A stretch of 64,000 nt of DNA from Halococcus sediminicola (lineage in GTDB: Archaea > Halobacteriota > Halobacteria > Halobacteriales > Halococcaceae). The stretch covers positions 248,001 to 312,000 of the forward strand of contig NZ_BBMP01000022.1 of NCBI RefSeq assembly GCF_000755245.1. Reading direction: 5' to 3'. The notes under the pieces are model-generated. The model ran no database searches. It had not been told where the DNA came from and was given only the letters and a program-made list of their open reading frames with translations. Each line of letters opens with the position of its first letter. Position 1 is the stretch's first letter. This document shows positions 1 to 64,000 of this stretch, piece by piece. Both the position numbers and the translations under genes were made by a program.

Positions 1-189
1 ACGAGTATCGAGCACCCTGCCGGCGACGGGCGCGGGGGCCGGCGAGCGCGTGCCGTCGGTGGTCGGGCCGAAGCCCGGGTTCGGGTAGAGATCGATGGCA
101 CAGCCCCAGTCGTGGGCGGCGTAGGGCGAGTTGTACAGCGAGAAGCGCCGGTAGTGTGAGAGCGCGTCCGCCGGGAGGGTGACGGCCAT
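1..189 (-). CDS. Partial CDS, possible M23-peptidase-like domain protein (N-terminal part only)
   Basis: An open frame starts with ATG at 189 and runs off the left edge, giving the first 63 residues. The readable part begins MAVTLPADALSHYRR and contains YAAHDWGCAIDLYP followed by SPAPAPVAGRVLDTR. The sequence H-D-x-G-x-AIDL plus a P-V-x-G-x-V turn resembles the start of M23 (LytM-like) peptidase domains, but the catalytic region lies outside the window, so this is a family-level guess. A TATA-like element on the minus strand (tataaact, about 216-223) lies about 27-34 nt before the ATG, which fits a leaderless transcript and supports this start. It is divergent from the lipoate-ligase-like gene. 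Confidence 0.6.
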   Translation of the reverse strand, partial: MAVTLPADALSHYRRFSLYNSPYAAHDWGCAIDLYPNPGFGPTTDGTRSPAPAPVAGRVLDTR

Positions 190-344
190 CGTCGATAGAA
201 GGACCCGTGGGAGTTTATACGGACGGTTGTGGCTCCGTACCGCGATGCGAAGCCGAAGGGGTATCGACGGCGAAGTACTCCCGCGAGGGTTCCGCCGAAA
301 GCACTCACGACAGCCCCAATACCCCTCCCGCTCGTAAATCGACC

Positions 345-1022
345 ATGCGCGTCTTCGACGGCCGGACTGCGGACATCGAGGCGGACAGGGAGCGGACCCG
401 GGCGATGTTCGCGTTCACCAAAGAGACCGGCGAACCGGCCGTGCGCGCGTGGGTTCCGCACCGACAGGTCGCCTTTGGCCGGCGCGACGCCCGCGCGGCG
501 GGCTACGAGCGGGCGAAATCGGCCGCCGAGGAGCGAGATTTCCCGGCCGTCGAGCGCTCGGTCGGTGGCCGGGCGGTCGCCTATACTGGTTCGACGGTCG
601 CGTTCGCACGGGCCGAACCCACCGACGGGCGGGAGATCCAGCAGCGGTACACGCGGACGACGGACGATCTACAGAGCGCCTTTCGCCGTCTCGGCGTCGA
701 GGCACGTCCCGGCGAACCACCGGATTCGTTCTGTCCGGGGTCGCACTCGCTGCAAGCCGACGGCAAGATTGCAGGGCTTGCCCAGCGCGTCACGGGCGAG
801 GGGGCGCTCGTCGCCGGCATCGTCCTCACCCGCGACGCCGACGAGATAGCAGGGGTGCTCGACCCCGTATATACCGCGCTCGACGTCCCGTTCGACCCAG
901 GTAGCGTGGGCAGCATCGAACGCGCCGGCGGCGAGAGCGAGCCCGCGACCGTCGCCGACGAGATCGAGAGTGCGCTCGTCGAAGGCTATCGTGAATCCAA
1001 CGGAAGCGACCGACAGGATTAG
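345..1022 (+). CDS. lplA: Lipoate-protein ligase A family protein
   Basis: A 225-residue protein of the biotin/lipoyl-ligase fold that attaches lipoate (or octanoate) to lipoyl domains. Visible family signatures are RSVGGRAVAY at residues 71-80, matching the conserved R-x-x-GG-x-x-V lipoyl-binding strand, and ADGKIAGLAQR at 138-148, with Lys141 in the place of the catalytic lysine. The start at 345 is preferred because the 46 in-frame residues upstream are low quality and unlike the family. The gene is shorter than bacterial LplA (about 330 aa), so it probably lacks the C-terminal accessory domain. Known lipoyl acceptors include E2, and an E2 gene with lipA lies at 45-52 kb. Whether it works as ligase or octanoyltransferase cannot be told from sequence. 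Confidence 0.8.
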   Translation: MRVFDGRTADIEADRERTRAMFAFTKETGEPAVRAWVPHRQVAFGRRDARAAGYERAKSAAEERDFPAVERSVGGRAVAYTGSTVAFARAEPTDGREIQQRYTRTTDDLQSAFRRLGVEARPGEPPDSFCPGSHSLQADGKIAGLAQRVTGEGALVAGIVLTRDADEIAGVLDPVYTALDVPFDPGSVGSIERAGGESEPATVADEIESALVEGYRESNGSDRQD

Positions 1023-1046
1023 GCCCGCAGGCACGCCAGCGAAGGC

Positions 1047-2360
1047 ATGTTGATTCGGGACGCGACGCTCGCCGACGGCCGCCGGCGCGACGTTCGTATC
1101 GAGGGCGAACGCATCGCCGCCGTCGGCCACGGGCTGTCAACGGCGACCGACGAGACGGTGATCGACGCCGACGGGAAGCTCCTCCTGCCGGGGATGATAG
1201 ATTCACACGTCCACTTCCGCCAGCCGGGGTTCCCCGAAAAGGAGACGTGGGCGAGCGGCAGTCGGGCGGCGGCAGCGGGCGGCGTCACCACCGTGGTGGA
1301 TCAGCCGAACACCCAACCGCCGACGGTCGATGGGGAAAGTTTCGCCGAAAAGCAGGAACTGGCCGCCGATTCGTTGGTGGATTTCGGCATCAACGGCGGT
1401 GTCACGCCCGACTGGTCGCCCAGAGAGCTGTTCGAGCGGCCGCTGTTGGCCCTCGGCGAAGTCTTTCTCGCGGATTCCACAGGTGAAATGGGAATCGACG
1501 CCGATCTGTTCGCGGCGGCCGTCGAGCGGGCCACCGAGCGGGACGTTCCCGTGACCGTCCACGCCGAGGACGCCAGCGAGTTCGACGAGAGTGTGTTGTC
1601 GAGTACGGAGACCACGAGCGCGAAAGAGCACGCGGACGCCGATGTGTGGAGCGCCTTTCGGACCGCGGAGGCCGAACTCGCCGCCGTCGAGCGCGCCTGC
1701 GAGGTCGGTCGAGAGGCGGGCGCACGGCTCCACATCGCCCACACGAGCACCCCCGAGGGCATCGATCGCGCGGATGAGTCGGGCATGACCTGCGAGGTGA
1801 CGCCCCATCACCTCCTGCTCTCGCGCGACGACCTCGACGAACTGGGAACGCAGGGACGGATGAACCCGCCGCTGCGGAGCGAGGAGCGACGGGAGACTGT
1901 GTATCAGCGCGTCGCCGACGGGGTAGTCGAGATGGTGGCGACCGACCACGCGCCCCACACCCTCGCCGAGAAGGACACGGGGATCTGGGACGCTCCGAGC
2001 GGTGTGCCGGGCGTCGAGACCGCGCTGCCGTTGCTGTTGGCCGAGGCTCGTGCGGGAAAACTGAGTTACGAGCGCGTACGCGACCTCACGGCGGCGAACC
2101 CGGCGCGCGTGTTCGACCTGCCACGAAAGGGAGGCATCGAGGCAGGCAAAGACGCCGACCTCGCCCTGTTCGACCCCGACGAAACCCGCGAGATTCGTGG
2201 TGCGGATCTCCACTCGAAGGCTGGCTGGACGCCGTTCGAGGGTCGGGAGGGTGTGTTCCCGGAATGGACGATGGTGCGCGGAGAGATGGTTTACGAGCGG
2301 GACGAAAACGGGGAACGGTTCGGCGATGTACGCGGGGCGAACGTTCGGTCAGGCGAGTAA
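1047..2360 (+). CDS. pyrC: Dihydroorotase
   Basis: A 437-residue amidohydrolase that interconverts carbamoyl-aspartate and dihydroorotate, the third step of de novo pyrimidine synthesis, in the cytoplasm. The metal-binding motif is DSHVHFRQPG at residues 52-61, with His54 and His56 as ligands, followed by the AGGVTT segment. The later metal and catalytic segment ATDHAPH lies near residue 297. The ATG at 1047 directly precedes a typical N-terminal strand (MLIRDATLADG). It lies 24 bp after the lipoate-ligase-like gene on the same strand. Its 3' end overlaps by 12 bp the convergent gene ending at 2349. PyrD of the same pathway is encoded at 31.6 kb, not adjacent. Confidence 0.96.
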   Translation: MLIRDATLADGRRRDVRIEGERIAAVGHGLSTATDETVIDADGKLLLPGMIDSHVHFRQPGFPEKETWASGSRAAAAGGVTTVVDQPNTQPPTVDGESFAEKQELAADSLVDFGINGGVTPDWSPRELFERPLLALGEVFLADSTGEMGIDADLFAAAVERATERDVPVTVHAEDASEFDESVLSSTETTSAKEHADADVWSAFRTAEAELAAVERACEVGREAGARLHIAHTSTPEGIDRADESGMTCEVTPHHLLLSRDDLDELGTQGRMNPPLRSEERRETVYQRVADGVVEMVATDHAPHTLAEKDTGIWDAPSGVPGVETALPLLLAEARAGKLSYERVRDLTAANPARVFDLPRKGGIEAGKDADLALFDPDETREIRGADLHSKAGWTPFEGREGVFPEWTMVRGEMVYERDENGERFGDVRGANVRSGE

Positions 2361-2693
2361 CGTCGTTCCGAGTACGACGCCGACCATCACGCCAGCGCCG
2401 AAGCCCGCGATGCGAGCCATTGCCCGCCGGGAGTCGCGTTCGGTCCAGTCGGAACCCGCGTCGAGATAGCGCTGGAGCGCCTCGATAGCGCCGCCGGCGA
2501 GCACCGACCCCGACCAGCCGAGCACGCCGAAGCCGAGCGCGAGCGCGCCGACCGCGAAGGTCTGTGTGCTGGCAAAGCGAAGCGTCCGCAGGCCGGCGAG
2601 CACGACGAGTGCGAGACCTCCCACGAGAATGCCGGTCGCACCCGCCGTGGCGAGCAGTCGGATCCGCGGGCGGAGCCACGCGCGCGGCGTCAT
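2349..2693 (-). CDS. Small haloarchaeal membrane protein, last gene of the peptide-ABC operon
   Basis: A 114-residue protein starting MTPRAWLRPRIRLLAT, with three or four hydrophobic stretches (GILVGGLALVVLAGL, FAVGALALGFGVLGW and a C-terminal VMVGVVLGTTLLA), so it is an integral membrane protein. The start at 2693 is chosen because it follows the permease stop by 13 bp and places a positively charged N-terminus before the first helix. No catalytic motif is visible and I do not recognise a function. Position suggests co-transcription with the peptide transporter, but a link to transport is inference only. Its stop codon overlaps the end of pyrC on the other strand. Confidence 0.75.
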   Translation of the reverse strand: MTPRAWLRPRIRLLATAGATGILVGGLALVVLAGLRTLRFASTQTFAVGALALGFGVLGWSGSVLAGGAIEALQRYLDAGSDWTERDSRRAMARIAGFGAGVMVGVVLGTTLLA

Positions 2694-2706
2694 CCGGCCG
2701 ACGACA

Positions 2707-3672
2707 TCAGTCGATGGCCTCGCGCATCCGCGGGTCGAGCGCGTCGCGCATCCCGTCCCCGAGGAGATTGAAGCCCAGTACCGTGATGGCGAGCAGGAGA
2801 CCGGGGAAGAACGACCACCACCACTGGCCCGTGAGTAGCCCCTGCTCAACACCGTTCGAGAGCATCAGCCCCCACGATGGCGTGCCCGTCGCCGCGCCGA
2901 AGCCAAGAAACGAGAGCGCCGCGAGATCGATGATGGCCAGCCCGAAATTGAGTGTGCTCTGGACGGTGATGGGCGCGAGGCAGTTCGGCAGGATGTGCCG
3001 GACGATGACCCGCGGGTCGGTCGCGCCGAGTGCGACCGTAGCATCGACGTACTCGTCTTCGAGCACCGCGAGCGCCGCGCCGCGGATGACGCGGGCGAAT
3101 CGCGGGGTGTAGACCAGCGTGAGCGCGGCGACCGCCCGCCAGAGCCCGAGTCCGTCGGGGAAGATGGCGACCAGCGCGAGTGCCAACAGGAGCGAGGGGA
3201 AGGCGAGCAGCACGTCCATCGTTCGCATCACGACGTTGTCGGTGAGGTCGCCGAAGTAGGCCGCGACGATGCCGAGACCCACACCCGCGATCGTGGAGAC
3301 GCCGACCGTGATCGTCCCGTAGAGCATCGCGTACCACGCGCCGTAGAGCACGCGCGGGAAGATGTCGCGGGCCTGGCCATCCGTCCCGAAGGGATACTCG
3401 AAGAAACCGACCGTCTGGGGACCGCTCCCGAAGAGGTTCGCCCACCAGCCCGGAGCCTGTCGGGGCGGGTTCTGGCCGAACTGCGTCAGCGAGATGGCTT
3501 CGAGGTCGATGAACAGCCGGGCGTAGATCGCGACGACGACCATCACGAAGATCACGGTGAGCCCGGCGAGCGCGAGGCGATTCGACAGCAGGTCCGAGAG
3601 AAACGGCGAGGCGCGCAGTCGGTCGAGGACGCCGCGCGTTTGGCCGCTCCGAGTCTCCGTTTCGGTGCTCAT
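2707..3672 (-). CDS. dppC: ABC transporter permease, DppC/OppC type
   Basis: A 321-residue inner-membrane permease for peptides or nickel-type substrates. The protein has an N-terminal cytosolic tail (MSTETETRSGQTRG), a first helix ALAGLTVIFVMVVVAIYA, then a soluble loop typical of DppC, and five further helices. The EAA loop that contacts the ATPases is visible as DATVALGATDPRVIVRHILPN. The start at 3672 is chosen over a longer frame because it yields the usual N-terminus of the family; the stop of dppB lies 10 bp upstream. It pairs with the DppB-like permease and is energised by the fused ATPase at 6664-9150. Confidence 0.92.
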   Translation of the reverse strand: MSTETETRSGQTRGVLDRLRASPFLSDLLSNRLALAGLTVIFVMVVVAIYARLFIDLEAISLTQFGQNPPRQAPGWWANLFGSGPQTVGFFEYPFGTDGQARDIFPRVLYGAWYAMLYGTITVGVSTIAGVGLGIVAAYFGDLTDNVVMRTMDVLLAFPSLLLALALVAIFPDGLGLWRAVAALTLVYTPRFARVIRGAALAVLEDEYVDATVALGATDPRVIVRHILPNCLAPITVQSTLNFGLAIIDLAALSFLGFGAATGTPSWGLMLSNGVEQGLLTGQWWWSFFPGLLLAITVLGFNLLGDGMRDALDPRMREAID

Positions 3673-3682
3673 GGCTGTCCTC

Positions 3683-4735
3683 TCATTGTTGTATCCTCGG
3701 ATCGAGCGCGGAGTAGGTGATGTCCACGCCGAGATTGACGAGCGTGAACAGGAAGGCGAATACCAATACTGTGCCCTGCACCACCGGATAGTCGCCGACC
3801 TCGATGGCCTGCACCAGGAGGGTGCCGATGCCACCGATGCCGAAGACAGTCTCGGTCAACACCGCCCCACCCAGCAGCGATCCGAACTGGATGCCGATCA
3901 CGGTGATGACGGGAATCATCGCGTTGCGGAGACCGTGTTTCATGAGTGTGATCTTCGCCCCCTGGCCCTTCGCCCGGGCGGTGCGGATGTAGTCCTGTCT
4001 GATGACTTCGAGCATCGACGAGCGCATCATCCGCGAGATGAGTGCCATCGAGTAAATCCCGATCGTCGCCGCCGGCAGTATCATGTGCTCAACCGCCGAG
4101 AAGAAGGGCGCGAAGTTCGAGGGCTGAAAGCCGCTTGAAAGCGTCTCCACGACACCGTTTATCAAGGTATCGACCGTGATGAGACCGGTGATGGTGTCGA
4201 TGGTGAAGCGCTGGGCGTCGATGCGACCGCTCGTCGGCAGCCACCCCAGGATCTGCGAAAAGAGCAGGATGACGAGCGGGCCGCTCCAGAAGATGGGAAT
4301 CGAGATGCCCGAGAGTGCGCCCACGCGGGTGAGGTGGTCGGTGAGCGTATCCTGTTTGATCGCACTGATGATGCCAAGCGGGATCCCCAGCAGAACGCCG
4401 ATGAGCTGGCCGTAGAGCGCGAGTTCGAGCGTGACGGGGAGTTTGTTCACGAGGATCGTACTGACCGGCGTGTTGCGCTGGATGATGTAGGAGTCACCGA
4501 AGTCGAATCGAGCGACGTCCGCGAGGAAGCGCCCGTACTGCACCCAAATGGGGTCGTTCAGTCCGAGTTCGCGTTCGATCTGCCGCACGAACGCCTCGGA
4601 GGCACGCTGGCCCGCGATCACTCGGGCCGGGTTGCCCGGCGAGAGCTGGAGGATGGCGAAGACGAGCGTCGCAACCCCGAAGAGAACGGGGACGAGGAGC
4701 AACAGCCGTTTGACCACGAACCGCAGCGATACCAT
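3683..4735 (-). CDS. dppB: ABC transporter permease, DppB/OppB type
   Basis: A 350-residue permease with six predicted membrane helices. The N-terminus MVSLRFVVKRLLLLVPVLFG is the hallmark first helix of DppB/OppB, and the following LSPGNPAR and QIERELGLNDPIWVQYGRFL are strongly conserved in the family. The coupling helix is seen as YIRTARAKGQGAKITLMKHGLRN. It forms a heterodimeric channel with the adjacent DppC. The gene lies 114 bp downstream of the receptor gene, in the same direction, so one transcript is likely. The short ADVARFDFGDSYIIQ region marks the typical periplasmic-side loop. Confidence 0.93.
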   Translation of the reverse strand: MVSLRFVVKRLLLLVPVLFGVATLVFAILQLSPGNPARVIAGQRASEAFVRQIERELGLNDPIWVQYGRFLADVARFDFGDSYIIQRNTPVSTILVNKLPVTLELALYGQLIGVLLGIPLGIISAIKQDTLTDHLTRVGALSGISIPIFWSGPLVILLFSQILGWLPTSGRIDAQRFTIDTITGLITVDTLINGVVETLSSGFQPSNFAPFFSAVEHMILPAATIGIYSMALISRMMRSSMLEVIRQDYIRTARAKGQGAKITLMKHGLRNAMIPVITVIGIQFGSLLGGAVLTETVFGIGGIGTLLVQAIEVGDYPVVQGTVLVFAFLFTLVNLGVDITYSALDPRIQQ

Positions 4736-4849
4736 TACGCCGAAGGCTGGACGGCAACGGTATAAACTTCCCGTTCGTTCGTGGGCGTTTTTGGAACACG
4801 GCGGCCGCTCACGACCGGGGAGCGGTCGACGCGAGCGGTCGACGAGCCG

Positions 4850-6604
4850 TCAGTTGACCGTGACGAGTCGGAGGAACGGCCCGCCGATGGCCGCGACCGT
4901 GTAGTTCGAGACGCGACCGGACACGCCACGGAGCTCCTTCGCGTGATCGATGAACACCCACGGCGCTTCGTCGCGAGCGATCTTGTTCGCCTGTTCGTAC
5001 TTCTTGCGCCGGGTCGCCTCGTCGTAGGTCGCCTGCCCTTCCTCGACGAGTTTCATGTACTCACGATTTGCCCACGCCGCGCGATTCGAGGTGTTGTAGC
5101 CCTCGGTGTCGAAGCTCACCCAATCCTGTCCTTGGGTGAGTTTGCTCTTGTCTACCTGCGGGTGCAACAGGACATAAAGGAAGTTGTCCGGGTCGGCGTT
5201 GTCGGTGTACCAGCCGAGGAAACAGGCGTCGTGTTTGCCCTGGGCGGTGTATTCGAGGAACGGATCGAACGACATCTGGTTGATCGACACGTCGATACCG
5301 ATCTCCGAGAGGTTCGACTTGACAGTCTGAGCCGTCGGCAGCGGCGAGGGATTGTAGCCGCGCGGGTTCTTGAACGTCGCCAGTTCGAACGAGAAGCCGT
5401 CGCCGTAGCCCGCCTTCTCCAGCAACGATTTGGCCTTCTCGACGTTCTGTGGGTAGGGATTCAGGTTCTTGTTGTGACCGAGCACGGCCGGCGGCACGGG
5501 CTGGGCGGCCTGTTCGGCAAAGCCCGCGTAGATCTGATTAACGATGGCCTTGGTGTTGACCGCGTAGCTGATCGCCTTGCGCACCTGCTTGCTCTGGAAC
5601 GGCTCGACGTTCATGTTGAACGCCATGTAGCCCGTGTTGATGCCCTCGACCGAACGGAGCTGTGCGCCCTCCGCACCCTGTACCTGCTGGGATGACTGTG
5701 CGCCGAGTCCGTCGGCGATGTCGACCTCGCCGTTGGCGAGCGACTGGGCGCGCGTCGAGTTCTGGCCGATGGTCTCGAAGACCACTTCCGAAACCTGCGG
5801 TCCCTTGCCCCAGTAGTCGTTGTAGGCCGACAGCCGAATGACCTCGTTGCCGTCGTCGAGGTTCTTGAGTTCGAACGCGCCCGTCCCGACGGGCTTCTTG
5901 CTGAGCTTGATGCTGTCGTCCTCGATGGCTTTCTTCGAGTGGACGGCTGCCGCGAAGATGGCCAGGTTCCGCAGGAACGGTGCGTACTTCTGGGTCAGCG
6001 AGATGGTGAGGTTGTAGTCACCGTCGGCCGAGATGTCCTTCACCCAGTCGCCGAACGTGAACGGCCCGTAGGCCGAGACGTAGTCGTCGCCGGCGTAGTA
6101 CTGGTACTCCGTGTCGACGAACCGCCGGAAGGTGGCGATGAAGTCGTCGGCGGTGAACTCCTCGCCGTTGTGGAAGGTGACGCCTTCACGGAGTTTCAAC
6201 GTCGCCTTCTTGCCCTCCAGACTGTAATCGGTCGCCAGTTCGCTGGTCAGTTTGGCCTTGCCCGGCACGAAGCCGATGAGCGAGTCGTAGATCTGCTCGG
6301 TGACTTTGGCGACCTCGCCGCTGGTCGAGTTCTGGAAGTCGAGCGTCGGCGAGTGACTGCCGCGTGCGTACGCGAGCGTGCCGCCGCCCCCGCCACCGCC
6401 GCCACCGCTCTGGTTGCCGCCACCGCCACCGCCACCGCCACCACCGCTACCACCGCCGGAGCCGTTACCGCCTCCGCCACCACCGCCGGAGCCGTTGTCG
6501 TCGCCGGTCTGGCCGCCGAGACAGCCCGCGATGGCCGTCGCGGCGGCCGCACCGCCGGCGGCTTTCAGGAAAGAACGTCTGTCCGTGCTGCTATCGGATG
6601 GCAT
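4850..6604 (-). CDS. dppA: ABC transporter substrate-binding lipoprotein, peptide type (SBP family 5), Tat-exported
   Basis: A 584-residue extracellular receptor. The N-terminus carries a twin-arginine signal, DRRSFLK at residues 8-14, then AAGGAAAATAIAGCLGG with lipobox Cys28, so it is a Tat lipoprotein, the usual export route in haloarchaea. Residues about 34-76 form an almost pure Gly linker with Asn and Ser interruptions, a flexible tether between lipid anchor and binding domain. The mature part shows family-5 features: LKLREGVTFHNGEEFTADD, AYNDYWGKGP and MAFNMNVEPFQSKQVRKAISYAVN. It should bind peptides, sugars or metal chelates and deliver them to DppBC; substrate is not deducible. It lies 60 bp downstream of the ATPase gene. 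Confidence 0.93.
   Translation of the reverse strand: MPSDSSTDRRSFLKAAGGAAAATAIAGCLGGQTGDDNGSGGGGGGGNGSGGGSGGGGGGGGGGNQSGGGGGGGGGTLAYARGSHSPTLDFQNSTSGEVAKVTEQIYDSLIGFVPGKAKLTSELATDYSLEGKKATLKLREGVTFHNGEEFTADDFIATFRRFVDTEYQYYAGDDYVSAYGPFTFGDWVKDISADGDYNLTISLTQKYAPFLRNLAIFAAAVHSKKAIEDDSIKLSKKPVGTGAFELKNLDDGNEVIRLSAYNDYWGKGPQVSEVVFETIGQNSTRAQSLANGEVDIADGLGAQSSQQVQGAEGAQLRSVEGINTGYMAFNMNVEPFQSKQVRKAISYAVNTKAIVNQIYAGFAEQAAQPVPPAVLGHNKNLNPYPQNVEKAKSLLEKAGYGDGFSFELATFKNPRGYNPSPLPTAQTVKSNLSEIGIDVSINQMSFDPFLEYTAQGKHDACFLGWYTDNADPDNFLYVLLHPQVDKSKLTQGQDWVSFDTEGYNTSNRAAWANREYMKLVEEGQATYDEATRRKKYEQANKIARDEAPWVFIDHAKELRGVSGRVSNYTVAAIGGPFLRLVTVN
6373..6500 (-). repeat. Simple repeat: poly-glycine codon tract
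   Basis: A run of GGN codons (ccaccgccg-type triplets on the plus strand) that encodes the glycine linker of the substrate-binding lipoprotein. The longest uninterrupted Gly run is ten residues. The triplet repetition makes length change by replication slippage likely and creates spurious open frames on the opposite strand. Confidence 0.85.
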
Positions 6605-6663
6605 GTGACGAACTGACGAGAGAGCCTTAATAAGAGTACCGGATAAATTTGCGCCGCGATCGG

Positions 6664-9150
6664 TTACTCGGTGTTCTCCGGTTGGTCGTAGAGATGACAG
6701 GCCGCCGGATGAGCCTCCTCTTGCAGCGCGGGTCGTTGTCGTTCACAGACGCTCTCGAATCGCTCGCGCAGCACCGACGCAGCCTCGTCCCACTCGCCCG
6801 CGGCGACGTGCTCGAAGGAGGCCTCGATGACCGTTCTGGATTTTCCGTCGAGTTCGTCGGCGTGCTCGAACAGTCCCTCCCAGAGCGCCCGCGTCGGCAC
6901 GCCACCGCCGTCGGCCGCGACCGCCCGGTCGGCGTCGGCTTCGGCCCGCACGTCGTCGACCGAAATCGACTCGCGCTCGACGCGCTCGCGGTAGTCCATC
7001 ACCTCACGATAACTCTCTTGAGGGATGTCTAGATTCTCCGGCGGGATGACCGACGGACACCGGGTTCTGAACCGACAGCCGGACGGCGGGTCGATGGGGC
7101 TCGGCACGTCGCCTTCGAGCACCATCCTGTCGGTGTCGCTCGTCGGGTCGGGTTCGGGAATCGACGAGAGTAGTGCTCGCGTGTAGGGATGTTTCGGGTC
7201 GGCGAACAGTTCTTCGGTGCCAGCGACCTCGACGATCTCGCCAAGATACATCACAGCCACGCGGTCGCAGATGTGGCGCACGACCGAGAGGTCGTGGGCG
7301 ATGAACAGGAAGGTGAGTCCGAACTCCTCCTGGAGGTCTTCGAGGAGATTCAGGATCTGGGCCTGTACGGAGACGTCGAGCGCGCTCACGGGTTCGTCAC
7401 AGACGATGAAATCGGGATCGACGGCCAAGGCCCGGGCGATGCCGACGCGCTGGCGCTGCCCACCGGAGAGTTCGTGCGGGTAGCGCTCGCGCTGTGAGGG
7501 ATCGAGTCCCACGGCCTCGATGAGTTCGTCGACGCGCTCGCGACGGCTCTGTCCGGTCGAGTCACCCGCCGAGTCGGGCAGGTCGTGGATCTTCAAAGGT
7601 TCGGCGATGGTCGCGCCCACGTTCATCCGCGGGTCCAGACTGCTCATCGGGTCCTGGAAGATCATCTGCATCTCGCGGCGCTTCGCCCGGAGTTCGTCCT
7701 TGTCGAGGGTACCCAAGTTCTCGCCGGCGAAGACCACCCGCCCGTCGGTGGGTTCGAGCAGTCGCAGCAGCGTTCGCCCGGTCGTGGATTTCCCACAGCC
7801 CGACTCGCCAACCAGCCCGAGCGTTTCGCCCTCGTAGACCTCGAAGTCCACGCCGTCGACCGCTCGCACCGGCCTGTCGTCGCCGCCGAGCCACGAGTCG
7901 AGCAGATCGTCGGCCTGCGAGAAGTGTTTTTCCAACCCCTCGACGCTGAGCAGCGGTCCGGTCGCGCCCTCCCGGACGGCGGCGCTCTCCGTAGTCCGGG
8001 TGGCGCGCTCGTCGGTCGCCGCCACCCCCTCCTCGACGCCGTACTCGCTCGTGTCGAAGTCCTCCAGAATGCACTTCGAGCGGTGGTTCACCTCCTCGGG
8101 ACCGTGCTGGAGATAGGGAATCTCGCCCTCGCGGCACTCGGGTTGGGCCCACGGACAGCGCGGCGCGAAGTTACAGCCCTCGGGCAGGTCCACGAGGTCG
8201 GGGACGTTCCCCTCGATCGGCGTCAGGCGGTCGGCGTCCTCGCTTGGGATGGATTCGAGCAGCGTGTAGGTGTAGGGATGAGAGGGATTAGCGAAGATCT
8301 CCTCGACGGGACCCTCCTCGACGATCTCGCCGGCGTACATCACTGCTACTCGGTCGCAGGTCTCGGCCACGACGCCGAGATCGTGAGTGATGAAGAGGAC
8401 GGACATCCCGAACTCCTCCTGGAGGTCGTTGATGAGGTCGAGGATCTGGGCTTGGATGGTGACGTCGAGCGCCGTCGTCGGTTCGTCGGCGATCAACAAC
8501 TGGGGTCGACAGGCGAGTGCGATGGCGATGAGCACCCGTTGACGCATCCCGCCCGAGAACTCGTGGGGGTACTCGTCGACGCGCGCGGCGGGTTCGGGGA
8601 TGCCGACCTCGGCGAGCATCTCGACGGTGTCGTCCAAAATTTCATTATCGATATCGGAGCCGGTTCGGGGCAGGATTTCGCGGACGGCGTTCAGCCACGA
8701 GTCCTTCCGTCGACCGCCGTACTGGTGGAGGCGGAGGCTCTCGGCGACCTGCTCGCCGACGGGAATAGCGGGATTGAGCGACGTCATCGGGTCCTGAAAG
8801 ATCATGCTCATCTCGCCGCCGCGCACCGCCCGCATCGCGTCCTCGGGTGCACGCGTGAGGTCGACGGTCCCCGCTTCGGGGTCGGTGAACCCCTCACCGT
8901 ACTCGTCGGCGAACGAGCGCGCGAGGTCCGCGTCGTGGAATTCGACCGTGCCGTCGGCGACGGTTCCGGGGTTGTCGACCAGCCCCATCGCCGACAGCGC
9001 CGTCACCGACTTGCCCGACCCGCTTTCGCCGACCAGTCCGACGGTCTCGCCGCTCTCGATGGTGAGGTCGAGACCGTCGACGGCCTTGACGGTACCGCGG
9101 TCGGTGGCGAACTGCGTCCGCAGGCCCGATATCGAGAGGAGGTCACTCAC
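6664..9150 (-). CDS. Fused peptide-ABC transporter ATP-binding protein (DppD-DppF fusion)
   Basis: An 828-residue protein with two complete ABC nucleotide-binding domains in one chain. Domain 1 has Walker A GESGSGKS at residues 41-48, signature SGGMRQR and Walker [13 protein letters not shown]. Domain 2 has Walker A GESGCGKS near residue 450, signature LSGGQRQR and Walker [13 protein letters not shown]. Each is followed by the Cys-containing C-terminal region of oligopeptide ATPases ([27 protein letters not shown]). A further ~130 residues after domain 2 end in [22 protein letters not shown]. The GTG at 9150 is selected: it begins [14 protein letters not shown], the normal NBD start, and lies about 25 nt after a TATA box. 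First gene of the transporter operon. Confidence 0.93.
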
Positions 9151-9167
9151 GCCGTGGCGTTTGGAAC

Positions 9168-9182
9168 CGTGGTATATACGTT
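9168..9182 (-). promoter_or_regulatory. TATA-box promoter of the peptide-ABC operon
   Basis: On the minus strand the sequence cgtatatacc is centred about 25 nt before the GTG of the fused ATPase. This is the classical archaeal distance between TATA box and transcription start, so the mRNA probably begins at or within a few bases of the start codon (leaderless). Confidence 0.65.
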
Positions 9183-9231
9183 TGCCGCAACCGAAAGGAA
9201 GGCTTTTGCTCGCCACCCCCACACGAAGCCT

Positions 9232-9681
9232 GTGTCCGAGAACAACCCGTTCGAGCGCGTCGCCGAACCGTGGGAGGCGGTCGTCGCGGATATGGAAGCC
9301 ACGGCCGATGGCTACCGCGAGGCCGACTGGGAAGTCCTCGAACTCCACCCCGGCGACGTCACGGTGGACGAACAGGGACTCGACGTGCTCGTGCCCGGCG
9401 ACGAGTTCGAGACGTTGGAGTCACGCACCGCCGACGCGGCCTTCGACACTTACGAAGTCTACCGCGCCGCCGAATCAGAGATGGTCTTCGCGCTGGTCGT
9501 GCTCGAAGATACCGAAACCGAGCGCGCGGTCTGTTGTCCGATCTACTACGAACGCGAGGCAATCGAGGGAGTGCGCGAGCGTATCGGCGACGGTGTGCTC
9601 TACACCCACATCCGTCCGCTGAACGACGACCGCATGGTGACGTTCAGCTACGAAGAGCCCGAACTGTTCGTTCCGGAGTGA
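9232..9681 (+). CDS. Conserved haloarchaeal protein of unknown function
   Basis: A 149-residue acidic soluble protein read from GTG at 9232 ([38 protein letters not shown]). It has no membrane segment or Cys cluster. The central part ([20 protein letters not shown]) and the end ([26 protein letters not shown]) look like a compact alpha/beta fold, and I recall haloarchaeal orthologues only as uncharacterised domain proteins. An in-frame extension further upstream exists but runs antisense through the ABC ATPase gene and is rejected. The gene is divergent from the transporter operon and ends one base before the stop of the convergent gene at 9683. Confidence 0.8.
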
Positions 9682-9682
9682 G

Positions 9683-10312
9683 TCAGTCCGAAGCGTCGGC
9701 GGCATCGTCCGTGGCGGCGTCGCTCGCCGTGAACTCCTCGCCGCAGTGCGGACAGGTGAGTTCGTCGTGGCGCAGCGCCGCGCTTTGGGCGCGCACCTCG
9801 CGCATCGTACTGGAGATACGCTCCTCGCCATCGAGTTCCGCGCCGACCGCGAGGTCGACGCCCTCGACTTCCAGCAGGAACTTCGCCACCTCGGTCGCCT
9901 CGTACATCACGTCGTCCAACTGCTCGGCGGTGAAGAAATCACACATCGCCCCGTACAGAAAGGTCGCGCCCGCCTTGCGGACTTTCTCCTCGAAGGCCGC
10001 CCGCGCCTGATTGACGGCTTGTGGGGTGTAGGTGTCGGTCATGAACGGGACGAGTTCGGGGAGATGGTTCCCGATCTTCGTCATCTCGACGCCGGTCTCG
10101 GTGCGAAAGTCCGCACAGAGCCGGGCGATGGCCCACTCGCGGGCGGTGATGTAGGTCCGGTCGCGCAGGAAGTCGTTGGCCCGCTCGTAGCGCGCGCCGT
10201 CCATCTTCGTGAATCGCTCGTAGCGGCGCACGTCCTCGGGGATCTCGATGTCATCGACGTCGGTATCCCCGTTCTCGGCGGGTGCTGTGGGCGATGGTGA
10301 GTCCTCGGTCAT
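9683..10312 (-). CDS. Conserved haloarchaeal protein with C-terminal CxxC zinc-ribbon half
   Basis: A 209-residue soluble protein starting MTEDSPSPTAPAENG. After a disordered acidic head, a helical core follows (VRRYERFTKMDGARYERANDFLRDRTYITAREWAIARLCADFRT), then FMTDTYTPQAVNQARAAFEEKVRKAGATFLYGAMCDFF. The C-terminus carries LTCPHCGEEFTA, a single CxxC knuckle that could be half of a shared metal site in a dimer. I know this family only as a haloarchaeal domain of unknown function. The ATG at 10312 is preferred to longer in-frame starts, which run through the promoter region of the opposite gene. Function unknown. Confidence 0.82.
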   Translation of the reverse strand: MTEDSPSPTAPAENGDTDVDDIEIPEDVRRYERFTKMDGARYERANDFLRDRTYITAREWAIARLCADFRTETGVEMTKIGNHLPELVPFMTDTYTPQAVNQARAAFEEKVRKAGATFLYGAMCDFFTAEQLDDVMYEATEVAKFLLEVEGVDLAVGAELDGEERISSTMREVRAQSAALRHDELTCPHCGEEFTASDAATDDAADASD

Positions 10313-10402
10313 TGCTCGGGATTGCGAGCGCCCGGGAAAAAGCGTGTCGTGTCCCGGCATGGGCAACACAACGGTTTTGCCCCGACCGCCCCATCGCTCG
10401 GC

Positions 10403-10759
10403 ATGAACGTCGTAGTGGGTATCGACGGCAGCGACGATTCGTTCGCCGTCTTCGAGCGCGCCGTCACTCGCGCACGCGAGACCGGCGACGACCTCACCGT
10501 GGCACTCGTCGAGAGCACGCTGGACGATGCGACGGTGGTCGCACGCCGCGTCCGCGAGACGCTCGGTGAGACGGGCCTCGACGCCGCGATACAGCACGTC
10601 GCCGGCGACGGCGAACTGGTCGAGCTAGCCGATAGGGAGGGCTTCGACAGGCTCGTCGTCAGCGGCGGCGAGCGGACGCCGACCGGGAAGCTCTCGTTCA
10701 GCCGGACCACCGAGTTCGTCCTCATGAACGCCGACACGTCGGTGACGCTCGCGCGATGA
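10403..10759 (+). CDS. Universal stress protein (UspA) family protein
   Basis: A 118-residue single-domain Usp protein, shorter than the usual 140-150. It starts MNVVVGIDGSDDSFAVFERAVTRARETGDDLTVALVES, the first beta strand and helix of the Usp fold with the DGSD nucleotide-site loop. The C-terminal part reads RLVVSGGERTPTGKLSFSRTTEFVLMNADTSVTLAR; the classical G-x2-G-x9-G-(S/T) ATP loop is only partly kept, so ATP binding is uncertain. Its stop overlaps the start of the acetyltransferase by 4 bp (ATGA), so the two are translationally coupled. Role in stress survival is inferred from the family only. Confidence 0.85.
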   Translation: MNVVVGIDGSDDSFAVFERAVTRARETGDDLTVALVESTLDDATVVARRVRETLGETGLDAAIQHVAGDGELVELADREGFDRLVVSGGERTPTGKLSFSRTTEFVLMNADTSVTLAR

Positions 10760-11274
10760 ACCGTCCCTATCCCGACGAGCGCGCCGACGGGTTCGAGCGC
10801 CCACCCATCCGGTTCACCGACGCCCACGACCGCGACATCCGGATCGAGGTCTACACCGACGCCGACCGCACGGCGCTCGCGGAGATGTACGTCTCCTTCG
10901 ACCCCGCCGACCGCGCACAGGGCATCCCGCCGACCGAGCGCGGGGCCATCGAGGAGTGGCTCGACACCATCCTCGACGGCAGCTACAACGTCGTCGCCAG
11001 CCACGGCGAGGAGTGCGTCGGCCACGCGACGCTCGTGCCCGACGGGGAGGCCTCCTACGAACTCGCCATCTTCGTCCTCGACACCCACCAGCAGGCCGGC
11101 GTCGGCTCGCGGCTGCTCGAGGGGTTGCTCGGTCACGCCGAAGCCGAGGGCGCAGAGCGCGTCTGGCTCACCGTCGAGCGCTGGAACGGTCCCGCCATCG
11201 CCCTCTACCGGAAGGTCGGCTTCGAGACCTGCGACAGCGAGAGCTTCGAGATGGAGATGTCACTGCGTTTGTAA
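10756..11274 (+). CDS. GNAT-family N-acetyltransferase
   Basis: A 172-residue acyl-CoA-dependent acetyltransferase. The acetyl-CoA binding motif A is visible as LDTHQQAGVGSRLLEGLLGHA, with the Q/R-x-x-G-x-G/A pattern seen as QQAGVGSRL; motif B follows as WNGPAIALYRKVGFETC. The first 25 residues are a haloarchaeal-type preface (PYPDERADGFERPPIRF), before the strand DIRIEVYTDADRTALAEMY. The substrate cannot be deduced from sequence. It overlaps the preceding Usp-family gene by 4 bp, so they form a two-gene operon, possibly a stress-related pair; that link is inference. Confidence 0.9.
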   Translation: MNRPYPDERADGFERPPIRFTDAHDRDIRIEVYTDADRTALAEMYVSFDPADRAQGIPPTERGAIEEWLDTILDGSYNVVASHGEECVGHATLVPDGEASYELAIFVLDTHQQAGVGSRLLEGLLGHAEAEGAERVWLTVERWNGPAIALYRKVGFETCDSESFEMEMSLRL

Positions 11275-11339
11275 CCCCGTCAAAGCAGGCATGCAATCGC
11301 ATGCCACGGTGTTAGGGTGGCGGAAGCCGTACGCGACAC

Positions 11340-11474
11340 ATGTCACCGTACCAGCGCTGTCCGTACTGTGAGACGGCCATCGAGATCGTCTCCGACGACA
11401 AGCGGCGGCTGAGGCGTCACATCCGCGTCGAGCACACGGAACGCGAACCGGCCGAGCGCCGTCGGGCGACCTAA
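11340..11474 (+). CDS. Small 44-aa CxxC/HxxxxH zinc-finger-like protein
   Basis: A very small open frame from ATG at 11340 encoding MSPYQRCPYCETAIEIVS and ending in a basic tail (VEHTEREPAERRRAT). Cys7 and Cys10, with His27 and His32, have the spacing of a C2H2-type finger (C-x2-C-x16-H-x4-H). The region between is Lys/Arg rich (DDKRRLRRHIR), as in nucleic-acid binding fingers. It ends one base before the stop of the convergent Usp gene at 11476. Tiny zinc fingers of this kind are widespread in haloarchaea and often missed in annotation. Coding is supported by motif geometry only, so confidence is moderate. Confidence 0.6.
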   Translation: MSPYQRCPYCETAIEIVSDDKRRLRRHIRVEHTEREPAERRRAT

Positions 11475-11475
11475 C

Positions 11476-11916
11476 TCAGACCGAGAGCACGGGCTGGGTC
11501 GCGTACTGGAGGACGTACTCGGCGGCGCGCCCGAGCGGTTCGTCGGGGTCGCCCGAGACCGGTTCGCGCGGGATGACGATGAAATCGACCGCGACGTCCT
11601 CAGCGGCATCGAGCACCACACTGCCGGGGTGGCGGGTCTTCATCGTCGGCGAGAAGCCGTAGGCCGACGAGTGCGTCAGCGAAACGCTCTCGGGAGCGAG
11701 CGCACGCGCCTCCTCGATGAACGCCTCGCTGGCGGCAGCGACGGCGTCGTCGCCCTCGCCGAAGGCGGCCTCGCGGGCGTGCTCCTCGTCGACGACGTAC
11801 AGCGCGTGGACGCCGGCGTCGTATCGTTCGGCGATGGCGACGGCGTATTCGACGGCGCGCATGGATTTGTCGCTGCCATCGACCGGCGTAAGGACGGTCT
11901 CGACCGCGAGCGTCAT
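11476..11916 (-). CDS. Universal stress protein (UspA) family protein
   Basis: A 146-residue Usp-domain protein. It starts MTLAVETVLTPVDGSDKSMRAVEYAVAIAERYDAGVHALYVVDE, with the acidic residue and DGSD loop of the family, and ends with VLQYATQPVLSV, the conserved last strand. The expected glycine-rich ATP loop reads PREPVSGDPDEPLGRAAEYV, where the usual G-x2-G is replaced, suggesting a non-ATP-binding subtype. It is divergently transcribed from another Usp gene across 81 bp, so both may respond to the same signal. No partner domain is present. Confidence 0.88.
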   Translation of the reverse strand: MTLAVETVLTPVDGSDKSMRAVEYAVAIAERYDAGVHALYVVDEEHAREAAFGEGDDAVAAASEAFIEEARALAPESVSLTHSSAYGFSPTMKTRHPGSVVLDAAEDVAVDFIVIPREPVSGDPDEPLGRAAEYVLQYATQPVLSV

Positions 11917-11997
11917 GGCGGTCCATCGCGGTCGGCACGCAAAAATCCACCGAGAGCGGCGCGCGGGCTTTATGCCGCGAGAAGTGAAAACGGAGGT

Positions 11998-12429
11998 ATG
12001 TTCGAGACTGTGGTCATCGCAACCGACGGCTCGGAGAGTGCGGGGCGGGCGGTCACGGCCGCACTCGACCTCGCCCACCGCTTCGATGCCGACGTCCACG
12101 CGCTGTACGTCGTCGAGGAGGACGACATCGCCGCCGCACCGGAGGACGTCCGCGAACGCCTCCGGACGGCGCTCGAAGACAGCGGCGAGGAGGCCGTCGC
12201 GAGCGTCCGCGCGGCCGACGGGAGCGTGACGACCGCCGTCCGGGAGGGCCATCCGGCCGAGGAGATCAGACGGTACGCCGACGACCACGACGCCGACCTC
12301 GTGGCGACCGGTACGCGCGGCCGCCACGGCGAGTACCGCTTCGTCCTCGGGAGCGTCGCCGAGGCGCTCGTCAGGAATCTGACCATCCCGGTGCTCACCG
12401 TTCGTCAGCTCGAAAGCCAGGAGGGCTGA
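11998..12429 (+). CDS. Universal stress protein (UspA) family protein, ATP-loop type
   Basis: A 143-residue Usp-domain protein starting MFETVVIATDGSESAGRAVTAALDLAHRFDADVHALYVVEE. Unlike its divergent neighbour, it keeps the ATP-binding loop: GTRGRHGEYRFVLGSVAEALVRN, matching G-x2-G-x9-G-S, followed by the terminal strand TIPVLTVRQ. It is therefore probably an ATP-binding Usp. The shared 81-bp divergent intergenic region with the gene at 11476 contains a ctttatgc TATA-like element about 25 nt before this ATG. Confidence 0.9.
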   Translation: MFETVVIATDGSESAGRAVTAALDLAHRFDADVHALYVVEEDDIAAAPEDVRERLRTALEDSGEEAVASVRAADGSVTTAVREGHPAEEIRRYADDHDADLVATGTRGRHGEYRFVLGSVAEALVRNLTIPVLTVRQLESQEG

Positions 12430-12467
12430 AGCGAGGAGTACTTCGGCGGCGATGGCTTGTGAGGGGT

Positions 12468-13544
12468 ATGAACGACCGACTCATCGACGACGAGGGGCTT
12501 TCGCTGGCCCGGAAATCGCTGCTACCGGGCACGGGCTTTTTCCATCCCGACTCGTTCGACGCCGAGCGCGCCGAGCGCGAGACCCGTGACGCGGTCACGG
12601 GTGCGGAGCGTGTCGTCGTCGCCGACCCGGACGCCGACGGACTGGCCTGCGTTGCCCTCATCCGGGAGACGTTCGGCCCGACTGCACTCGTGCCGGCCGG
12701 TCCCCACGAGTTGAGCGACGCCATCGACCGGGTGGCCGACCACCTCGAACCGGACGCACGGGTGTTCGTCTGTGACCTCGTGCCCGACGACTTCCACTAC
12801 ATCGCCGGGCAGTTCGAGCGGCTCACGGAGCGCGCCAGCGAGGTGAGCTGGTTCGATCACCACCAGTGGGACGAGACGGACATGGAGAAGGTGCGCAGCC
12901 ACGGCGCACGCCTCGTCGTCGGCGACAGTGAGAAGGTGTGCTCGGCCGACGTCACCCTCGAAGCGCTCGACCACGAGTTCGACGCCCGATACACCGACCT
13001 CGCCGCCGTGACCCGCGACCACGATCTCTGGCTGCGCGAGGATCCTCGTAGTGATGATCTCGCGGATTTCGCCTACTGGGCCGATCCCGAGGAGTACGTC
13101 GCAACCGTCAGCGAGCACGGTGCGGACCTCCCCGCCGACATCGAGATATATCTCGACGAGCAACGCGTCGAGAAGGAGGCGCTCATCGAGCGGGCGGTTG
13201 AACGGGCGGAATTCGAGGACGTCGGTCCGTGGACGGTCGGCGTCACCTACGGGCGCTGCTCACAGAACGAAGTCTGTGAGGCACTGCGCGAGGCGGGGGC
13301 CGACGCCGCCGTCGTGGTCAAGCCATCGGGCAGCGCCTCGATCCGCGGCACTGAGAACTTCGAGCGCTGTCACGAGGTCGCCGGACAGGTGAACGGGGGC
13401 GGTCATCCGAAGGCCGCCGGCTGCAAACCCGACATCTACGACGACATGCTCGACTACGCCCACCACTGGACGACCCGCGGTGCGGTGACCAAACGGGTGA
13501 TACTCGAAGCGTTCGGGCGGCTAGCCGAGGAAGACGGAGAATAG
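12468..13544 (+). CDS. DHH/DHHA1-family phosphoesterase
   Basis: A 358-residue phosphoesterase of the DHH superfamily (RecJ, NrnA and relatives). Motif I is VADPDADGLACVAL near residues 51-64, motif III is FDHHQWDE near 129, and the DHHA1 domain carries the VNGGGHPKAAGCK segment near residue 310. The ligand set suggests Mn-dependent cleavage of short oligonucleotides or cyclic dinucleotides, but which one cannot be told. The ATG at 12468 is preferred to a GTG three codons upstream. Archaeal members of this group include replisome-associated GAN; this protein is short and no direct replisome context is seen. It stands alone between a Usp gene and nadE. Confidence 0.88.
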   Translation: MNDRLIDDEGLSLARKSLLPGTGFFHPDSFDAERAERETRDAVTGAERVVVADPDADGLACVALIRETFGPTALVPAGPHELSDAIDRVADHLEPDARVFVCDLVPDDFHYIAGQFERLTERASEVSWFDHHQWDETDMEKVRSHGARLVVGDSEKVCSADVTLEALDHEFDARYTDLAAVTRDHDLWLREDPRSDDLADFAYWADPEEYVATVSEHGADLPADIEIYLDEQRVEKEALIERAVERAEFEDVGPWTVGVTYGRCSQNEVCEALREAGADAAVVVKPSGSASIRGTENFERCHEVAGQVNGGGHPKAAGCKPDIYDDMLDYAHHWTTRGAVTKRVILEAFGRLAEEDGE

Positions 13545-13590
13545 CTCGGCAACCAACGAGAAGCCTCAATCCACACGCCGATACTCGTAA

Positions 13591-14445
13591 CTAGGAATCG
13601 GAACTCGGCGTCGGTGGCGCGGTCCGTTTGTGTTCGTTCTCGCGGTACATCTCCCGGATGTGTTCGACGGTCTCGGGCGTCGTCTCGGCGATGTCGGCGA
13701 CTGCAGCGGTCGGAACGTCGCCGTCAATGGCGAGTGCGAGAATCGCGTCGATGGTGTCGTATTCGACGCCGATCTCCTCCTCGTCGGTCTCGTAGTCGAC
13801 CATTCCGCCAGTGGGGGTCTTCTGGACGAGTTCCGCGTCGGCCCCGAGGTCGGCGGCGAGCTGGCGGACCTGCTGTTTGTAGCAGTTGCCGATCGGATTG
13901 CAGTCGACGCCGCCGTCGCCGTACTTGGTGACGTAGCCGAGCGCGAGTTCGACGCGGTTGCCGGTGCCGAGCACCAGTCTGTTCTCCTTGTTGGCGACGA
14001 GGTAGTTGACGGTCATGCGCACGCGCGCGCTCGTGTTGCCGATGAAGCGGCTCTCCCAGCCGTCGTCGTCGCTCGCATCACCGGCCTCGATGGCGAGGAA
14101 CTCCTCGACCATCGGGTCGATATCGATGACATCGTAGGGGATTTCGAGGTCGTTGGCGACACGCTCGGCGTCGCTCATGTTCGCGTCGCTGTTGACCTCG
14201 CGGGGGAGCACGAGACCGTGAACGGCCTCGCGGCCGAGCGCCTCGACGGCGAGATGGGCGACCGCCGTGCTGTCGACGCCGCCCGAGAGACCGAGCACGA
14301 CGCCGTCGGCGTCGTGGCGGTCGACTTGCTCTTGGATGAACGACGTGATCCGCTCGCGCTCGGCGGCGAGTTCGTCGCTCGAAAACCGCAGATCGAGCGG
14401 TGCTATCTCCGCGTCGAGTTTGCGCCGTTGCTGGGGTGTTTCCAC
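13591..14445 (-). CDS. nadE: NAD+ synthetase
   Basis: A 284-residue ATP-pyrophosphatase that amidates nicotinate adenine dinucleotide to NAD+, the last step of NAD synthesis. The P-loop motif SGGVDS is at residues 54-59. Later conserved parts are GTGNRVELALGYVTKYGDGGVDCNPIGNCYKQQVRQLA and TPTGGM. There is no glutaminase domain, so it is the ammonia-dependent form, or it depends on a separate glutaminase. The length is typical for archaeal NadE with a slightly extended, negatively charged N- and C-terminus. It reads opposite to the DHH gene and ends convergently with it. Confidence 0.96.
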   Translation of the reverse strand: METPQQRRKLDAEIAPLDLRFSSDELAAERERITSFIQEQVDRHDADGVVLGLSGGVDSTAVAHLAVEALGREAVHGLVLPREVNSDANMSDAERVANDLEIPYDVIDIDPMVEEFLAIEAGDASDDDGWESRFIGNTSARVRMTVNYLVANKENRLVLGTGNRVELALGYVTKYGDGGVDCNPIGNCYKQQVRQLAADLGADAELVQKTPTGGMVDYETDEEEIGVEYDTIDAILALAIDGDVPTAAVADIAETTPETVEHIREMYRENEHKRTAPPTPSSDS

Positions 14446-14502
14446 GGCCGTACACGGCCGTCAGCGTATATAAACTGTGTGATGCGCCACGACCCCGATC
14501 CG

Positions 14503-14973
14503 TCAGGACGCGCCGGCGACCCAGCGCTCGGAGTAGACCCCGCCGCACTCGCAGACCGCGTAGGCGTGAATCACGTCGCCCTCGGCGTAGATGCCGCCCA
14601 CCTCCTCGTTTCGCTCCTCGGCGAAGGCGAAGGCGAACCGTGGGGCGTGCTCGTCGGCGGCGTCGGTGCCGGCGGTGTTGGCATCGTCGGCGTCAGTATC
14701 CTCGGTCTCGGGGCAACACCCCGCAAAGGAGTCGAGATCGATCGCTCCCGTCGAATCCATCGCCGCGCTCGCGAGAGTCATCGGGTCGACGCCGGTCGCT
14801 CCCTCGAAGGCGCTCCGGCCGCGCTCCGCTTCCAAAACCAGCGAAACGCCCCGTTCTACTCGTTCGCCGTGCTGGGCGAGCATGCCGAGGTCCGAGACGG
14901 CCGATTCGGCGAAAAAGACGAGCACGTCCTCGGGGCGCTCGCCGTCGATGAACTCGCGTCGGTCGGGATTCAT
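14503..14973 (-). CDS. Conserved haloarchaeal protein of unknown function
   Basis: A 156-residue protein starting MNPDRREFIDGERPEDVLVFFAESAVSDLGMLAQHGERVERG. It contains a Cys pair in FAGCCPETED, a long acidic low-complexity stretch of Asp, Ala and Thr in the middle, and a second Cys pair in YAVCECGGVYSERW at the end. The four cysteines could form one metal site split by a disordered loop, but this is inference. I recall orthologues as an uncharacterised haloarchaeal family. It lies 57 bp upstream of nadE on the same strand and may be co-transcribed with it. Confidence 0.78.
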   Translation of the reverse strand: MNPDRREFIDGERPEDVLVFFAESAVSDLGMLAQHGERVERGVSLVLEAERGRSAFEGATGVDPMTLASAAMDSTGAIDLDSFAGCCPETEDTDADDANTAGTDAADEHAPRFAFAFAEERNEEVGGIYAEGDVIHAYAVCECGGVYSERWVAGAS

Positions 14974-15011
14974 GCGGGTGTTACGCGCAGGCCGGACAAA
15001 AGGCCGGTGAA

Positions 15012-15443
15012 TCAGCGCTCGTCCGCTTCGAGGTCGCGGGCGATATTCGCAAGTCCCTCGTCGGGCGATTCGACGGCGTCGTAGACGACACGCTCGCCGG
15101 GTTCGCGGACGCCGTAGAGAAATCCCACCTCAACCATGTCGACGAGCACGCTCCGCCCGTAGTCGATTCCCGAGGATCGCCGCCACGCTTCGAGGCGATC
15201 CTCGCCGTCACGTTCGCGCGCGAGGCGGGCGTTGTCGTACGTGCCGTCGATCGCGACGCCCGACGTGCGAGTGCGCTCGATGCGGGTGTGAAAGACGTCG
15301 CCATCGAGAGCGAGACGAACGGTTGTTAGTGGAAAGCGGTCGTCCGTCGGCAGTTCGAGCCGCGAGCGGGTGCGCCCGCGACGGGCGAGCGTCGCGCGCA
15401 CCGTCTCGACGGACGGATGGTCGCTCGGCAGCCGGTCGGTCAC
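15012..15443 (-). CDS. Conserved haloarchaeal protein coupled to ribosomal protein S6e
   Basis: A 143-residue soluble protein read from GTG at 15443 ([35 protein letters not shown]). The body is a mix of strands ([35 protein letters not shown]) and helices, with no Cys or membrane segment. Its start overlaps the stop of the S6e gene by 4 bp (GTGA), so translation is coupled to a ribosomal protein. That position hints at a role in translation or RNA binding, but nothing in the sequence proves this. I know the family only as an uncharacterised haloarchaeal domain. Confidence 0.8.
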
Positions 15444-15847
15444 TCGTCGTCTTCGTTCTCGCCCTCGTCCTCGCCGAACAGTTCGTCGACCGACTGGTCG
15501 CCGCGGGCGGTGATGGTCGCGTTTATCTGGCGCGTCTCCTCGCCGACCTCGCGTCCGCGGACGGTGACGCGCTTTCGCTCGCCGTCACGGGTGGGGTTGA
15601 AGCCTGTCCCGCCCGAGAGCAGGACGGCGTTGAGCGCCGGCCCGGCGATATCCTCGCGCATCGGTCGGCCGGCTGTGTCGGATCCTCCGGTGAGTTCGAC
15701 GGTATAGCCGTCGAGACCGACCGCACTCCCATCGACCTCGTCGCCGATGGAGCGCCCGACGAAGCGGTTCGCGTCCTGTCCCTCGACCGCACGCTGGTAG
15801 GCCGCCCCGTCCTCGGGGTCGGCGACGACGACCGTGAAATCAGCCAT
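15440..15847 (-). CDS. rps6e: 30S ribosomal protein S6e
   Basis: A 135-residue small-subunit ribosomal protein. It starts [40 protein letters not shown], typical of archaeal and eukaryotic eS6: the GDEVDG turn is followed by the [20 protein letters not shown] motif and by the glycine-rich [26 protein letters not shown]. The C-terminus is acidic ([15 protein letters not shown]), a haloarchaeal adaptation, and lacks the phosphorylated eukaryotic tail. The ATG at 15847 is chosen because it matches the family N-terminus exactly. It is the first gene of a short operon with the coupled gene at 15012. Confidence 0.95.
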
Positions 15848-15967
15848 GCCCGAGTAAGTCGGTCGGTCTTCAAAAGCGTATTGAAAGCTCCACGGCCGAG
15901 TTCGTGCTTTCCGAACACCGTACACAACCAGCAGATTAATATTTACCCCAAATACAGATGGTAAGCA

Positions 15968-17059
15968 ATGACACGACGAACGGTGCTCACGGTCTTCGTC
16001 GTCGCGCTCGTGCTGCTGGCCGGCTGCAGCTCGTTCGCCGACGACCCGCTCGATTCCTCATCGGCCAACGGAACCACGGCTGCCACGGAAACACCGTCGA
16101 CGGCGGCCACGACTTCGCTGGCCACCGAGACGCAAGCGCCGACGGCAACGGCCACCGTCGCAACGGCCACATCGACGGCAACACCGACCGCCACGGACAC
16201 CGCAACGCCGACGCCGACCGAAACCGCGACCGACACGCCGACGCCGACACCGACGGCCACGGAGACGCCAACGCCAACGCCGACCGCCACGGACACCGCA
16301 ACGCTGACACCGACCGAAACCGCGACCGACACACCAACCGCGACGGACACGCCGACGGAGACACCGACGCCGACCGAGACCGCGACGCAGGAGTCATCGA
16401 ACGCGGCCGTCGGACCGGAACCGCCGCTCGACGGCGACAGCATCGCAGACGCCCACATCGACGGGTTGCGAGCGGCCGGAAGCTTCGCCATCGCGGACAG
16501 TTCGACGATACAGGGTGGCGAGGGCGAATCGGAGACCGACGACCGCACCGGGCGGGCGGACCTCGATGCGAACACCGCCCGACTGGTTTCGAAGCCGACC
16601 GACGAAGCGACCCGCCACACCTACGCCGAAGGGGCGACGGCCTACGAGAAAACCGAGTTCGCGAGCATGGACGAACCGCAGTACGAGGTCTCGGAACTCG
16701 GCCGGCCGCTCGCCGGGAGCCTGCTCACCGCCACCGAGATCGCCGAAACCGTTCGCGCGGTCGACTACGAGCGCTCGGAGACCGTCACTCGGGATGGACA
16801 GAAACTGGCCGTCTACGTCGCCAACGGCACCGACAGCCTCAGCACTGACGTCCTCTTCCGTGGCGAGGAGATCACGGAGTTCAGTTCGACGCTCGTCGTC
16901 GACCCCGAGACGGGCGTCGTCCACACACTGAAGACCGAGCGGACGACCGACAAGTTCAGTTCGGGTGAGCCGAACACCATCACGGAGACGCTCGAATTCT
17001 CGAAGGTCGGGTCGGCCGGGGTCGACCAACCCGGCTGGGTCGACGACCTGAAGGAATAG
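15968..17059 (+). CDS. Haloarchaeal lipoprotein with Thr/Pro-rich stalk
   Basis: A 363-residue secreted lipoprotein. The N-terminus [23 protein letters not shown] carries a signal peptide and lipobox with Cys20. Residues about 38-138 are a low-complexity stalk of Thr, Pro, Ala, Asp and Glu, likely O-glycosylated in haloarchaea. The folded C-terminal domain (from about residue 155) has [38 protein letters not shown] and [20 protein letters not shown], resembling the outer-membrane-lipoprotein-like folds seen in other haloarchaeal lipoproteins. A strong TATA element (attaatattta, about 15934-15944) precedes the gene. Function unknown; a cell-surface role is likely. Confidence 0.88.
16183..16395 (+). 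repeat. Imperfect tandem repeat encoding the Thr/Pro stalk
   Basis: The segment beginning near 16183 recurs 96 bp later near 16279, with about three mismatches over 54 bases, so the unit is 32 codons. Shorter 12-18 bp units (gacacgccgacg-like) lie within it. It encodes alternating Thr, Pro, Asp and Glu in the lipoprotein stalk and is likely to vary in length between strains. Confidence 0.8.
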
Positions 17060-17104
17060 TTCGAAATCGACGGGTCGAAAGCCCGCAAACGAGAACGGCG
17101 GGCA

Positions 17105-18349
17105 ATGGACATCGACTTCCTCGGCGGCGCGCGCGAGGTCGGCCGGAGCGCGGTGCTGGTCAACGACGACCTGTTGCTCGATTACGGCATGCAAAGCGGG
17201 ACGCCGCCCGGCTATCCGGTCGGGTCGGTCGATCCGGAGGCGGTCGTCGTCTCGCACGGTCACCTCGACCACGTCGGGGCGCTCCCGGCGCTGCTGTCGG
17301 GCGATGCACGCCCCGCAATCCACTGGACGCCGCCGACGCGCGAACTCGCGCTGACGCTCGCACGCGATACCCTGAAACTACATGGTGGAACCTACGGCTG
17401 TCCGTTCACCGAAACCGAACTCCGGCGGCTCACGGAGGTCTCGAAGACCCACGACTACGGTGAATCGTTCGAAGCGGCCGGCCACGAGATCACGCTGTAC
17501 GACGCCGGACATATCCCGGGGAGCGCACACGTCCTCGTCGATGATGGTGAAACACGGCTCTGTTACACCGGTGACTTCCACACCGGCCATCCGGACCGCG
17601 GCCAGCGCCTCGTTTCCCCCTCGACCGCCCGGCCCGACGCCGACGTCGTGATCTGTGAGAGTACCTACTCCGACACCGAACACGACCCCCGCGAGCGCGT
17701 CGAGGAACGGTTCGCCGAGAGCGTCAGACGAACCCTCTGGAACGGCGGGACTGTCGTCGTGCCGGCCTTCGCCATCGGTCGGACGCAGGAGCTACTCCTG
17801 GTCTGTGCGGCCCACGACATCGATTGCTACGTCGACGGAATGGGGAAAGGCGTCACCGAGATGTGCCGCCGGCATTCGAAGTTCGTCCGCGACGGCGACG
17901 CGCTCGATCGGGCGGCGGGCCACGCACGGTTCGTCACCGGGCGCGACGGCCAGCGAGAACGCATCGCCGCCGAGAGCACGGCGATCGTCACCACCAGCGG
18001 GATGCTCTCGGGCGGTCCGGCGATGTCGTACATCCCCGAGATTCGGGCGAACCCGACGAATCTGATTGCCATGACCGGCCATCAGGTCGCGGGCACGCCC
18101 GGCCGCGAACTGCTCGACACCGGTCGAGCCGAAATCGACGGTCGCGTGATGGCCGTGAGCGCGCGGGTCGAAGCCTACGATTTCTCGGCACACGCCGACC
18201 GACGCGGCCTGCTCGCGTTCCTGGATTCGTACCGTGACGCCGAAGTGCTCTGCGTCCACGGCGACCGCTGTCCGGCCTTCGCCGACGAACTACAGGAAGC
18301 GGGGTTCGACGCGAGCGCACCCGAGCGCGGCGAGCGGGTCGTGGTCTGA
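17105..18349 (+). CDS. Beta-CASP metallo-beta-lactamase-fold RNA nuclease
   Basis: A 414-residue nuclease with the MBL fold. The metal motif SHGHLDHVGALP (His51, His53, Asp55, His56) is followed by LCYTGDFHTGH and, in the beta-CASP part, VVVPAFAIGRTQELLLV and YDFSAHADRRGLLAF near the end, where the last His is a ligand. The absence of KH domains separates it from aCPSF1; aCPSF2-like or RNase-J-like activity on mRNA ends is likely. Its stop codon abuts directly, with no spacer, the stop codon of the convergent SDR gene at 18350. No operon partner is present. Confidence 0.9.
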   Translation: MDIDFLGGAREVGRSAVLVNDDLLLDYGMQSGTPPGYPVGSVDPEAVVVSHGHLDHVGALPALLSGDARPAIHWTPPTRELALTLARDTLKLHGGTYGCPFTETELRRLTEVSKTHDYGESFEAAGHEITLYDAGHIPGSAHVLVDDGETRLCYTGDFHTGHPDRGQRLVSPSTARPDADVVICESTYSDTEHDPRERVEERFAESVRRTLWNGGTVVVPAFAIGRTQELLLVCAAHDIDCYVDGMGKGVTEMCRRHSKFVRDGDALDRAAGHARFVTGRDGQRERIAAESTAIVTTSGMLSGGPAMSYIPEIRANPTNLIAMTGHQVAGTPGRELLDTGRAEIDGRVMAVSARVEAYDFSAHADRRGLLAFLDSYRDAEVLCVHGDRCPAFADELQEAGFDASAPERGERVVV

Positions 18350-19300
18350 CTAGTTCGAATCGAGACCGTAGCGTACGCCGGTCAGCTCCTCGGAGACGTC
18401 CCAGAGCCGTTTCGCGGTCGTCTCGTCGTACGAACGGCCGCTGGAGCGCTGTTTCTCGGGATGGCCACGCATATTTTGAAAACCACCCGGGCCGATATAC
18501 TCGCCGCCGTCGATTTCGGGAGCCGTCGCGGCGTAGAGCATCGGGAGCGCACCCGTCGCGGCGTCCTGTGCGAGCACGGCGTTGGCGGCCTTCATCCCCC
18601 ACAGCCCCAGCGTCGACCCCGACTGCTCGGGACCGCGCTGCTGGAGGTTCGTGTCGGCGTAGCCGGGATGGCAGGCGACGCTCTCGACGCTCTCGATGCC
18701 CGCGCCCCGGAGTCGGCGCTGGAGTTCGTAGGCGAAGAGGAGATTGGCGAGCTTACTCTGGCCGTAGGCCCCCCACTCGTCGTAGGAGTGCGCGCTCTGG
18801 AGATCGTCGAAATCGATTTCGCCGTTCTCGTGCAGGCCGCTCGACTGGGTGACGACGCGCGTCTCGCCGTCGGTCCCGCGCAACTGGTCGAGCAGCAGGC
18901 CCGTGAGCGCGAAGTGGCCCAGATGATTCACGCCGAACTGTGTCTCGAACCCGTCGGCGGTCTCGCTACGGGGAATCGCCATCACGCCGGCGTTGTTGCA
19001 GAGCACGTGCAGGTCGTCGTGCGTGTCGGCGAAACTCGTGGCGAACGCCCGAATCGAGTCGAGGTCCGCGAGGTCGAGTTCGACGACCGTCAGTCGGGTT
19101 GCGGGAGCGTCGTCCCGGATACGCTCGCCCGCCGCGACGCCGCGCTCGACGCTCCGACAGGCCAACGCGACGTTCGCGCCGTGTGTGGCGAACGCTCTCG
19201 CGGCCTCGAAGCCCAGCCCGCTGTTCGCGCCAGTGACGATCACTGTCTTGTCGCTCATATCGCCCATCCGTTCCGTCGTCCAGTCGTCGTTCGTGCTCAT
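18350..19300 (-). CDS. Short-chain dehydrogenase/reductase
   Basis: A 316-residue classical or atypical SDR related to retinol-dehydrogenase-like enzymes. The NAD(P)-binding motif is TGANSGLG at residues 23-30, followed by CNNAGVM, and the active site by YGQSK with the catalytic Tyr and Lys near residues 172-176. An N-terminal extension MSTNDDWTTERMGDM precedes the fold and is common in haloarchaeal members. A basic or acidic residue after the second strand (ACRSVERG) suggests NADP preference, but this is weak evidence. Substrate unknown. The reading direction is opposite to the beta-CASP nuclease. Confidence 0.92.
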   Translation of the reverse strand: MSTNDDWTTERMGDMSDKTVIVTGANSGLGFEAARAFATHGANVALACRSVERGVAAGERIRDDAPATRLTVVELDLADLDSIRAFATSFADTHDDLHVLCNNAGVMAIPRSETADGFETQFGVNHLGHFALTGLLLDQLRGTDGETRVVTQSSGLHENGEIDFDDLQSAHSYDEWGAYGQSKLANLLFAYELQRRLRGAGIESVESVACHPGYADTNLQQRGPEQSGSTLGLWGMKAANAVLAQDAATGALPMLYAATAPEIDGGEYIGPGGFQNMRGHPEKQRSSGRSYDETTAKRLWDVSEELTGVRYGLDSN

Positions 19301-19386
19301 GCACGGTATGAAAGCGGCCCGCGGAAAGCGGTTGGCGTTGCGGCGACGCCACCAAACGTTTTGGTCGTTCTCGGCGAGGAGAGCGC

Positions 19387-19779
19387 ATGGACGACCAACA
19401 GGGACTGAACGAGAGTGAGCGGGCGGCGCTCCACGACCTCCAGCTCGGCATCGAACACCTCCACCGGGGCTACGGCCACCTGCTCGCCTTCCACCACGCG
19501 GTCGGCCGCGGCATGAACCGCTTCGACGACGCCCGCGAGAAACTCCGCGCGAGCGGGCACGACGAGCACGCCGACGCGCTCCGCGACGACCTCCTCCCGG
19601 CGGGCGTCGTCGACGGACAGTGGACCTACGAACTGGTCGAGGCGTTCGTCGACGAGTTCCTGGATCCCGTCGACGAGTTCGAGGCGGCCGTCCGCGAGGA
19701 ACTGGCCGACGGTCGACGCCACGTCACAGAGGATCGCCAGCGGCGGGCGTGGCGCGAGCGCAGCGAGAAGGACTGGTAA
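19387..19779 (+). CDS. Conserved haloarchaeal helical protein of unknown function
   Basis: A 130-residue, highly charged helical protein, MDDQQGLNESERAALHDLQLGIEHLHRGYGHLLAFHHAVGRGMNRFDDAREKLRASGHDEHADALRDDLLP. It has a His-rich first half (IEHLHRGYGHLLAFHHAVG) and a Glu/Arg-rich tail, GRRHVTEDRQRRAWRERSEKDW. It has no Cys cluster or membrane segment. The histidine spacing along a helix could fit a metal or heme site, but no known family signature is seen. I recall similar haloarchaeal proteins only as hypotheticals. It is divergent from the SDR gene by 86 bp. Confidence 0.75.
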   Translation: MDDQQGLNESERAALHDLQLGIEHLHRGYGHLLAFHHAVGRGMNRFDDAREKLRASGHDEHADALRDDLLPAGVVDGQWTYELVEAFVDEFLDPVDEFEAAVREELADGRRHVTEDRQRRAWRERSEKDW

Positions 19780-19815
19780 GCGAACGGGCGAGAAGGAGAG
19801 GGGGAGGGGGTCGGT

Positions 19816-20100
19816 TCAGTCGTCGGTCGCGTTCTCGACCGTCTCGGCACGTTCTTCGAGGGCGGCGGCGACCGTCCGGGCCTGCTCTGGCGTGAGTTCG
19901 ATCTCGTCGGCGTGGGCCGGCACGGCGTCGAGATCGGTGTTGTCGAGTTCGATCTGGAGTTTCACGGCATCGGGGTTCTTCCGATCGGCCGTGACGTTCA
20001 GCACCGCGGACGCGTGTTCCTCGAAGCCGTGGCCCTCCGCCCGCCCGTCGAGGAGATCGAGCGTCGTGTAGGCGTTGACCTTCAAAATGCGATCGCTCAT
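19816..20100 (-). CDS. Conserved haloarchaeal protein downstream of nitrite/sulfite reductase
   Basis: A 94-residue soluble protein starting MSDRILKVNAYTTLDLLDGRAEGHGFEEHASAVLNVTADRKNPDAVKLQIELDNTD and ending in a helix (ELTPEQARTVAAALEERAETVEN). The beta-strand-rich core plus terminal helix looks like a small antiparallel fold; no catalytic motif is visible. It lies 6 bp downstream of the reductase stop and is almost certainly co-transcribed with it. The tight linkage suggests a helper role in the same process, but only context supports this. Confidence 0.82.
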   Translation of the reverse strand: MSDRILKVNAYTTLDLLDGRAEGHGFEEHASAVLNVTADRKNPDAVKLQIELDNTDLDAVPAHADEIELTPEQARTVAAALEERAETVENATDD

Positions 20101-20106
20101 CGGCGA

Positions 20107-21879
20107 TCAGTCGTCCGCCGAGATGGGCGTGCCGTCGGCACGGGCCGGCGTCGGCCGGTCGTCCATCTCGTCCTCCTCGGCGTAGGGATACCACGTCATC
20201 TTCGTGTTGTGCATGTACGGGTCCTCGTAGTCGGTCTCCGCGGGGTCGGCGAGTTCCTCCAACGCTTCCTCGTCGCGCGCGGCGATGAATTCCCGAAAGC
20301 TCTCGTCGTCCGACTCGGCTTCGTAGGCCGCGAGCACGTTCCGGATATAACCTGGCACCTCGTCGGCGGCGACACGCATGGCGATCCAGTCGGCAAAGTG
20401 GGGATCCTCACCGAGACCTCCTCCAAGGCCGATGTCGAACGCCTCAACCGGCTCGCCGTCCTTTCTGGTCTTCATTCCTCGAAGACTGATGTCGGCGATC
20501 TGGGGCTGGGCACAGGAGGCGGTACAGCCCGAGAGATGGATGTGGAAGTCCTGGATTCCCTCGGGAAGCGCGACGTTCTCCTTCAGCCAGCGGGCGTACC
20601 GGACCTGCCGATTCTTCGTCTCGACGATCGACAGCGAGCAGAATTCGGTACCCGTACAGGCAATCGACCCGCGCATGAACGGATGCGGGTCGGGCGAGTA
20701 GTCCTCCAGAAGCGGTTCGTCGAGGAACGCGTCGAGGTTTTCCTTCGGAACGTCGGTGACAATGGCGTTCTGGCGCTGGGTGAGCCGCACCTCGCCGGAG
20801 CCGTACTCGTCAGCGAGCGTGGCGAGTTCACGGACGTCGCCGGCGCCCATTCGTCCGACCATGACGTTCAACCCCACGTAGTAGTTGCCGTCGGGCTGTT
20901 CGCGTACTCCGATGTGGTCGCCGTGCTCGTCCTGTCGGCCCGCGTTGTAGGTGTACTGTTCGCGGAGGTCCTCGCCCGCCGAGGGGAGTTCGTAATCGAC
21001 GTACTCCTCCTGGAGCGTCTCTCGAATCTTCTCGGTGCCCCACTCGTCGACGAGGAACTTGATGCGGGCGTTGAACCGGTCGTCGCGGTCGCCGTGATCG
21101 CGAAAGAGCGCGGACATCCCCGCCGACACCGTGGGGGCGTCCTCGGGCGTACAGAACACGTCGATATCGCGGGCGAAGCGGGGTTCCTTCCGCGAGAGAC
21201 CGCCGCCGACGCGAACGTTGAACCCCATCGTCTCCTCGCCGTCCACTTCTTTCTGTGCGGGTTCGAACGCGAGATCGTTGATGTCGCCCTGGCCACAGCC
21301 CTCGTCACAGCCGGTGACTGAAACTTTCCACTTCCGAGGGAGGTTCTCGTAGGCGTCGTTGCCCTTGAACTCCTCGTGAAGCTCTTGGGCTACTGGCCAC
21401 GCGTCGACGTGCTCGTGTTCGTCTTTGCCGGCGACCGGACAGCCGACGATGTTGCGCCAGGAATCGCCGCAGGCCTGGATCGTCGACAGCCCGTTGGCTT
21501 CGAGTTTCTCGAAGATTTCGGGGACGTCCTCGATCCGGATCCAGTGGAGCTGGATCGACTGGCGCGTGGTCCAGTCGCAGTACGCGCCGCCGAACTCGGG
21601 GTTGTCGGCCGGGCCGCGGGCGTACTCGTCAGCGATGTCGGCGACGACTTCGAGTTGACCGGGTTCAAGCACGCCGTTGGGCGTCCCGATCCGCATCATG
21701 AAGTAGCTCTCCTGGCCGTTGCGCTGGTGGTACAGCCCCCACCATTTGAACCGCTCGAACCAGGCGTCGTGCTCGTCGTCGGGGATCGACTCCCAGCCCT
21801 CCTTGGCGAACTCGAAGAGATGCTCGCGGATCTCCTCGCCATACACATCGTCCTTCCAGCCTTCGACGTTGGTCGGCAT
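20107..21879 (-). CDS. Ferredoxin-dependent nitrite/sulfite reductase (siroheme, [4Fe-4S])
   Basis: A 590-residue assimilatory reductase that carries out six-electron reduction of nitrite to ammonia or sulfite to sulfide with ferredoxin. Two ferredoxin-like half domains and two siroheme domains are seen as an internal repeat (GGAYCDWTTRQSIQLHWIRI and SGEVRLTQRQNAIVTDV). The cluster-siroheme ligands are Cys408 and Cys414 (CTGTEFC) and Cys452 and Cys456 (CTASC). The first half also holds VTGCDEGC, the degenerate pseudo-symmetric site. Sequence alone does not decide nitrite versus sulfite. It forms an operon with the 94-aa gene downstream. It starts at 21879 with MPTNVEGWKDDVYGEEIREHLFEF, the usual N-terminus in haloarchaea. 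Confidence 0.93.
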   Translation of the reverse strand: MPTNVEGWKDDVYGEEIREHLFEFAKEGWESIPDDEHDAWFERFKWWGLYHQRNGQESYFMMRIGTPNGVLEPGQLEVVADIADEYARGPADNPEFGGAYCDWTTRQSIQLHWIRIEDVPEIFEKLEANGLSTIQACGDSWRNIVGCPVAGKDEHEHVDAWPVAQELHEEFKGNDAYENLPRKWKVSVTGCDEGCGQGDINDLAFEPAQKEVDGEETMGFNVRVGGGLSRKEPRFARDIDVFCTPEDAPTVSAGMSALFRDHGDRDDRFNARIKFLVDEWGTEKIRETLQEEYVDYELPSAGEDLREQYTYNAGRQDEHGDHIGVREQPDGNYYVGLNVMVGRMGAGDVRELATLADEYGSGEVRLTQRQNAIVTDVPKENLDAFLDEPLLEDYSPDPHPFMRGSIACTGTEFCSLSIVETKNRQVRYARWLKENVALPEGIQDFHIHLSGCTASCAQPQIADISLRGMKTRKDGEPVEAFDIGLGGGLGEDPHFADWIAMRVAADEVPGYIRNVLAAYEAESDDESFREFIAARDEEALEELADPAETDYEDPYMHNTKMTWYPYAEEDEMDDRPTPARADGTPISADD

Positions 21880-21971
21880 ACCGTCGCAAGTAGCCCGACT
21901 CCTAAACCCTCCTCCGTGGTGTCAAACCTCCCCGCGTCTCGGTGAACGAGGATGATGTTTCCTGATTCTGG

Positions 21972-22301
21972 CTACACAGTATGGGCAAGTCGGGTGCGTC
22001 GGCGCGGAATATGGACGCTCTCGGGCACGACGGGGCGGAATTCGCCGTCGAGCACGCGACCGACGACGAGCCAGTCGGTGACGCCGCTCGCGCCACAGGC
22101 GATGCACTGACCGGCGATGCGCGCCTCGATATCCCGCGTGTCGACGCCGACTTCGACGAATCCCTCGGCGAGGAAATCAGCCAGCTCGCAGCCACAGAAC
22201 CCCTGTCTGGCGAGTCGCCAGAGGTCGCTCACGCTCACTTCGCGGCTGTCGTTGACGCTGATCCACGCGCCGGCGTCGAGCTGATGGACGTCGATCGACA
22301 C
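21972..22301 (-). CDS. Conserved haloarchaeal cysteine-containing protein
   Basis: A 109-residue protein read from GTG at 22301 (MSIDVHQLDAGAWISVNDSREVSVSDLWRLARQGFCGCELADFLAEG). It has two Cys pairs, GFCGCE and QCIACGASG, spaced about 30 residues apart, which could form one zinc site. The regular use of acidic residues fits a real haloarchaeal gene. It ends RTRLAHTV and I see no other motif. I do not recognise a function. It lies upstream of and in the same direction as the nitrite/sulfite reductase, with 92 bp between them. Confidence 0.65.
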   Translation of the reverse strand: MSIDVHQLDAGAWISVNDSREVSVSDLWRLARQGFCGCELADFLAEGFVEVGVDTRDIEARIAGQCIACGASGVTDWLVVGRVLDGEFRPVVPESVHIPRRRTRLAHTV

Positions 22302-22482
22302 ACCGTCCGTTCGACCCCCACTGCACTATGTCTGTCGCCCGCCCAGCGCCGAGTTCGTGGTGACGGACGGCTTCCGAAAAACCACACGACGGCGACGCGA
22401 TTCGTCGATAAATCGTGTCGAAGGTAAAGGCAAATATTGCTCTGAAGTGAGAGCCGGGGTAGCGCTTACGGGTGAGCGCGTG

Positions 22483-22488
22483 TTTATG
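22483..22488 (+). promoter_or_regulatory. TATA box for two small overlapping ORFs
   Basis: The element tttatg lies 25-30 nt before the ATG at 22513, the expected distance for a leaderless haloarchaeal mRNA that begins at that start codon. It supports the reading of the two tiny genes that follow as a real transcription unit. Confidence 0.5.
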
Positions 22489-22512
22489 CTGCCAACGTCC
22501 CTATCGAAGACG

Positions 22513-22593
22513 ATGTCAGACACCGACGGCGCGCGTCAGCACGTTTCGGCCGACGTCGCGCCAGAGCTGTACGAGCCGGAGGACGAACGATGA
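22513..22593 (+). CDS. Very small ORF (26 aa), coupled to the next small gene
   Basis: ATG at 22513 opens MSDTDGARQHVSADVAPELYEPEDER, an acidic 26-residue peptide. Its TGA overlaps the next ATG by 4 bp (ATGA), as in translationally coupled genes. A TATA-like box lies 25-30 nt upstream. It may be a leader peptide whose only job is to feed ribosomes to the next frame, or a true microprotein. No motif is visible. Confidence 0.45.
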   Translation: MSDTDGARQHVSADVAPELYEPEDER

Positions 22594-22712
22594 GCGAGAC
22601 GGACCCGGACGAGGAGCCGGCGACCGACCATCTCGACGACGTCGCGGACGGCTGTGGCTGCACCGAGATCTGGGAACACCTCTCCGAGCAGCGCGACGCC
22701 GACGCCGATTGA
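22590..22712 (+). CDS. Small 40-aa Cys-pair protein
   Basis: ATG at 22590 gives a 40-residue acidic protein, ending VADGCGCTEIWEHLSEQRD and a short ADAD tail. The CGC pair sits before a short amphipathic helix. I recall that this CGCTEIWEHLSE-type ending recurs in small proteins of several haloarchaeal genomes, which supports coding, but no function is known to me. It is coupled by a 4-bp overlap to the 26-aa frame upstream and lies 60 bp before the gene at 22773. Confidence 0.6.
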   Translation: MSETDPDEEPATDHLDDVADGCGCTEIWEHLSEQRDADAD

Positions 22713-22772
22713 CAGTGTACGAGCGGCACACAGCGGCGGGGCGCTTTTGTCCGTTGCCGTCTCGGATAGGGT

Positions 22773-23462
22773 ATGACCCCTGACGACACGCCGGACGGAC
22801 CGACCGACCGCGAGTCACCCGTCGGTGAGCCGGTCGTCAGGGGTGATCCGACCTTCGCCGGCGAACACGCCCAGCAGGCGGTCCAGTTCGACCCCGACGA
22901 CCCCGAAAGCCTCGCGCGTGCTGCCGAAATCGTCGAGCGATTCGCCGACGACTCGGTGGGCGCGGCCGACAGCGTCTACATGCTCCGCGGGGCGGCCGCC
23001 TGTGCGGCGCTCGTCCGCGGCGAAGGCTCCTACAAGGCCGCTGCCGAGCGGACCGGTGGCGACGTGACGGTCTCGTTCATCCGCAAGTGGGCACGCGTCC
23101 ACGACCTCCCGCGGTCCATCCGCCAGTACGTCGCCACGGGCGACATCGCCCCGACGGCGGCCAAGCACATCGCGCGCGTCACCGACCAGTCGCGGTATCT
23201 CCTCGCGTGGGCGGTCCTCGACGGCGACCTGACGGTACGGGACGTGCGGTCGGTGGCGAGCGCCATCAACGCCGGCACCGCCCCCGACGAAGTACTCGCG
23301 GCACACGGCGTGACACTCGGCGAGATGACGCTACGCCTGCCACAGGAGACCTACGCCGACCTCAGACGCCGGGCCGCACGGAAAGGCGTCGATCCAGTGG
23401 TGCTGGTCACGGAGGCGCTCGACGAGCAGTCGACCGACTCCGCGACCGCCGAACGGTACTGA
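22773..23462 (+). CDS. Conserved haloarchaeal protein with ParB/KorB-like helical domain (unconfirmed)
   Basis: A 229-residue protein. Residues 50-160 form a helical block, AEIVERFADDSVGAADSVYMLRGAAACAALVRGEGSYKAAAERTGGDVTVSFIRKWARVHDLPRSIRQYVATGDIAPTAAKHIARV, that resembles the DNA-binding part of ParB-like proteins (a helix-turn-helix followed by a P-x-x-x-Q/K-x-I-A-like segment). The C-terminal TLRLPQETYADLRRRAARKGVDPVVLVTEALDEQ resembles a ribbon-helix-helix or CopG-like segment. No N-terminal ParB nuclease (CTPase) domain is present. A DNA-binding regulator is the most plausible role, by inference. tRNA-Lys follows 29 bp downstream. Confidence 0.78.
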   Translation: MTPDDTPDGPTDRESPVGEPVVRGDPTFAGEHAQQAVQFDPDDPESLARAAEIVERFADDSVGAADSVYMLRGAAACAALVRGEGSYKAAAERTGGDVTVSFIRKWARVHDLPRSIRQYVATGDIAPTAAKHIARVTDQSRYLLAWAVLDGDLTVRDVRSVASAINAGTAPDEVLAAHGVTLGEMTLRLPQETYADLRRRAARKGVDPVVLVTEALDEQSTDSATAERY

Positions 23463-23491
23463 TTTAGGGCCACCGTCCCGACTCCGGGCGA

Positions 23492-23565
<74 letters not shown>

Positions 23566-23740
23566 CTTCTGCGAAAAGTAGAGCGAAGCGGCGACGAAAA
23601 GATCGAAACAGGGAGCGAAGCGACCGTGATTCGGGCTCGTCTTCGACACTCGCGGTGAGAGGGTACTCAACTCGCCAGAGGTCGTCACGGCGAAAATCGG
23701 CTTCGAGTGGTATCCGAAAAGAGGGTTCGGAGACGCCGAT

Positions 23741-24724
23741 TCAGCCTCGGACCGGCATGTACGCCAGCGCGATGATGAGGACGGCGGCGAACAGGCTGAT
23801 GATGACGATTCCCCAGAGACCGAGAATCCGGTTGTTGAATCCCGCGACGGCCGCCTGCTCGGCCTGATAGCCCGACACGTTCTCCGAGAGTGTCAGGGTA
23901 CTGTTTTCGGGGAAGTGGGCGACGTATTTCGTCCCGCCGAGTGTGACGTTCGTCCCCTCCTCGAAGTCCTGCGAGCGGGTCAGTCGCCCCTCCCACGTGA
24001 GCGTCGCACCGCTGGTGTTGATGCTCTCGACGGTCGTCGAGTTGTTCTTGTAGGGGAACGAGTCTCCGACCGAGACGTTCCGAACCTCGGGTGCGGGGAG
24101 GTACTCGTCGAGGCGCTGGCTCGTCCCGTTGCGATAGCGAACGTACTGCGTACCGTTCTCGGCGGTGAGCGTCACGTCGGCGACCGACGGGTCCTCACGC
24201 AGGCGCTCGCTCGTCTCGAACTGCTGGCGAAGGGTGAACGACGTGACGTTCGTCGCGTTTCCACCGGAGCCGTTCGAACCGGAAGCGTTCGGAACGGCGA
24301 CCAGGAATCGAGTCGCCGAGTCGTTGCTCGCCCCCTCGCCGGTCGAGACGCCGGTACCGGTGGTGCCGGGAGTGCCAGGCCCGCCGGGACTCGCGCTCGG
24401 TGAGGCACTCCCCGTGCCGGTCCCTGCTCCGCCGCCGGAACCGTTCGGAGCGGGGCGATACTCACCCTCGCTGAACAGCAGTGACGAGTTGTTCGCCAGC
24501 GAACCCGTGAACCGAGCGGACTCGTTGACCGACGAGAGGTTCCCCTCACCATCCATGACGTTGACCGTCCACTGCGTGCCGTCGGCACGGATGGTATCGC
24601 CCTGCGAGTAGTTCTGGCCATCGACCGACACCGACGGCTGCTGTGCCACTGTCGTCAGCGAGTACGCACCGATGGCGACGAGTACGAAGAAAATCACGTA
24701 GATCGCCGCAGCCCGTCGTTGCAT
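23741..24724 (-). CDS. Haloarchaeal membrane-anchored cell-surface protein, two terminal TM helices
   Basis: A 327-residue protein. Residues 6-25 (AAIYVIFFVLVAIGAYSLTT) and 303-322 (LGLWGIVIISLFAAVLIIAL) are membrane helices, so the middle 280 residues face outward. That part has many N-glycosylation sequons (NES, NNS, NGS, NAT, NVT, NGT, NTS, NST, NVS), and a Gly/Ser/Pro/Thr-rich linker near residues 98-130. The start at 24724 is used because it begins the first helix (MQRRAAAIYVI) and lies 25-30 nt after an attatacc TATA box. It follows tRNA-Cys by 89 bp on the same strand; the promoter suggests it is not part of the rRNA transcript. Function unknown. Confidence 0.85.
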   Translation of the reverse strand: MQRRAAAIYVIFFVLVAIGAYSLTTVAQQPSVSVDGQNYSQGDTIRADGTQWTVNVMDGEGNLSSVNESARFTGSLANNSSLLFSEGEYRPAPNGSGGGAGTGTGSASPSASPGGPGTPGTTGTGVSTGEGASNDSATRFLVAVPNASGSNGSGGNATNVTSFTLRQQFETSERLREDPSVADVTLTAENGTQYVRYRNGTSQRLDEYLPAPEVRNVSVGDSFPYKNNSTTVESINTSGATLTWEGRLTRSQDFEEGTNVTLGGTKYVAHFPENSTLTLSENVSGYQAEQAAVAGFNNRILGLWGIVIISLFAAVLIIALAYMPVRG

Positions 24725-24813
24725 GTTCGCCAGAAACGTTCCCCATGGTATAATCGTTGCTTTTCGCCGGGACCGCTCGCCGACCGAACGCACGGTTCGA
24801 TGAAGTCGAAAGA

Positions 24814-24889
24814 AGCCAAGGGCCGGATTTGAACCGGCGATGGGCGGCTCTGCAGGCCGCTGCGTTAGGCCGGACTCTGCCACCTTGGC
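24814..24889 (-). tRNA. tRNA-Cys (anticodon GCA), distal tRNA of the rRNA operon
   Basis: A minus-strand cloverleaf with acceptor stem GCCAAGG/CCTTGGC and discriminator U, which is the identity base of archaeal tRNA-Cys. Anticodon stem GCGGC/GCCGC closes loop CTGCAGA, giving anticodon GCA. The T arm is GCCGG TTCAAAT CCGGC. It lies 110 nt downstream of the 5S gene in the same direction, the classic haloarchaeal arrangement. Confidence 0.92.
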
Positions 24890-24968
24890 ACGGATACTAC
24901 TACCGTCGTGCGTGGTATAACGATAGCGATTGGGACCGAGCGTTGCCACTCCGCGAGTGATGATGAGT

Positions 24969-24988
24969 GGGCTACCGAAAGGTAGCCC
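24969..24988 (-). other. Perfect 8-bp stem-loop just after 5S rRNA
   Basis: gggctacc and ggtagccc (24969-24976 and 24981-24988) pair perfectly around a four-base loop (UUUC in the minus-strand transcript). It begins about 11 nt after the 3' end of the 5S gene and before tRNA-Cys. No T-run follows, so a 3'-processing or protective hairpin is more likely than a terminator. Confidence 0.7.
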
Positions 24989-24999
24989 GAAGTATGAAT

Positions 25000-25230
25000 G
25001 GGAGGCGGCGAACCACTAGTTACGAGCCGTTGTAACGGAACGGTCTCGGGTTCCACCGGGACGGACCCTGCGTGTACTTCCGATTGCGTTCCTGGGCTCG
25101 CACTTGGCCCCTCTTGCGAGGCAGTTTTCCCAGAGGTTCGCACACTCCAGTACTCGCTGGAACGCTGGCGGGCTTATCTGCCGTGTTCGGGATGGGTACG
25201 GGAGTCGCCCCGCCGCTGTGGCCGCCTTAA
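25000..25230 (-). rRNA. 5S rRNA with a ~108-nt internal insertion
   Basis: The transcript begins UUAAGGCGGCCACAGCGGCG and shows the conserved ACUCCCGUACCCAUCCCGAA region and the arm CCAGCGAGUACUGGAGUG. The expected 3' end (GGUUCGCCGCC, pairing with the 5' GGCGGCC to close helix I) is not found about 12 nt later but only at 25004-25014. About 108 nt lie between GGGAAA and GGUUCGCCGCC, at roughly 25015-25123. Total length is about 231 nt instead of about 122. This matches the 231-nt 5S rRNA with a 108-nt insertion long known from Halococcus morrhuae. Exact ends are estimated from pairing of the termini. Confidence 0.92.
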
Positions 25231-25299
25231 TGCCGATCCGCGGAGTCGAACCGCGCAAACCTGTGATCGGTGGGCCGATGCGTTCGGGTTGTGAATGTG

Positions 25300-25329
25300 A
25301 CGTGCGATCCAGTTAGCGCCTGGACCCGT
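25300..25329 (-). other. Pre-23S bulge-helix-bulge processing stem, 3' half
   Basis: Bases 25300-25312 pair perfectly with 28336-28348 (13 bp), and 25320-25329 with 28319-28328 (10 bp). Between them, 25316-25319 (RNA GCGC) pairs with 28332-28335 (RNA GCGU, one G-U pair), leaving 3-nt bulges UAA (25313-25315) and CCA (28329-28331) on opposite strands. That is the canonical 3-4-3 substrate of the archaeal splicing endonuclease. Cleavage releases pre-23S rRNA. Confidence 0.85.
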
Positions 25330-25354
25330 CCAGCAGGACGGATTCCAATGCGAT

Positions 25355-28287
<2,933 letters not shown>

Positions 28288-28318
28288 GTCTTCTAATCAG
28301 AATCCATGAACCCGCTGA

Positions 28319-28348
28319 ACGGGTCCAGTGGACGCCTGGATCGCACGT
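28319..28348 (-). other. Pre-23S bulge-helix-bulge processing stem, 5' half
   Basis: This is the upstream strand of the pre-23S stem described at 25300-25329. It lies about 32-61 nt before the 23S 5' end. Outer 13-bp and inner 10-bp helices flank a 4-bp central helix with 3-nt bulges on opposite strands. Confidence 0.85.
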
Positions 28349-28497
28349 ACACACAGTCTCACGGACGCGCCCGAGTGTCACGAGGCACGTCTCGACCCTT
28401 CCCACCCACGCTTGCACGGGGTGGTGCATCGGTTCGGTCGGACTCGAACATATCCCCGAGACCCACTTAAGGGACTCGGTTCGTCCGAGTCGACGGA

Positions 28498-28569
28498 TGG
28501 ACCCACTGGGATTCGAACCCAGGGCATCCTCCTTGCAAAGGAGGCACTCTCCCACTGAGCTATGGGCCC
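28498..28569 (-). tRNA. tRNA-Ala (anticodon UGC) in the 16S-23S spacer
   Basis: A 72-nt cloverleaf with acceptor stem GGGCCCA/UGGGUCC (one G-U pair) and discriminator A. The G3-U70-type identity pair of tRNA-Ala is the third pair, as expected. The anticodon stem CCUCC/GGAGG closes loop UUUGCAA, giving anticodon UGC. CCA is not encoded. It is located in the spacer between 16S and 23S, as in other haloarchaea. Confidence 0.95.
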
Positions 28570-28619
28570 GCCTTCCGTTCTCCGCAGACTGACTGCCACG
28601 GAAGGCTCGCGTTCATGTC

Positions 28620-28676
28620 AGCCCTGATAGTTCATCGGTGCCCGGTCGGCACCGCGGGTCACGAGCGCGAACACAG
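28620..28676 (-). other. Pre-16S bulge-helix-bulge processing stem, 3' half
   Basis: Bases 28620-28633 pair perfectly with 30290-30303 (14 bp). Then bulge 28634-28636 (RNA GAU), a 4-bp helix 28637-28640 with 30286-30289 (CACC with GGUG), an opposite bulge 30283-30285 (RNA ACA), and a further helix 28641-28646 with 30277-30282. Pairing continues with small interruptions to about 28676 and 30250. This is a canonical bulge-helix-bulge for the splicing endonuclease. Confidence 0.85.
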
Positions 28677-28715
28677 TTACGAATGGGTCGGGCCGTCGGC
28701 CCGATCCCGGTCTGT

Positions 28716-30189
<1,474 letters not shown>

Positions 30190-30248
30190 GTCCCGAGCAC
30201 GAGGCTCGGGGGGTTTAGGCGGGAACACAAGGTTGTGTTCACCTATCG

Positions 30249-30303
30249 GGTTCGCGTTCGTGACACCGCGGACCGAACCGGGTGTCACCGAACTATCAGG
30301 GCT
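30249..30303 (-). other. Pre-16S bulge-helix-bulge processing stem, 5' half
   Basis: Upstream strand of the pre-16S stem, partner of 28620-28676. The 14-bp outer helix is 30290-30303, then a 4-bp helix at 30286-30289, a 3-nt bulge at 30283-30285 and an inner helix from 30277. It lies 60-114 nt before mature 16S. Confidence 0.85.
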
Positions 30304-30384
30304 AACGTCAGATCCCGTCTTGACGGCGGACCGCAGGGGCGGAATCCTCATCTCCTTCGGACTCCATCGTACACCACTGAAGGG

Positions 30385-30393
30385 GATAAACCC
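30385..30393 (-). promoter_or_regulatory. rRNA operon promoter P3 (proximal) TATA box
   Basis: On the minus strand CGAAGGGTTTATCCCC holds a TATA-like tttatc preceded by the TTCGAAGGG motif found at haloarchaeal rRNA promoters. It lies about 200 nt before 16S and upstream of the pre-16S processing stem, so transcripts from it can still form that stem. Confidence 0.6.
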
Positions 30394-30510
30394 TTCGAAG
30401 CGGCGACCGCGTGAACGAGCCGACCTCGCCCACCGAGAGTCCGGTGCGGGGACCGAGTTGAACGGCCCCCGAGTGTCGCTTTCTTTCTGCATTCCATCCG
30501 AACGCCCTGT

Positions 30511-30520
30511 ATCACTTAAG
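30511..30520 (-). promoter_or_regulatory. rRNA operon promoter P2 TATA box
   Basis: The minus strand reads CCGACGCCCTTAAGTGATAC, a close match to the haloarchaeal rRNA promoter form (CGACGCC, then TTAAGTG). It is the middle of three tandem elements, about 77 nt downstream of P1 and 128 nt upstream of P3. Confidence 0.7.
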
Positions 30521-30588
30521 GGCGTCGGATTACCGCTCGGGCGGTCGTTTCCAACCGACCTTCGCATTAGTACCCGAATCGGGTTCGA

Positions 30589-30602
30589 CACATAAACCCG
30601 TC
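30589..30602 (-). promoter_or_regulatory. rRNA operon promoter P1 (distal) TATA box
   Basis: The minus strand reads CCGACGGGTTTATGTGTCGA: CGACGGG followed by tttatg, again the haloarchaeal rRNA promoter form, and it is the most upstream of the three. Three tandem promoters increase initiation on the single rRNA operon seen here. Confidence 0.7.
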
Positions 30603-30604
30603 GG

Positions 30605-30898
30605 TATAGACGGCGTATGCGGCCCGTTCACGCCTTTCTCGTGTGTGGCCGTCACGACCGAAGTTCTATCGAGCCGGTAGTGAATGTTGCCGGAACCAAA
30701 ACGACCAGTTCAAAATATCAGCCCGGCTGCGCGTGGAATTGTCAGAAACGATGCAGACAGTGTCGATCGAAGACGGCTGTTGCGCGGCTGGAGGTCGACC
30801 ACTCATCCCGCGCGTGTGCGTCAGGTCCGGTCGGATGTCTGGCCGCGCGGTCGATACTCGGCGGGGCGAGCAAAAAGTCGGCCCGGTTCGTCGCCGTG
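30605..30898 (+). other. Gene-free stretch between rRNA promoters and MC1
   Basis: About 290 bp upstream of the rRNA promoters and downstream of MC1. I see no convincing gene. Short open frames of about 100 codons on both strands have arginine-rich, non-haloarchaeal composition. A T-run on the minus strand (five T near 30870-30875) lies about 25 bp after the MC1 stop and is a probable transcription end for MC1. Confidence 0.55.
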
Positions 30899-31210
30899 CT
30901 ACAACTCTTCGAGATGCTCGATGCCCTGTTTCGAGACGTTCGCCTCGGTGATCCGCTCGGGCATCCACTCGGGCTTGTCGTCGGGGGCGTCCTCGCGCCA
31001 CGCCCAGCCCTCGTAGATGTGAACCTTCTGGGTGCCCTTCTCGCGCAACTCGAGGTCGGCTCGGTCGGCATCACCCTCCGAATCAGCCGGTTCGAGTCGT
31101 CTGGCAGCTTTCAGTGCCGCCTGTCGCGGCGTACGCCCCGAGAAGACGCTCGTCTCCCCGTCGTGCTCGCGCAATGCAAAGTTTCGCTTGCCGTCCGTGT
31201 CACGTGCCAT
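30899..31210 (-). CDS. Chromosomal protein MC1 (archaeal DNA-bending chromatin protein)
   Basis: A 103-residue MC1-family chromatin protein that binds DNA as a monomer and bends it sharply. The start MARDTDGKRNFALREHDGETSVFSGRTPRQAALKAARRL is the classical MC1 N-terminus, with the wing residues and the PRQAALKAARR helix; the C-terminal half has KVHIYEGWAWREDAPDDKPEW, with the Trp residues involved in DNA contact. The ATG at 31210 matches the family start. Histone-like function in haloarchaea is shared with archaeal histones and Alba. A strong TATA box lies 38-52 nt upstream. It is transcribed in the same direction as the rRNA operon. Confidence 0.94.
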   Translation of the reverse strand: MARDTDGKRNFALREHDGETSVFSGRTPRQAALKAARRLEPADSEGDADRADLELREKGTQKVHIYEGWAWREDAPDDKPEWMPERITEANVSKQGIEHLEEL

Positions 31211-31245
31211 GGTTTTGGTCGCTCCATGCGAACCCAGCGCAGGCC

Positions 31246-31262
31246 ACATTATAAATATATCC
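31246..31262 (-). promoter_or_regulatory. Strong TATA box of the MC1 gene
   Basis: The minus strand reads GGGGATATATTTATAATGTGG, an unusually long AT-rich TATA element in this GC-rich DNA. It lies about 38-52 nt before the MC1 ATG, which leaves a short 5' leader. High expression is expected for a chromatin protein. Confidence 0.7.
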
Positions 31263-31395
31263 CCGCTGTGACGGCTTCAACACGGTATCGGGACCGAGTA
31301 CCGGACGAATCGACCACCGATAGCGGGTCGTCGTGGCGTCCGTCGGACCGTAAGGTTAAGTGTACGCTGCGTCGAAGCCCGGTCAAGACTCCGCG

Positions 31396-31593
31396 ATGGT
31401 ACGGAAAAAGAAGCTCAGTCCCAGCGGGGCAAAGGACGACAGCGGCGAATACCACAACGTCCACGTCAACCTCCACGAGGACGAACTGGCCGTCGCCGGG
31501 ATGGCCATCGGCGACGAGGTGTTCGTCCGGGTGCGCGAGGACAAGATCATCATCCAGAAGGCCGATCAGGACGAGGTCGAACACGACTTCTGA
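31396..31593 (+). CDS. Small AbrB/SpoVT-like protein upstream of pyrD
   Basis: A 65-residue protein, MVRKKKLSPSGAKDDSGEYHNVHVNLHEDELAVAGMAIGDEVFVRVREDKIIIQKADQDEVEHDF. The pattern of a strand, the GMAIGDEVFVRVREDKIIIQKA turn-strand-strand unit resembles the swapped-hairpin AbrB/SpoVT fold, a DNA-binding or antitoxin-type domain, but no toxin gene is nearby. It starts at the ATG at 31396, about 25-35 nt after a ggttaagt TATA element. It lies 20 bp before pyrD and is probably co-transcribed with it. Role unknown. Confidence 0.75.
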   Translation: MVRKKKLSPSGAKDDSGEYHNVHVNLHEDELAVAGMAIGDEVFVRVREDKIIIQKADQDEVEHDF

Positions 31594-31613
31594 GCGGCGC
31601 ACACCCTCGAAAA

Positions 31614-32669
31614 ATGCGACCGTACGACTATCTGAAGCCGATTCTGTTTCGGCTCCCGGCCGAAACCGCCCATAGCGCCATCCACGCACTTCTCGATGCC
31701 ACCCAACACACTCCAGTCGAGCGCGCGCTCGCCGCCCGCTACGTCGTCAACGACGCCCGCCTCCACACGACGGCGTTCGGCTGTGAGTTCCCGAACCCGG
31801 TCGGCGTGGCAGCCGGCTTCGACAAGAACGCCGAGGTCCCGCGCGCGCTCGCGGCGCTCGGCTTCGGTCACGTCGAGATCGGCGGCGTCACGGCCAACCC
31901 CCAGAAAGGGAACCCGCGCCCGCGACTCTTCCGTCTCCCCGAAGACGGCGCGCTCGTCAATCGGATGGGGTTCAACAACCACGGCGCCGAGCGCATCGGC
32001 GACCGCCTCGCGCGTGCGCGCGTCGATGTTGTCCCTGTAGGCGTCAACCTCGGGAAATCGAAGGCGACACCGCTGGAGGAGGCTCCGGCGGACTATCGTT
32101 ACTCCTACGAGCACTGTGCGACGGGCGACTACTTCGTGGTGAACGTCTCCAGTCCGAACACACCCGGCCTGCGCGACCTCCAGGGCCGCGACCATCTCGA
32201 AGACATCTTCGAGACGCTCCAGGAGGCGGGTGCGGACCCGCTGCTCGTGAAGCTCTCGCCGGACCTCACCGACGACGGGATCGAGGAGGCGCTCGCCGTC
32301 GCCGAGAGGATGAATCTCGACGGTGTCATCGCCACGAACACCACTACCGAACGGGCGACATCGCTCCGGGGCGAGCATCGCACCGAGGAGGGTGGTCTCT
32401 CGGGAAAGCCGCTCGAAGCGCGCGCGACTCAGAGGGTAAGGTTCGTCGCCGAGCGAACCGAGCTTCCCGTCGTCGGCGTCGGCGGCGTATCGAGCGCCGA
32501 GGGGGCCTACCGGAAGATTCGGGCCGGTGCGTCGCTGGTACAGCTCTACACCGGGCTCGTCTATCGGGGGCCGGCCATCGCGCGCGACATCAATCGTGGC
32601 CTGCTCGAACTGCTGGAAAAGGATGGCTTCGATTCGGTCGCGGACGCGGTCGGTACGGACCTCGACTGA
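31614..32669 (+). CDS. pyrD: Dihydroorotate dehydrogenase, class 2 (quinone-dependent)
   Basis: A 351-residue FMN enzyme that oxidises dihydroorotate to orotate and passes electrons to the quinone pool. The N-terminal helical membrane-association segment (MRPYDYLKPILFRLPAETAHSAIHALLD) is diagnostic of class 2. Then NPVGVAAGFDKNAE, the FMN phosphate region, and VVNVSSPNTPGLRDLQ, with the catalytic serine of class 2 in SSPNT. Other landmarks are GVIATNTTTER and the C-terminal VGVGGVSSAEGAYRKIRAGASLVQLYTGLVY. Together with pyrC at 1 kb this gives two pyrimidine steps in the window. It is convergent with pheT (8 bp apart). Confidence 0.96.
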   Translation: MRPYDYLKPILFRLPAETAHSAIHALLDATQHTPVERALAARYVVNDARLHTTAFGCEFPNPVGVAAGFDKNAEVPRALAALGFGHVEIGGVTANPQKGNPRPRLFRLPEDGALVNRMGFNNHGAERIGDRLARARVDVVPVGVNLGKSKATPLEEAPADYRYSYEHCATGDYFVVNVSSPNTPGLRDLQGRDHLEDIFETLQEAGADPLLVKLSPDLTDDGIEEALAVAERMNLDGVIATNTTTERATSLRGEHRTEEGGLSGKPLEARATQRVRFVAERTELPVVGVGGVSSAEGAYRKIRAGASLVQLYTGLVYRGPAIARDINRGLLELLEKDGFDSVADAVGTDLD

Positions 32670-32676
32670 CCGGGTG

Positions 32677-34389
32677 CTATCGCAGCGCGTCGGCGCGGAA
32701 CTCGAAGCCGACCACCGGAACCTCCAGTCCGTGTTCGACCAGCACTTTTGGATGGAGTTCGCCGATGACACCGACTGACTGGCCATCGAAGACGACGCTC
32801 GCGGCGCGGCCCTCGATGAACGAGGGGTGGTCGGTCGCGGGCGTGTCCAGTTCCACATCGAACGCGCGCGCGAGCGCCTCGACACGACCCTTCGCGTCCT
32901 CGTAGGAGGCGTCCGTCCGTGCGAGCACGCCGGCGACACGGCGGTGTTCGGCGACGTTCGTGTTCTCGTCGGTGTCAACATGAGCGGCCAGTCCGACTTC
33001 GGCGAGGTCCTGTGGGTAGCGCCGGTGGGTGTTGTTCTCCAAGACCATCAGCAGCGAGGGCAGCGCCCACGTGCGGACGATCTCGTACTCCCGACTGTAC
33101 GGCTCGGCGATGGTCGCCGGCTCGGAAGCTCCGAGAACCCCCTCGTCCGGCGAGAGATCCATTCGACCGAAGTTCTCGCCTTCGCCGATGAGATGGAAGT
33201 TGAGCAGATCCTCGAACCCCAATCCGACGAGCGTCTCCCGAATCGCCCGCTCGTGACGCGAGCGCTCGTGCCGTCCGCCGACGGTACTCACGTCGGGATA
33301 GTGCGGTTCCAATTCATTGAACCCGTACGCGCGCCCGACGTCGTCGATGACGTCGACGGGGTGGAGTACGTCGGTCCGATAGGGCGGAATCGAGACGTGG
33401 TAGGCGAGTGCGTCGCCCTCCGTGTCGCTTTCGGCGTCGAGACCCGCCCGTTCGAGCAGGTCGATCACCTCGCGCTCGCCGATGTCGATGCCGAGCGCGC
33501 GCTCGATGTACTCGTGGGAAACGGTTTTCTCGTCGATGTCGAAGTCGGGACGGTCGAGCGTGCGATCGGGGTATTCGACGGTCACGCGCTCGATCGTCGC
33601 CCCGCGCGCGTCGAGCGCGTAGCAGATGATGTTGCACATCCGGTCGATGGTCCACTGGTCGGTGCCCGTGAGTTCGACGAACAACTCTCGACTACCCGTG
33701 TCGACCTCGGTTCGGCGACCGTTGATCACTGGCGGAAACGAGAACAGCCCGAGGTCGTCGTAGATGGCGGGATAGCGCTCGTAGCCGTCGAGCAGGGGAG
33801 CGTACGTCTCGCCGGTCGGATGCTCGGCGAGCACTTCCTGAGGAGTGAGCTCGGCATCGCTGTCGAGTGGGACGAAACTCTCCCCATCCGGGTCGATACC
33901 GCGATAGCGGATGGAGTTTCGGCTGCCATCCATCCGACTCTGGCCCTTCAGCATCGTCAGATCGTGGATGCCGATGGCCCCTTTCGCGCGCCCACGGCCC
34001 ATCGTCGCGTGGAGCTTCTCCTGCAACTGAATCAGCGAGTCGAGCCCCGCCTCGTCGAGGTCCAGCCCCCGAACCACGGCCCCGGTGACGTACGGGCGCT
34101 CGTCGGGCACGCTCTCGTCGACCTCAATGGTCCAGTCGGCGTCGTTGGTCGACGGAACGTAGACACCCTCGTCGTCGCCGTATTGATAGCGCAGCGAGCG
34201 CGCGACACCCTCGACCGAGAGTCGGTCGAGCCTGTCGGCCTCGAATTCCAGTTGAAGGAGTCCGTCCTCGGTCTCGCCCTCGAATTCGAGTCCCAACTCG
34301 AAGAGATCGTCGAGCAGTTCGTCGTCGCCCTTCTCGTCGTGTCCGGTGAAGCGCCGGAGTTCGTCGGGATCGACGTCGACGACGGGCAT
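32677..34389 (-). CDS. pheT: Phenylalanyl-tRNA synthetase beta subunit (archaeal type)
   Basis: A 570-residue beta subunit of the (alpha-beta)2 PheRS. It has the archaeal/eukaryotic short form without the OB-fold EMAP domain. The B1 and B5 parts are seen as TDQWTIDRMCNIICYALDARGATIERV and the B6-B7 part as VLARTDASYEDAKGRVEALARAFDVELD. The end AVVFDGQSVGVIGELHPKVLVEHGLEVPVVGFEF is the conserved last strand. Its ATG overlaps the TGA of pheS by one base (TGATG), so the subunits are coupled 1:1. It is convergent with pyrD. Confidence 0.96.
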   Translation of the reverse strand: MPVVDVDPDELRRFTGHDEKGDDELLDDLFELGLEFEGETEDGLLQLEFEADRLDRLSVEGVARSLRYQYGDDEGVYVPSTNDADWTIEVDESVPDERPYVTGAVVRGLDLDEAGLDSLIQLQEKLHATMGRGRAKGAIGIHDLTMLKGQSRMDGSRNSIRYRGIDPDGESFVPLDSDAELTPQEVLAEHPTGETYAPLLDGYERYPAIYDDLGLFSFPPVINGRRTEVDTGSRELFVELTGTDQWTIDRMCNIICYALDARGATIERVTVEYPDRTLDRPDFDIDEKTVSHEYIERALGIDIGEREVIDLLERAGLDAESDTEGDALAYHVSIPPYRTDVLHPVDVIDDVGRAYGFNELEPHYPDVSTVGGRHERSRHERAIRETLVGLGFEDLLNFHLIGEGENFGRMDLSPDEGVLGASEPATIAEPYSREYEIVRTWALPSLLMVLENNTHRRYPQDLAEVGLAAHVDTDENTNVAEHRRVAGVLARTDASYEDAKGRVEALARAFDVELDTPATDHPSFIEGRAASVVFDGQSVGVIGELHPKVLVEHGLEVPVVGFEFRADALR

Positions 34390-35888
34390 CAGTAGACCAC
34401 CTCCGCGTTCCGCAGGAAGTCGAGATCGACGAGCGTGCCGTGGACGTCTCTGATGTCCTCGAAGCCGTGCGTGAGCATCAACAGCCGTTCGAGCGCGAGC
34501 CCCCAGGCCATCACGTCACAGTCGATTCCCAGCGGTTCGAGCATCTCCGGACGGAAGAGTCCCGAATTGCCGATCTCGACGAGTTCGCCGGTGGTGGGAT
34601 GAGTACCGAAGAGTTCGAAGCTCGGCTCCGTGTAGGGGTTGTAGGTCGGCTTGAACTCCAGATCCGTAATGTCGAACTGTGCGTAGAACTCGGTGAAGGT
34701 ACCCATCAGGTCCCGCACCGAGAGGTCTTCGGCCATCACCAGCCCCTCGATCTGGAAGAACTCAAGCAGGTGGGTCGCGTCGAGCGTGTCGTTGCGATAG
34801 ACCTTCTCGACGCTGAACAGCCGCCGTGGCGGCTCCAACTCCCCGACCGCGACCCCCGAGAGATAGCGCGCCGAAAGGGACGTAGTGTGGCCGCGCAGCG
34901 AGAGCCGCCGGGCGACGTCCGCCGACCACGGCGAGTGATAGCCGTCGCCGTTCGGGCCGACACCCTCCCGATGGGCGTGTTCGACCCCGGCGACCAGTTC
35001 GTCGGGGAGGCCGTCGATTTTCTCGGGCGCGGAGAGCGTGAACTGGTCCCAGTGGGTTCTGGCAGGGTGATCCTGTGGCATGAACAGACAGTCGTTGATC
35101 CAGAATTCGGCGTCGGCGTGTGGCCCGTCCATCTCCTCGAACCCCATCCCCACGAGCACGTCCGTCACCCGCTCTGCGGTCCGCCGGAGCGGATGGATTC
35201 GACCACCCTGGGCACGCTCGGCGTCGGCTTCGACGTTGTACGCACCGAACTCGACGTCGCGCCACTCGCCGGTGGTGAGCATCTCCGGCGTGAGGTTTCC
35301 GACGGTCTCGGTCGCCTCGACACCCTCCATCAGTGCTGTCACGCCCTCGTCGGTAAGGGTGACCTCGCGGACGGTGGTCTCCTCGCGCTCGACGAGGTTG
35401 CGGTCGGCAAGCCGGTCGAGTACCGATTCGTCGTCGACGGGGTCGCCGTCGGCGAGCGCCGCAAGCGCCAGCCGCTCGGGGTCGTTTTCAGGGTTCACGT
35501 CCGAATTGGCCGAAATCTGCCCGCTCTCGATGGCCCCATAGTTCTTTCTGGAAAAGTTCGAGAGCGCGATGTCGACCGTCGGACCGTCGAGATCCGCTTC
35601 CTCGATGATACTACCGAGGTCGCTCTCGCCACCGGCCGCGGCAACGCTCTCGTACAGTTCGACTTCTGGCAGTCCCGCTCGCTCGTATTCGTGGCCCTCC
35701 TCGGTGAGCGCAGCGTCGGTTTCGACGCGCTCGGCGATGGCGAGCAGCCCCTCGTCTGCGAGGGCGAAGGCTGCGCCGACCACCGTCGGTTCCGGCAGGT
35801 CGGTTCGGGCGGCCAGTCGTTCGATGGACGATGCCTCGTTCGCGCTCGCGGCTTCGAGCACCGCGACCTGTGGTTCGGGGAGTTTCAT
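34389..35888 (-). CDS. pheS: Phenylalanyl-tRNA synthetase alpha subunit
   Basis: A 499-residue catalytic subunit of PheRS. The N-terminal ~200 residues hold winged-helix modules (MKLPEPQVAVLEAASANEAS; DIALSNFSRKNYGAIESG), as in the archaeal enzyme. The class II catalytic core has motif 2 near FSVEKVYRNDTLDATHLLEFFQIEGLVMAEDL, and motif 3 is GLALERLLMLTHGFEDIRDV. Phe-binding residues are in TYNPYTEPSFELFG. It precedes pheT in one operon with a one-base overlap. The promoter must lie in the 90 bp between 35888 and the divergent gene at 35980. Confidence 0.96.
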   Translation of the reverse strand: MKLPEPQVAVLEAASANEASSIERLAARTDLPEPTVVGAAFALADEGLLAIAERVETDAALTEEGHEYERAGLPEVELYESVAAAGGESDLGSIIEEADLDGPTVDIALSNFSRKNYGAIESGQISANSDVNPENDPERLALAALADGDPVDDESVLDRLADRNLVEREETTVREVTLTDEGVTALMEGVEATETVGNLTPEMLTTGEWRDVEFGAYNVEADAERAQGGRIHPLRRTAERVTDVLVGMGFEEMDGPHADAEFWINDCLFMPQDHPARTHWDQFTLSAPEKIDGLPDELVAGVEHAHREGVGPNGDGYHSPWSADVARRLSLRGHTTSLSARYLSGVAVGELEPPRRLFSVEKVYRNDTLDATHLLEFFQIEGLVMAEDLSVRDLMGTFTEFYAQFDITDLEFKPTYNPYTEPSFELFGTHPTTGELVEIGNSGLFRPEMLEPLGIDCDVMAWGLALERLLMLTHGFEDIRDVHGTLVDLDFLRNAEVVY

Positions 35889-35979
35889 GCAGGCGTCTAC
35901 CGCGGTCGCTCAACTAACGGTTCCGACTCGAAGCGCGACCACCGAAGAGCTAACACCGTCGAGCGAATGTGTGAGGAAA

Positions 35980-37044
35980 ATGGCACCGAAACGCATCGCC
36001 GAGGCACAGGCCGACGAGGCCGAAATCGAAAACCAGCGGGCCGTCGTCACCGAGCGCGCGGCGATGGACCGCCAGCGCACCGACGAGATCGAGAACGTGC
36101 TCGACGCCGACCGCGAGACGCTTCTCGAACGGTGCTCGCTCGACGAGCCACCCGGTGACGTGGTCGAGGACCGCGAGGCGTGGGACGAGGCAATCGACGA
36201 ACTCGCCGACACAGGAGAGCAGTCGATGGCCGACGCGATGGCCGCGAAAGTCGACACCCTCCGTGAGCGCGTCGAGCGCGGGTATCCGTCGCTGTTGCGC
36301 CTGCGCTTTCGGCCCGAGGAGCCGTTCGAGTTCGTGCCGGGTCAGTACGCCCGCATCAGCTACGAGGAGGAAGAACCGCGCGTGTATTCGATCGCGAGTT
36401 CGCCCAACCGTGACGAAATCGAACTCTGTGTTCGTCGAGTGCCGGGCGGCGAACTCACGCCCGATCTCTGCGAGAGAGCGAGCGAGGGTGACGACCTCTT
36501 TCTCCGCGGACCCTACGGCGACGAGTTCATGCTCCAGGACCCCTCCGAGCGCGACCTCGTCTTCGTCGCCACCGGCACGGGCGCGGCCCCGTTCAAGAGC
36601 ATGATCGACTACACTTTCGAGGAGGGTCGCGACGAGTTCGAGGGTCGCGAGCGCGACATCTGGCTGATAGTAGGATCCTCATGGAAAGACGACCTGCCCT
36701 ACCGCGAGGAGTTCCTCGAACTGGCCGACGAGAACCCGAATTTCCATCCCGTGTTCACCTGCAGCCGTGAGGAGTATCTCGGTGACTGGGACGGCGAGAC
36801 CGAGTACGTCCAGCACACCCTGCTCAAATACCTCGCCCCCGGCTGCGTGGATACCGACAGCCTCCCGCCGGACGTCGCCGAGTTCGTCGGGAGCGAGACG
36901 AACACCGACATCGAGGCGCGCATCGACCCGAAAAACGCCGAGGTCTACGTCTGTGGCATCGGCGCGATGTGCGAGAGCGTCCGCGAGGTCGTCGAACCGC
37001 TCGGCGTGCCCGATCTCTACTACGAGGAAGAAAGCTACGGGTAA
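35980..37044 (+). CDS. Ferredoxin-NADP reductase-like flavoprotein with N-terminal helical extension
   Basis: A 354-residue protein. Residues about 105-325 form an FNR module: FAD motif RVYSIASSPN, GRLYGPY-like RGPYGDEF, and NADP/substrate loop TGTGAAPFKSMIDY, with C-terminal VYVCGIGAMCESVREVVEP. The first ~95 residues are a charged, helical extension (IAEAQADEAEIENQRAVVTERAAMDRQRTDEIENVL) with no domain that I recognise. The protein probably transfers electrons between ferredoxin or NAD(P)H and an unknown partner. The start at 35980 gives the usual acidic haloarchaeal N-terminus and follows a short divergent region from pheS. Confidence 0.85.
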   Translation: MAPKRIAEAQADEAEIENQRAVVTERAAMDRQRTDEIENVLDADRETLLERCSLDEPPGDVVEDREAWDEAIDELADTGEQSMADAMAAKVDTLRERVERGYPSLLRLRFRPEEPFEFVPGQYARISYEEEEPRVYSIASSPNRDEIELCVRRVPGGELTPDLCERASEGDDLFLRGPYGDEFMLQDPSERDLVFVATGTGAAPFKSMIDYTFEEGRDEFEGRERDIWLIVGSSWKDDLPYREEFLELADENPNFHPVFTCSREEYLGDWDGETEYVQHTLLKYLAPGCVDTDSLPPDVAEFVGSETNTDIEARIDPKNAEVYVCGIGAMCESVREVVEPLGVPDLYYEEESYG

Positions 37045-37070
37045 GCGGGCGGATCGACCGAAGTGGGCGG

Positions 37071-38654
37071 TCAGTCCGCCGATTCGGTTTCAACGTCGAG
37101 ACCGAGATCGACGTCGAGACCGTCCAAGACCTCCTTTGCCTCCTCGCGTTTCTCCTGATGGTCGGCAAGGAACTCGCGCATTAGCTCGGCGGCCTGTTCC
37201 TTACAGCCCCCGCAGAGGCGCTCGCCGTTAGTACACTCCTCGTAGACGCGGATGGCGAACTCGTCGTCGTCCGCCGCGAGCAGGTAGTTGTAGAGTTCGT
37301 AGACGGGGCACTCGTCGGCTCGCCCACCGAGTTCGCGCTGCTTTTCGGCCGTCTCGCGCCCGCCCGTGGTCGCGGATTTCACTTTTTCATACCCCTCCTC
37401 GGGGTCGTCGAGCAGGCTGATGTGGCTCGCCGGCACCGAGGAACTCATCTTGCCACCCGTCAGGCCGGTCATGAACCGGTGATAGATCGAGGAGGGGGCG
37501 ACGAACCCGTAGCCACCGTGATCGAGTTCGACCTCGCGCGCGAGCGATTCGGCGTTCTCTCGCGAGAGTTCGAAACTGTCGATGTGGCCCTCGTAGACGC
37601 GTTTTTCGCCCTCGATCGCCTCGATGAGTGCTTCGAAGGCTGCGTCGGTCGCAGTGCGATCCAGGAACCGGGTCCGCGGGCGAAGCGGCTCCTTGCCGGC
37701 GGCGCGGAGTTTCTCGATCGCGCCCGCGCGCACAGAGCCCGCGTCGTCCGCGTCGGCGAGCCAGTCGGCGGCCTCGACACAGCGGATCGGCTCCCCATCC
37801 GTGCTCGCCGAGAGCGCGTCGTACGCCTCGCCGATGAGCGCGCGCTCCGCGCTGTCAGTCTCGAAGCTCGCGTACGCTTCGCTGACCTTGAAATAGCGCA
37901 TGCTGGCCGCGAGATCGCGCGAGAGCCTGACGTGGGGGTCCTGGTCCGGCCCCACCGGGATCACCGTGGGTTTCGGCTCGTCGATCTGTGGGTAGAGGAT
38001 GTCCGCCATCTGGGTGATGACGCTCTGCATGTGTGAGACGTTGGTCTCGCCGTCGAAGCCGTAGAGCGCCTGCATCTCCGAGAAGTTGACGTGCGCGCCG
38101 AGCTCGAAGGCGAGATCTTGGAGCGGGCGGTTGTCCGATTGGCGATAGATCTCGCCCGCCTTGGGGTCGAACCCGAGCGCGATGAGGCTCAGCAGGTACT
38201 CGCGGGTATGGCGGGCGATCTCGTCCCACGAGAGTCCCCGAGCGCTGTGGGCCTCCATGTCGGCGATCAGCGCGTAGGCGTCGCCGCCCTGCCGTTGATG
38301 CCAGACGATCTCGTCGATGACGAGTTTGTGGCCGACGTGCGGGTCGCCGGTCGGCATCCAGCCCGAGAGCACGGCGAACTCGTCGTCGTTCGCCATCGCG
38401 CGCGCGACGCGATCGTACCCTCGATGGCCGAAGATGACCCCGCGACGCATCAGGTAGTGCGGACTCGGCACGTCGGGCAGCACGTCGTCGAACTCCTCGA
38501 TGCCGAACTCCTCGAAGAGCTTACGGTAGTCGGCAACGGTCGACGATCCCCACGGGTCGAGCGTCGTCTCGTCGGCTCCAGTCGCTGTGCCACCATCCGT
38601 TCGGGGTGGCTGGTCCGGCGCTCGTCGGTCGTCCGCGGGCTGTGGGTCGGTCAT
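37071..38654 (-). CDS. trpS: Tryptophanyl-tRNA synthetase
   Basis: A 527-residue class I synthetase. The HIGH motif is seen as GDPHVGH and the KMSKS motif as KMSSSVPASH near residue 405. A long N-terminal extension and the eukaryotic-type EPKPTVIPVGPDQDPHVRLSRDLA region are typical for haloarchaeal TrpRS, and the C-terminus has a Cys-rich ERLCGGCKEQAAELMREFL. It starts at 38654 and its ATG overlaps the stop of endA by 4 bp (ATGA), so endA and trpS are coupled. In many haloarchaea tRNA-Trp carries the intron that EndA removes, which makes this pairing functional as well as physical. Confidence 0.95.
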   Translation of the reverse strand: MTDPQPADDRRAPDQPPRTDGGTATGADETTLDPWGSSTVADYRKLFEEFGIEEFDDVLPDVPSPHYLMRRGVIFGHRGYDRVARAMANDDEFAVLSGWMPTGDPHVGHKLVIDEIVWHQRQGGDAYALIADMEAHSARGLSWDEIARHTREYLLSLIALGFDPKAGEIYRQSDNRPLQDLAFELGAHVNFSEMQALYGFDGETNVSHMQSVITQMADILYPQIDEPKPTVIPVGPDQDPHVRLSRDLAASMRYFKVSEAYASFETDSAERALIGEAYDALSASTDGEPIRCVEAADWLADADDAGSVRAGAIEKLRAAGKEPLRPRTRFLDRTATDAAFEALIEAIEGEKRVYEGHIDSFELSRENAESLAREVELDHGGYGFVAPSSIYHRFMTGLTGGKMSSSVPASHISLLDDPEEGYEKVKSATTGGRETAEKQRELGGRADECPVYELYNYLLAADDDEFAIRVYEECTNGERLCGGCKEQAAELMREFLADHQEKREEAKEVLDGLDVDLGLDVETESAD

Positions 38655-39676
38655 GGTGTGATTCGCTCGACGGCGAGCCAGTCGATGTCACCGTTCGTGT
38701 CGGTCAGCGCAAAAGCCATTCGCTTGTGGACCCCGCCAGCCAGCCGCACGTCGAGCGAGAGTTCGCGCGGCCCGAAGGCGTACTCCGCAGGCAGGACGTG
38801 CACCAGAAACTCCGAATGACCGAGGTTCTCGACCGACTCGACGTCCGCGTACGTCCGGAAGTCCGCGCCGAACTTGAACCCGGTTTTGGGGACGAGTCCC
38901 TCGGAGCGGAGCGTCGCGTAGACCGCAAGCCGGCGGTCGAATCGCTCACCCTCGACCGTCCGACCGCGCTCGACGACCGTTTCGGCTCCGCCGTCGAGGG
39001 TGAGCACCCCCTCCTGGGCGAGAAATGCCGTCTCGACGAGCGAGAGCTGGAGCGGGCCACCCTCGGCCCCGCGACCGGCGAGGCGCTGACCGTAGAACGC
39101 CCGTTCGTAGAGGTCTTCTGGAGGGTTCCAGAGCACTGTTCGGTCCTCCAGCAGGTCGGCGTCGATCCCGGTCGGGTGGTCGTAGTCGGTCCGTCCCACC
39201 ATTTCGGGGCGTGAGGTGTCGAGATAGGTGATCTCGCTCTCCTCGTCGACGACGGCGAGCACCACGCTCCCGAGATCGGTCGCCGGCACGGCCGCGCGCT
39301 CGCCGACGACGCGCACGCGGTAGGCGATTTCGTCGTCCCACGGTCCCTTGCCCTGCGGATAGACCACGAGGTCTGCGCCTGCTCGTGCGTCGTCGGTATC
39401 GACCCAACCCTCGCGCGCGGGCGAGAGGTAGAACCCGCGCTCGCGGAAGTCCTTGTAGACGAGAAATCGGACCACGCAGTCGGTTGCGGCGAGAAATTTT
39501 GCCAGGCCCATCCCGTCGACCGCGTCGAGATCGTCGCGAAAGAGCAGGTGGGCGGCCTCGACCGGCGCGAGCACGACGCCCGCGCCGTCGGGCCGGCCGT
39601 AGCCACTGGAGTCGTAGAACCGCTGGCGCGCGTCGCCGCCGACCCGGACGACGCCGCCGTCGAGCGTGCCTTCCAT
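38651..39676 (-). CDS. endA: tRNA-intron splicing endonuclease
   Basis: A 341-residue fused two-repeat form of the archaeal endonuclease that cuts bulge-helix-bulge motifs in pre-tRNA and pre-rRNA. The catalytic triad is Tyr276 (FRTYADVES), His287 (NLGHSEFLVHV) and Lys318 (GGVHKRMAFAL), with spacing 11 and 31 that matches the family. The N-terminal half is a degenerate repeat, as in the homodimeric two-repeat euryarchaeal class. The ATG at 39676 begins MEGTLDGGVVRVGGDARQRFY, matching the family. It lies 67 bp downstream of the zinc-finger gene at 39744 and overlaps trpS by 4 bp. Its rRNA substrates are visible at 28.3 and 30.3 kb. Confidence 0.96.
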   Translation of the reverse strand: MEGTLDGGVVRVGGDARQRFYDSSGYGRPDGAGVVLAPVEAAHLLFRDDLDAVDGMGLAKFLAATDCVVRFLVYKDFRERGFYLSPAREGWVDTDDARAGADLVVYPQGKGPWDDEIAYRVRVVGERAAVPATDLGSVVLAVVDEESEITYLDTSRPEMVGRTDYDHPTGIDADLLEDRTVLWNPPEDLYERAFYGQRLAGRGAEGGPLQLSLVETAFLAQEGVLTLDGGAETVVERGRTVEGERFDRRLAVYATLRSEGLVPKTGFKFGADFRTYADVESVENLGHSEFLVHVLPAEYAFGPRELSLDVRLAGGVHKRMAFALTDTNGDIDWLAVERITP

Positions 39677-39743
39677 AGCGACAGCGGGTCGCGCGACGAC
39701 AAGTCGCCTGCGGTCGATCGCGATCGACGAGACTCGAAACGGA

Positions 39744-40472
39744 TCAGCCGGCGCGCTCGCAGGTCGCATCCAGACAGCGTCTTCCACCGCTCGTGTCGAA
39801 CGCCGGCAGCCCACACTCACAGTCGCCATCGACGGTTCCGGAGGGGAACGAAAAGGCGGTCTCGCAGTCGGGATAGTTCTCACAGCCGGCGAGCAGCTGG
39901 CCGTTGCGGATGACACGGAGATCACCGTCGCAGTCCGGACAGCCCCACTCGCGGTCGGACGCTTCTTTCACTCGATCGTCGAGTGACTCACACTCGCGAT
40001 CGACGCAGAGCGTGAACGCCCGCCCGCGCTCGGCGATCATCGTCGGCAGCCCGCAGTCGCGGCAGGCCCGATCGAGCACGTCAGCGCCTGCCGGCAGCCC
40101 GTAGCGCTCGTCGCAGTCGAGACACGTCACCGCACCCTTCGCGCGGACGAGCGCACCCTCGCAGTCGGGGCAGTCGCCCACGGGAGCGCCGGCGACGGAG
40201 GCGGGATAGCGCGCGAGTCCGTGCTCCTCGTTGGCGACCACGTCCAGGGACGACTCGCCGTCGGTGGCGGTCAGCGAGAACGTCCCGCTGCTCGTGCCCT
40301 CGTAGCTGAGCGTCTCGGGGCGAGTGAGCCACGCCGCGGGCTGGTAGCCATCGCGGTCGTGAATCAAAACCGTGTCGTCGGGTTTGATCACCACGACGAC
40401 GTCGCCGCGCTGGTCGCATTCGCCGTCCTCGGTGACGGTGCAGTCGCCGGCGAAAACTCGGATGGCGTCCAT
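39744..40472 (-). CDS. NucS-N-domain-like protein with four C4 zinc fingers
   Basis: A 242-residue protein. Residues about 1-115 resemble the N-terminal DNA-binding half of NucS: IRVFAGDCTVTEDGE, VVVVIKPDDTVLIHDRDGYQPAAWLTRPE. The RecB-like nuclease half of NucS is missing. Instead there are four C4 clusters: CPDCEG...CLDC, CRDC...CVDREC, CPDCDG...CENYPDC and CECG...CLDATC, the last three of topoisomerase-I-zinc-finger type. It should bind DNA but not cut it. The start at 40472 opens MDAIRVFAGDC. It lies between the Ski2-type helicase and endA on one strand, with gaps of 53 and 67 bp. Confidence 0.82.
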   Translation of the reverse strand: MDAIRVFAGDCTVTEDGECDQRGDVVVVIKPDDTVLIHDRDGYQPAAWLTRPETLSYEGTSSGTFSLTATDGESSLDVVANEEHGLARYPASVAGAPVGDCPDCEGALVRAKGAVTCLDCDERYGLPAGADVLDRACRDCGLPTMIAERGRAFTLCVDRECESLDDRVKEASDREWGCPDCDGDLRVIRNGQLLAGCENYPDCETAFSFPSGTVDGDCECGLPAFDTSGGRRCLDATCERAG

Positions 40473-40525
40473 GAGGCGGCTGGCCGCGGCTTCGTAGTTG
40501 AACCTATGCCCTCCTGTCGACGGAA

Positions 40526-42853
40526 TCAGTCGACCCAGACGGTTCTCGTCTCGGCGATCGGGGCCAGCGGCAGGTCGGGAAAGACGATCTCGATCGAGAA
40601 CTTGAGCGTGTCGGGATCGCCGCCGAAGACGGGCGCGGGGAGCGTTTCGGTACCCAAAAACGAACTCGTGTGCGTCATCTCGGTGTCGTTGACCGTCACG
40701 CGAAGCCCCGCACGCGCGCCGTCGCCGCCGTTCTCGACCGTGACCTCGCACAGTTCGTTCTCGCCGCGCGCGATGCGCTCGGGGAAGTCACCCCAGTCGA
40801 TGGAGAGGACGGGAAGGTCGCGCGCGCTCTCGACGACCCGCTCGGCGACGCCCTCAGTGAGACCGGCGGCGACGAGTTCCTCGACACCTGCTTCGACCAC
40901 GGCCGCCGGCGTTGCGATGCCCTCGTCGGCGAGTTTGCTCGCTCGGCCCGGGCCGACGCCGTCGATGGCGGTGAGCGCGACCGACTCCTCGCCGACACCG
41001 TTCTCGACGCGCGCGGCCACGCGACACGCGCGATTGGCCTCCCATTCCGAGCCGAAGCGATCCAGGAAGGCTCTGAGCGCCGCGAGCAGGCGCACGGCGT
41101 TCTGCCGGATGACCCACGCGTCGCTCCGGAGTTCACTCGGCGTCGCCGCGCGCGTGCTCGACGCGAGAATGGCGAGCACCTTTCGCCTGCCGGGGTCGAG
41201 GTCGCCGTGGCCGTCGAGCACGCTCTCGATCGCGTCGCGCTCGGCGCGGCGGGCGTTCACGCTGTCGAACTCGGCACTGCGGGCGACCGTCTCCAAGAGG
41301 GCGCTCGTCGTCGGGTCGGTGCCGGCGAGTTCGTGAAAACGGTGGGCGGTCGGCAGTCTGAGATAGTAGGCCGAAGCGAGCGTGCCCACTGGGGTTGCCG
41401 ACACCGCGAGATCGTCGACGGCGACGAACCCGCGCTCTCTGAGACCCGAGAGCGTTTCGCGCACCCGCTCTTTCAGGTTCTCGACCGCATCGGTCTCGGA
41501 ACTGTTCCGCGCGCGGACGAACGCGAACGTGGTTTCGAGCCAGTCCATCACGTCCGCGACGTCGTCGATGGTGCCCATCGCGATCTCGGCGTTGAGATGG
41601 GTGTCGAGGTCCGCGGCCAGATGCGAGTCGATCTCCGTGCCGTCGCGCAGCAGTCGCCGATATTTCTCGGCGTCGCTGCCGTCACAGACGACGTAGGCGT
41701 AGCCCGCGTCGTCGTAGCCCGGTCGGCCCGCCCGCCCGAGCATCTGGAGCACGTCGAGCGGACTCATGTCGACCTCGCCCTCCAGGGGATCGTGGTATTT
41801 CGTGTCGCGGATCACGACACACCGTGCGGGCAGGTTGACGCCCCACGCGAGCGTCGAGGTCGAGAAGAGCAGCTGTATCTTCCCCTCGCGGAACCACTGC
41901 TCGACGTGGTCCTTGTCCGATTTCGACAGTCCTGCGTGATGGAAGGCGACGCCGTCGAGCGCCGAATTGCGGAGGGTCTGGTTTTCGAGCACCTGCGTCT
42001 CGGTATGGAAATCGTAGTCGCCGCGCGCGCCGATGGGGACGTCCCGCGAGGCGAGTTCGTCGCGGGCCTTCTCGGCCGCACGCACGGTGTCCTGCCGGGA
42101 GGCGACGAAAACGAGGGCCTGTCCGTCGTCGCGGATGTGTTCTTCAGAGAGGTCGAGCGCGCGATACAGCCGGCGATACTTGTCGGCGAAGGCGTTCTCG
42201 CCGTGCGAATAGGTCCGCACGCCGGATTCGAGGTCCACAGGTCGATACTCCTCGCCGAAGTCGAACGTCGTCTCGGGGACGGCATCGAGCCACTCGGCGA
42301 CCTCGTCGACGTTCGGCATCGTCGCAGACAGCGCGATGACGCGGGGATTCGCGAGCCGCCGGAGTCTCGAAACGGTGACTTCGAGCACGCTACCGCGCTT
42401 TTCGGAATCGAGCAGGTGGACCTCGTCGATGACACAGCAGGCCACATCGGTGATGAACCCGTATCGAGGCGAATCGTGCTTTCGCGTGGCCGAATCCACC
42501 TTCTCGGGTGTCATCACGAGGATGTCGGCGCGCTCCGCTCGACGGGGATTCAGGTCGCGCTCGCCGGTGACGACGTAGACCGAGTACCCCATGTTCTCGA
42601 AGCGCTCCCATTCGCTTTCCTTCTCGTTGGTGAGCGCGCGCAGCGGCGCGATGAACAGCGCAGTGTTTCCGGCTTCGAGACACTTGCAGATGGCGAGTTC
42701 GGCGAGCGCGGTCTTGCCCGATGCTGTGGGCGCGCTGGCGACGACGTTTTCGTCGCTACGGAGAATCGCCGGCAGCGCCTCGCGCTGCATCCGGTTGAAC
42801 TCCTCGAAGGCGAAGGCGTCGGCGAACTCGGGGACCGCCTCGGCGACGTTCAT
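40526..42853 (-). CDS. Ski2/Hel308-type DEAD/DEAH helicase
   Basis: A 775-residue SF2 helicase. Motif I is APTASGKT near residues 41-48, motif II is DEVH (143-146), motif III is SATMPN and motif VI is LGRAGRPGYD. After the RecA-like pair come a winged-helix part, a ratchet-like helical bundle and a helix-hairpin-helix segment (ALTAIDGVGPGRASKLADEGIATPAAV), as in Hel308, then a C-terminal Sec63/Brr2-like all-beta domain (GLRVTVNDTEMTHTSSFLG...FPDLPLAPIAETRTVWVD) that Hel308 lacks. It may unwind RNA or DNA structures; Ski2-like RNA work is as likely as repair. The start at 42853 opens MNVAEAVPEFADAF. Confidence 0.92.
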   Translation of the reverse strand: MNVAEAVPEFADAFAFEEFNRMQREALPAILRSDENVVASAPTASGKTALAELAICKCLEAGNTALFIAPLRALTNEKESEWERFENMGYSVYVVTGERDLNPRRAERADILVMTPEKVDSATRKHDSPRYGFITDVACCVIDEVHLLDSEKRGSVLEVTVSRLRRLANPRVIALSATMPNVDEVAEWLDAVPETTFDFGEEYRPVDLESGVRTYSHGENAFADKYRRLYRALDLSEEHIRDDGQALVFVASRQDTVRAAEKARDELASRDVPIGARGDYDFHTETQVLENQTLRNSALDGVAFHHAGLSKSDKDHVEQWFREGKIQLLFSTSTLAWGVNLPARCVVIRDTKYHDPLEGEVDMSPLDVLQMLGRAGRPGYDDAGYAYVVCDGSDAEKYRRLLRDGTEIDSHLAADLDTHLNAEIAMGTIDDVADVMDWLETTFAFVRARNSSETDAVENLKERVRETLSGLRERGFVAVDDLAVSATPVGTLASAYYLRLPTAHRFHELAGTDPTTSALLETVARSAEFDSVNARRAERDAIESVLDGHGDLDPGRRKVLAILASSTRAATPSELRSDAWVIRQNAVRLLAALRAFLDRFGSEWEANRACRVAARVENGVGEESVALTAIDGVGPGRASKLADEGIATPAAVVEAGVEELVAAGLTEGVAERVVESARDLPVLSIDWGDFPERIARGENELCEVTVENGGDGARAGLRVTVNDTEMTHTSSFLGTETLPAPVFGGDPDTLKFSIEIVFPDLPLAPIAETRTVWVD

Positions 42854-42995
42854 GGAGGTCGCTCCCGGAAACGACTCCCACGAGCACGTCGTGAGCGGAG
42901 CGAAGCGACGGAGATCACGTGTGAGGAGGGTGAGGCTGCGGCGGTCAAAGGCGTTTCCGTACCGCATCGCAACGGTGAAGCGTCGAACGAGGCGG

Positions 42996-43403
42996 CTATC
43001 CGTCGAAATCCGCGTCAGCGCCGTCGGCATCCGCGTCGGCACCGTCAGCGTCGGCATCAGCGCCATCGAAATCGGCGTCGGTGCCGTCCGAATCGCTATC
43101 GCGGTCGACACCATCGAAATCGCTGTCCGTGTCGCGGGTTTCGGTCGTATCCCGCCGAGGACTGTGCTCGCTCGCGGACGGGTCGCGTTCCGTGAGGTCG
43201 TCACCGGCGAGGTAGAGATAGATCGGCGGGAGGAGATAGGCCACGATGGCGACGGCAACGAACCACTGCTCGAAGTACGCGAGCAAGCCGAAGCCCGTGA
43301 GCGCCGCCGTCGCCGCCGCGTGAATGCCCGTGCGCCGTTTCGTGTACTGCCGATAGTACTCCCACCCCCGACGAAGCCGTCCCGCGCTCGACGCCGTACT
43401 CAT
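42996..43403 (-). CDS. Small membrane protein with acidic Asp/Ala/Gly repeat tail
   Basis: A 135-residue protein. Residues about 25-48 and 50-68 form two hydrophobic segments (GIHAAATAALTGFGLLAYF; WFVAVAIVAYLLPPIYLYLAG), so the N-terminus anchors in the membrane. The C-terminal half is highly acidic and repetitive (DADFDGADADADGADADADGADADFDG), a likely disordered tail, perhaps a Ca-binding-like repeat by resemblance to D-x-D-x-D-G motifs. Function is unknown. It lies 142 bp upstream of the helicase on the same strand; the gap makes a common operon uncertain. Confidence 0.72.
   Translation of the reverse strand: MSTASSAGRLRRGWEYYRQYTKRRTGIHAAATAALTGFGLLAYFEQWFVAVAIVAYLLPPIYLYLAGDDLTERDPSASEHSPRRDTTETRDTDSDFDGVDRDSDSDGTDADFDGADADADGADADADGADADFDG
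42997..43092 (-). repeat. Tandem Asp-Ala-Asp-Gly codon repeats
   Basis: On the plus strand, units like ccgtcggcatccgcgtcggc repeat through about 95 bp, encoding the acidic tail of the membrane protein at 42996. Units are imperfect. The repeat is coding and not a CRISPR array: spacers are absent and the unit is much shorter. Confidence 0.75.
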
Positions 43404-43448
43404 GAGTGGACTACCGTCGCCGGCGTAATCAGTGTGTTCGCTGCGAGG

Positions 43449-44858
43449 TCAGTCGGCGGTGGCGCGCTCGCTCGCACGCCGGAGCATCCCACTCCCCGTC
43501 TCGCGGTGATAGTAGAGCCAGAGACCGACGGCGGCGGCGATATTGGAGAGCGTCACGGCCCAGAAGACGGCGACGATACCCACACCCAGCAGAACGCCGG
43601 CCCCGGCCGCAATGGGGAGGCGAACGGCCCAGAACTGGAGCAGCGTGGCGACGAAACTCGTCCGAGTGCGCCGCGCGCCGTTGAAGCCTGCCTCGAAGAG
43701 ATAGGCCGCGCCGATGGCCGGATAGCCGTAGGCGAGGATTCTGAGGTACTCGACCGTGAGATCGAGCGCGCGGTCGGTCAGCGCGGGGGCGAACGCGGTG
43801 GCGATAGGTACTGGAGCGAGCCACTGGAGGACGCCGACGACCGCGAGACCACCCGCGGCGATACCGACCCCGAGATACGTCGCCCGGCGAGCGCGGTCCG
43901 GCCTTTCGGCCCCGAGGTTCTGGCCGACGACGCTCTGGGCCGCTTGTTGTAACCCGATCGCCGGGACGAACGCGATGGCGGCGATACGCGCGCCGACCGA
44001 ATAGGCGGCGAGACCGGCCGCCCCGCCGGCGGTGAACGCCACGGAAACGACGAGCACGCGGACGATCTGCCGGACCGCGCCCTGTCCGGCGACCGGCGCG
44101 CCCACGTCGAGCAGTTCGCGGAGTTCGTCGAGGTCGACGACCGCAGTCGCGCGCGAGTACATCCAGCCGTTCCGTCCCCGAAGAGCGAGCGCCGCTGCGA
44201 GGGCGAACCCGGCACCGAAGCCGGCGACCGTGGCCAGCGCCGCGCCCCGCACCCCGAGCGCCGGCGCGGGCCCCCAGCCGAAGATCAACACCGGGTCGAG
44301 CGCGAGGTTCACGCCGACGGTGGCGATTGAAACATAGAGCGGCGCGCGCGAGTCGCCCCACCCGATGAAGGTCGCCTCGATGGCGTCGCTGGCCCCCGCG
44401 AGCGGCAGCCCGACCGCCAACACCGCGAGATAGGTCGCCGCGAGGCTCGTGACCGCTCCACCGGTGGCGGGCCGAGCGAGCGTGAGGAGATCGGTCAGCG
44501 GGCGCGCGCCGAAGACGAGGAGTGCACCGCCGACGACGGCCAGTCCGACGGCGAGCCAGAGGCCGGTGAAGGCGGCCCGGCGCGCGGCAGAGGTATCATC
44601 GCTGCCTACCCGCTGGGAGACGAGAATTTGGGTGCCGACGAACGGCGCGGTGATGACGAGCGCGAACGCGAGCGCGACGACGGGCAGGGCGAGTCCGACG
44701 GCGGCGACGGCGGTCGAACTCAACCGACCGAGCCAGAACAGGTCGATCACCTGCTGGACGACCTGTACGAGGTTCTGAACCAACAGCGGGGCCGCGAGCG
44801 CGACCAGCGCTCGCGGGAGCGACCCCTCGGTGATGTCCTCCGGCGAGACGTCGAGCAT
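43449..44858 (-). CDS. MATE-family multidrug exporter
   Basis: A 469-residue exporter of the multidrug and toxic-compound extrusion family, with about 12 membrane helices in two repeats of six. It starts MLDVSPEDITEGSLPRALVALAAPLLVQNLVQVVQQVIDLFWLGRLSS, the conserved MATE start with the P-x-x-x-x-x-L-V-Q pattern of helix 1. The second repeat starts after VDLDELRELLDVGAPVAGQGAVRQIV. It expels cationic drugs or metabolites with Na+ or H+. Directly upstream is the CBS gene at 44943, on the same strand. Substrate cannot be inferred from sequence. Confidence 0.92.
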   Translation of the reverse strand: MLDVSPEDITEGSLPRALVALAAPLLVQNLVQVVQQVIDLFWLGRLSSTAVAAVGLALPVVALAFALVITAPFVGTQILVSQRVGSDDTSAARRAAFTGLWLAVGLAVVGGALLVFGARPLTDLLTLARPATGGAVTSLAATYLAVLAVGLPLAGASDAIEATFIGWGDSRAPLYVSIATVGVNLALDPVLIFGWGPAPALGVRGAALATVAGFGAGFALAAALALRGRNGWMYSRATAVVDLDELRELLDVGAPVAGQGAVRQIVRVLVVSVAFTAGGAAGLAAYSVGARIAAIAFVPAIGLQQAAQSVVGQNLGAERPDRARRATYLGVGIAAGGLAVVGVLQWLAPVPIATAFAPALTDRALDLTVEYLRILAYGYPAIGAAYLFEAGFNGARRTRTSFVATLLQFWAVRLPIAAGAGVLLGVGIVAVFWAVTLSNIAAAVGLWLYYHRETGSGMLRRASERATAD

Positions 44859-44942
44859 GTGTAGTTATCGCGCGGCTTCGTAGTTAATCGTTCGTGTAGA
44901 CGGACAGAAAGCGAGGGGCGATTCGAAAAACCGGTCGCGGGA

Positions 44943-45374
44943 TTACTCGTATTCGCCCTTGTCGACGTCGGGTTCGGGCTGGACGGACATCCCGACGCGC
45001 TGCTGGGGGACGAAGTGCGCGAGGTCGGTCGTCGTGATGATGCCGACAGGTTTGCCGTCTTCGGTCACGGGCAACTTCTTGACGGTGTTCTTACCCATTC
45101 GCTCCCCGGCGTCACCCACGCTGTCGTCCGGACGGATGGTGACGACCGGGTCGGACATCAGTTCGGCGACCGTCGTCTCGGTCGGGTCGAGACCCTCGGC
45201 GACGCTGCCGACGACGTCCGTCTCGGTGACGATGCCTTCGATGCGTTCCTCGCCGACGACGAGCGAGCCGATACCCTGCTCGGTGAGCGCGCGGGCGGCC
45301 ACGGCGACCGTCGTCTCGCCGGCGACCGTTCGGACCGGTGTCGTCATGATCTCGTTCACGGATGTGTCCTTCAT
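44943..45374 (-). CDS. Two-CBS-domain protein
   Basis: A 143-residue protein made of two CBS domains. The first is MKDTSVNEIMTTPVRTVAGETTVAVAARALTEQGIGSLVVGEERIEGIVTETDVV, the second TVAELMSDPVVTIRPDDSVGDAGERMGKNTVKKLPVTEDGKPVGIITTTDLA. A pair of CBS domains forms a Bateman module that binds adenosine nucleotides such as AMP, ATP or SAM. As a free module it may regulate another protein; the partner is not apparent. The start MKDTSVNEIM is used because the family begins here. It is divergent from lipA (110 bp). Confidence 0.92.
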   Translation of the reverse strand: MKDTSVNEIMTTPVRTVAGETTVAVAARALTEQGIGSLVVGEERIEGIVTETDVVGSVAEGLDPTETTVAELMSDPVVTIRPDDSVGDAGERMGKNTVKKLPVTEDGKPVGIITTTDLAHFVPQQRVGMSVQPEPDVDKGEYE

Positions 45375-45484
45375 TTTCGTGTGATGGCTCTCGCTCGCCG
45401 GACTTAACCGTAATGGTCGTTCCGGCAAGATTCGTTCGAACCGACGAACCGCACGCTTTTGCCGGGCGAACCCCGAGGGCGAGT

Positions 45485-46423
45485 ATGAGTCGCGTGCGCA
45501 AGCCCGAGTGGCTGAAGACCCGCCCGCCGTCGGGCGAGCAGTTCACCGACATCAAGCACACACTGCGCGAACGCGACCTCCACACCGTCTGCGAGGAAGC
45601 CAACTGTCCGAACATGGGCGAATGCTGGTCCGGACGGGACGGACCGGGAACGGCGACGTTCATGCTGATGGGCGAGCGCTGCTCGCGTGGCTGCAACTTC
45701 TGTGACGTCGAAACCGGGGGGATGAGCGCGCTCGACCCCGACGAACCCGCGAACGTCGCCGACGCCGTCGCCGAGATCGGTCTCGAATACGTCGTCCTCA
45801 CCAGCGTGGACCGCGACGACCTCGACGACTACGGGGCCGCCCATTTCGCGCGCACCATCGAGGCCATCAAGGAGCGCGATCCCTCGATTCTCGTGGAAGT
45901 CCTGATTCCGGACTTCCAGGGCGAACCCGAGTTAGTCCGAAAGATCATCGACGCCGGTCCCGACGTCATCGCCCACAACATCGAGACCGTCGAACGCCTC
46001 CAGTGGCCCGTCCGCGACCGCCGGGCGAACTACGACCAGTCATTATCAGTTCTCGAACAGGTCGAACGGGAATCGGAGATCCACACCAAAACGTCGATCA
46101 TGCTCGGCGTCGGCGAGTACGACCACGAGGTCTATCAGACCCTCTCGGATCTGCGGGAGGCGGACGTCGACGTCGTGACGCTCGGCCAGTACCTCCAGCC
46201 GTCGCGCTCGCATCTCGACGTCTCCTCGTATGTGCATCCCGACAAGTTCACGACGTGGCGGGCGGTCGCCGAGGAGGAACTCGGCTTTCTCTACTGTGCG
46301 AGCGGACCGATGGTCCGGTCGTCGTACAAGGCCGGCGAACTGTTCGTCGAGGCCGTCCTACGGGAGGGGCAGTCGGTCGAGGGGGCACGGCGGTCGGCGC
46401 GGGCGGCCTCGCAGTCGGCCTGA
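45485..46423 (+). CDS. lipA: Lipoyl synthase
   Basis: A 312-residue radical-SAM enzyme that inserts two sulfurs into protein-bound octanoyl. Both 4Fe-4S clusters are visible: the auxiliary set Cys36, Cys41 and Cys47 (CEEANCPNMGEC) and the SAM-cluster set Cys66, Cys70 and Cys73 (CSRGCNFC). It starts MSRVRKPEWLKTRPPSGEQFTDIKHTL, typical of the family. The terminal R-S-S-Y-x-A-G motif is seen as VRSSYKAGELF. The ATG at 45485 gives this exact start. The lipoyl-dependent 2-oxoacid dehydrogenase operon begins 0.8 kb downstream on the same strand, which suggests coordinated function. Confidence 0.96.
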   Translation: MSRVRKPEWLKTRPPSGEQFTDIKHTLRERDLHTVCEEANCPNMGECWSGRDGPGTATFMLMGERCSRGCNFCDVETGGMSALDPDEPANVADAVAEIGLEYVVLTSVDRDDLDDYGAAHFARTIEAIKERDPSILVEVLIPDFQGEPELVRKIIDAGPDVIAHNIETVERLQWPVRDRRANYDQSLSVLEQVERESEIHTKTSIMLGVGEYDHEVYQTLSDLREADVDVVTLGQYLQPSRSHLDVSSYVHPDKFTTWRAVAEEELGFLYCASGPMVRSSYKAGELFVEAVLREGQSVEGARRSARAASQSA

Positions 46424-46449
46424 GAGTCGTGGCTCTCGGCGGGTGGGAC

Positions 46450-46842
46450 TCAGACGCGTGTTTTCAGTTCGATGCGATAGCCGAACGGGTCGACGACGTA
46501 GAGCGAGGCTGCCTCCCCGGTCGCCCCGCGCGGTGCGGCGAGTTCGTCGTCGATTTCCACACCCACCTCGTCGAGGCGCGAGCGAACCGTGTCGATCGGT
46601 TCCTCGACGACGACGCAGAAGTGATCGAAGTTCGTCGCCGTCGGCGCGTCGAACTCGTCGGTCGGCCAGAGGTGGACGACCGCGGTCGCCGACAGCCGCA
46701 CGTCGAGAAACGGTTTTTCACCCGTCTCGTGGAGGGTGTCTTCGATACCGAAGCCGAGTTGCTCGCCGTAGAACGTCCTCGCGGCGTCGGCCCCGTCGGC
46801 CGGGATGCGGAGGTTGACGTGGTCGAGATGTCGTGCGTTCAC
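46450..46842 (-). CDS. VOC-family (glyoxalase/bleomycin-resistance fold) protein
   Basis: A 130-residue single-domain VOC protein read from GTG at 46842 (MNARHLDHVNLRIPADGADAARTFYGEQLGFGIEDTLHE). The first metal-type His lies in HLDHVNLRI, the second in HFCVVVEEP, and the last Glu in FGYRIELKTRV, giving a plausible H/E metal site of a dimer. The substrate cannot be known from sequence; glyoxalase, dioxygenase and epimerase relatives share this fold. The upstream in-frame region is rejected as start because it reads into the intergenic region. It lies in opposite direction to both flanking genes, lipA and the dehydrogenase operon. Confidence 0.88.
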   Translation of the reverse strand: MNARHLDHVNLRIPADGADAARTFYGEQLGFGIEDTLHETGEKPFLDVRLSATAVVHLWPTDEFDAPTATNFDHFCVVVEEPIDTVRSRLDEVGVEIDDELAAPRGATGEAASLYVVDPFGYRIELKTRV

Positions 46843-46878
46843 ACGTCCGAGTCCATCGTCACATCGCAAAAAGGTTGA

Positions 46879-47112
46879 ATGAGTGTGGTCGCCTCGCTCC
46901 CCGACACCTCGCACCGATATGGTCGGCGTTCGCGCCGTTCCCTGCCGATAGGACAATTGTGGAACGATCGCGATTCGGGAACGGTAGCGACTGCCATCGC
47001 CGGAAGCGGACGGCCACGACGGACTCGTGGCGTCGGCGAACTGTGGATCGACGACAACGACGACCGGTGGCGGCGGGTCGATGTTCCGGTTCCCACGGAT
47101 GGAAAGCGATAG
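46879..47112 (+). CDS. Doubtful small ORF between VOC and the 2-oxoacid dehydrogenase operon
   Basis: A 77-codon frame, MSVVASLPDTSHRYGRRSRRSLP, ending in GVGELWIDDNDDRWRRVDVPVPTDGKR. Only the last third looks like haloarchaeal protein sequence, while the first part is arginine-rich. It might be a decayed or frameshifted gene, or not coding. The 420-bp interval 46843-47265 has no better gene; its right half holds the AT-rich promoter of the operon. Confidence 0.25.
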   Translation: MSVVASLPDTSHRYGRRSRRSLPIGQLWNDRDSGTVATAIAGSGRPRRTRGVGELWIDDNDDRWRRVDVPVPTDGKR

Positions 47113-47204
47113 TTGACGAAATCGGTGTTTTTCGTGTGTGAAACGTATGCACGGACGATTTCGTGCGTGCGAACGGCAAGAATGGCAGCCACAAAAACCC
47201 TTTT

Positions 47205-47222
47205 ACAAAAAGAATATAACTG
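47205..47222 (+). promoter_or_regulatory. Promoter of the 2-oxoacid dehydrogenase operon
   Basis: The region around 47189-47222 is the most AT-rich non-rRNA stretch nearby and includes aaaaagaatataactg, a strong TATA box (aatataac) with a purine-rich BRE-like sequence before it. The transcription start is expected near 47240-47246, leaving about 10-26 nt before the GTG candidates at 47254 and 47266. Confidence 0.65.
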
Positions 47223-47265
47223 CGGCAATCGATGGTGTGGATATGTCATCGAGGTGGCTCCGCCC

Positions 47266-48369
47266 GTGAGCACGCTACAGCACGACCCCGGTGAGCGAAT
47301 CGAGATCCTCGACGAGGACGGAAACGTCCGCGACGGCGCGACGGTGCCCGACGTGAGCGACGAGTTGCTCGTCGAGATGTACCGCGAGATGCGGCTGGTG
47401 CGCCACTTCGACCAGCGCGCCGTCTCGCTCCAGCGACAGGGCCGCATCGGCACGTATCCGCCGCTATCGGGTCAGGAGGGGGCACAGGTGGGGAGCGCCC
47501 ACGCGCTCGCCGATGACGACTGGCTCTTTCCGAGCTATCGCGAGCACGGCGCGTCGCTCATCAAGGGGTTCTCGCTCGAACGAACGTTGCTCTACTGGAT
47601 GGGTCACGAGGTTGGCTACGGCGAGGACGACGCCAACATCTTCACGCCCGCGGTGCCGATCGCCTCCCAACTCCCCCACGCCGTGGGCGCGTCGTGGGCC
47701 TCGAAATTGAAGGGCGAGGAGAAAGCCTTCCTCTGCTATTTCGGCGACGGCGCAACCAGCGAAGGGGACTTCCACGAAGCGATGAACTTTGCCGGGGTGT
47801 TCGACACGCCCACCATCTTCTTCTGTAACAACAACCAGTGGGCGATTTCCGTGCCCCGAGAACGCCAGACCGCGAGCGCGACGCTCGCCCAGAAGGCCGA
47901 CGCCTACGGCTTCGAGGGGATTCAAGTGGACGGGATGGACCCGCTGGCGGTCTATCAGGCCACGACGAAAGCCATCGAGAAAGCCAAAGATCCCGACGAG
48001 GACGAGAAGCGGCCGACGATGATCGAGGCCGTCCAGTACCGCTTCGGCGCACACACGACCGCCGACGACCCCTCGGTCTATCGGGAGGACGACGAGGTCG
48101 AGGAGTGGAAGCGAAAGGACCCGATTCCACGGCTGGAGGCGTATCTCGAAGGGGAGGGAATCCTCGACGACGAGCGCATCGCGGCCATCGAAGATGACGT
48201 CGAAAGCGACGTCGCGGACGCCATCGACGCCGCCGAGGCGCGCGAGCGACCCGACCCGGAGGAGATGTTCGCCGACGTCTACGCGGAGATGCCCAAACGG
48301 CTCGACCAGCAGCTACAGTACCTGAAACGACTGCGCGAGGACCACGGCGACGGGGAGCTTCTCGAATGA
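47266..48369 (+). CDS. pdhA: 2-oxoacid dehydrogenase E1 alpha subunit (pyruvate-type)
   Basis: A 367-residue thiamine-diphosphate subunit. The TPP motif is [32 protein letters not shown], with GDG and the terminal NN, followed by [13 protein letters not shown]. Start is debated: the GTG at 47266 gives [24 protein letters not shown], the common haloarchaeal start; an in-frame GTG at 47254 would add four residues. The N-terminal frame extends further upstream to 47113 but its sequence is not family-like and lies before the TATA box. First gene of a four-gene operon; its TGA overlaps the next ATG by 4 bp. Substrate (pyruvate or branched-chain 2-oxoacid) is not settled. Confidence 0.93.
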
Positions 48370-49382
48370 GCACGACACAACAAGAACGGACCGAAGAGGG
48401 GGAGACACAGAGCCTGACGCTCGTCCAGGCGGTGCGCGACGGGCTCCACGGCGAGATGAGTCGGGACGAAGACGTGCTCGTACTGGGTGAGGACGTCGGC
48501 AAAAATGGAGGAGTCTTCCGCGCCACGCAGGGTCTCCACGACGAGTTCGGCGACGAGCGGGTCATCGACACGCCGCTGGCCGAATCCGGCATCGTCGGGA
48601 CATCCATCGGCATGGCCGCTTACGGGATGAAACCCGTCCCCGAGATTCAGTTCCAGGGGTTCATCTATCCGAGTTTCAACCAGATCGTCTCGCACGCAGC
48701 ACGGCTCAGGAACCGCTCGCGCGGGCGGTTCACCTGCTCGATGGTGATTCGCGCGCCCTACGGCGGCGGCATCCGCGCGCCCGAGCACCACTCCGAGTCA
48801 AAGGAGGCGTTCTTCGTCCACGAGGCGGGTCTCAAAGTGGTGATTCCGAGCACGCCCTACGACACCAAGGGACTGCTCGCCGCCTCGATCCGTGACCCCG
48901 ATCCCGTCCTGTTCCTCGAACCGAAACTCATCTATCGGGCCTTCAGAGAAGAGGTTCCCGACGAGTCCTATACCGTCCCGCTCGGCGAGGCCGCCGTCCG
49001 CCGGGAGGGTACTGATGTCTCGGTGTTCACGTGGGGCGCGATGACCCGCCCGACGATGGACGCCGCCGAGAACCTCGCCGAGGAGGGCATCGACTGCGAG
49101 GTCGTCGATCTCCGAACCCTCTCGCCGCTCGACGACGAGGCGATCGTCGAGTCGTTCAAGAAGACGGGGCGTGCGGCGGTCGTCCACGAGGCCCCCAAGA
49201 CCGGCGGACTGGCCGGCGAGATCACCGCCACGATCCAGGAGGAGGCGCTCGTGTATCAGGAGGCACCGATCACGCGCGTCACGGGCTTCGATACCCCGTT
49301 CCCGCTGTACGCGCTCGAAGATTACTATCTCCCCGAGGCCGCCCGCATCGAGGACGGTATCCGGGAGGCCGCGGAGTTCTGA
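48366..49382 (+). CDS. pdhB: 2-oxoacid dehydrogenase E1 beta subunit
   Basis: A 338-residue partner of E1 alpha in the heterotetrameric alpha2-beta2 dehydrogenase. Family landmarks: [38 protein letters not shown] at the start; then [29 protein letters not shown]; and the C-terminal transketolase-like [42 protein letters not shown]. The start ATG overlaps the stop of pdhA by 4 bp, and the pdhB stop abuts the ATG of the E2 gene. This pair decarboxylates the 2-oxoacid and reductively acylates the lipoyl group of E2. Confidence 0.95.
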
Positions 49383-50909
49383 ATGGTCCGCGAGTTCGAA
49401 CTCCCCGACGTGGGCGAGGGGGTCGCCGAGGGCGAGATCGTCGAGTGGCTCGTCGAGGAGGGCGACCCGGTCGAGGAAGACCAACCCGTCGCCGAGGTCG
49501 AGACCGACAAGGCGGTGGTGGAGGTTCCGTCCCCCGTCAACGGCAGCGTACAGGAAATCCACGCCGACGCGGGCGAGATGGTGCCGGTCGGCACAGTGAT
49601 CATCACTTTCGCCGAGGAGGGTGACGCCGAGAGCGACGCGGCGACGAGCGCGGAGGAGTCGGCCGAGATGCGGACCGACACCGCGACCGAGGCGGGTCCC
49701 AACGAGGAGGGTGAAACGGGGTCGGCCGAGGAGACATCGACCCCGAACGGGCGCGTCTTCGCCGCCCCGAGCGCGCGGCGGTTGGCGCGCGAGCTCGGCG
49801 TCGATATCGGTACTGTCGAGGGGTCCGGTCCCGGCGGCCGGGTGAGCGAGCACGACGTGCGTGCGGCGGCCGAAAGCGGAGAAGAGGGAGAGGGCAGCGG
49901 GGCGGCCGAATCGTCCGAACCGGCCGCCACGCGCGTCGAGAGCGAGGCGGACTCCGTTGGCAGTGGTGTGGCACAATCGTCATCCGCGAGCGGGTCGATG
50001 GCGGGCGAATCGGCGGCCGACCGCGATCGCACCCTCGCCGCACCCGCGACACGGAAGATGGCCGCAGACGTTGGAATTGACATCGACAGCGTGCCGACCG
50101 ACGAGGAGCGCGACGGCGAGGCGTTCGTCACGCCCGCAGCCGTCGAGTCCTACGCCGAAAGCCAGCAGGCCGCACAGGATGCGGACAGGGCCGCACTCGC
50201 GGAATCGAAGGAGGAAGAGCGGATTCCGTACCGTGGGGTTCGTCGGACCATCGGCGAGCAGATGGCGCGCTCGAAGTACACCGCGCCCCACGTGACCCAC
50301 CACGACGAGGTGGACGTCACCGCGCTCGTCGAGGCGCGGGCCGACCTCAAGGAGGTGGCCGCCGAGCAGGGCATCAGCCTCTCGTACATGCCCTTCGTCA
50401 TGAAGGCCTGTGTGGCCGCACTGCGCGAGTTCCCGATGGTCAACGCCATGCTCGACGAGGAAAACGAGGAGATCGTCCAGAAGAACGACTACAACATCGG
50501 CGTGGCGACCGCGACCGACGCCGGCCTGATGGTGCCCGTAGTGCACGGGGCCGACGAGAAGAACCTGCTCCAGCTCTCCTCGGAGATGAACGAACTGATC
50601 GAGAAGGCCCGCGAGCGCTCGATCAGCAGGAGCGAGATGCAGGGCGGCACCTTCACCATCACAAATGTGGGAACTATCGGCGGCGAGTACGCGACGCCCA
50701 TCCTCAACCACCCCGAGGTGGCGATCCTCGCGCTCGGGGCGATCAAGGAGAAACCCAGAGTCGTGGACGACGAGATCGTTCCCCGCAAGGTGATGACGCT
50801 CTCGCTGTCGATCGATCACCGCGTCATCGACGGGGCGATCGCGGCGCAGTTCACCAACCGCGTCGAGGAGTTCCTCGAAAATCCACAGTTGCTGCTGTTG
50901 GAAGCGTAA
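49383..50909 (+). CDS. pdhC: Dihydrolipoamide acyltransferase E2 with two E3-binding-like domains
   Basis: A 508-residue E2 core. One lipoyl domain comes first, with the lipoylated lysine Lys43 in VETDKAVVEVPSP. A Glu/Ala/Ser/Thr-rich linker follows. An E3-binding domain is seen as VFAAPSARRLARELGVDIGTVEGSGPGGRVSEHDV, and a second similar segment as LAAPATRKMAADVGIDIDSVPTDEE. The acyltransferase core follows (PYRGVRRTIGEQMARSKYTAPHVTHHDEVDVT), with active-site His479 and Asp483 in DHRVIDG. The ATG abuts the pdhB stop. It should form a 24- or 60-mer core; a large complex is known in the family, not shown here. Confidence 0.95.
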   Translation: MVREFELPDVGEGVAEGEIVEWLVEEGDPVEEDQPVAEVETDKAVVEVPSPVNGSVQEIHADAGEMVPVGTVIITFAEEGDAESDAATSAEESAEMRTDTATEAGPNEEGETGSAEETSTPNGRVFAAPSARRLARELGVDIGTVEGSGPGGRVSEHDVRAAAESGEEGEGSGAAESSEPAATRVESEADSVGSGVAQSSSASGSMAGESAADRDRTLAAPATRKMAADVGIDIDSVPTDEERDGEAFVTPAAVESYAESQQAAQDADRAALAESKEEERIPYRGVRRTIGEQMARSKYTAPHVTHHDEVDVTALVEARADLKEVAAEQGISLSYMPFVMKACVAALREFPMVNAMLDEENEEIVQKNDYNIGVATATDAGLMVPVVHGADEKNLLQLSSEMNELIEKARERSISRSEMQGGTFTITNVGTIGGEYATPILNHPEVAILALGAIKEKPRVVDDEIVPRKVMTLSLSIDHRVIDGAIAAQFTNRVEEFLENPQLLLLEA

Positions 50910-50960
50910 TCCGGCCGCGAGACCCACTCAATTTTTCACACCTGCGCGTCTCTCGCCGCT

Positions 50961-52385
50961 ATGGTCGTTGGAGACGTCACGACGGGCACGGAACTGCTTA
51001 TCATCGGCGCGGGTCCGGGCGGATACGTCGCCGCCATCCGCGCGGGCCAGTTGGATCTTGACGTCACGCTGGTCGAGAAGGAAGCATATGGAGGAACCTG
51101 CCTGAATCACGGCTGCATCCCTTCGAAAGCACTCATCTCGGCGACCGACGTCGCCCACGATGCCGGTGAGGCCGAGGCGATGGGCATCTACGCCGACCCC
51201 GCGGTGGACCTCGCGGGGATGGTGAGCTGGAAGGACGACATCGTCGACCAACTCACCGGCGGCGTCGAAAAGTTGTGCAAGGCAAACGGCGTGAACCTCG
51301 TCGAGGGGCGTGCGGAGTTCGCCGGCGAGAACAAAGTCCGGGTCGCTCACGGCGGCGAAGGCCAGGGTTCCGAGACCATCGAGTTCGAGCACGCTATCGT
51401 CGCCACCGGCTCGCGGCCGATGGCAATCCCGAACTTCGAATTCGACGGCGAACACATCATCTCCTCGCGCGAGGCGCTCGCGCTCGATGCAGTACCTGAA
51501 AGTCTCGTGGTCGTCGGCGCGGGCTACATCGGGATGGAACTCTCGACTGTCTTCGCCAAACTCGGCACCGACGTGACGGTCGTGGAGATGCTCGATTCGG
51601 CGCTGCCAGCCTACGAAAACGATGTCGCGCGCGTCGTCAAGAGCCGCGCCGAGGAGTTAGGTATCGACTTCTACTTCGGCGAAGGGGCGAGCGAGTGGGA
51701 GGAATCGGGCGACGGCATCACCGTCAGAACCGAAAACGAAGAAGGGGAGGTCTCGGAGTTCGGCGCGGAGAAGGCGCTCGTCGCGGTCGGGCGCGAACCC
51801 GTCACGGACACGCTGAACCTCGATGCCGTGGGTCTCGCGACCGACGAGGGCGGCTTCCTCGACACGGACGACCGCGCACGGACAGATGTGGAAAGCGTCT
51901 TCGCCGTCGGCGACGTCGCCGGCGAGCCGATGTTGGCCCACAAGGGGATGAAGGAGGGCGAGGTGGCCGCCGAGGTCGTCGCGGGCGAGCCGTCGGCGCT
52001 CGACTATCAGAGCGTGCCCGCGGCGGTGTTCACCGACCCCGAAATCGGGACTGTCGGGATGACCGAGAGCGAGGCCGAGGAGGCGGGCTTTTCGACAGTG
52101 GTGGGCGAGATGCCGATGCAGGCCAGCGGGCGCGCGCTCACACTCGGCGAGAGCGACGGATTCGTCCGCGTGGTCGCCGACGACGATGCCGGGTTCGTCC
52201 TCGGCGCGCAGATCGTCGCGCCGGAGGCCTCGGAGATGATCGCCGAGTTCGGACTCGCCATCGAGATGGGCGCGACACTCGAAGACATCGCCGCGACCAT
52301 CCACACCCACCCCACACTCGGCGAGGCGGTCATGGAGGCCGTCGAGAACGCACGGGGCAAGGCGATTCACACGCTGAATCGGTGA
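50961..52385 (+). CDS. lpdA: Dihydrolipoamide dehydrogenase (E3)
   Basis: A 474-residue FAD flavoprotein that reoxidises dihydrolipoamide with NAD+. FAD motif GAGPGGYVAA is at residues 16-25. Redox-active disulfide Cys47 and Cys52 is in GGTCLNHGCIPSKAL. The NAD motif is VVGAGYIGMELS, and the C-terminal catalytic pair is in HTHPTLGEAVMEA. It lies 51 bp after the E2 gene, so it is probably the last gene of the operon, though the spacer has a T-rich aatttttc stretch that could end or start transcription. E3 may serve other lipoyl systems such as glycine cleavage too. Confidence 0.95.
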   Translation: MVVGDVTTGTELLIIGAGPGGYVAAIRAGQLDLDVTLVEKEAYGGTCLNHGCIPSKALISATDVAHDAGEAEAMGIYADPAVDLAGMVSWKDDIVDQLTGGVEKLCKANGVNLVEGRAEFAGENKVRVAHGGEGQGSETIEFEHAIVATGSRPMAIPNFEFDGEHIISSREALALDAVPESLVVVGAGYIGMELSTVFAKLGTDVTVVEMLDSALPAYENDVARVVKSRAEELGIDFYFGEGASEWEESGDGITVRTENEEGEVSEFGAEKALVAVGREPVTDTLNLDAVGLATDEGGFLDTDDRARTDVESVFAVGDVAGEPMLAHKGMKEGEVAAEVVAGEPSALDYQSVPAAVFTDPEIGTVGMTESEAEEAGFSTVVGEMPMQASGRALTLGESDGFVRVVADDDAGFVLGAQIVAPEASEMIAEFGLAIEMGATLEDIAATIHTHPTLGEAVMEAVENARGKAIHTLNR

Positions 52386-52475
52386 GAGAAATTCGCGTGC
52401 GTTCGTGACTGTGGATGACGGAGCGTCGACCACGATGTCCGCCGGGTTTTTGTTCGGGTAGTTCTCACTGGGGGT

Positions 52476-52823
52476 ATGAGCGGCTCCGAGGAGGACATCG
52501 AAGAACTGCGCGAGAAGAAACTCGAACAGCTGAAAGAACAACAGCAGGGCGGCGGGCAGAACGAGGAGGCCAGACAGGCCCAACAGGAACAGGCCGAAGC
52601 GCAGAAATCGGCCGTGCTCCGCCAGAACCTCACCGACGGGGCCAGACAGCGGCTCAACTCGGTGAAGATGAGCAAGCCGGAGTTCGGCGAGCAGGTCGAA
52701 CAGCAGGTGTTCGCGCTCGCGCGCAGCGGCCGACTAGGCGACAAGATCGACGAAGACCAGATGCGAGAGCTTCTCCAAGAGCTCAAACCCGACCAGCAGA
52801 GCTTCGACATCAAACGGCGATAA
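52476..52823 (+). CDS. PDCD5-family DNA-binding protein
   Basis: A 115-residue helical protein of the PDCD5/TFAR19 family, found in archaea and eukaryotes. It starts [24 protein letters not shown], a coiled-coil helix rich in Glu, Lys and Gln. The conserved core follows: [55 protein letters not shown], where LTxxARxRLxxIxxVKP-like spacing defines the family. The ending FDIKRR is also typical. Archaeal members bind DNA and may act in transcription or stability; precise role is not known. It is on the same strand as the dehydrogenase operon and 85 bp before hisS. Confidence 0.94.
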
Positions 52824-52907
52824 CGACCCGGCACTCGACGACCACCGGCTTCCGTTTTCGTGGCGCATTCCGTAAGGGTGAACACGCCGATACCGCCAAC
52901 GGACAGT

Positions 52908-54182
52908 ATGTACGACCGCATCAAGGGTTTTCGGGACTTCTATCCCGGCGCGATGAGCGCCCGGCGGGAAGCCATCGACGACATCGAGGAAATCGCCCGG
53001 CGCTACGGCTTCCGCGAGATCGGGACACCAGCGCTCGAACGCACGGAGATGTACGCCGACAAGAGCGGCGAGGAGATCGTCGAGGAACTATATAATTTCA
53101 CCGACCACGGCGGCCGCGAGGTGGCGCTGACGCCCGAACTCACTCCCACTGTGGCGCGGATGGTCGTCGAAAAACAGCAGGAACTCGCCAAACCGATCAA
53201 GTGGGTCTCGACGCGCCCGTTCTGGCGCTACGAGGCGGTCCAGCAGGGTCGTTTCCGCGAGTTCTATCAGACGAATGTGGACATTTTCGGCTCGTCGGAA
53301 CCGATCGCCGACGCCGAGATCCTCGCCTACGCCGCCGACGCGCTCACCGAACTCGGTCTCACCGTCGATGACTTCGAGTTCCGAGTGAGTCATCGCGACA
53401 TCCTCGGGGGGTTGTTGGAGTCGTTCGACGCCGACATCGACACCGAGGCGGCCATCCGGGCGGTCGACAAGCGCGACAAGCTTGCCGTCGGCGAGTATCG
53501 CGCGCTGCTCGGCGACGCGGGCCTCTCGGAGTCGCAGGCCGAGGAGTTCGACGCCCTGCTCGACACCGACGAGGAGAATCTGGACGACCTCGTGGCCGCC
53601 GCCGAGACCGAGCGCGTCGAGCGCGCGGTCGGGAACCTCCAGGACGTACTCGACGCGACTGCGGATCTCGGCGCGCGCGAGTACTGCACGCTCTCGCTCG
53701 ACACCGCACGGGGTCTCGATTACTATACGGGAGTGGTCTTCGAGTGTTTCGACACCACCGGCACGGTGGGCCGGTCGGTGTTCGGCGGCGGGCGCTACGA
53801 CGACCTCATCGAGGGGTTCGGCGGCCAGCCGACGCCCGCGGTTGGCGTCGCGCTCGGGATGGCGACCCTCTCGCTGCTCTGTGAGCGCGCCGGCGTCTGG
53901 CCCGCAGAGACCACGACAACGGATTACTACGTCCTGCAGGTGGGCGACACCCGCGAGACCGCCGCCCGCATCACGCGCGACCTGCGCGAACGCGGTCACG
54001 TCGTCGAGACCGACATCGCCGGCCGGAGTTTCGGCGGACAGTTGGAATACGCCGACTCGATCGGTGCCGAAACGACCGTGATCGTCGGTGAGCAGGACCT
54101 CGCCGACGGGAACGTGACGGTCAAGCGGATGGATTCGGGCGAGCAGCGACAGGTGCCGGTCGCGGAGTTCCCCGAGGACTGA
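52908..54182 (+). CDS. hisS: Histidyl-tRNA synthetase
   Basis: A 424-residue class II synthetase. Motif 1 starts in MYDRIKGFRDFYPGAMSARREAIDDI. Motif 2 is in KWVSTRPFWRYEAVQQGRFREFYQTNVDIFG. The His-binding signatures are LDYYTGVVFE and GGGRYDDLIEGFGG. The C-terminal anticodon-binding domain is seen from YYVLQVGDTRETAARI. The start at 52908 gives the standard N-terminus; the in-frame extension before it is not family-like. Reads with the PDCD5 gene but has an 84-bp gap, so it may have its own promoter. Confidence 0.96.
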   Translation: MYDRIKGFRDFYPGAMSARREAIDDIEEIARRYGFREIGTPALERTEMYADKSGEEIVEELYNFTDHGGREVALTPELTPTVARMVVEKQQELAKPIKWVSTRPFWRYEAVQQGRFREFYQTNVDIFGSSEPIADAEILAYAADALTELGLTVDDFEFRVSHRDILGGLLESFDADIDTEAAIRAVDKRDKLAVGEYRALLGDAGLSESQAEEFDALLDTDEENLDDLVAAAETERVERAVGNLQDVLDATADLGAREYCTLSLDTARGLDYYTGVVFECFDTTGTVGRSVFGGGRYDDLIEGFGGQPTPAVGVALGMATLSLLCERAGVWPAETTTTDYYVLQVGDTRETAARITRDLRERGHVVETDIAGRSFGGQLEYADSIGAETTVIVGEQDLADGNVTVKRMDSGEQRQVPVAEFPED

Positions 54183-54259
54183 TGCCGTCGGTCAGAAACG
54201 GCTCTGAATGGGTCGATTCGGTCGCGTCCCGTTTCGAAAAGTCCGACCGACAGAGACGG

Positions 54260-55546
54260 TCAGTCCTGAGCGGCCGACGCGGCTGGACCGGCGGAGTCGC
54301 CACCGACCGCGACCGTCTCGGAGACCTGCGTGTAGACGAGCACGAACCCGAGGGCGGCGAGCACCGCGCCGAAGGCGAAGGGCGTGACGTAGCCGAATCG
54401 CACCAGAAAGCCCGACGTGAGCGGACCGATGGCGGTGCCGAGACCGAACGACATCGTGAGCACCGATAGCTGCGTGCCCGACGCGCCCTTGCTCGCGAGG
54501 TCGCCCGCGAGCGCGAGCGCCGGCGCGAACACGAGCGCACCCGCGATGCCCTGCGCCGAGCGCGCGAGGATCATCTCCCACGGCGCGACCACCAGTCCCT
54601 GTGCGAGCGTGGCCGGCACGAGCAGCGCCAGTCCGACGAGGATGAACGGCTTGCGACCGTATCTGTCACTCGCGCTGCCGATGGGTGCCTGAAAGAGCAC
54701 CTGCATCAGGACGAACGCGGCGAACTCGATGCCGAACAACTGTGCGCCCTGCCCGAGGCGGGCGTTGACTTGCGGTTCGATGGCCGACAGCAGCGCGATG
54801 CCGACCGCCATGAACAGCGAGGCGACCCCGAGAGTGAAGACGGGGTCGAGCAGTCCCTCCGAATCGTGGTCGAACACCGCTATCGAGGTGTCCTCGTCGT
54901 CGACGGAGCGCTCGATGTCGGGGTCGTGGACCAGGAGCGTGACGAGCACGAAACTCACCACCGCCGAGACGGTGGCGATGTAGAAGGCCGCCTCGAAGCC
55001 CGTTATCGAAAACCCGAGCAGGGAATACGGACCGCTACCGATGACCGACCCGGCGACGATGGGACCGGTCCCGAACCCCAGCAGACGGAAGGTGTTGAAC
55101 GTGCCCATATTGCCACCACGGCTCTTGTCGTCGGCGAGTTCGTTGACCAGCGCGATCGTCGCCACGATGGTCAACGATGCGCCGATACCCTGTGCGGCCC
55201 GGATCGCGAGCAGCATCCAGTAACTCGACGCCAGCGAGTAGGTGAAGTTCGCAACCGCGAGCAGCGCCAACCCGCCGAGGACGAACGACTTTCGCTTGCC
55301 GAGTTTGTCCGACAGGCGGCCGGCGAACGGCTGGAGCGCGCTGTTGAAGAAGCCAAACGCCGAGAGGATCAGCCCCGTGAGCAGCGAGACGCCGAGTCCA
55401 CCCGCCCCGCCCTCAATGGTGCCACTGGCGATGTAGAGCGGAAGGACGACGATGAGAAAGGAGTTGCCCACCGCGTCGGCCATCCGGGCGATGGCCAGCG
55501 CGAGCACCTCGCGGTTGATGCCGAGGTACTCGTTGGCGGTGCTCAC
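54260..55546 (-). CDS. MFS-family exporter
   Basis: A 428-residue permease with 12 predicted helices, read from GTG at 55546 (MSTANEYLGINREVLALAIARMADAVGNSFLIVVLPLYIA). The MFS A-motif between helices 2 and 3 is visible as GRLSDKLGKRKSFVLGG, and the second-half copy as GSASDRYGRKPFILVG. A charged loop between the halves reads DPDIERSVDDEDTSIAVFDHDSEG. It is of the DHA1 drug-exporter type. A palindromic operator-like site lies 83-96 nt before its start. It reads divergently from truA. Substrate unknown. Confidence 0.92.
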   Translation of the reverse strand: MSTANEYLGINREVLALAIARMADAVGNSFLIVVLPLYIASGTIEGGAGGLGVSLLTGLILSAFGFFNSALQPFAGRLSDKLGKRKSFVLGGLALLAVANFTYSLASSYWMLLAIRAAQGIGASLTIVATIALVNELADDKSRGGNMGTFNTFRLLGFGTGPIVAGSVIGSGPYSLLGFSITGFEAAFYIATVSAVVSFVLVTLLVHDPDIERSVDDEDTSIAVFDHDSEGLLDPVFTLGVASLFMAVGIALLSAIEPQVNARLGQGAQLFGIEFAAFVLMQVLFQAPIGSASDRYGRKPFILVGLALLVPATLAQGLVVAPWEMILARSAQGIAGALVFAPALALAGDLASKGASGTQLSVLTMSFGLGTAIGPLTSGFLVRFGYVTPFAFGAVLAALGFVLVYTQVSETVAVGGDSAGPAASAAQD

Positions 55547-55628
55547 TGACTCCCCGCGCGCCTGGACCGCGCCGTTCCGACGGACGACCGTCTTTCGATT
55601 CGGTAGATCGGTTCGGAGAACATCTGTC

Positions 55629-55642
55629 TGACTGACCAGTTA
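55629..55642. promoter_or_regulatory. Operator-like palindrome TGACTG-N2-CAGTTA (site 1)
   Basis: TGACTGACCAGTTA is a near-perfect palindrome (half-sites TGACTG and CAGTCA, one mismatch). It lies between the divergent MFS exporter and truA. The same element recurs at 56949 with one base changed. Such short palindromes are typical of TetR-like repressor operators, and exporters are typical targets, but no regulator gene is present in the window. Confidence 0.45.
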
Positions 55643-55717
55643 GCGCCGTGTGTGTATGAATCCTTCGGCCGGACTTGCTCCGACGGAGCGAAGGCCACCG
55701 GGACGAAACGAGGGACG

Positions 55718-56518
55718 ATGCGCGCGTTCCGACTCGCCTACGACGGCCGCCCGTTCTACGGCTTTCAGCGCCAGCCGACGGTCCCGACGGTCGAGGGCGT
55801 CCTCTTCGACGGATTCCGCGAACTGGGCGTGTTCGGTTCGGACGAGCGAAAGCCGCCGGGCTACGCCGCCGCGGGACGAACCGACAGGGGCGTCTCGGCG
55901 GTCGCCCAAACCGTCGGCGTCGAGTCACCGGAATGGCTCACGCCGCGGGCGCTCAACGGCGTACTTCCAGGGACGGTCCGTGCGTGGGCACACGCCGACA
56001 CTGGGGGATTCCACGCCACCCACGACGCCGTCGCGCGCGAATACACCTACCATCTCCACGCCCCGAAAGTAGATGTCGAGCGGGCGCGCGCCGCGCTGAG
56101 ACGGCTCTCGGGCGGCCACGACTTCCACAACCTCACGCCCGACGAACGAAACACCGTTCGCACGCTCTCGACCGAACTCGAACGCGACGGCGATTTTCTG
56201 GTCGTGACCCTCCGTGCGGGCGGCTTCTCGCGCCAACTCGTTCGCCGAGCCGTCACGCTGGTCGGGTCGGTGGCGACCGGCGACGCGTCACTCCCGAAAA
56301 TCGATCGCGTGCTCTCGACAGAGGAATTATCGGGAGCGGAGGGCATCGCGCCCGCACCGGCCGCACCGCTCGTCCTCACTGGGGTTTCCTATCCGGACCT
56401 CGACTTTCACATCGACGAGGAAGCCGCCGCGAGCGCACGGGACGTCTTCGAGGAGACACGCATCGCAGCCGCGACGCGGGCGCGTGTCGCCGGCGACATC
56501 GGAACGCGACTCAGGTGA
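55718..56518 (+). CDS. truA: tRNA pseudouridine synthase A family
   Basis: A 266-residue TruA-type enzyme that makes pseudouridine in the anticodon arm (positions 38-40) of tRNA. The catalytic Asp56 lies in AAGRTDRGVSA, the signature of the family. The start MRAFRLAYDGRPFYGFQRQP shows the G-x-x-Y-x-G-F/W-Q motif, YDGRPFYGFQRQ. The C-terminal half has GGHDFHNLTPDE and RQLVRRAVTLVGSV, the second motif. The start at 55718 gives the family N-terminus; the earlier in-frame region is not conserved. The upstream palindrome may affect its transcription. Confidence 0.95.
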   Translation: MRAFRLAYDGRPFYGFQRQPTVPTVEGVLFDGFRELGVFGSDERKPPGYAAAGRTDRGVSAVAQTVGVESPEWLTPRALNGVLPGTVRAWAHADTGGFHATHDAVAREYTYHLHAPKVDVERARAALRRLSGGHDFHNLTPDERNTVRTLSTELERDGDFLVVTLRAGGFSRQLVRRAVTLVGSVATGDASLPKIDRVLSTEELSGAEGIAPAPAAPLVLTGVSYPDLDFHIDEEAAASARDVFEETRIAAATRARVAGDIGTRLR

Positions 56519-56524
56519 CAGGAG

Positions 56525-56944
56525 TTACTGGAAATCGTGATGGGCGGGTTCATCGGTGTTCACCCGGTCGAGGGTCGTCCCGCACCACTGGCAGAACTCC
56601 AACTCCCCTTCGACCGGCCGACCGCAGTCGGGACAGACGGTCATCGCCTCGCCCGCACTCCGGAGCCGGAGGAGGTAGTTGTTGACGACGGCGAGTCGGT
56701 AGGCGTCGAGCACGCTGAGCAGCGAGACGGCGAGCAGCGGCGCGGCGTCGAGCCAGGCAAACGGGTGTCCCGAGACGAGCGCGTCAAGCGTCGCGTCCGG
56801 CACGAACAGCGTCGAGAGCATCGTGGCCCCGATCCAGCCGAGCGCGCGGAGCCACCGCCGGAGGTAGAGATGGCCGAACGCGGGCGCGATGGCCGACAGC
56901 AGCGCCGCGAGCCACGGTCGTTTCCGTGAACGAGTCTGCACCAT
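56525..56944 (-). CDS. Membrane protein with C-terminal zinc ribbon
   Basis: A 139-residue protein, MVQTRSRKRPWLAALLSAIAPAFGHLYLRRWLRALGWIGATMLSTLFVPD, with three hydrophobic segments (AALLSAIAPAFGHLYL, ALGWIGATMLSTLFV, AAPLLAVSLLSVLDAYRLAVV), followed by a cytoplasmic C4 zinc ribbon, CPDCGRPVEGELEFCQWCG. It is typical of a haloarchaeal family of small membrane zinc-ribbon proteins of unknown function. An operator-like pair of palindromes lies 4-32 bp upstream of its ATG, over its core promoter, so it is likely the regulated gene. It ends 6 bp after truA, convergently. Confidence 0.8.
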   Translation of the reverse strand: MVQTRSRKRPWLAALLSAIAPAFGHLYLRRWLRALGWIGATMLSTLFVPDATLDALVSGHPFAWLDAAPLLAVSLLSVLDAYRLAVVNNYLLRLRSAGEAMTVCPDCGRPVEGELEFCQWCGTTLDRVNTDEPAHHDFQ

Positions 56945-56948
56945 ACCT

Positions 56949-56976
56949 TGACTGAACAGTTATTCACTATTCAGTC
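56949..56976. promoter_or_regulatory. Operator-like palindromes (site 2), overlapping the promoter of the zinc-ribbon membrane gene
   Basis: TGACTGAACAGTTA (56949-56962) is the same palindrome as at 55629 with one base changed. A second, degenerate copy follows in inverted orientation: on the minus strand AGACTGAATAGTGA (11 of 14 identical). Both lie just upstream of the minus-strand ATG at 56944 and cover its likely TATA region. The divergent oligopeptidase gene starts 67 bp further on. Confidence 0.5.
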
Positions 56977-57043
56977 TTTCGCTTACCTCGCCCGCCCCAC
57001 CGGTTTGAGAAAGTTTACACCGCTCGACCGCCCGGTTTCGTCC

Positions 57044-58834
57044 ATGAGTTCGGTTCCCGAACGCAGCGACATCGACACCGAGTACACGTGGGACCTGTCG
57101 AACCTCTACGCCACCGACGAGGACTGGGAGGCGGCCTACGAGGCCGTCGAGGAGGGTATCGCGGACCTCGAAGCCTACGAGGGACGGGCGACCGCGGACG
57201 GTGAGACCCTGCTCGAAACGCTCGAAACGCGCGAGGAGCTGTTCAGGAAGCTCTCGAACGTGGTCTCGTACGCGCGGATGCGCCGCGACGAGGACACCAC
57301 CGACCAGCAGTATCAGGCGCTCACAGCGCGCTCACAGTCGCTGGCGGCCGACGCATCGAGCGCGGCGAGCTTCATCGACCCCGCGCTCCAAGAGTGCACG
57401 CGCGAGGAGTTGGACGCGATGACCGAGGAGGAGCCGGCGCTCGAAACCTACGACCACTACTTCGACGACGTGTTACGGATGAAACCGCACACCCGGTCGG
57501 CGGAGATCGAGGCGCTGCTCGCCGACCTCGGCGAGGTGACGGGCGCGGCCAGCGAGGTCTACGGGATGCTCACGAACGCCGACATGGAGTTCCCGACCGT
57601 CGAGGATCCGGACGGGGAAGCCGTCGAGATCTCGCTGAGCAACTTCACGAAGCTCCAGAAACGGCCCGACCGCGCCTTCCGACGGGAAGTCTACGAACAG
57701 TTCTACGACGAGTGGGAGGAGGTACGCAACGCGGTCGGGGCGGCCCACCGCAACAGCGTCAAGGCCGACGTGAAGCTCGCCGACGCTAGAGACTACGACA
57801 CCGCACGCGAGGCCGGCCTCGACGGCGCGAACATTCCCGTGGAAGTGTACGATACGCTGGTCGACACCGTGCGGGGGAACCTCGACGTCCTCAATCGCCA
57901 CGCCGACCTCAAGCGCGAGCGCCTCGGCGTGGAGGAGTTGCGGATGTGGGACCTCTACATGCCGATGGTCGATTCCGAGAGTCCCGACGTGTCCTACGAG
58001 GATGCCAAAGAGCACGTCACGGCGGCGGTCGCGCCGCTGGGTGAGGAGTACCAAGAACAGCTCGCCGAGGGACTCGATTCACGGTGGGTCGACGTCTACG
58101 AGAACCGGGGCAAACAGTCAGGGGCCTATTCGGGCGGAACCTACGACTCGCAGCCGTACATCCTGATGAACTACCAGGACGACATCGCCTCGATGTACAC
58201 GCTCGCCCACGAACTCGGCCATTCCCTGCATTCGGAGCTGGCGAGCGAGGCCCAGCCCTACGTCTACGGCGACTACGAGATCTTCGTCGCCGAGATCGCT
58301 TCGACGGTGAACGAAGCGCTACTGACCCAGCACCTGCTCGACACCGTGGAAGACGAGTCCTTCCGCCGCCACGTCCTGAACGAGTATCTCGAACGGTTCC
58401 GCGCGACGCTCGTCCGCCAGACGATGTTCGCCGAGTTCGAGATGGAGACCCACGACCTCGCCGAGGAAGGCGAGGCGCTCACGCCCGACCGCCTCGACGA
58501 CATCTATGGCGGTCTCAAATCTGATTATTACCGAGATGCGGCGGTCGACGACCGCATCGCCCGCGAGTGGATGCGAATCCCCCACTTCTATCGGCCGTTT
58601 TACGTCTATCAGTACGCGACCGGCATCTCGGCGGCGGTCGCACTCGCCGAGCGCATCCGCGCCGAGGGCGAGGACGCCGCGAAGCCCTATCGGGAGTTCC
58701 TCGCGTCGGGGTCGCACGGTTATCCAATCGAACTACTCCGCGAGGCGGGCGTCGACATGACCGACGCGGGGCCGATCGAGGCGGCCTTCGGGGCCTACGA
58801 CGACGCCCTGACCGAGTTCGACGAGCTGGCATAA
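57044..58834 (+). CDS. pepF: Oligoendopeptidase F (peptidase M3)
   Basis: A 596-residue cytoplasmic zinc peptidase for short peptides. The zinc motif is HELGH at residues 389-393, in LAHELGHSLHSELAS, and the third ligand is in FVAEIASTVNEALL. The N-terminal MSSVPERSDIDTEYTWDLSNLYATDEDWEAAYE is the classical start, with the W-D-L-(S/T)-x-L-Y motif. The C-terminal SAEGIS-type helix region is seen in YATGISAAVALAERI. Start at 57044 is chosen by that match; a gtttaca TATA element lies about 28 nt before. It may recycle peptides taken up by the ABC transporter, an inference. Confidence 0.95.
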   Translation: MSSVPERSDIDTEYTWDLSNLYATDEDWEAAYEAVEEGIADLEAYEGRATADGETLLETLETREELFRKLSNVVSYARMRRDEDTTDQQYQALTARSQSLAADASSAASFIDPALQECTREELDAMTEEEPALETYDHYFDDVLRMKPHTRSAEIEALLADLGEVTGAASEVYGMLTNADMEFPTVEDPDGEAVEISLSNFTKLQKRPDRAFRREVYEQFYDEWEEVRNAVGAAHRNSVKADVKLADARDYDTAREAGLDGANIPVEVYDTLVDTVRGNLDVLNRHADLKRERLGVEELRMWDLYMPMVDSESPDVSYEDAKEHVTAAVAPLGEEYQEQLAEGLDSRWVDVYENRGKQSGAYSGGTYDSQPYILMNYQDDIASMYTLAHELGHSLHSELASEAQPYVYGDYEIFVAEIASTVNEALLTQHLLDTVEDESFRRHVLNEYLERFRATLVRQTMFAEFEMETHDLAEEGEALTPDRLDDIYGGLKSDYYRDAAVDDRIAREWMRIPHFYRPFYVYQYATGISAAVALAERIRAEGEDAAKPYREFLASGSHGYPIELLREAGVDMTDAGPIEAAFGAYDDALTEFDELA

Positions 58835-58887
58835 AGACCCCGAACCCAAAACCACTTTTAACGCAGGGACGTTATGAGGCACAACGA

Positions 58888-60105
58888 ATGTCCCACAGTC
58901 CCTCCCTCCCCGACCGCCCACGACTGGACCTCGACCCGGAACTGAGCGACGACGAACGACTGAACGCGCTCGCCGAACACTTCGAGAGCGTCTCGGACGT
59001 GCACGACGAACTCGCCGAACGCCTCGACGAGGCCGAGACCGAGCGCGAGGAGCTATCGGACGAAACCGAGAAACTCCAGCGCGAGAACGAGGCGCTCAAG
59101 ACCTCCTCGTTGTACGTCGCCACCGTCGAGGAACTCACCGACGAGGGGGCCATCGTCAGACAGCACGGCAACAACCAGGAAGTCCTCACGGAGGTTTCGC
59201 CGGCGCTCGCGGAGGACCTCGACAGCGGCGACCGCGTCGCGGTCAACGACTCGTTCGGCATCCAGCGCCCGCTCGACAGCGAGACCGACGTGCGCGCACA
59301 GGCGATGCAGGTGGAGAACCGCCCGGCGGTGAGTTACGCCGACATCGGCGGCATCGACGACCAGATTCGGGAAGTCAGGGAAGCCGTCGAGATGCCGCTA
59401 CTCGACCCCGAACGGTTCGACACCGTCGGCATCGAACCGCCAACCGGCGTACTCCTCCACGGACCACCGGGCACGGGGAAGACGATGCTCGCCAAGGCCG
59501 TCGCCAACGAGACCGACGCGACGTTCATCAAGATGGCCGGCTCCGAGTTGGTTCGCAAGTTCATCGGCGAGGGCGCACGCCTCGTCCGCGACCTCTTCGA
59601 ACTGGCCAGCGAGCACGAACCCGCCGTCATCTTCATCGACGAAATCGACGCCGTCGCCTCCGAGCGCACCGACTCGAAGACCTCCGGCGACGCCGAGGTC
59701 CAGCGGACGATGATGCAGCTCCTCTCGGAGATGGACGGGTTCGAAGAGCGCGGCGACATCTCGATCATCGCCGCGACGAACCGTTTCGACATGCTCGACC
59801 GAGCCATCCTCCGTCCCGGCCGGTTCGACCGGCTCATCGAGGTGCCCAAACCCGGCCCGGAGGGCCGCGAGAGGATCTTCGCCATCCACACGCGCGGGAT
59901 GAACCTCGCCGAGGACGTCGACTTCGAGACGCTGGCGGAACTGGCCGACGAGTACAGCGGCGCGGAGATCGAGAGTCTCACGACCGAAGCGGGCATGTTC
60001 GCCGTCCGCGACGAACGCACCGAAGTCGGGATGAGTGACTTCGAGGACGCCTTCGCGAAGATCACCGAGGACGACACCGCCGCCGACCCGGTCGCCTTCC
60101 TCTGA
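58888..60105 (+). CDS. pan: Proteasome-activating nucleotidase (PAN)
   Basis: A 405-residue AAA+ ATPase that unfolds substrates and feeds them into the 20S proteasome. The N-terminal coiled coil (DELAERLDEAETEREELSDETEKLQREN) is followed by an OB domain (YVATVEELTDEGAIVRQHGNNQEVL), then AAA: Walker A GPPGTGKT near residues 192-199, Walker B VIFIDEIDAV, and SRH ATNRFDMLDRAILRPGRFDR. The C-terminus ends DPVAFL, so the HbYX motif that docks to the 20S ring (hydrophobic, Tyr, any) appears as Ala-Phe-Leu with Phe for Tyr. The ATG at 58888 lies about 25-30 nt after a cttttaacg box. Confidence 0.95.
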   Translation: MSHSPSLPDRPRLDLDPELSDDERLNALAEHFESVSDVHDELAERLDEAETEREELSDETEKLQRENEALKTSSLYVATVEELTDEGAIVRQHGNNQEVLTEVSPALAEDLDSGDRVAVNDSFGIQRPLDSETDVRAQAMQVENRPAVSYADIGGIDDQIREVREAVEMPLLDPERFDTVGIEPPTGVLLHGPPGTGKTMLAKAVANETDATFIKMAGSELVRKFIGEGARLVRDLFELASEHEPAVIFIDEIDAVASERTDSKTSGDAEVQRTMMQLLSEMDGFEERGDISIIAATNRFDMLDRAILRPGRFDRLIEVPKPGPEGRERIFAIHTRGMNLAEDVDFETLAELADEYSGAEIESLTTEAGMFAVRDERTEVGMSDFEDAFAKITEDDTAADPVAFL

Positions 60106-60144
60106 AATCACAACGTTCACCGCCCGGTCGTCCCCGTTTCCACT

Positions 60145-60612
60145 ATGCAGATTCGAATCGTCACTGGCACCGGTACCGGCCCGACGGCGATCGCGGCCTA
60201 CGACGCCGCGCTCGCCGCCGCCGGCGTCCACAACTACAACATTACCACTGTGTCGTCGGTGATCCCCGACGACAGCACGCTGGAGGTGTGCGACAGCGCC
60301 CCGGATCTCGGACCGGTCGGCGAGCGCCTCACCGTCGTCGAGGCGCGCGCCACGAGCGGGGACAGCGAGGACGCGGCCGCCGGTCTCGGCTGGACAGTAA
60401 CTGAGGAGGATCGTGGACTCTTCTACGAAGCCACGGGAACCGACCCCGAGACCGTCCGCGAGCGCGTGGCGGCGGGACTCGACTCCGGGCGTGCGCTCCG
60501 CGAGTGGACGTTTACCGACGAGCGGATCGTGACCTCGGCCGTGGAGGGTGGCGACGAGCCGTTCGCGACGGCGCTCGCGCTCGGCATCTACGGCGACAGC
60601 GAGCCGATATAG
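60145..60612 (+). CDS. pdaD: Pyruvoyl-dependent arginine decarboxylase
   Basis: A 155-residue proenzyme that decarboxylates arginine to agmatine, needed in archaea to make agmatidine in tRNA-Ile and polyamines. Self-cleavage is expected between Ser37 and Ser38 in NITTVSSVIP, with Ser38 becoming the pyruvoyl group. N-terminal MQIRIVTGTGTGPTAIAAYDAALAAAGVHNYN and later RLTVVEARATSGDSEDAAAGLGW and EDRGLFYEATG match the family well. It follows pan by 39 bp on the same strand and could be co-transcribed. Length is normal for the archaeal enzyme. Confidence 0.94.
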   Translation: MQIRIVTGTGTGPTAIAAYDAALAAAGVHNYNITTVSSVIPDDSTLEVCDSAPDLGPVGERLTVVEARATSGDSEDAAAGLGWTVTEEDRGLFYEATGTDPETVRERVAAGLDSGRALREWTFTDERIVTSAVEGGDEPFATALALGIYGDSEPI

Positions 60613-60705
60613 CGCGACCACTCGCCCGAAGCCGGCGCGCGTGCCGTCGACTGACGCGAACGGGAGGTTTTTCAGTGTGTCGGCCCTATGGCTGCTGTTC
60701 TTCTC

Positions 60706-61068
60706 ATGAACGATAGCACACCGATGGGACCGAACGTCGACGCTGGCGACGCCGACATCTCGGTCGAACAGCGCCGGGCACTCCAGACCGGTCTCGACAC
60801 CGTTGCCGCCCGCACTCGTGAGTACCTCCCCGACGAGTACGTCGTCGGCGCGCAGATAATCGCCGGGACGGACGGCCCGCAGGGCACGATCGCGGTCCAA
60901 CCACCCGTGGGCGCGGCCGTCAGCGCCGGCTTCACACCGGATTTCGAGGATCTGAGCGAGGGTATCGCCGAAGAAGACAGAACCGAAGTCGCCAGACAGC
61001 TCGCCGCCAGCGCTGCGTTGCAGGTGAAGCAGGCAGTCTCGGACGCCATCGTCCCCGTCGCCCGGTAA
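60706..61068 (+). CDS. Conserved haloarchaeal protein of unknown function
   Basis: A 120-residue soluble protein, MNDSTPMGPNVDAGDADISVEQRRALQTGLDTVAARTREYLPDEYVVGAQIIAGTDGPQGTIAVQPPVGAAVSAGFTPDFEDL. The last part is helical and Ala-rich (DRTEVARQLAASAALQVKQAVSDAIVPVAR). I recall it as an uncharacterised haloarchaeal domain. The ATG at 60706 is chosen over one at 60688 because the upstream six residues (MAAVLL) are not expected in such acidic proteins and the upstream gap is then normal. It lies 93 bp after pdaD. Confidence 0.78.
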   Translation: MNDSTPMGPNVDAGDADISVEQRRALQTGLDTVAARTREYLPDEYVVGAQIIAGTDGPQGTIAVQPPVGAAVSAGFTPDFEDLSEGIAEEDRTEVARQLAASAALQVKQAVSDAIVPVAR

Positions 61069-61164
61069 TCGTCGTCAGACGAGTTCAACGAGCACCACAC
61101 CTTCGATTCGATTCCGTCCATCCGCTGCGGATGGTGATCGACGAAACACCGCTAGCCGGCAGTA

Positions 61165-61407
61165 TCAGACGCAGCCGTTCGGCGGGTCGTAAAAGAGCGC
61201 GTAGCCGAGCGTCCCAAGTGCCGGCAGCGTGCCGATGGCGAGCGCCACAGAGACCGAAAGCGCCGAGAGTACGCCCGCCGCCCACCCCGCAAACAGCAGT
61301 ACGGGAAGGACGATGAGCACGCAGTCGGCCGGCGCGACCGTCGGCCGGCGCTCGTGGACGGTTTCGACGACCGAATCCTCCGGATCGGACTGGCGTGAGC
61401 GGTTCAT
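61165..61407 (-). CDS. Small two-helix membrane protein downstream of aIF5B
   Basis: An 80-residue protein starting MNRSRQSDPEDSVVETVHERRPTVAPADCVLIVLPVLLFAGWAAGVLSALSVSVALAIGTLPALGTLGYALFYDPPNGCV. Two hydrophobic stretches (residues about 28-48 and 50-70) imply a hairpin in the membrane. It is read from an ATG about 25-38 nt after an AT-rich minus-strand element (atatttaat), so it has its own promoter between itself and aIF5B. No function is recognisable. Confidence 0.72.
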   Translation of the reverse strand: MNRSRQSDPEDSVVETVHERRPTVAPADCVLIVLPVLLFAGWAAGVLSALSVSVALAIGTLPALGTLGYALFYDPPNGCV

Positions 61408-61465
61408 CGTGTCCCGAACGACGGCCGCCGGGTAATTAAATATTATTACTGCGCTGCGCGCGGCG

Positions 61466-63283
61466 CTATTTGCCCCAGAACGGGTCGCGCTGGCGCTGTT
61501 TGTCGAGGTAGACGTACAAGGCTTCGAGTTCGTCGGCCGGGATGTCGTCTTCGAGTTCCTGTTCGAGCACCTTGGCGTGCTTTTCGGGGATCTCCGACCA
61601 GAGTTCGTCACCTTCCTCGATCTGTCTCCCGACCGTCGGCCCGTCGATGGCGACGCTGACGCGCTCTCCCGCGCGGGCCTGCTCGACGTCCTCGCTCTGC
61701 TCTTGGATGCCCTTGACCTGCCCGCGGCGCTCGGGTTCGTTGCCCTCGAAATCCACGACGGTCGCGTTGCGTTTCAGCGTGCCCGTCATGACCTCGACGC
61801 CGACCACCGCGGGGTCGTTCTGGCGGAAGGTGTGGTCGGGCAGCAGGCGAAAGCGGGCCGGTCGGGAGATGTTTTCGAGGATGGTGTCCTGCTGGCTGCG
61901 CTCGCGCTCTTCGATGAACTCCTCGTACTCCTCGACCAGCCGATAGATGACGTCGCTCTCGAAGATGCGGACGTCACTCTCGTCGGCCTGTCGCTCGGCG
62001 TTGTCGAGCACATCGACTGAAAAGGCCAATACTGTTTCGTGGCGCTCCTCGTCGGCGGTGCTCGCCACCGTGACGTCCCGCGGCGCGACGTCGCCGACCT
62101 CGGCGCGGACGACGGGGATTTCGGCCTCTTCGAGCGTGTTCGCGACCGCCTCCAGACTCCCCAGCGTGTCGGCCTTGACCACGACGCCCTCCTCCTCGGT
62201 CGTGACGCCGATGGCCGCGAGTTCCTCGCGGACTTCCTGGACGACCTCCTCGCGCGAGCGGTCGCGCACGACGCGGACCGGTGCGCCGGCCATCGCGCTG
62301 TCCAGATCGGGCGCGGCGATCTTGAGGCCCGCCGCCGCGCTCACCGCGTCGACCTGCTCGAACCGCTTTTCGGTGCGGATCTCGGCGAGCGGGCGCGGCT
62401 GGAGCAGCGCGCGCACGTCGGTCACGATCGGGTCGCCCGTGCTCCCCACGACGACCGTGTCGTCGGCGCGGACGGTTCCATCGTAGAGCACCACGTCGAT
62501 GGCAGTGCCGAATCCCTTCTGTTCTTTGACTTCGAGGACCGTGCCCGCGCCCGGTCCCTCGCTGTCGATGGCCATCGCGTCCTTGAGATAGCGCTGTGAG
62601 AGACCCATGAGCACGGTCAAGACGTCGGGGATCCCCTCGCCGGTCTCGGCGCTCGTGGGGACGACGCCGACGTTGTTGGCGAAGTTCTGGACGCGCCAGT
62701 ACATATCGGCGGAGAAGTCGTGGTTGGAGAGTTCGCCGATGAGTTCGTACAGTCGTTCGTCGAGCATCTCGCGCGCGCGGTCCGATTGGGCGTCGTAACT
62801 CTCCTGAATCGGGGCGTTGTCCTGTGGATTCCAGCCCGGAACGGTGTCGATCTTGTTCGCCGCTACGACGAACGGTGTTTCAGTACGCCGAAGGATATCG
62901 ATGGCCTCGATGGTCTGGGGTTGGAAGCCGTCGTTCACGTCGACGACGAGCACGGCGATGTCGGCGAGCGCACCTCCACGAGAGCGTAGCGTCGAAAAGG
63001 AGTGGTGACCCGGTGTGTCGATGAACAGCAGTCCGGGAAGGTCGAAATCGGTCGGATCGACGAGGCTGCCCGCGAGTTCTGAGACGGTTTCCAAGGGGAC
63101 GGCGGTCGCGCCGATGTGTTGGGTGATCGCCCCCGCCTCGCCCTCTGTAACTGTGGAGCCGCGAATCCGGTCCAGTAAGGTCGTCTTCCCGTGGTCGACG
63201 TGACCGAGCACGGCGACGATGGGTGTCCGAAGCGTTGCTACTGCGTCGCCGTCCGTCTCCGCGTCAGTATGTGTCTCCGACAT
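61466..63283 (-). CDS. infB: Translation initiation factor aIF5B (archaeal IF2)
   Basis: A 605-residue GTPase that joins ribosomal subunits at initiation. G1 is [10 protein letters not shown]3 DTPGHHSF and G4 AANKID. Switch regions and the archaeal long domain II and III ([54 protein letters not shown]) are complete, and the domain IV barrel is at the end ([47 protein letters not shown]). The start [13 protein letters not shown] at 63283 is preferred; a GTG three codons upstream (63292) is possible. A ttaactg TATA-like element lies about 47 nt upstream. No bacterial-type N-terminal repeats are present. Confidence 0.96.
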
Positions 63284-63362
63284 GGCATTCACCCGAGAAA
63301 GTCGTTACTCGTTCGAGTCGGTCACAGCAGTTAAGCGCGTCGTCACGTCCGCGCCGACGGTG

Positions 63363-63971
63363 CTATCGGGGATTTCGCTCTCGGTCGTCCGCCGGGTGCG
63401 AGGCGAGATGGCCGTGTTTTTGCTCGTAGTTTCGCAGTTCGGCCGGGAGTTCGTCGGGACTGAACCACGCGAGGTCAGTGATCTCGCCGTGTCGTTCGAT
63501 TTCGGATTCGGCGAGTTCATCGCCGCCGACGGGACGGGCGGTGAACCCGACGACCGGAATCGGCAACCGATCGGGAGCGTCGAGCGAGAGTTCCATTAGT
63601 TGTGCGAACAGCACGTCCGTGATTTCACACGCGATGCCGGTTTCTTCCTGTGTTTCGCGGCGGGCCGTTTCGGCGGGCGTCTCACCCGCCTCACCAGCGC
63701 CGCCGGGCGTCTCCCACTCGTCGCGCGCCGGACTGTAGACACAGAGCAATCGACCCTCGGCGTCGACCACGCTCGCCCCGGCCGCGTAGGGATAGAAACG
63801 GTCGTGAAACGCCTCGGCGCTCGGCGGGAACGACCCCTCCTCGAACAGCGGCTCGACGGGAAGCGCATCGAGGCGCGGAACGGTTCCCCACCGCCGTTCG
63901 ACAGCGGCGAGCACGCACTCTGCGTGCTGGAGGGTCGCTTCTCGCACCGCAGCGCGCTCCGTATCGTTCAT
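63363..63971 (-). CDS. NUDIX hydrolase
   Basis: A 202-residue hydrolase of nucleoside-diphosphate-linked compounds. The Nudix box is fully conserved in GEAGETPAETARRETQEETGI (G-x5-E-x7-R-E-U-x-E-E-x-G-U, with GGA just before). An N-terminal ~70-residue helical extension (MNDTERAAVREATLQHAECVLAAVERRWGTVPRLDAL) precedes it, common in haloarchaeal members. The C-terminus ends near HGHLASHPADD. Substrate cannot be told: ADP-ribose, NADH or dNTP relatives share this box. The ATG at 63971 is used; it lies about 30 bp before the right window edge. It lies upstream of aIF5B on the same strand (80 bp apart). Confidence 0.9.
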   Translation of the reverse strand: MNDTERAAVREATLQHAECVLAAVERRWGTVPRLDALPVEPLFEEGSFPPSAEAFHDRFYPYAAGASVVDAEGRLLCVYSPARDEWETPGGAGEAGETPAETARRETQEETGIACEITDVLFAQLMELSLDAPDRLPIPVVGFTARPVGGDELAESEIERHGEITDLAWFSPDELPAELRNYEQKHGHLASHPADDRERNPR

Positions 63972-64000
63972 GCGGACGGGCCACACGCCAGCACGAAAAC

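Follow-up and report, generated by a model that had tools for sequence, protein, structure and literature searches.

The closest known counterpart of the gene analysed here is the expanded 5S rRNA of Halococcus morrhuae, which is 231 nt long and includes an insertion of 108 nt (Luehrsen et al. 1981, as cited in PMC7812874). The insertion lies beside loop E (PMC7812874; PMC7530397), and direct RNA sequencing and cryo-EM have found it in the mature RNA (PMC7812874, PMC7530397); according to work cited in PMC7812874, the mature molecule is 231 nt and the organism is without any other 5S rRNA. Outside Halococcus, published carriers are Halalkalicoccus, Halomarina and Halodesulfurarchaeum (PMC7812874). 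In our comparison their inserts are homologous to that of Halococcus and lie at the same site, with mean identities to it of 94%, 75% and 81%, respectively, and the expanded form is their sole 5S type. The bacterial expanded 5S rRNAs (Thermoanaerobacterium, Halanaerobium and others; PMC7812874) likewise carry a folded insert in the 5S core, but are set apart by their published description: the insertions are at other sites, belong to unrelated structural types, and often occur beside normal copies (PMC7812874).

The DNA analysed here, a stretch of 64,000 nt from Halococcus sediminicola (the window), contains a complete rRNA operon on the minus strand, with the genes for 16S, tRNA-Ala, 23S, 5S and tRNA-Cys (Table 1). 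From 25230, where it opens with UUAAGGCGGCC, the 5S gene runs to about 25000, the end of its 3' strand GGUUCGCCGCC; these two ends of the gene close helix I, in which GGCGGCC pairs with GGUUCGCCGCC. Measured between two shared landmarks, 5S genes of the normal type in haloarchaea of this order span 119 nt and the window gene 227 nt, so that the extra piece is 108 nt. In the transcript it sits between U108 and G217, next to loop E, at the point that corresponds to the junction of core residues 104 and 105 in H. morrhuae. An initial annotation, made from the sequence alone, had described a 5S gene with an insertion of about 108 nt, and its boundaries were correct to within 1-2 bases. It had also identified the insertion as the H. 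morrhuae type; the site and length are indeed those published.

Table 1. Features of the rRNA operon and of the expanded 5S rRNA gene in the window.
Feature	Position	Strand	Length or basis
5S rRNA gene, expanded type	25000..25230	-	231 nt; RF00001 and H. morrhuae alignment
5S core, 5' part, including loop E AGUA/GAA	25123..25230	-	108 nt; alignment to haloarchaeal 5S genes of both types, normal and expanded
Expansion segment	25015..25122	-	108 nt; comparison with 119-nt normal genes; covariance model R1 match, 114.8 bits
5S core, 3' part (GGUUCGCCGCCUCCC), helix I 3' strand	25000..25014	-	Paired with the 5' end in every or almost every one of 30 relatives
23S rRNA, operon shared with 5S	25359..28291	-	Rfam RF02540, 2823 bits
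tRNA-Ala, 16S-23S spacer	28498..28569	-	Rfam RF00005; anticodon UGC read in alignment
16S rRNA, operon shared with 5S	28716..30189	-	Rfam RF01959, 1575.7 bits
tRNA-Cys, downstream of 5S	24814..24889	-	Rfam RF00005; ARAGORN predicts tRNA-Cys at the corresponding position of related loci
Candidate terminator or processing hairpin GGGCUACC-UUUC-GGUAGCCC, just 3' of 5S	24969..24988	-	Sequence reading
Insert helix 1, short junction hairpin CCUCGCAAGAGG	25108..25123	-	Compensatory changes in 2 of 5 pairs
Insert long arm, helices 2-4	25018..25104	-	Double-sided changes in 15 of 18 pairs
Long-arm helices	25096-25104/25018-25027, 25087-25092/25037-25042, 25080-25083/25046-25049	-	
Insert apical hairpin (helix 5)	25054..25074	-	Almost invariant
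AGUA (25075-25078) / GAA (25051-25053) internal loop	25051..25078	-	Conserved; bulged-G (loop E-like) sequence signature

The window gene shows why automatic annotation places the 3' end wrongly. The Rfam 5S model, RF00001, matches positions 25111-25229 of the minus strand with 68 bits against a threshold of 38, and does so over the whole model (1-120), but it closes helix I with a stretch of the insert in place of the true 3' strand, with several mismatched pairs. The prediction that a covariance-model scan would miss the gene or show it as broken is thus not borne out: the match is full-length and above threshold, with a false 3' end. Halalkalicoccus, Halomarina and Halodesulfurarchaeum share the mis-annotated 3' end, an error that Stepanov and Fox described in every sequenced expanded 5S gene of archaea (PMC7812874).

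The gene was compared with the 5S rRNA of H. morrhuae DSM 1307 (NZ_AOMC01000054.1, contig 54, at 66311, as in PMC7812874). Length, insertion site, fold and place in the rRNA operon are the same, and 226 of 231 positions (98%) are identical. Such identity, together with the covariation behind the insert fold, puts the observation far outside chance. All five substitutions lie inside the insert, and four of them form two compensatory changes of predicted pairs, C-G to U-A at 131/208 and A-U to G-C at 142/191, while the fifth, at position 152, is unpaired. The 16S rRNA shares 99% identity with its H. morrhuae counterpart, and the genome falls in the same genus group as DSM 1307 (G077), in agreement with the initial assignment of this DNA to Halococcus. 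As an object the window gene is already known, here from one more Halococcus genome; what is added below is the covariation evidence, a wider and older distribution, a mismatch between insert and 23S rRNA, and copies on plasmids.

The expanded gene is the only 5S detected, and the 16S gene is likewise single, in a draft assembly of 27 contigs and 95.5% completeness, from which a second operon could be missing or in which it could be collapsed. A second, normal 5S gene, which the initial annotation had named as the sign of a pseudogene, was not found in this draft. Disruption by an insertion that nearly doubles the length of the gene, with the cell using a normal 5S rRNA encoded elsewhere, has counterparts in some bacteria, where expanded 5S pseudogenes occur alongside normal genes (PMC7812874). 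Here such an explanation is very improbable, because the assembly holds no other 5S gene; moreover, the core and helix I are intact and conserved, the insert has undergone compensatory changes, and the ribosomes of H. morrhuae use the same RNA. Introns exist in archaeal rRNA and tRNA, and a segment with its own fold inside a conserved RNA gene might be an intron or intervening sequence whose removal during maturation yields a normal 5S rRNA. Against this, the nearly identical gene of H. morrhuae keeps the insert in its mature RNA by both direct RNA sequencing and cryo-EM, and we give removal of the insert hardly any credence.

We are left in little doubt that the window encodes a functional 5S rRNA of a Halococcus close to H. 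morrhuae, and that the insert is kept; that the insert likely moved between 5S genes is much less certain. Retention in the mature ribosomal RNA of the window strain is inferred on two grounds: the RNA of H. morrhuae is almost the same molecule, and the assembly shows no further 5S gene. The operon would be transcribed in the order 16S, tRNA-Ala, 23S, 5S, and the 5S rRNA would be trimmed to about 231 nt with the insert in place, by what is presumably the same processing as in H. morrhuae.

Support for the fold of the insert comes from an alignment (A1) of 30 expanded 5S genes. In the consensus fold the 5S core is preserved, and the insert contributes a short hairpin as well as a long arm that is capped by a stem-loop. 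Helix I pairs (columns 5-12 with 223-231) are kept in 29 or 30 of the 30 sequences. Across the 30 insert pairs, 98.9% of alignment cells are paired, a percentage somewhat favoured by deriving the fold from the alignment on which it was tested, and 18 of the pairs show changes on both sides. None of 500 shuffled controls was as good, and structures slid along the alignment scored far lower; the shuffle control ignores relatedness among the sequences, while the sliding control corrects for it and is equally clear. Covariation over diverged families indicates selection on the fold of the insert. The hairpin CCGU-UACA-ACGG and the pairing GGGUCC...GGAACCC suggested at first are not the pairs supported by covariation: GGG pairs with a CCC close by, and CCGU lies partly within a longer helix. 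At the base of the long arm (A1 columns 201-212) the sequence takes two main forms, CCGUUAYAACGG in families f1 and f14 and GUCGAC in f4, f12 and f2, and both are self-complementary.

Adjoining the apical stem, the arm has AGUA opposite GAA, the same letters as in the core's own loop E. Of the 30 aligned relatives, 29 retain AGUA and 24 have both halves intact; two f2 sequences have AGUA with GGAA at this site, and two f9 genomes have an extra G. Judged by its sequence signature, the internal loop may form a second three-dimensional bulged-G motif; the terms “sarcin” and “bulged-G” do not occur in PMC7812874. In the proposed structure the 5S core folds normally. The insert departs from it next to loop E and comprises the short hairpin and the long arm, giving a four-way junction directed away from the large subunit; the loop E-like motif in the arm might dock a protein or RNA.

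The distribution of the insert was determined by scanning a covariance model against 394 sampled Halobacteriales genomes and a phylum-wide sample of 394 genomes. Matches were found in 41 of the Halobacteriales genomes, representing 12 of 95 genera, and in 7 genomes of the phylum-wide sample, all of them Halobacteriales. The carriers belong to families f1, f14, f12, f4, f9 and f2 (group labels), and include two diverged families absent from the list published in 2021. The insert is accordingly not unique to Halococcus, as had been assumed in the initial annotation. Named carriers from the survey and the literature (PMC7812874) are Halalkalicoccus, Halomarina, Halodesulfurarchaeum, Halocatena, Actinarchaeum and more, of which Halocatena and Actinarchaeum are not mentioned in PMC7812874. 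Within the incomplete coverage of our literature search, no other paper on expanded archaeal 5S rRNA was found after 2020. Viral contigs gave no match to the conserved insert pattern. Sorting expanded from normal genes by BLAST only had mislabelled two f9 genomes (G009, G037) as normal, which the covariance model corrected; genome G093 was excluded as its contig ends inside the 5S gene. The survey makes an old question, the role of the insert in the ribosome, more testable, and close relatives with and without it, in genus g64 of family f4 and in family f14, offer natural comparisons.

Two draft assemblies of 0.9-1.1 Mb from f2 (G001, G018; loci L183, L184) have a strongly diverged insert in their 5S genes. 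In G001 a second, bacterial-looking 5S gene on another contig (L191, 1500-1680) is probably contamination.

That f9 and f2 have diverged inserts at this very site suggests that the insert is old, which would fit an insert that the ancestor of all Halobacteriales already had and that was then lost many times without horizontal transfer. When presence of the insert is mapped on the RpoA1 tree, however, 8 changes are needed, at least 6 of them forced by well-supported branches, although relationships among families are only in part resolved in the RpoA1 trees. Similarity of the inserts also conflicts with the adjacent 23S rRNA. The 23S tail (the last ~1 kb, adjoining 5S) groups by family where resolved: Halalkalicoccus falls beside G073, a relative with the normal 5S, and the expanded g64 genome likewise beside its normal relatives. 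By contrast, inserts of Halococcus and Halalkalicoccus are 94% identical, against 72% for Halococcus and g2 of its own family, while the 23S-tail identity is 0.89 for both comparisons; Halococcus, Halalkalicoccus and g2 are about equally far from the Halomarina inserts (75%, 76% and 72%). With these two points against it, we consider purely vertical descent with losses rather unlikely.

The mismatch between insert and 23S rRNA fits a history in which either the insert or the 5S gene was exchanged and the 23S gene was not. We regard this as likely, but the evidence is suggestive rather than proof, as topology tests on the insert alone (~108 columns) did not reject family monophyly (p-AU 0.064, 0.18 and 0.23). 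Exchange is likely to have occurred by recombination across the conserved core of haloarchaeal 5S genes, possibly helped by plasmid-borne rRNA operons. We tentatively propose that the 108-nt segment might be an ancient, selected ribosomal module of at least six haloarchaeal families, two of them very diverged, with a second loop E-like motif, that has been passed on horizontally, possibly via plasmid operons. If so, one component of the ribosome would act as a mobile trait.

Complete 16S-tRNA-23S-5S operons are present on two plasmids of H. dombrowskii H4, of 260,739 and 350,887 bp (NZ_CP095007.1, L216, and NZ_CP095009.1, L217), and their expanded 5S genes are identical to that of H. morrhuae. 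These plasmid operons are a possible vehicle for transfer of the insert. The PLSDB gene table, which is incomplete, lists nothing over the plasmid 5S genes.

Transfer of the insert to bacteria was considered for a contig in a “Bacteroidetes” bin (L060, PXTT01000034.1, 1-400) and rejected. At its start the contig has a haloarchaeal expanded 5S gene and, after it, tRNA-Cys, and it is similar to a contig from Halobacteriales; its place in a Bacteroidetes metagenome bin is probably a binning error. In the draft genome of H. thailandensis (G061; L005, 1411-1485 and 1777-1822), partial 5S repeats surround the gene, each beside a single N, and are probably scaffolding artefacts. Actinarchaeum halophilum carries identical expanded 5S genes, one on each of two replicons called chromosomes (L049, CP071306.1, and L063, CP071307.1).
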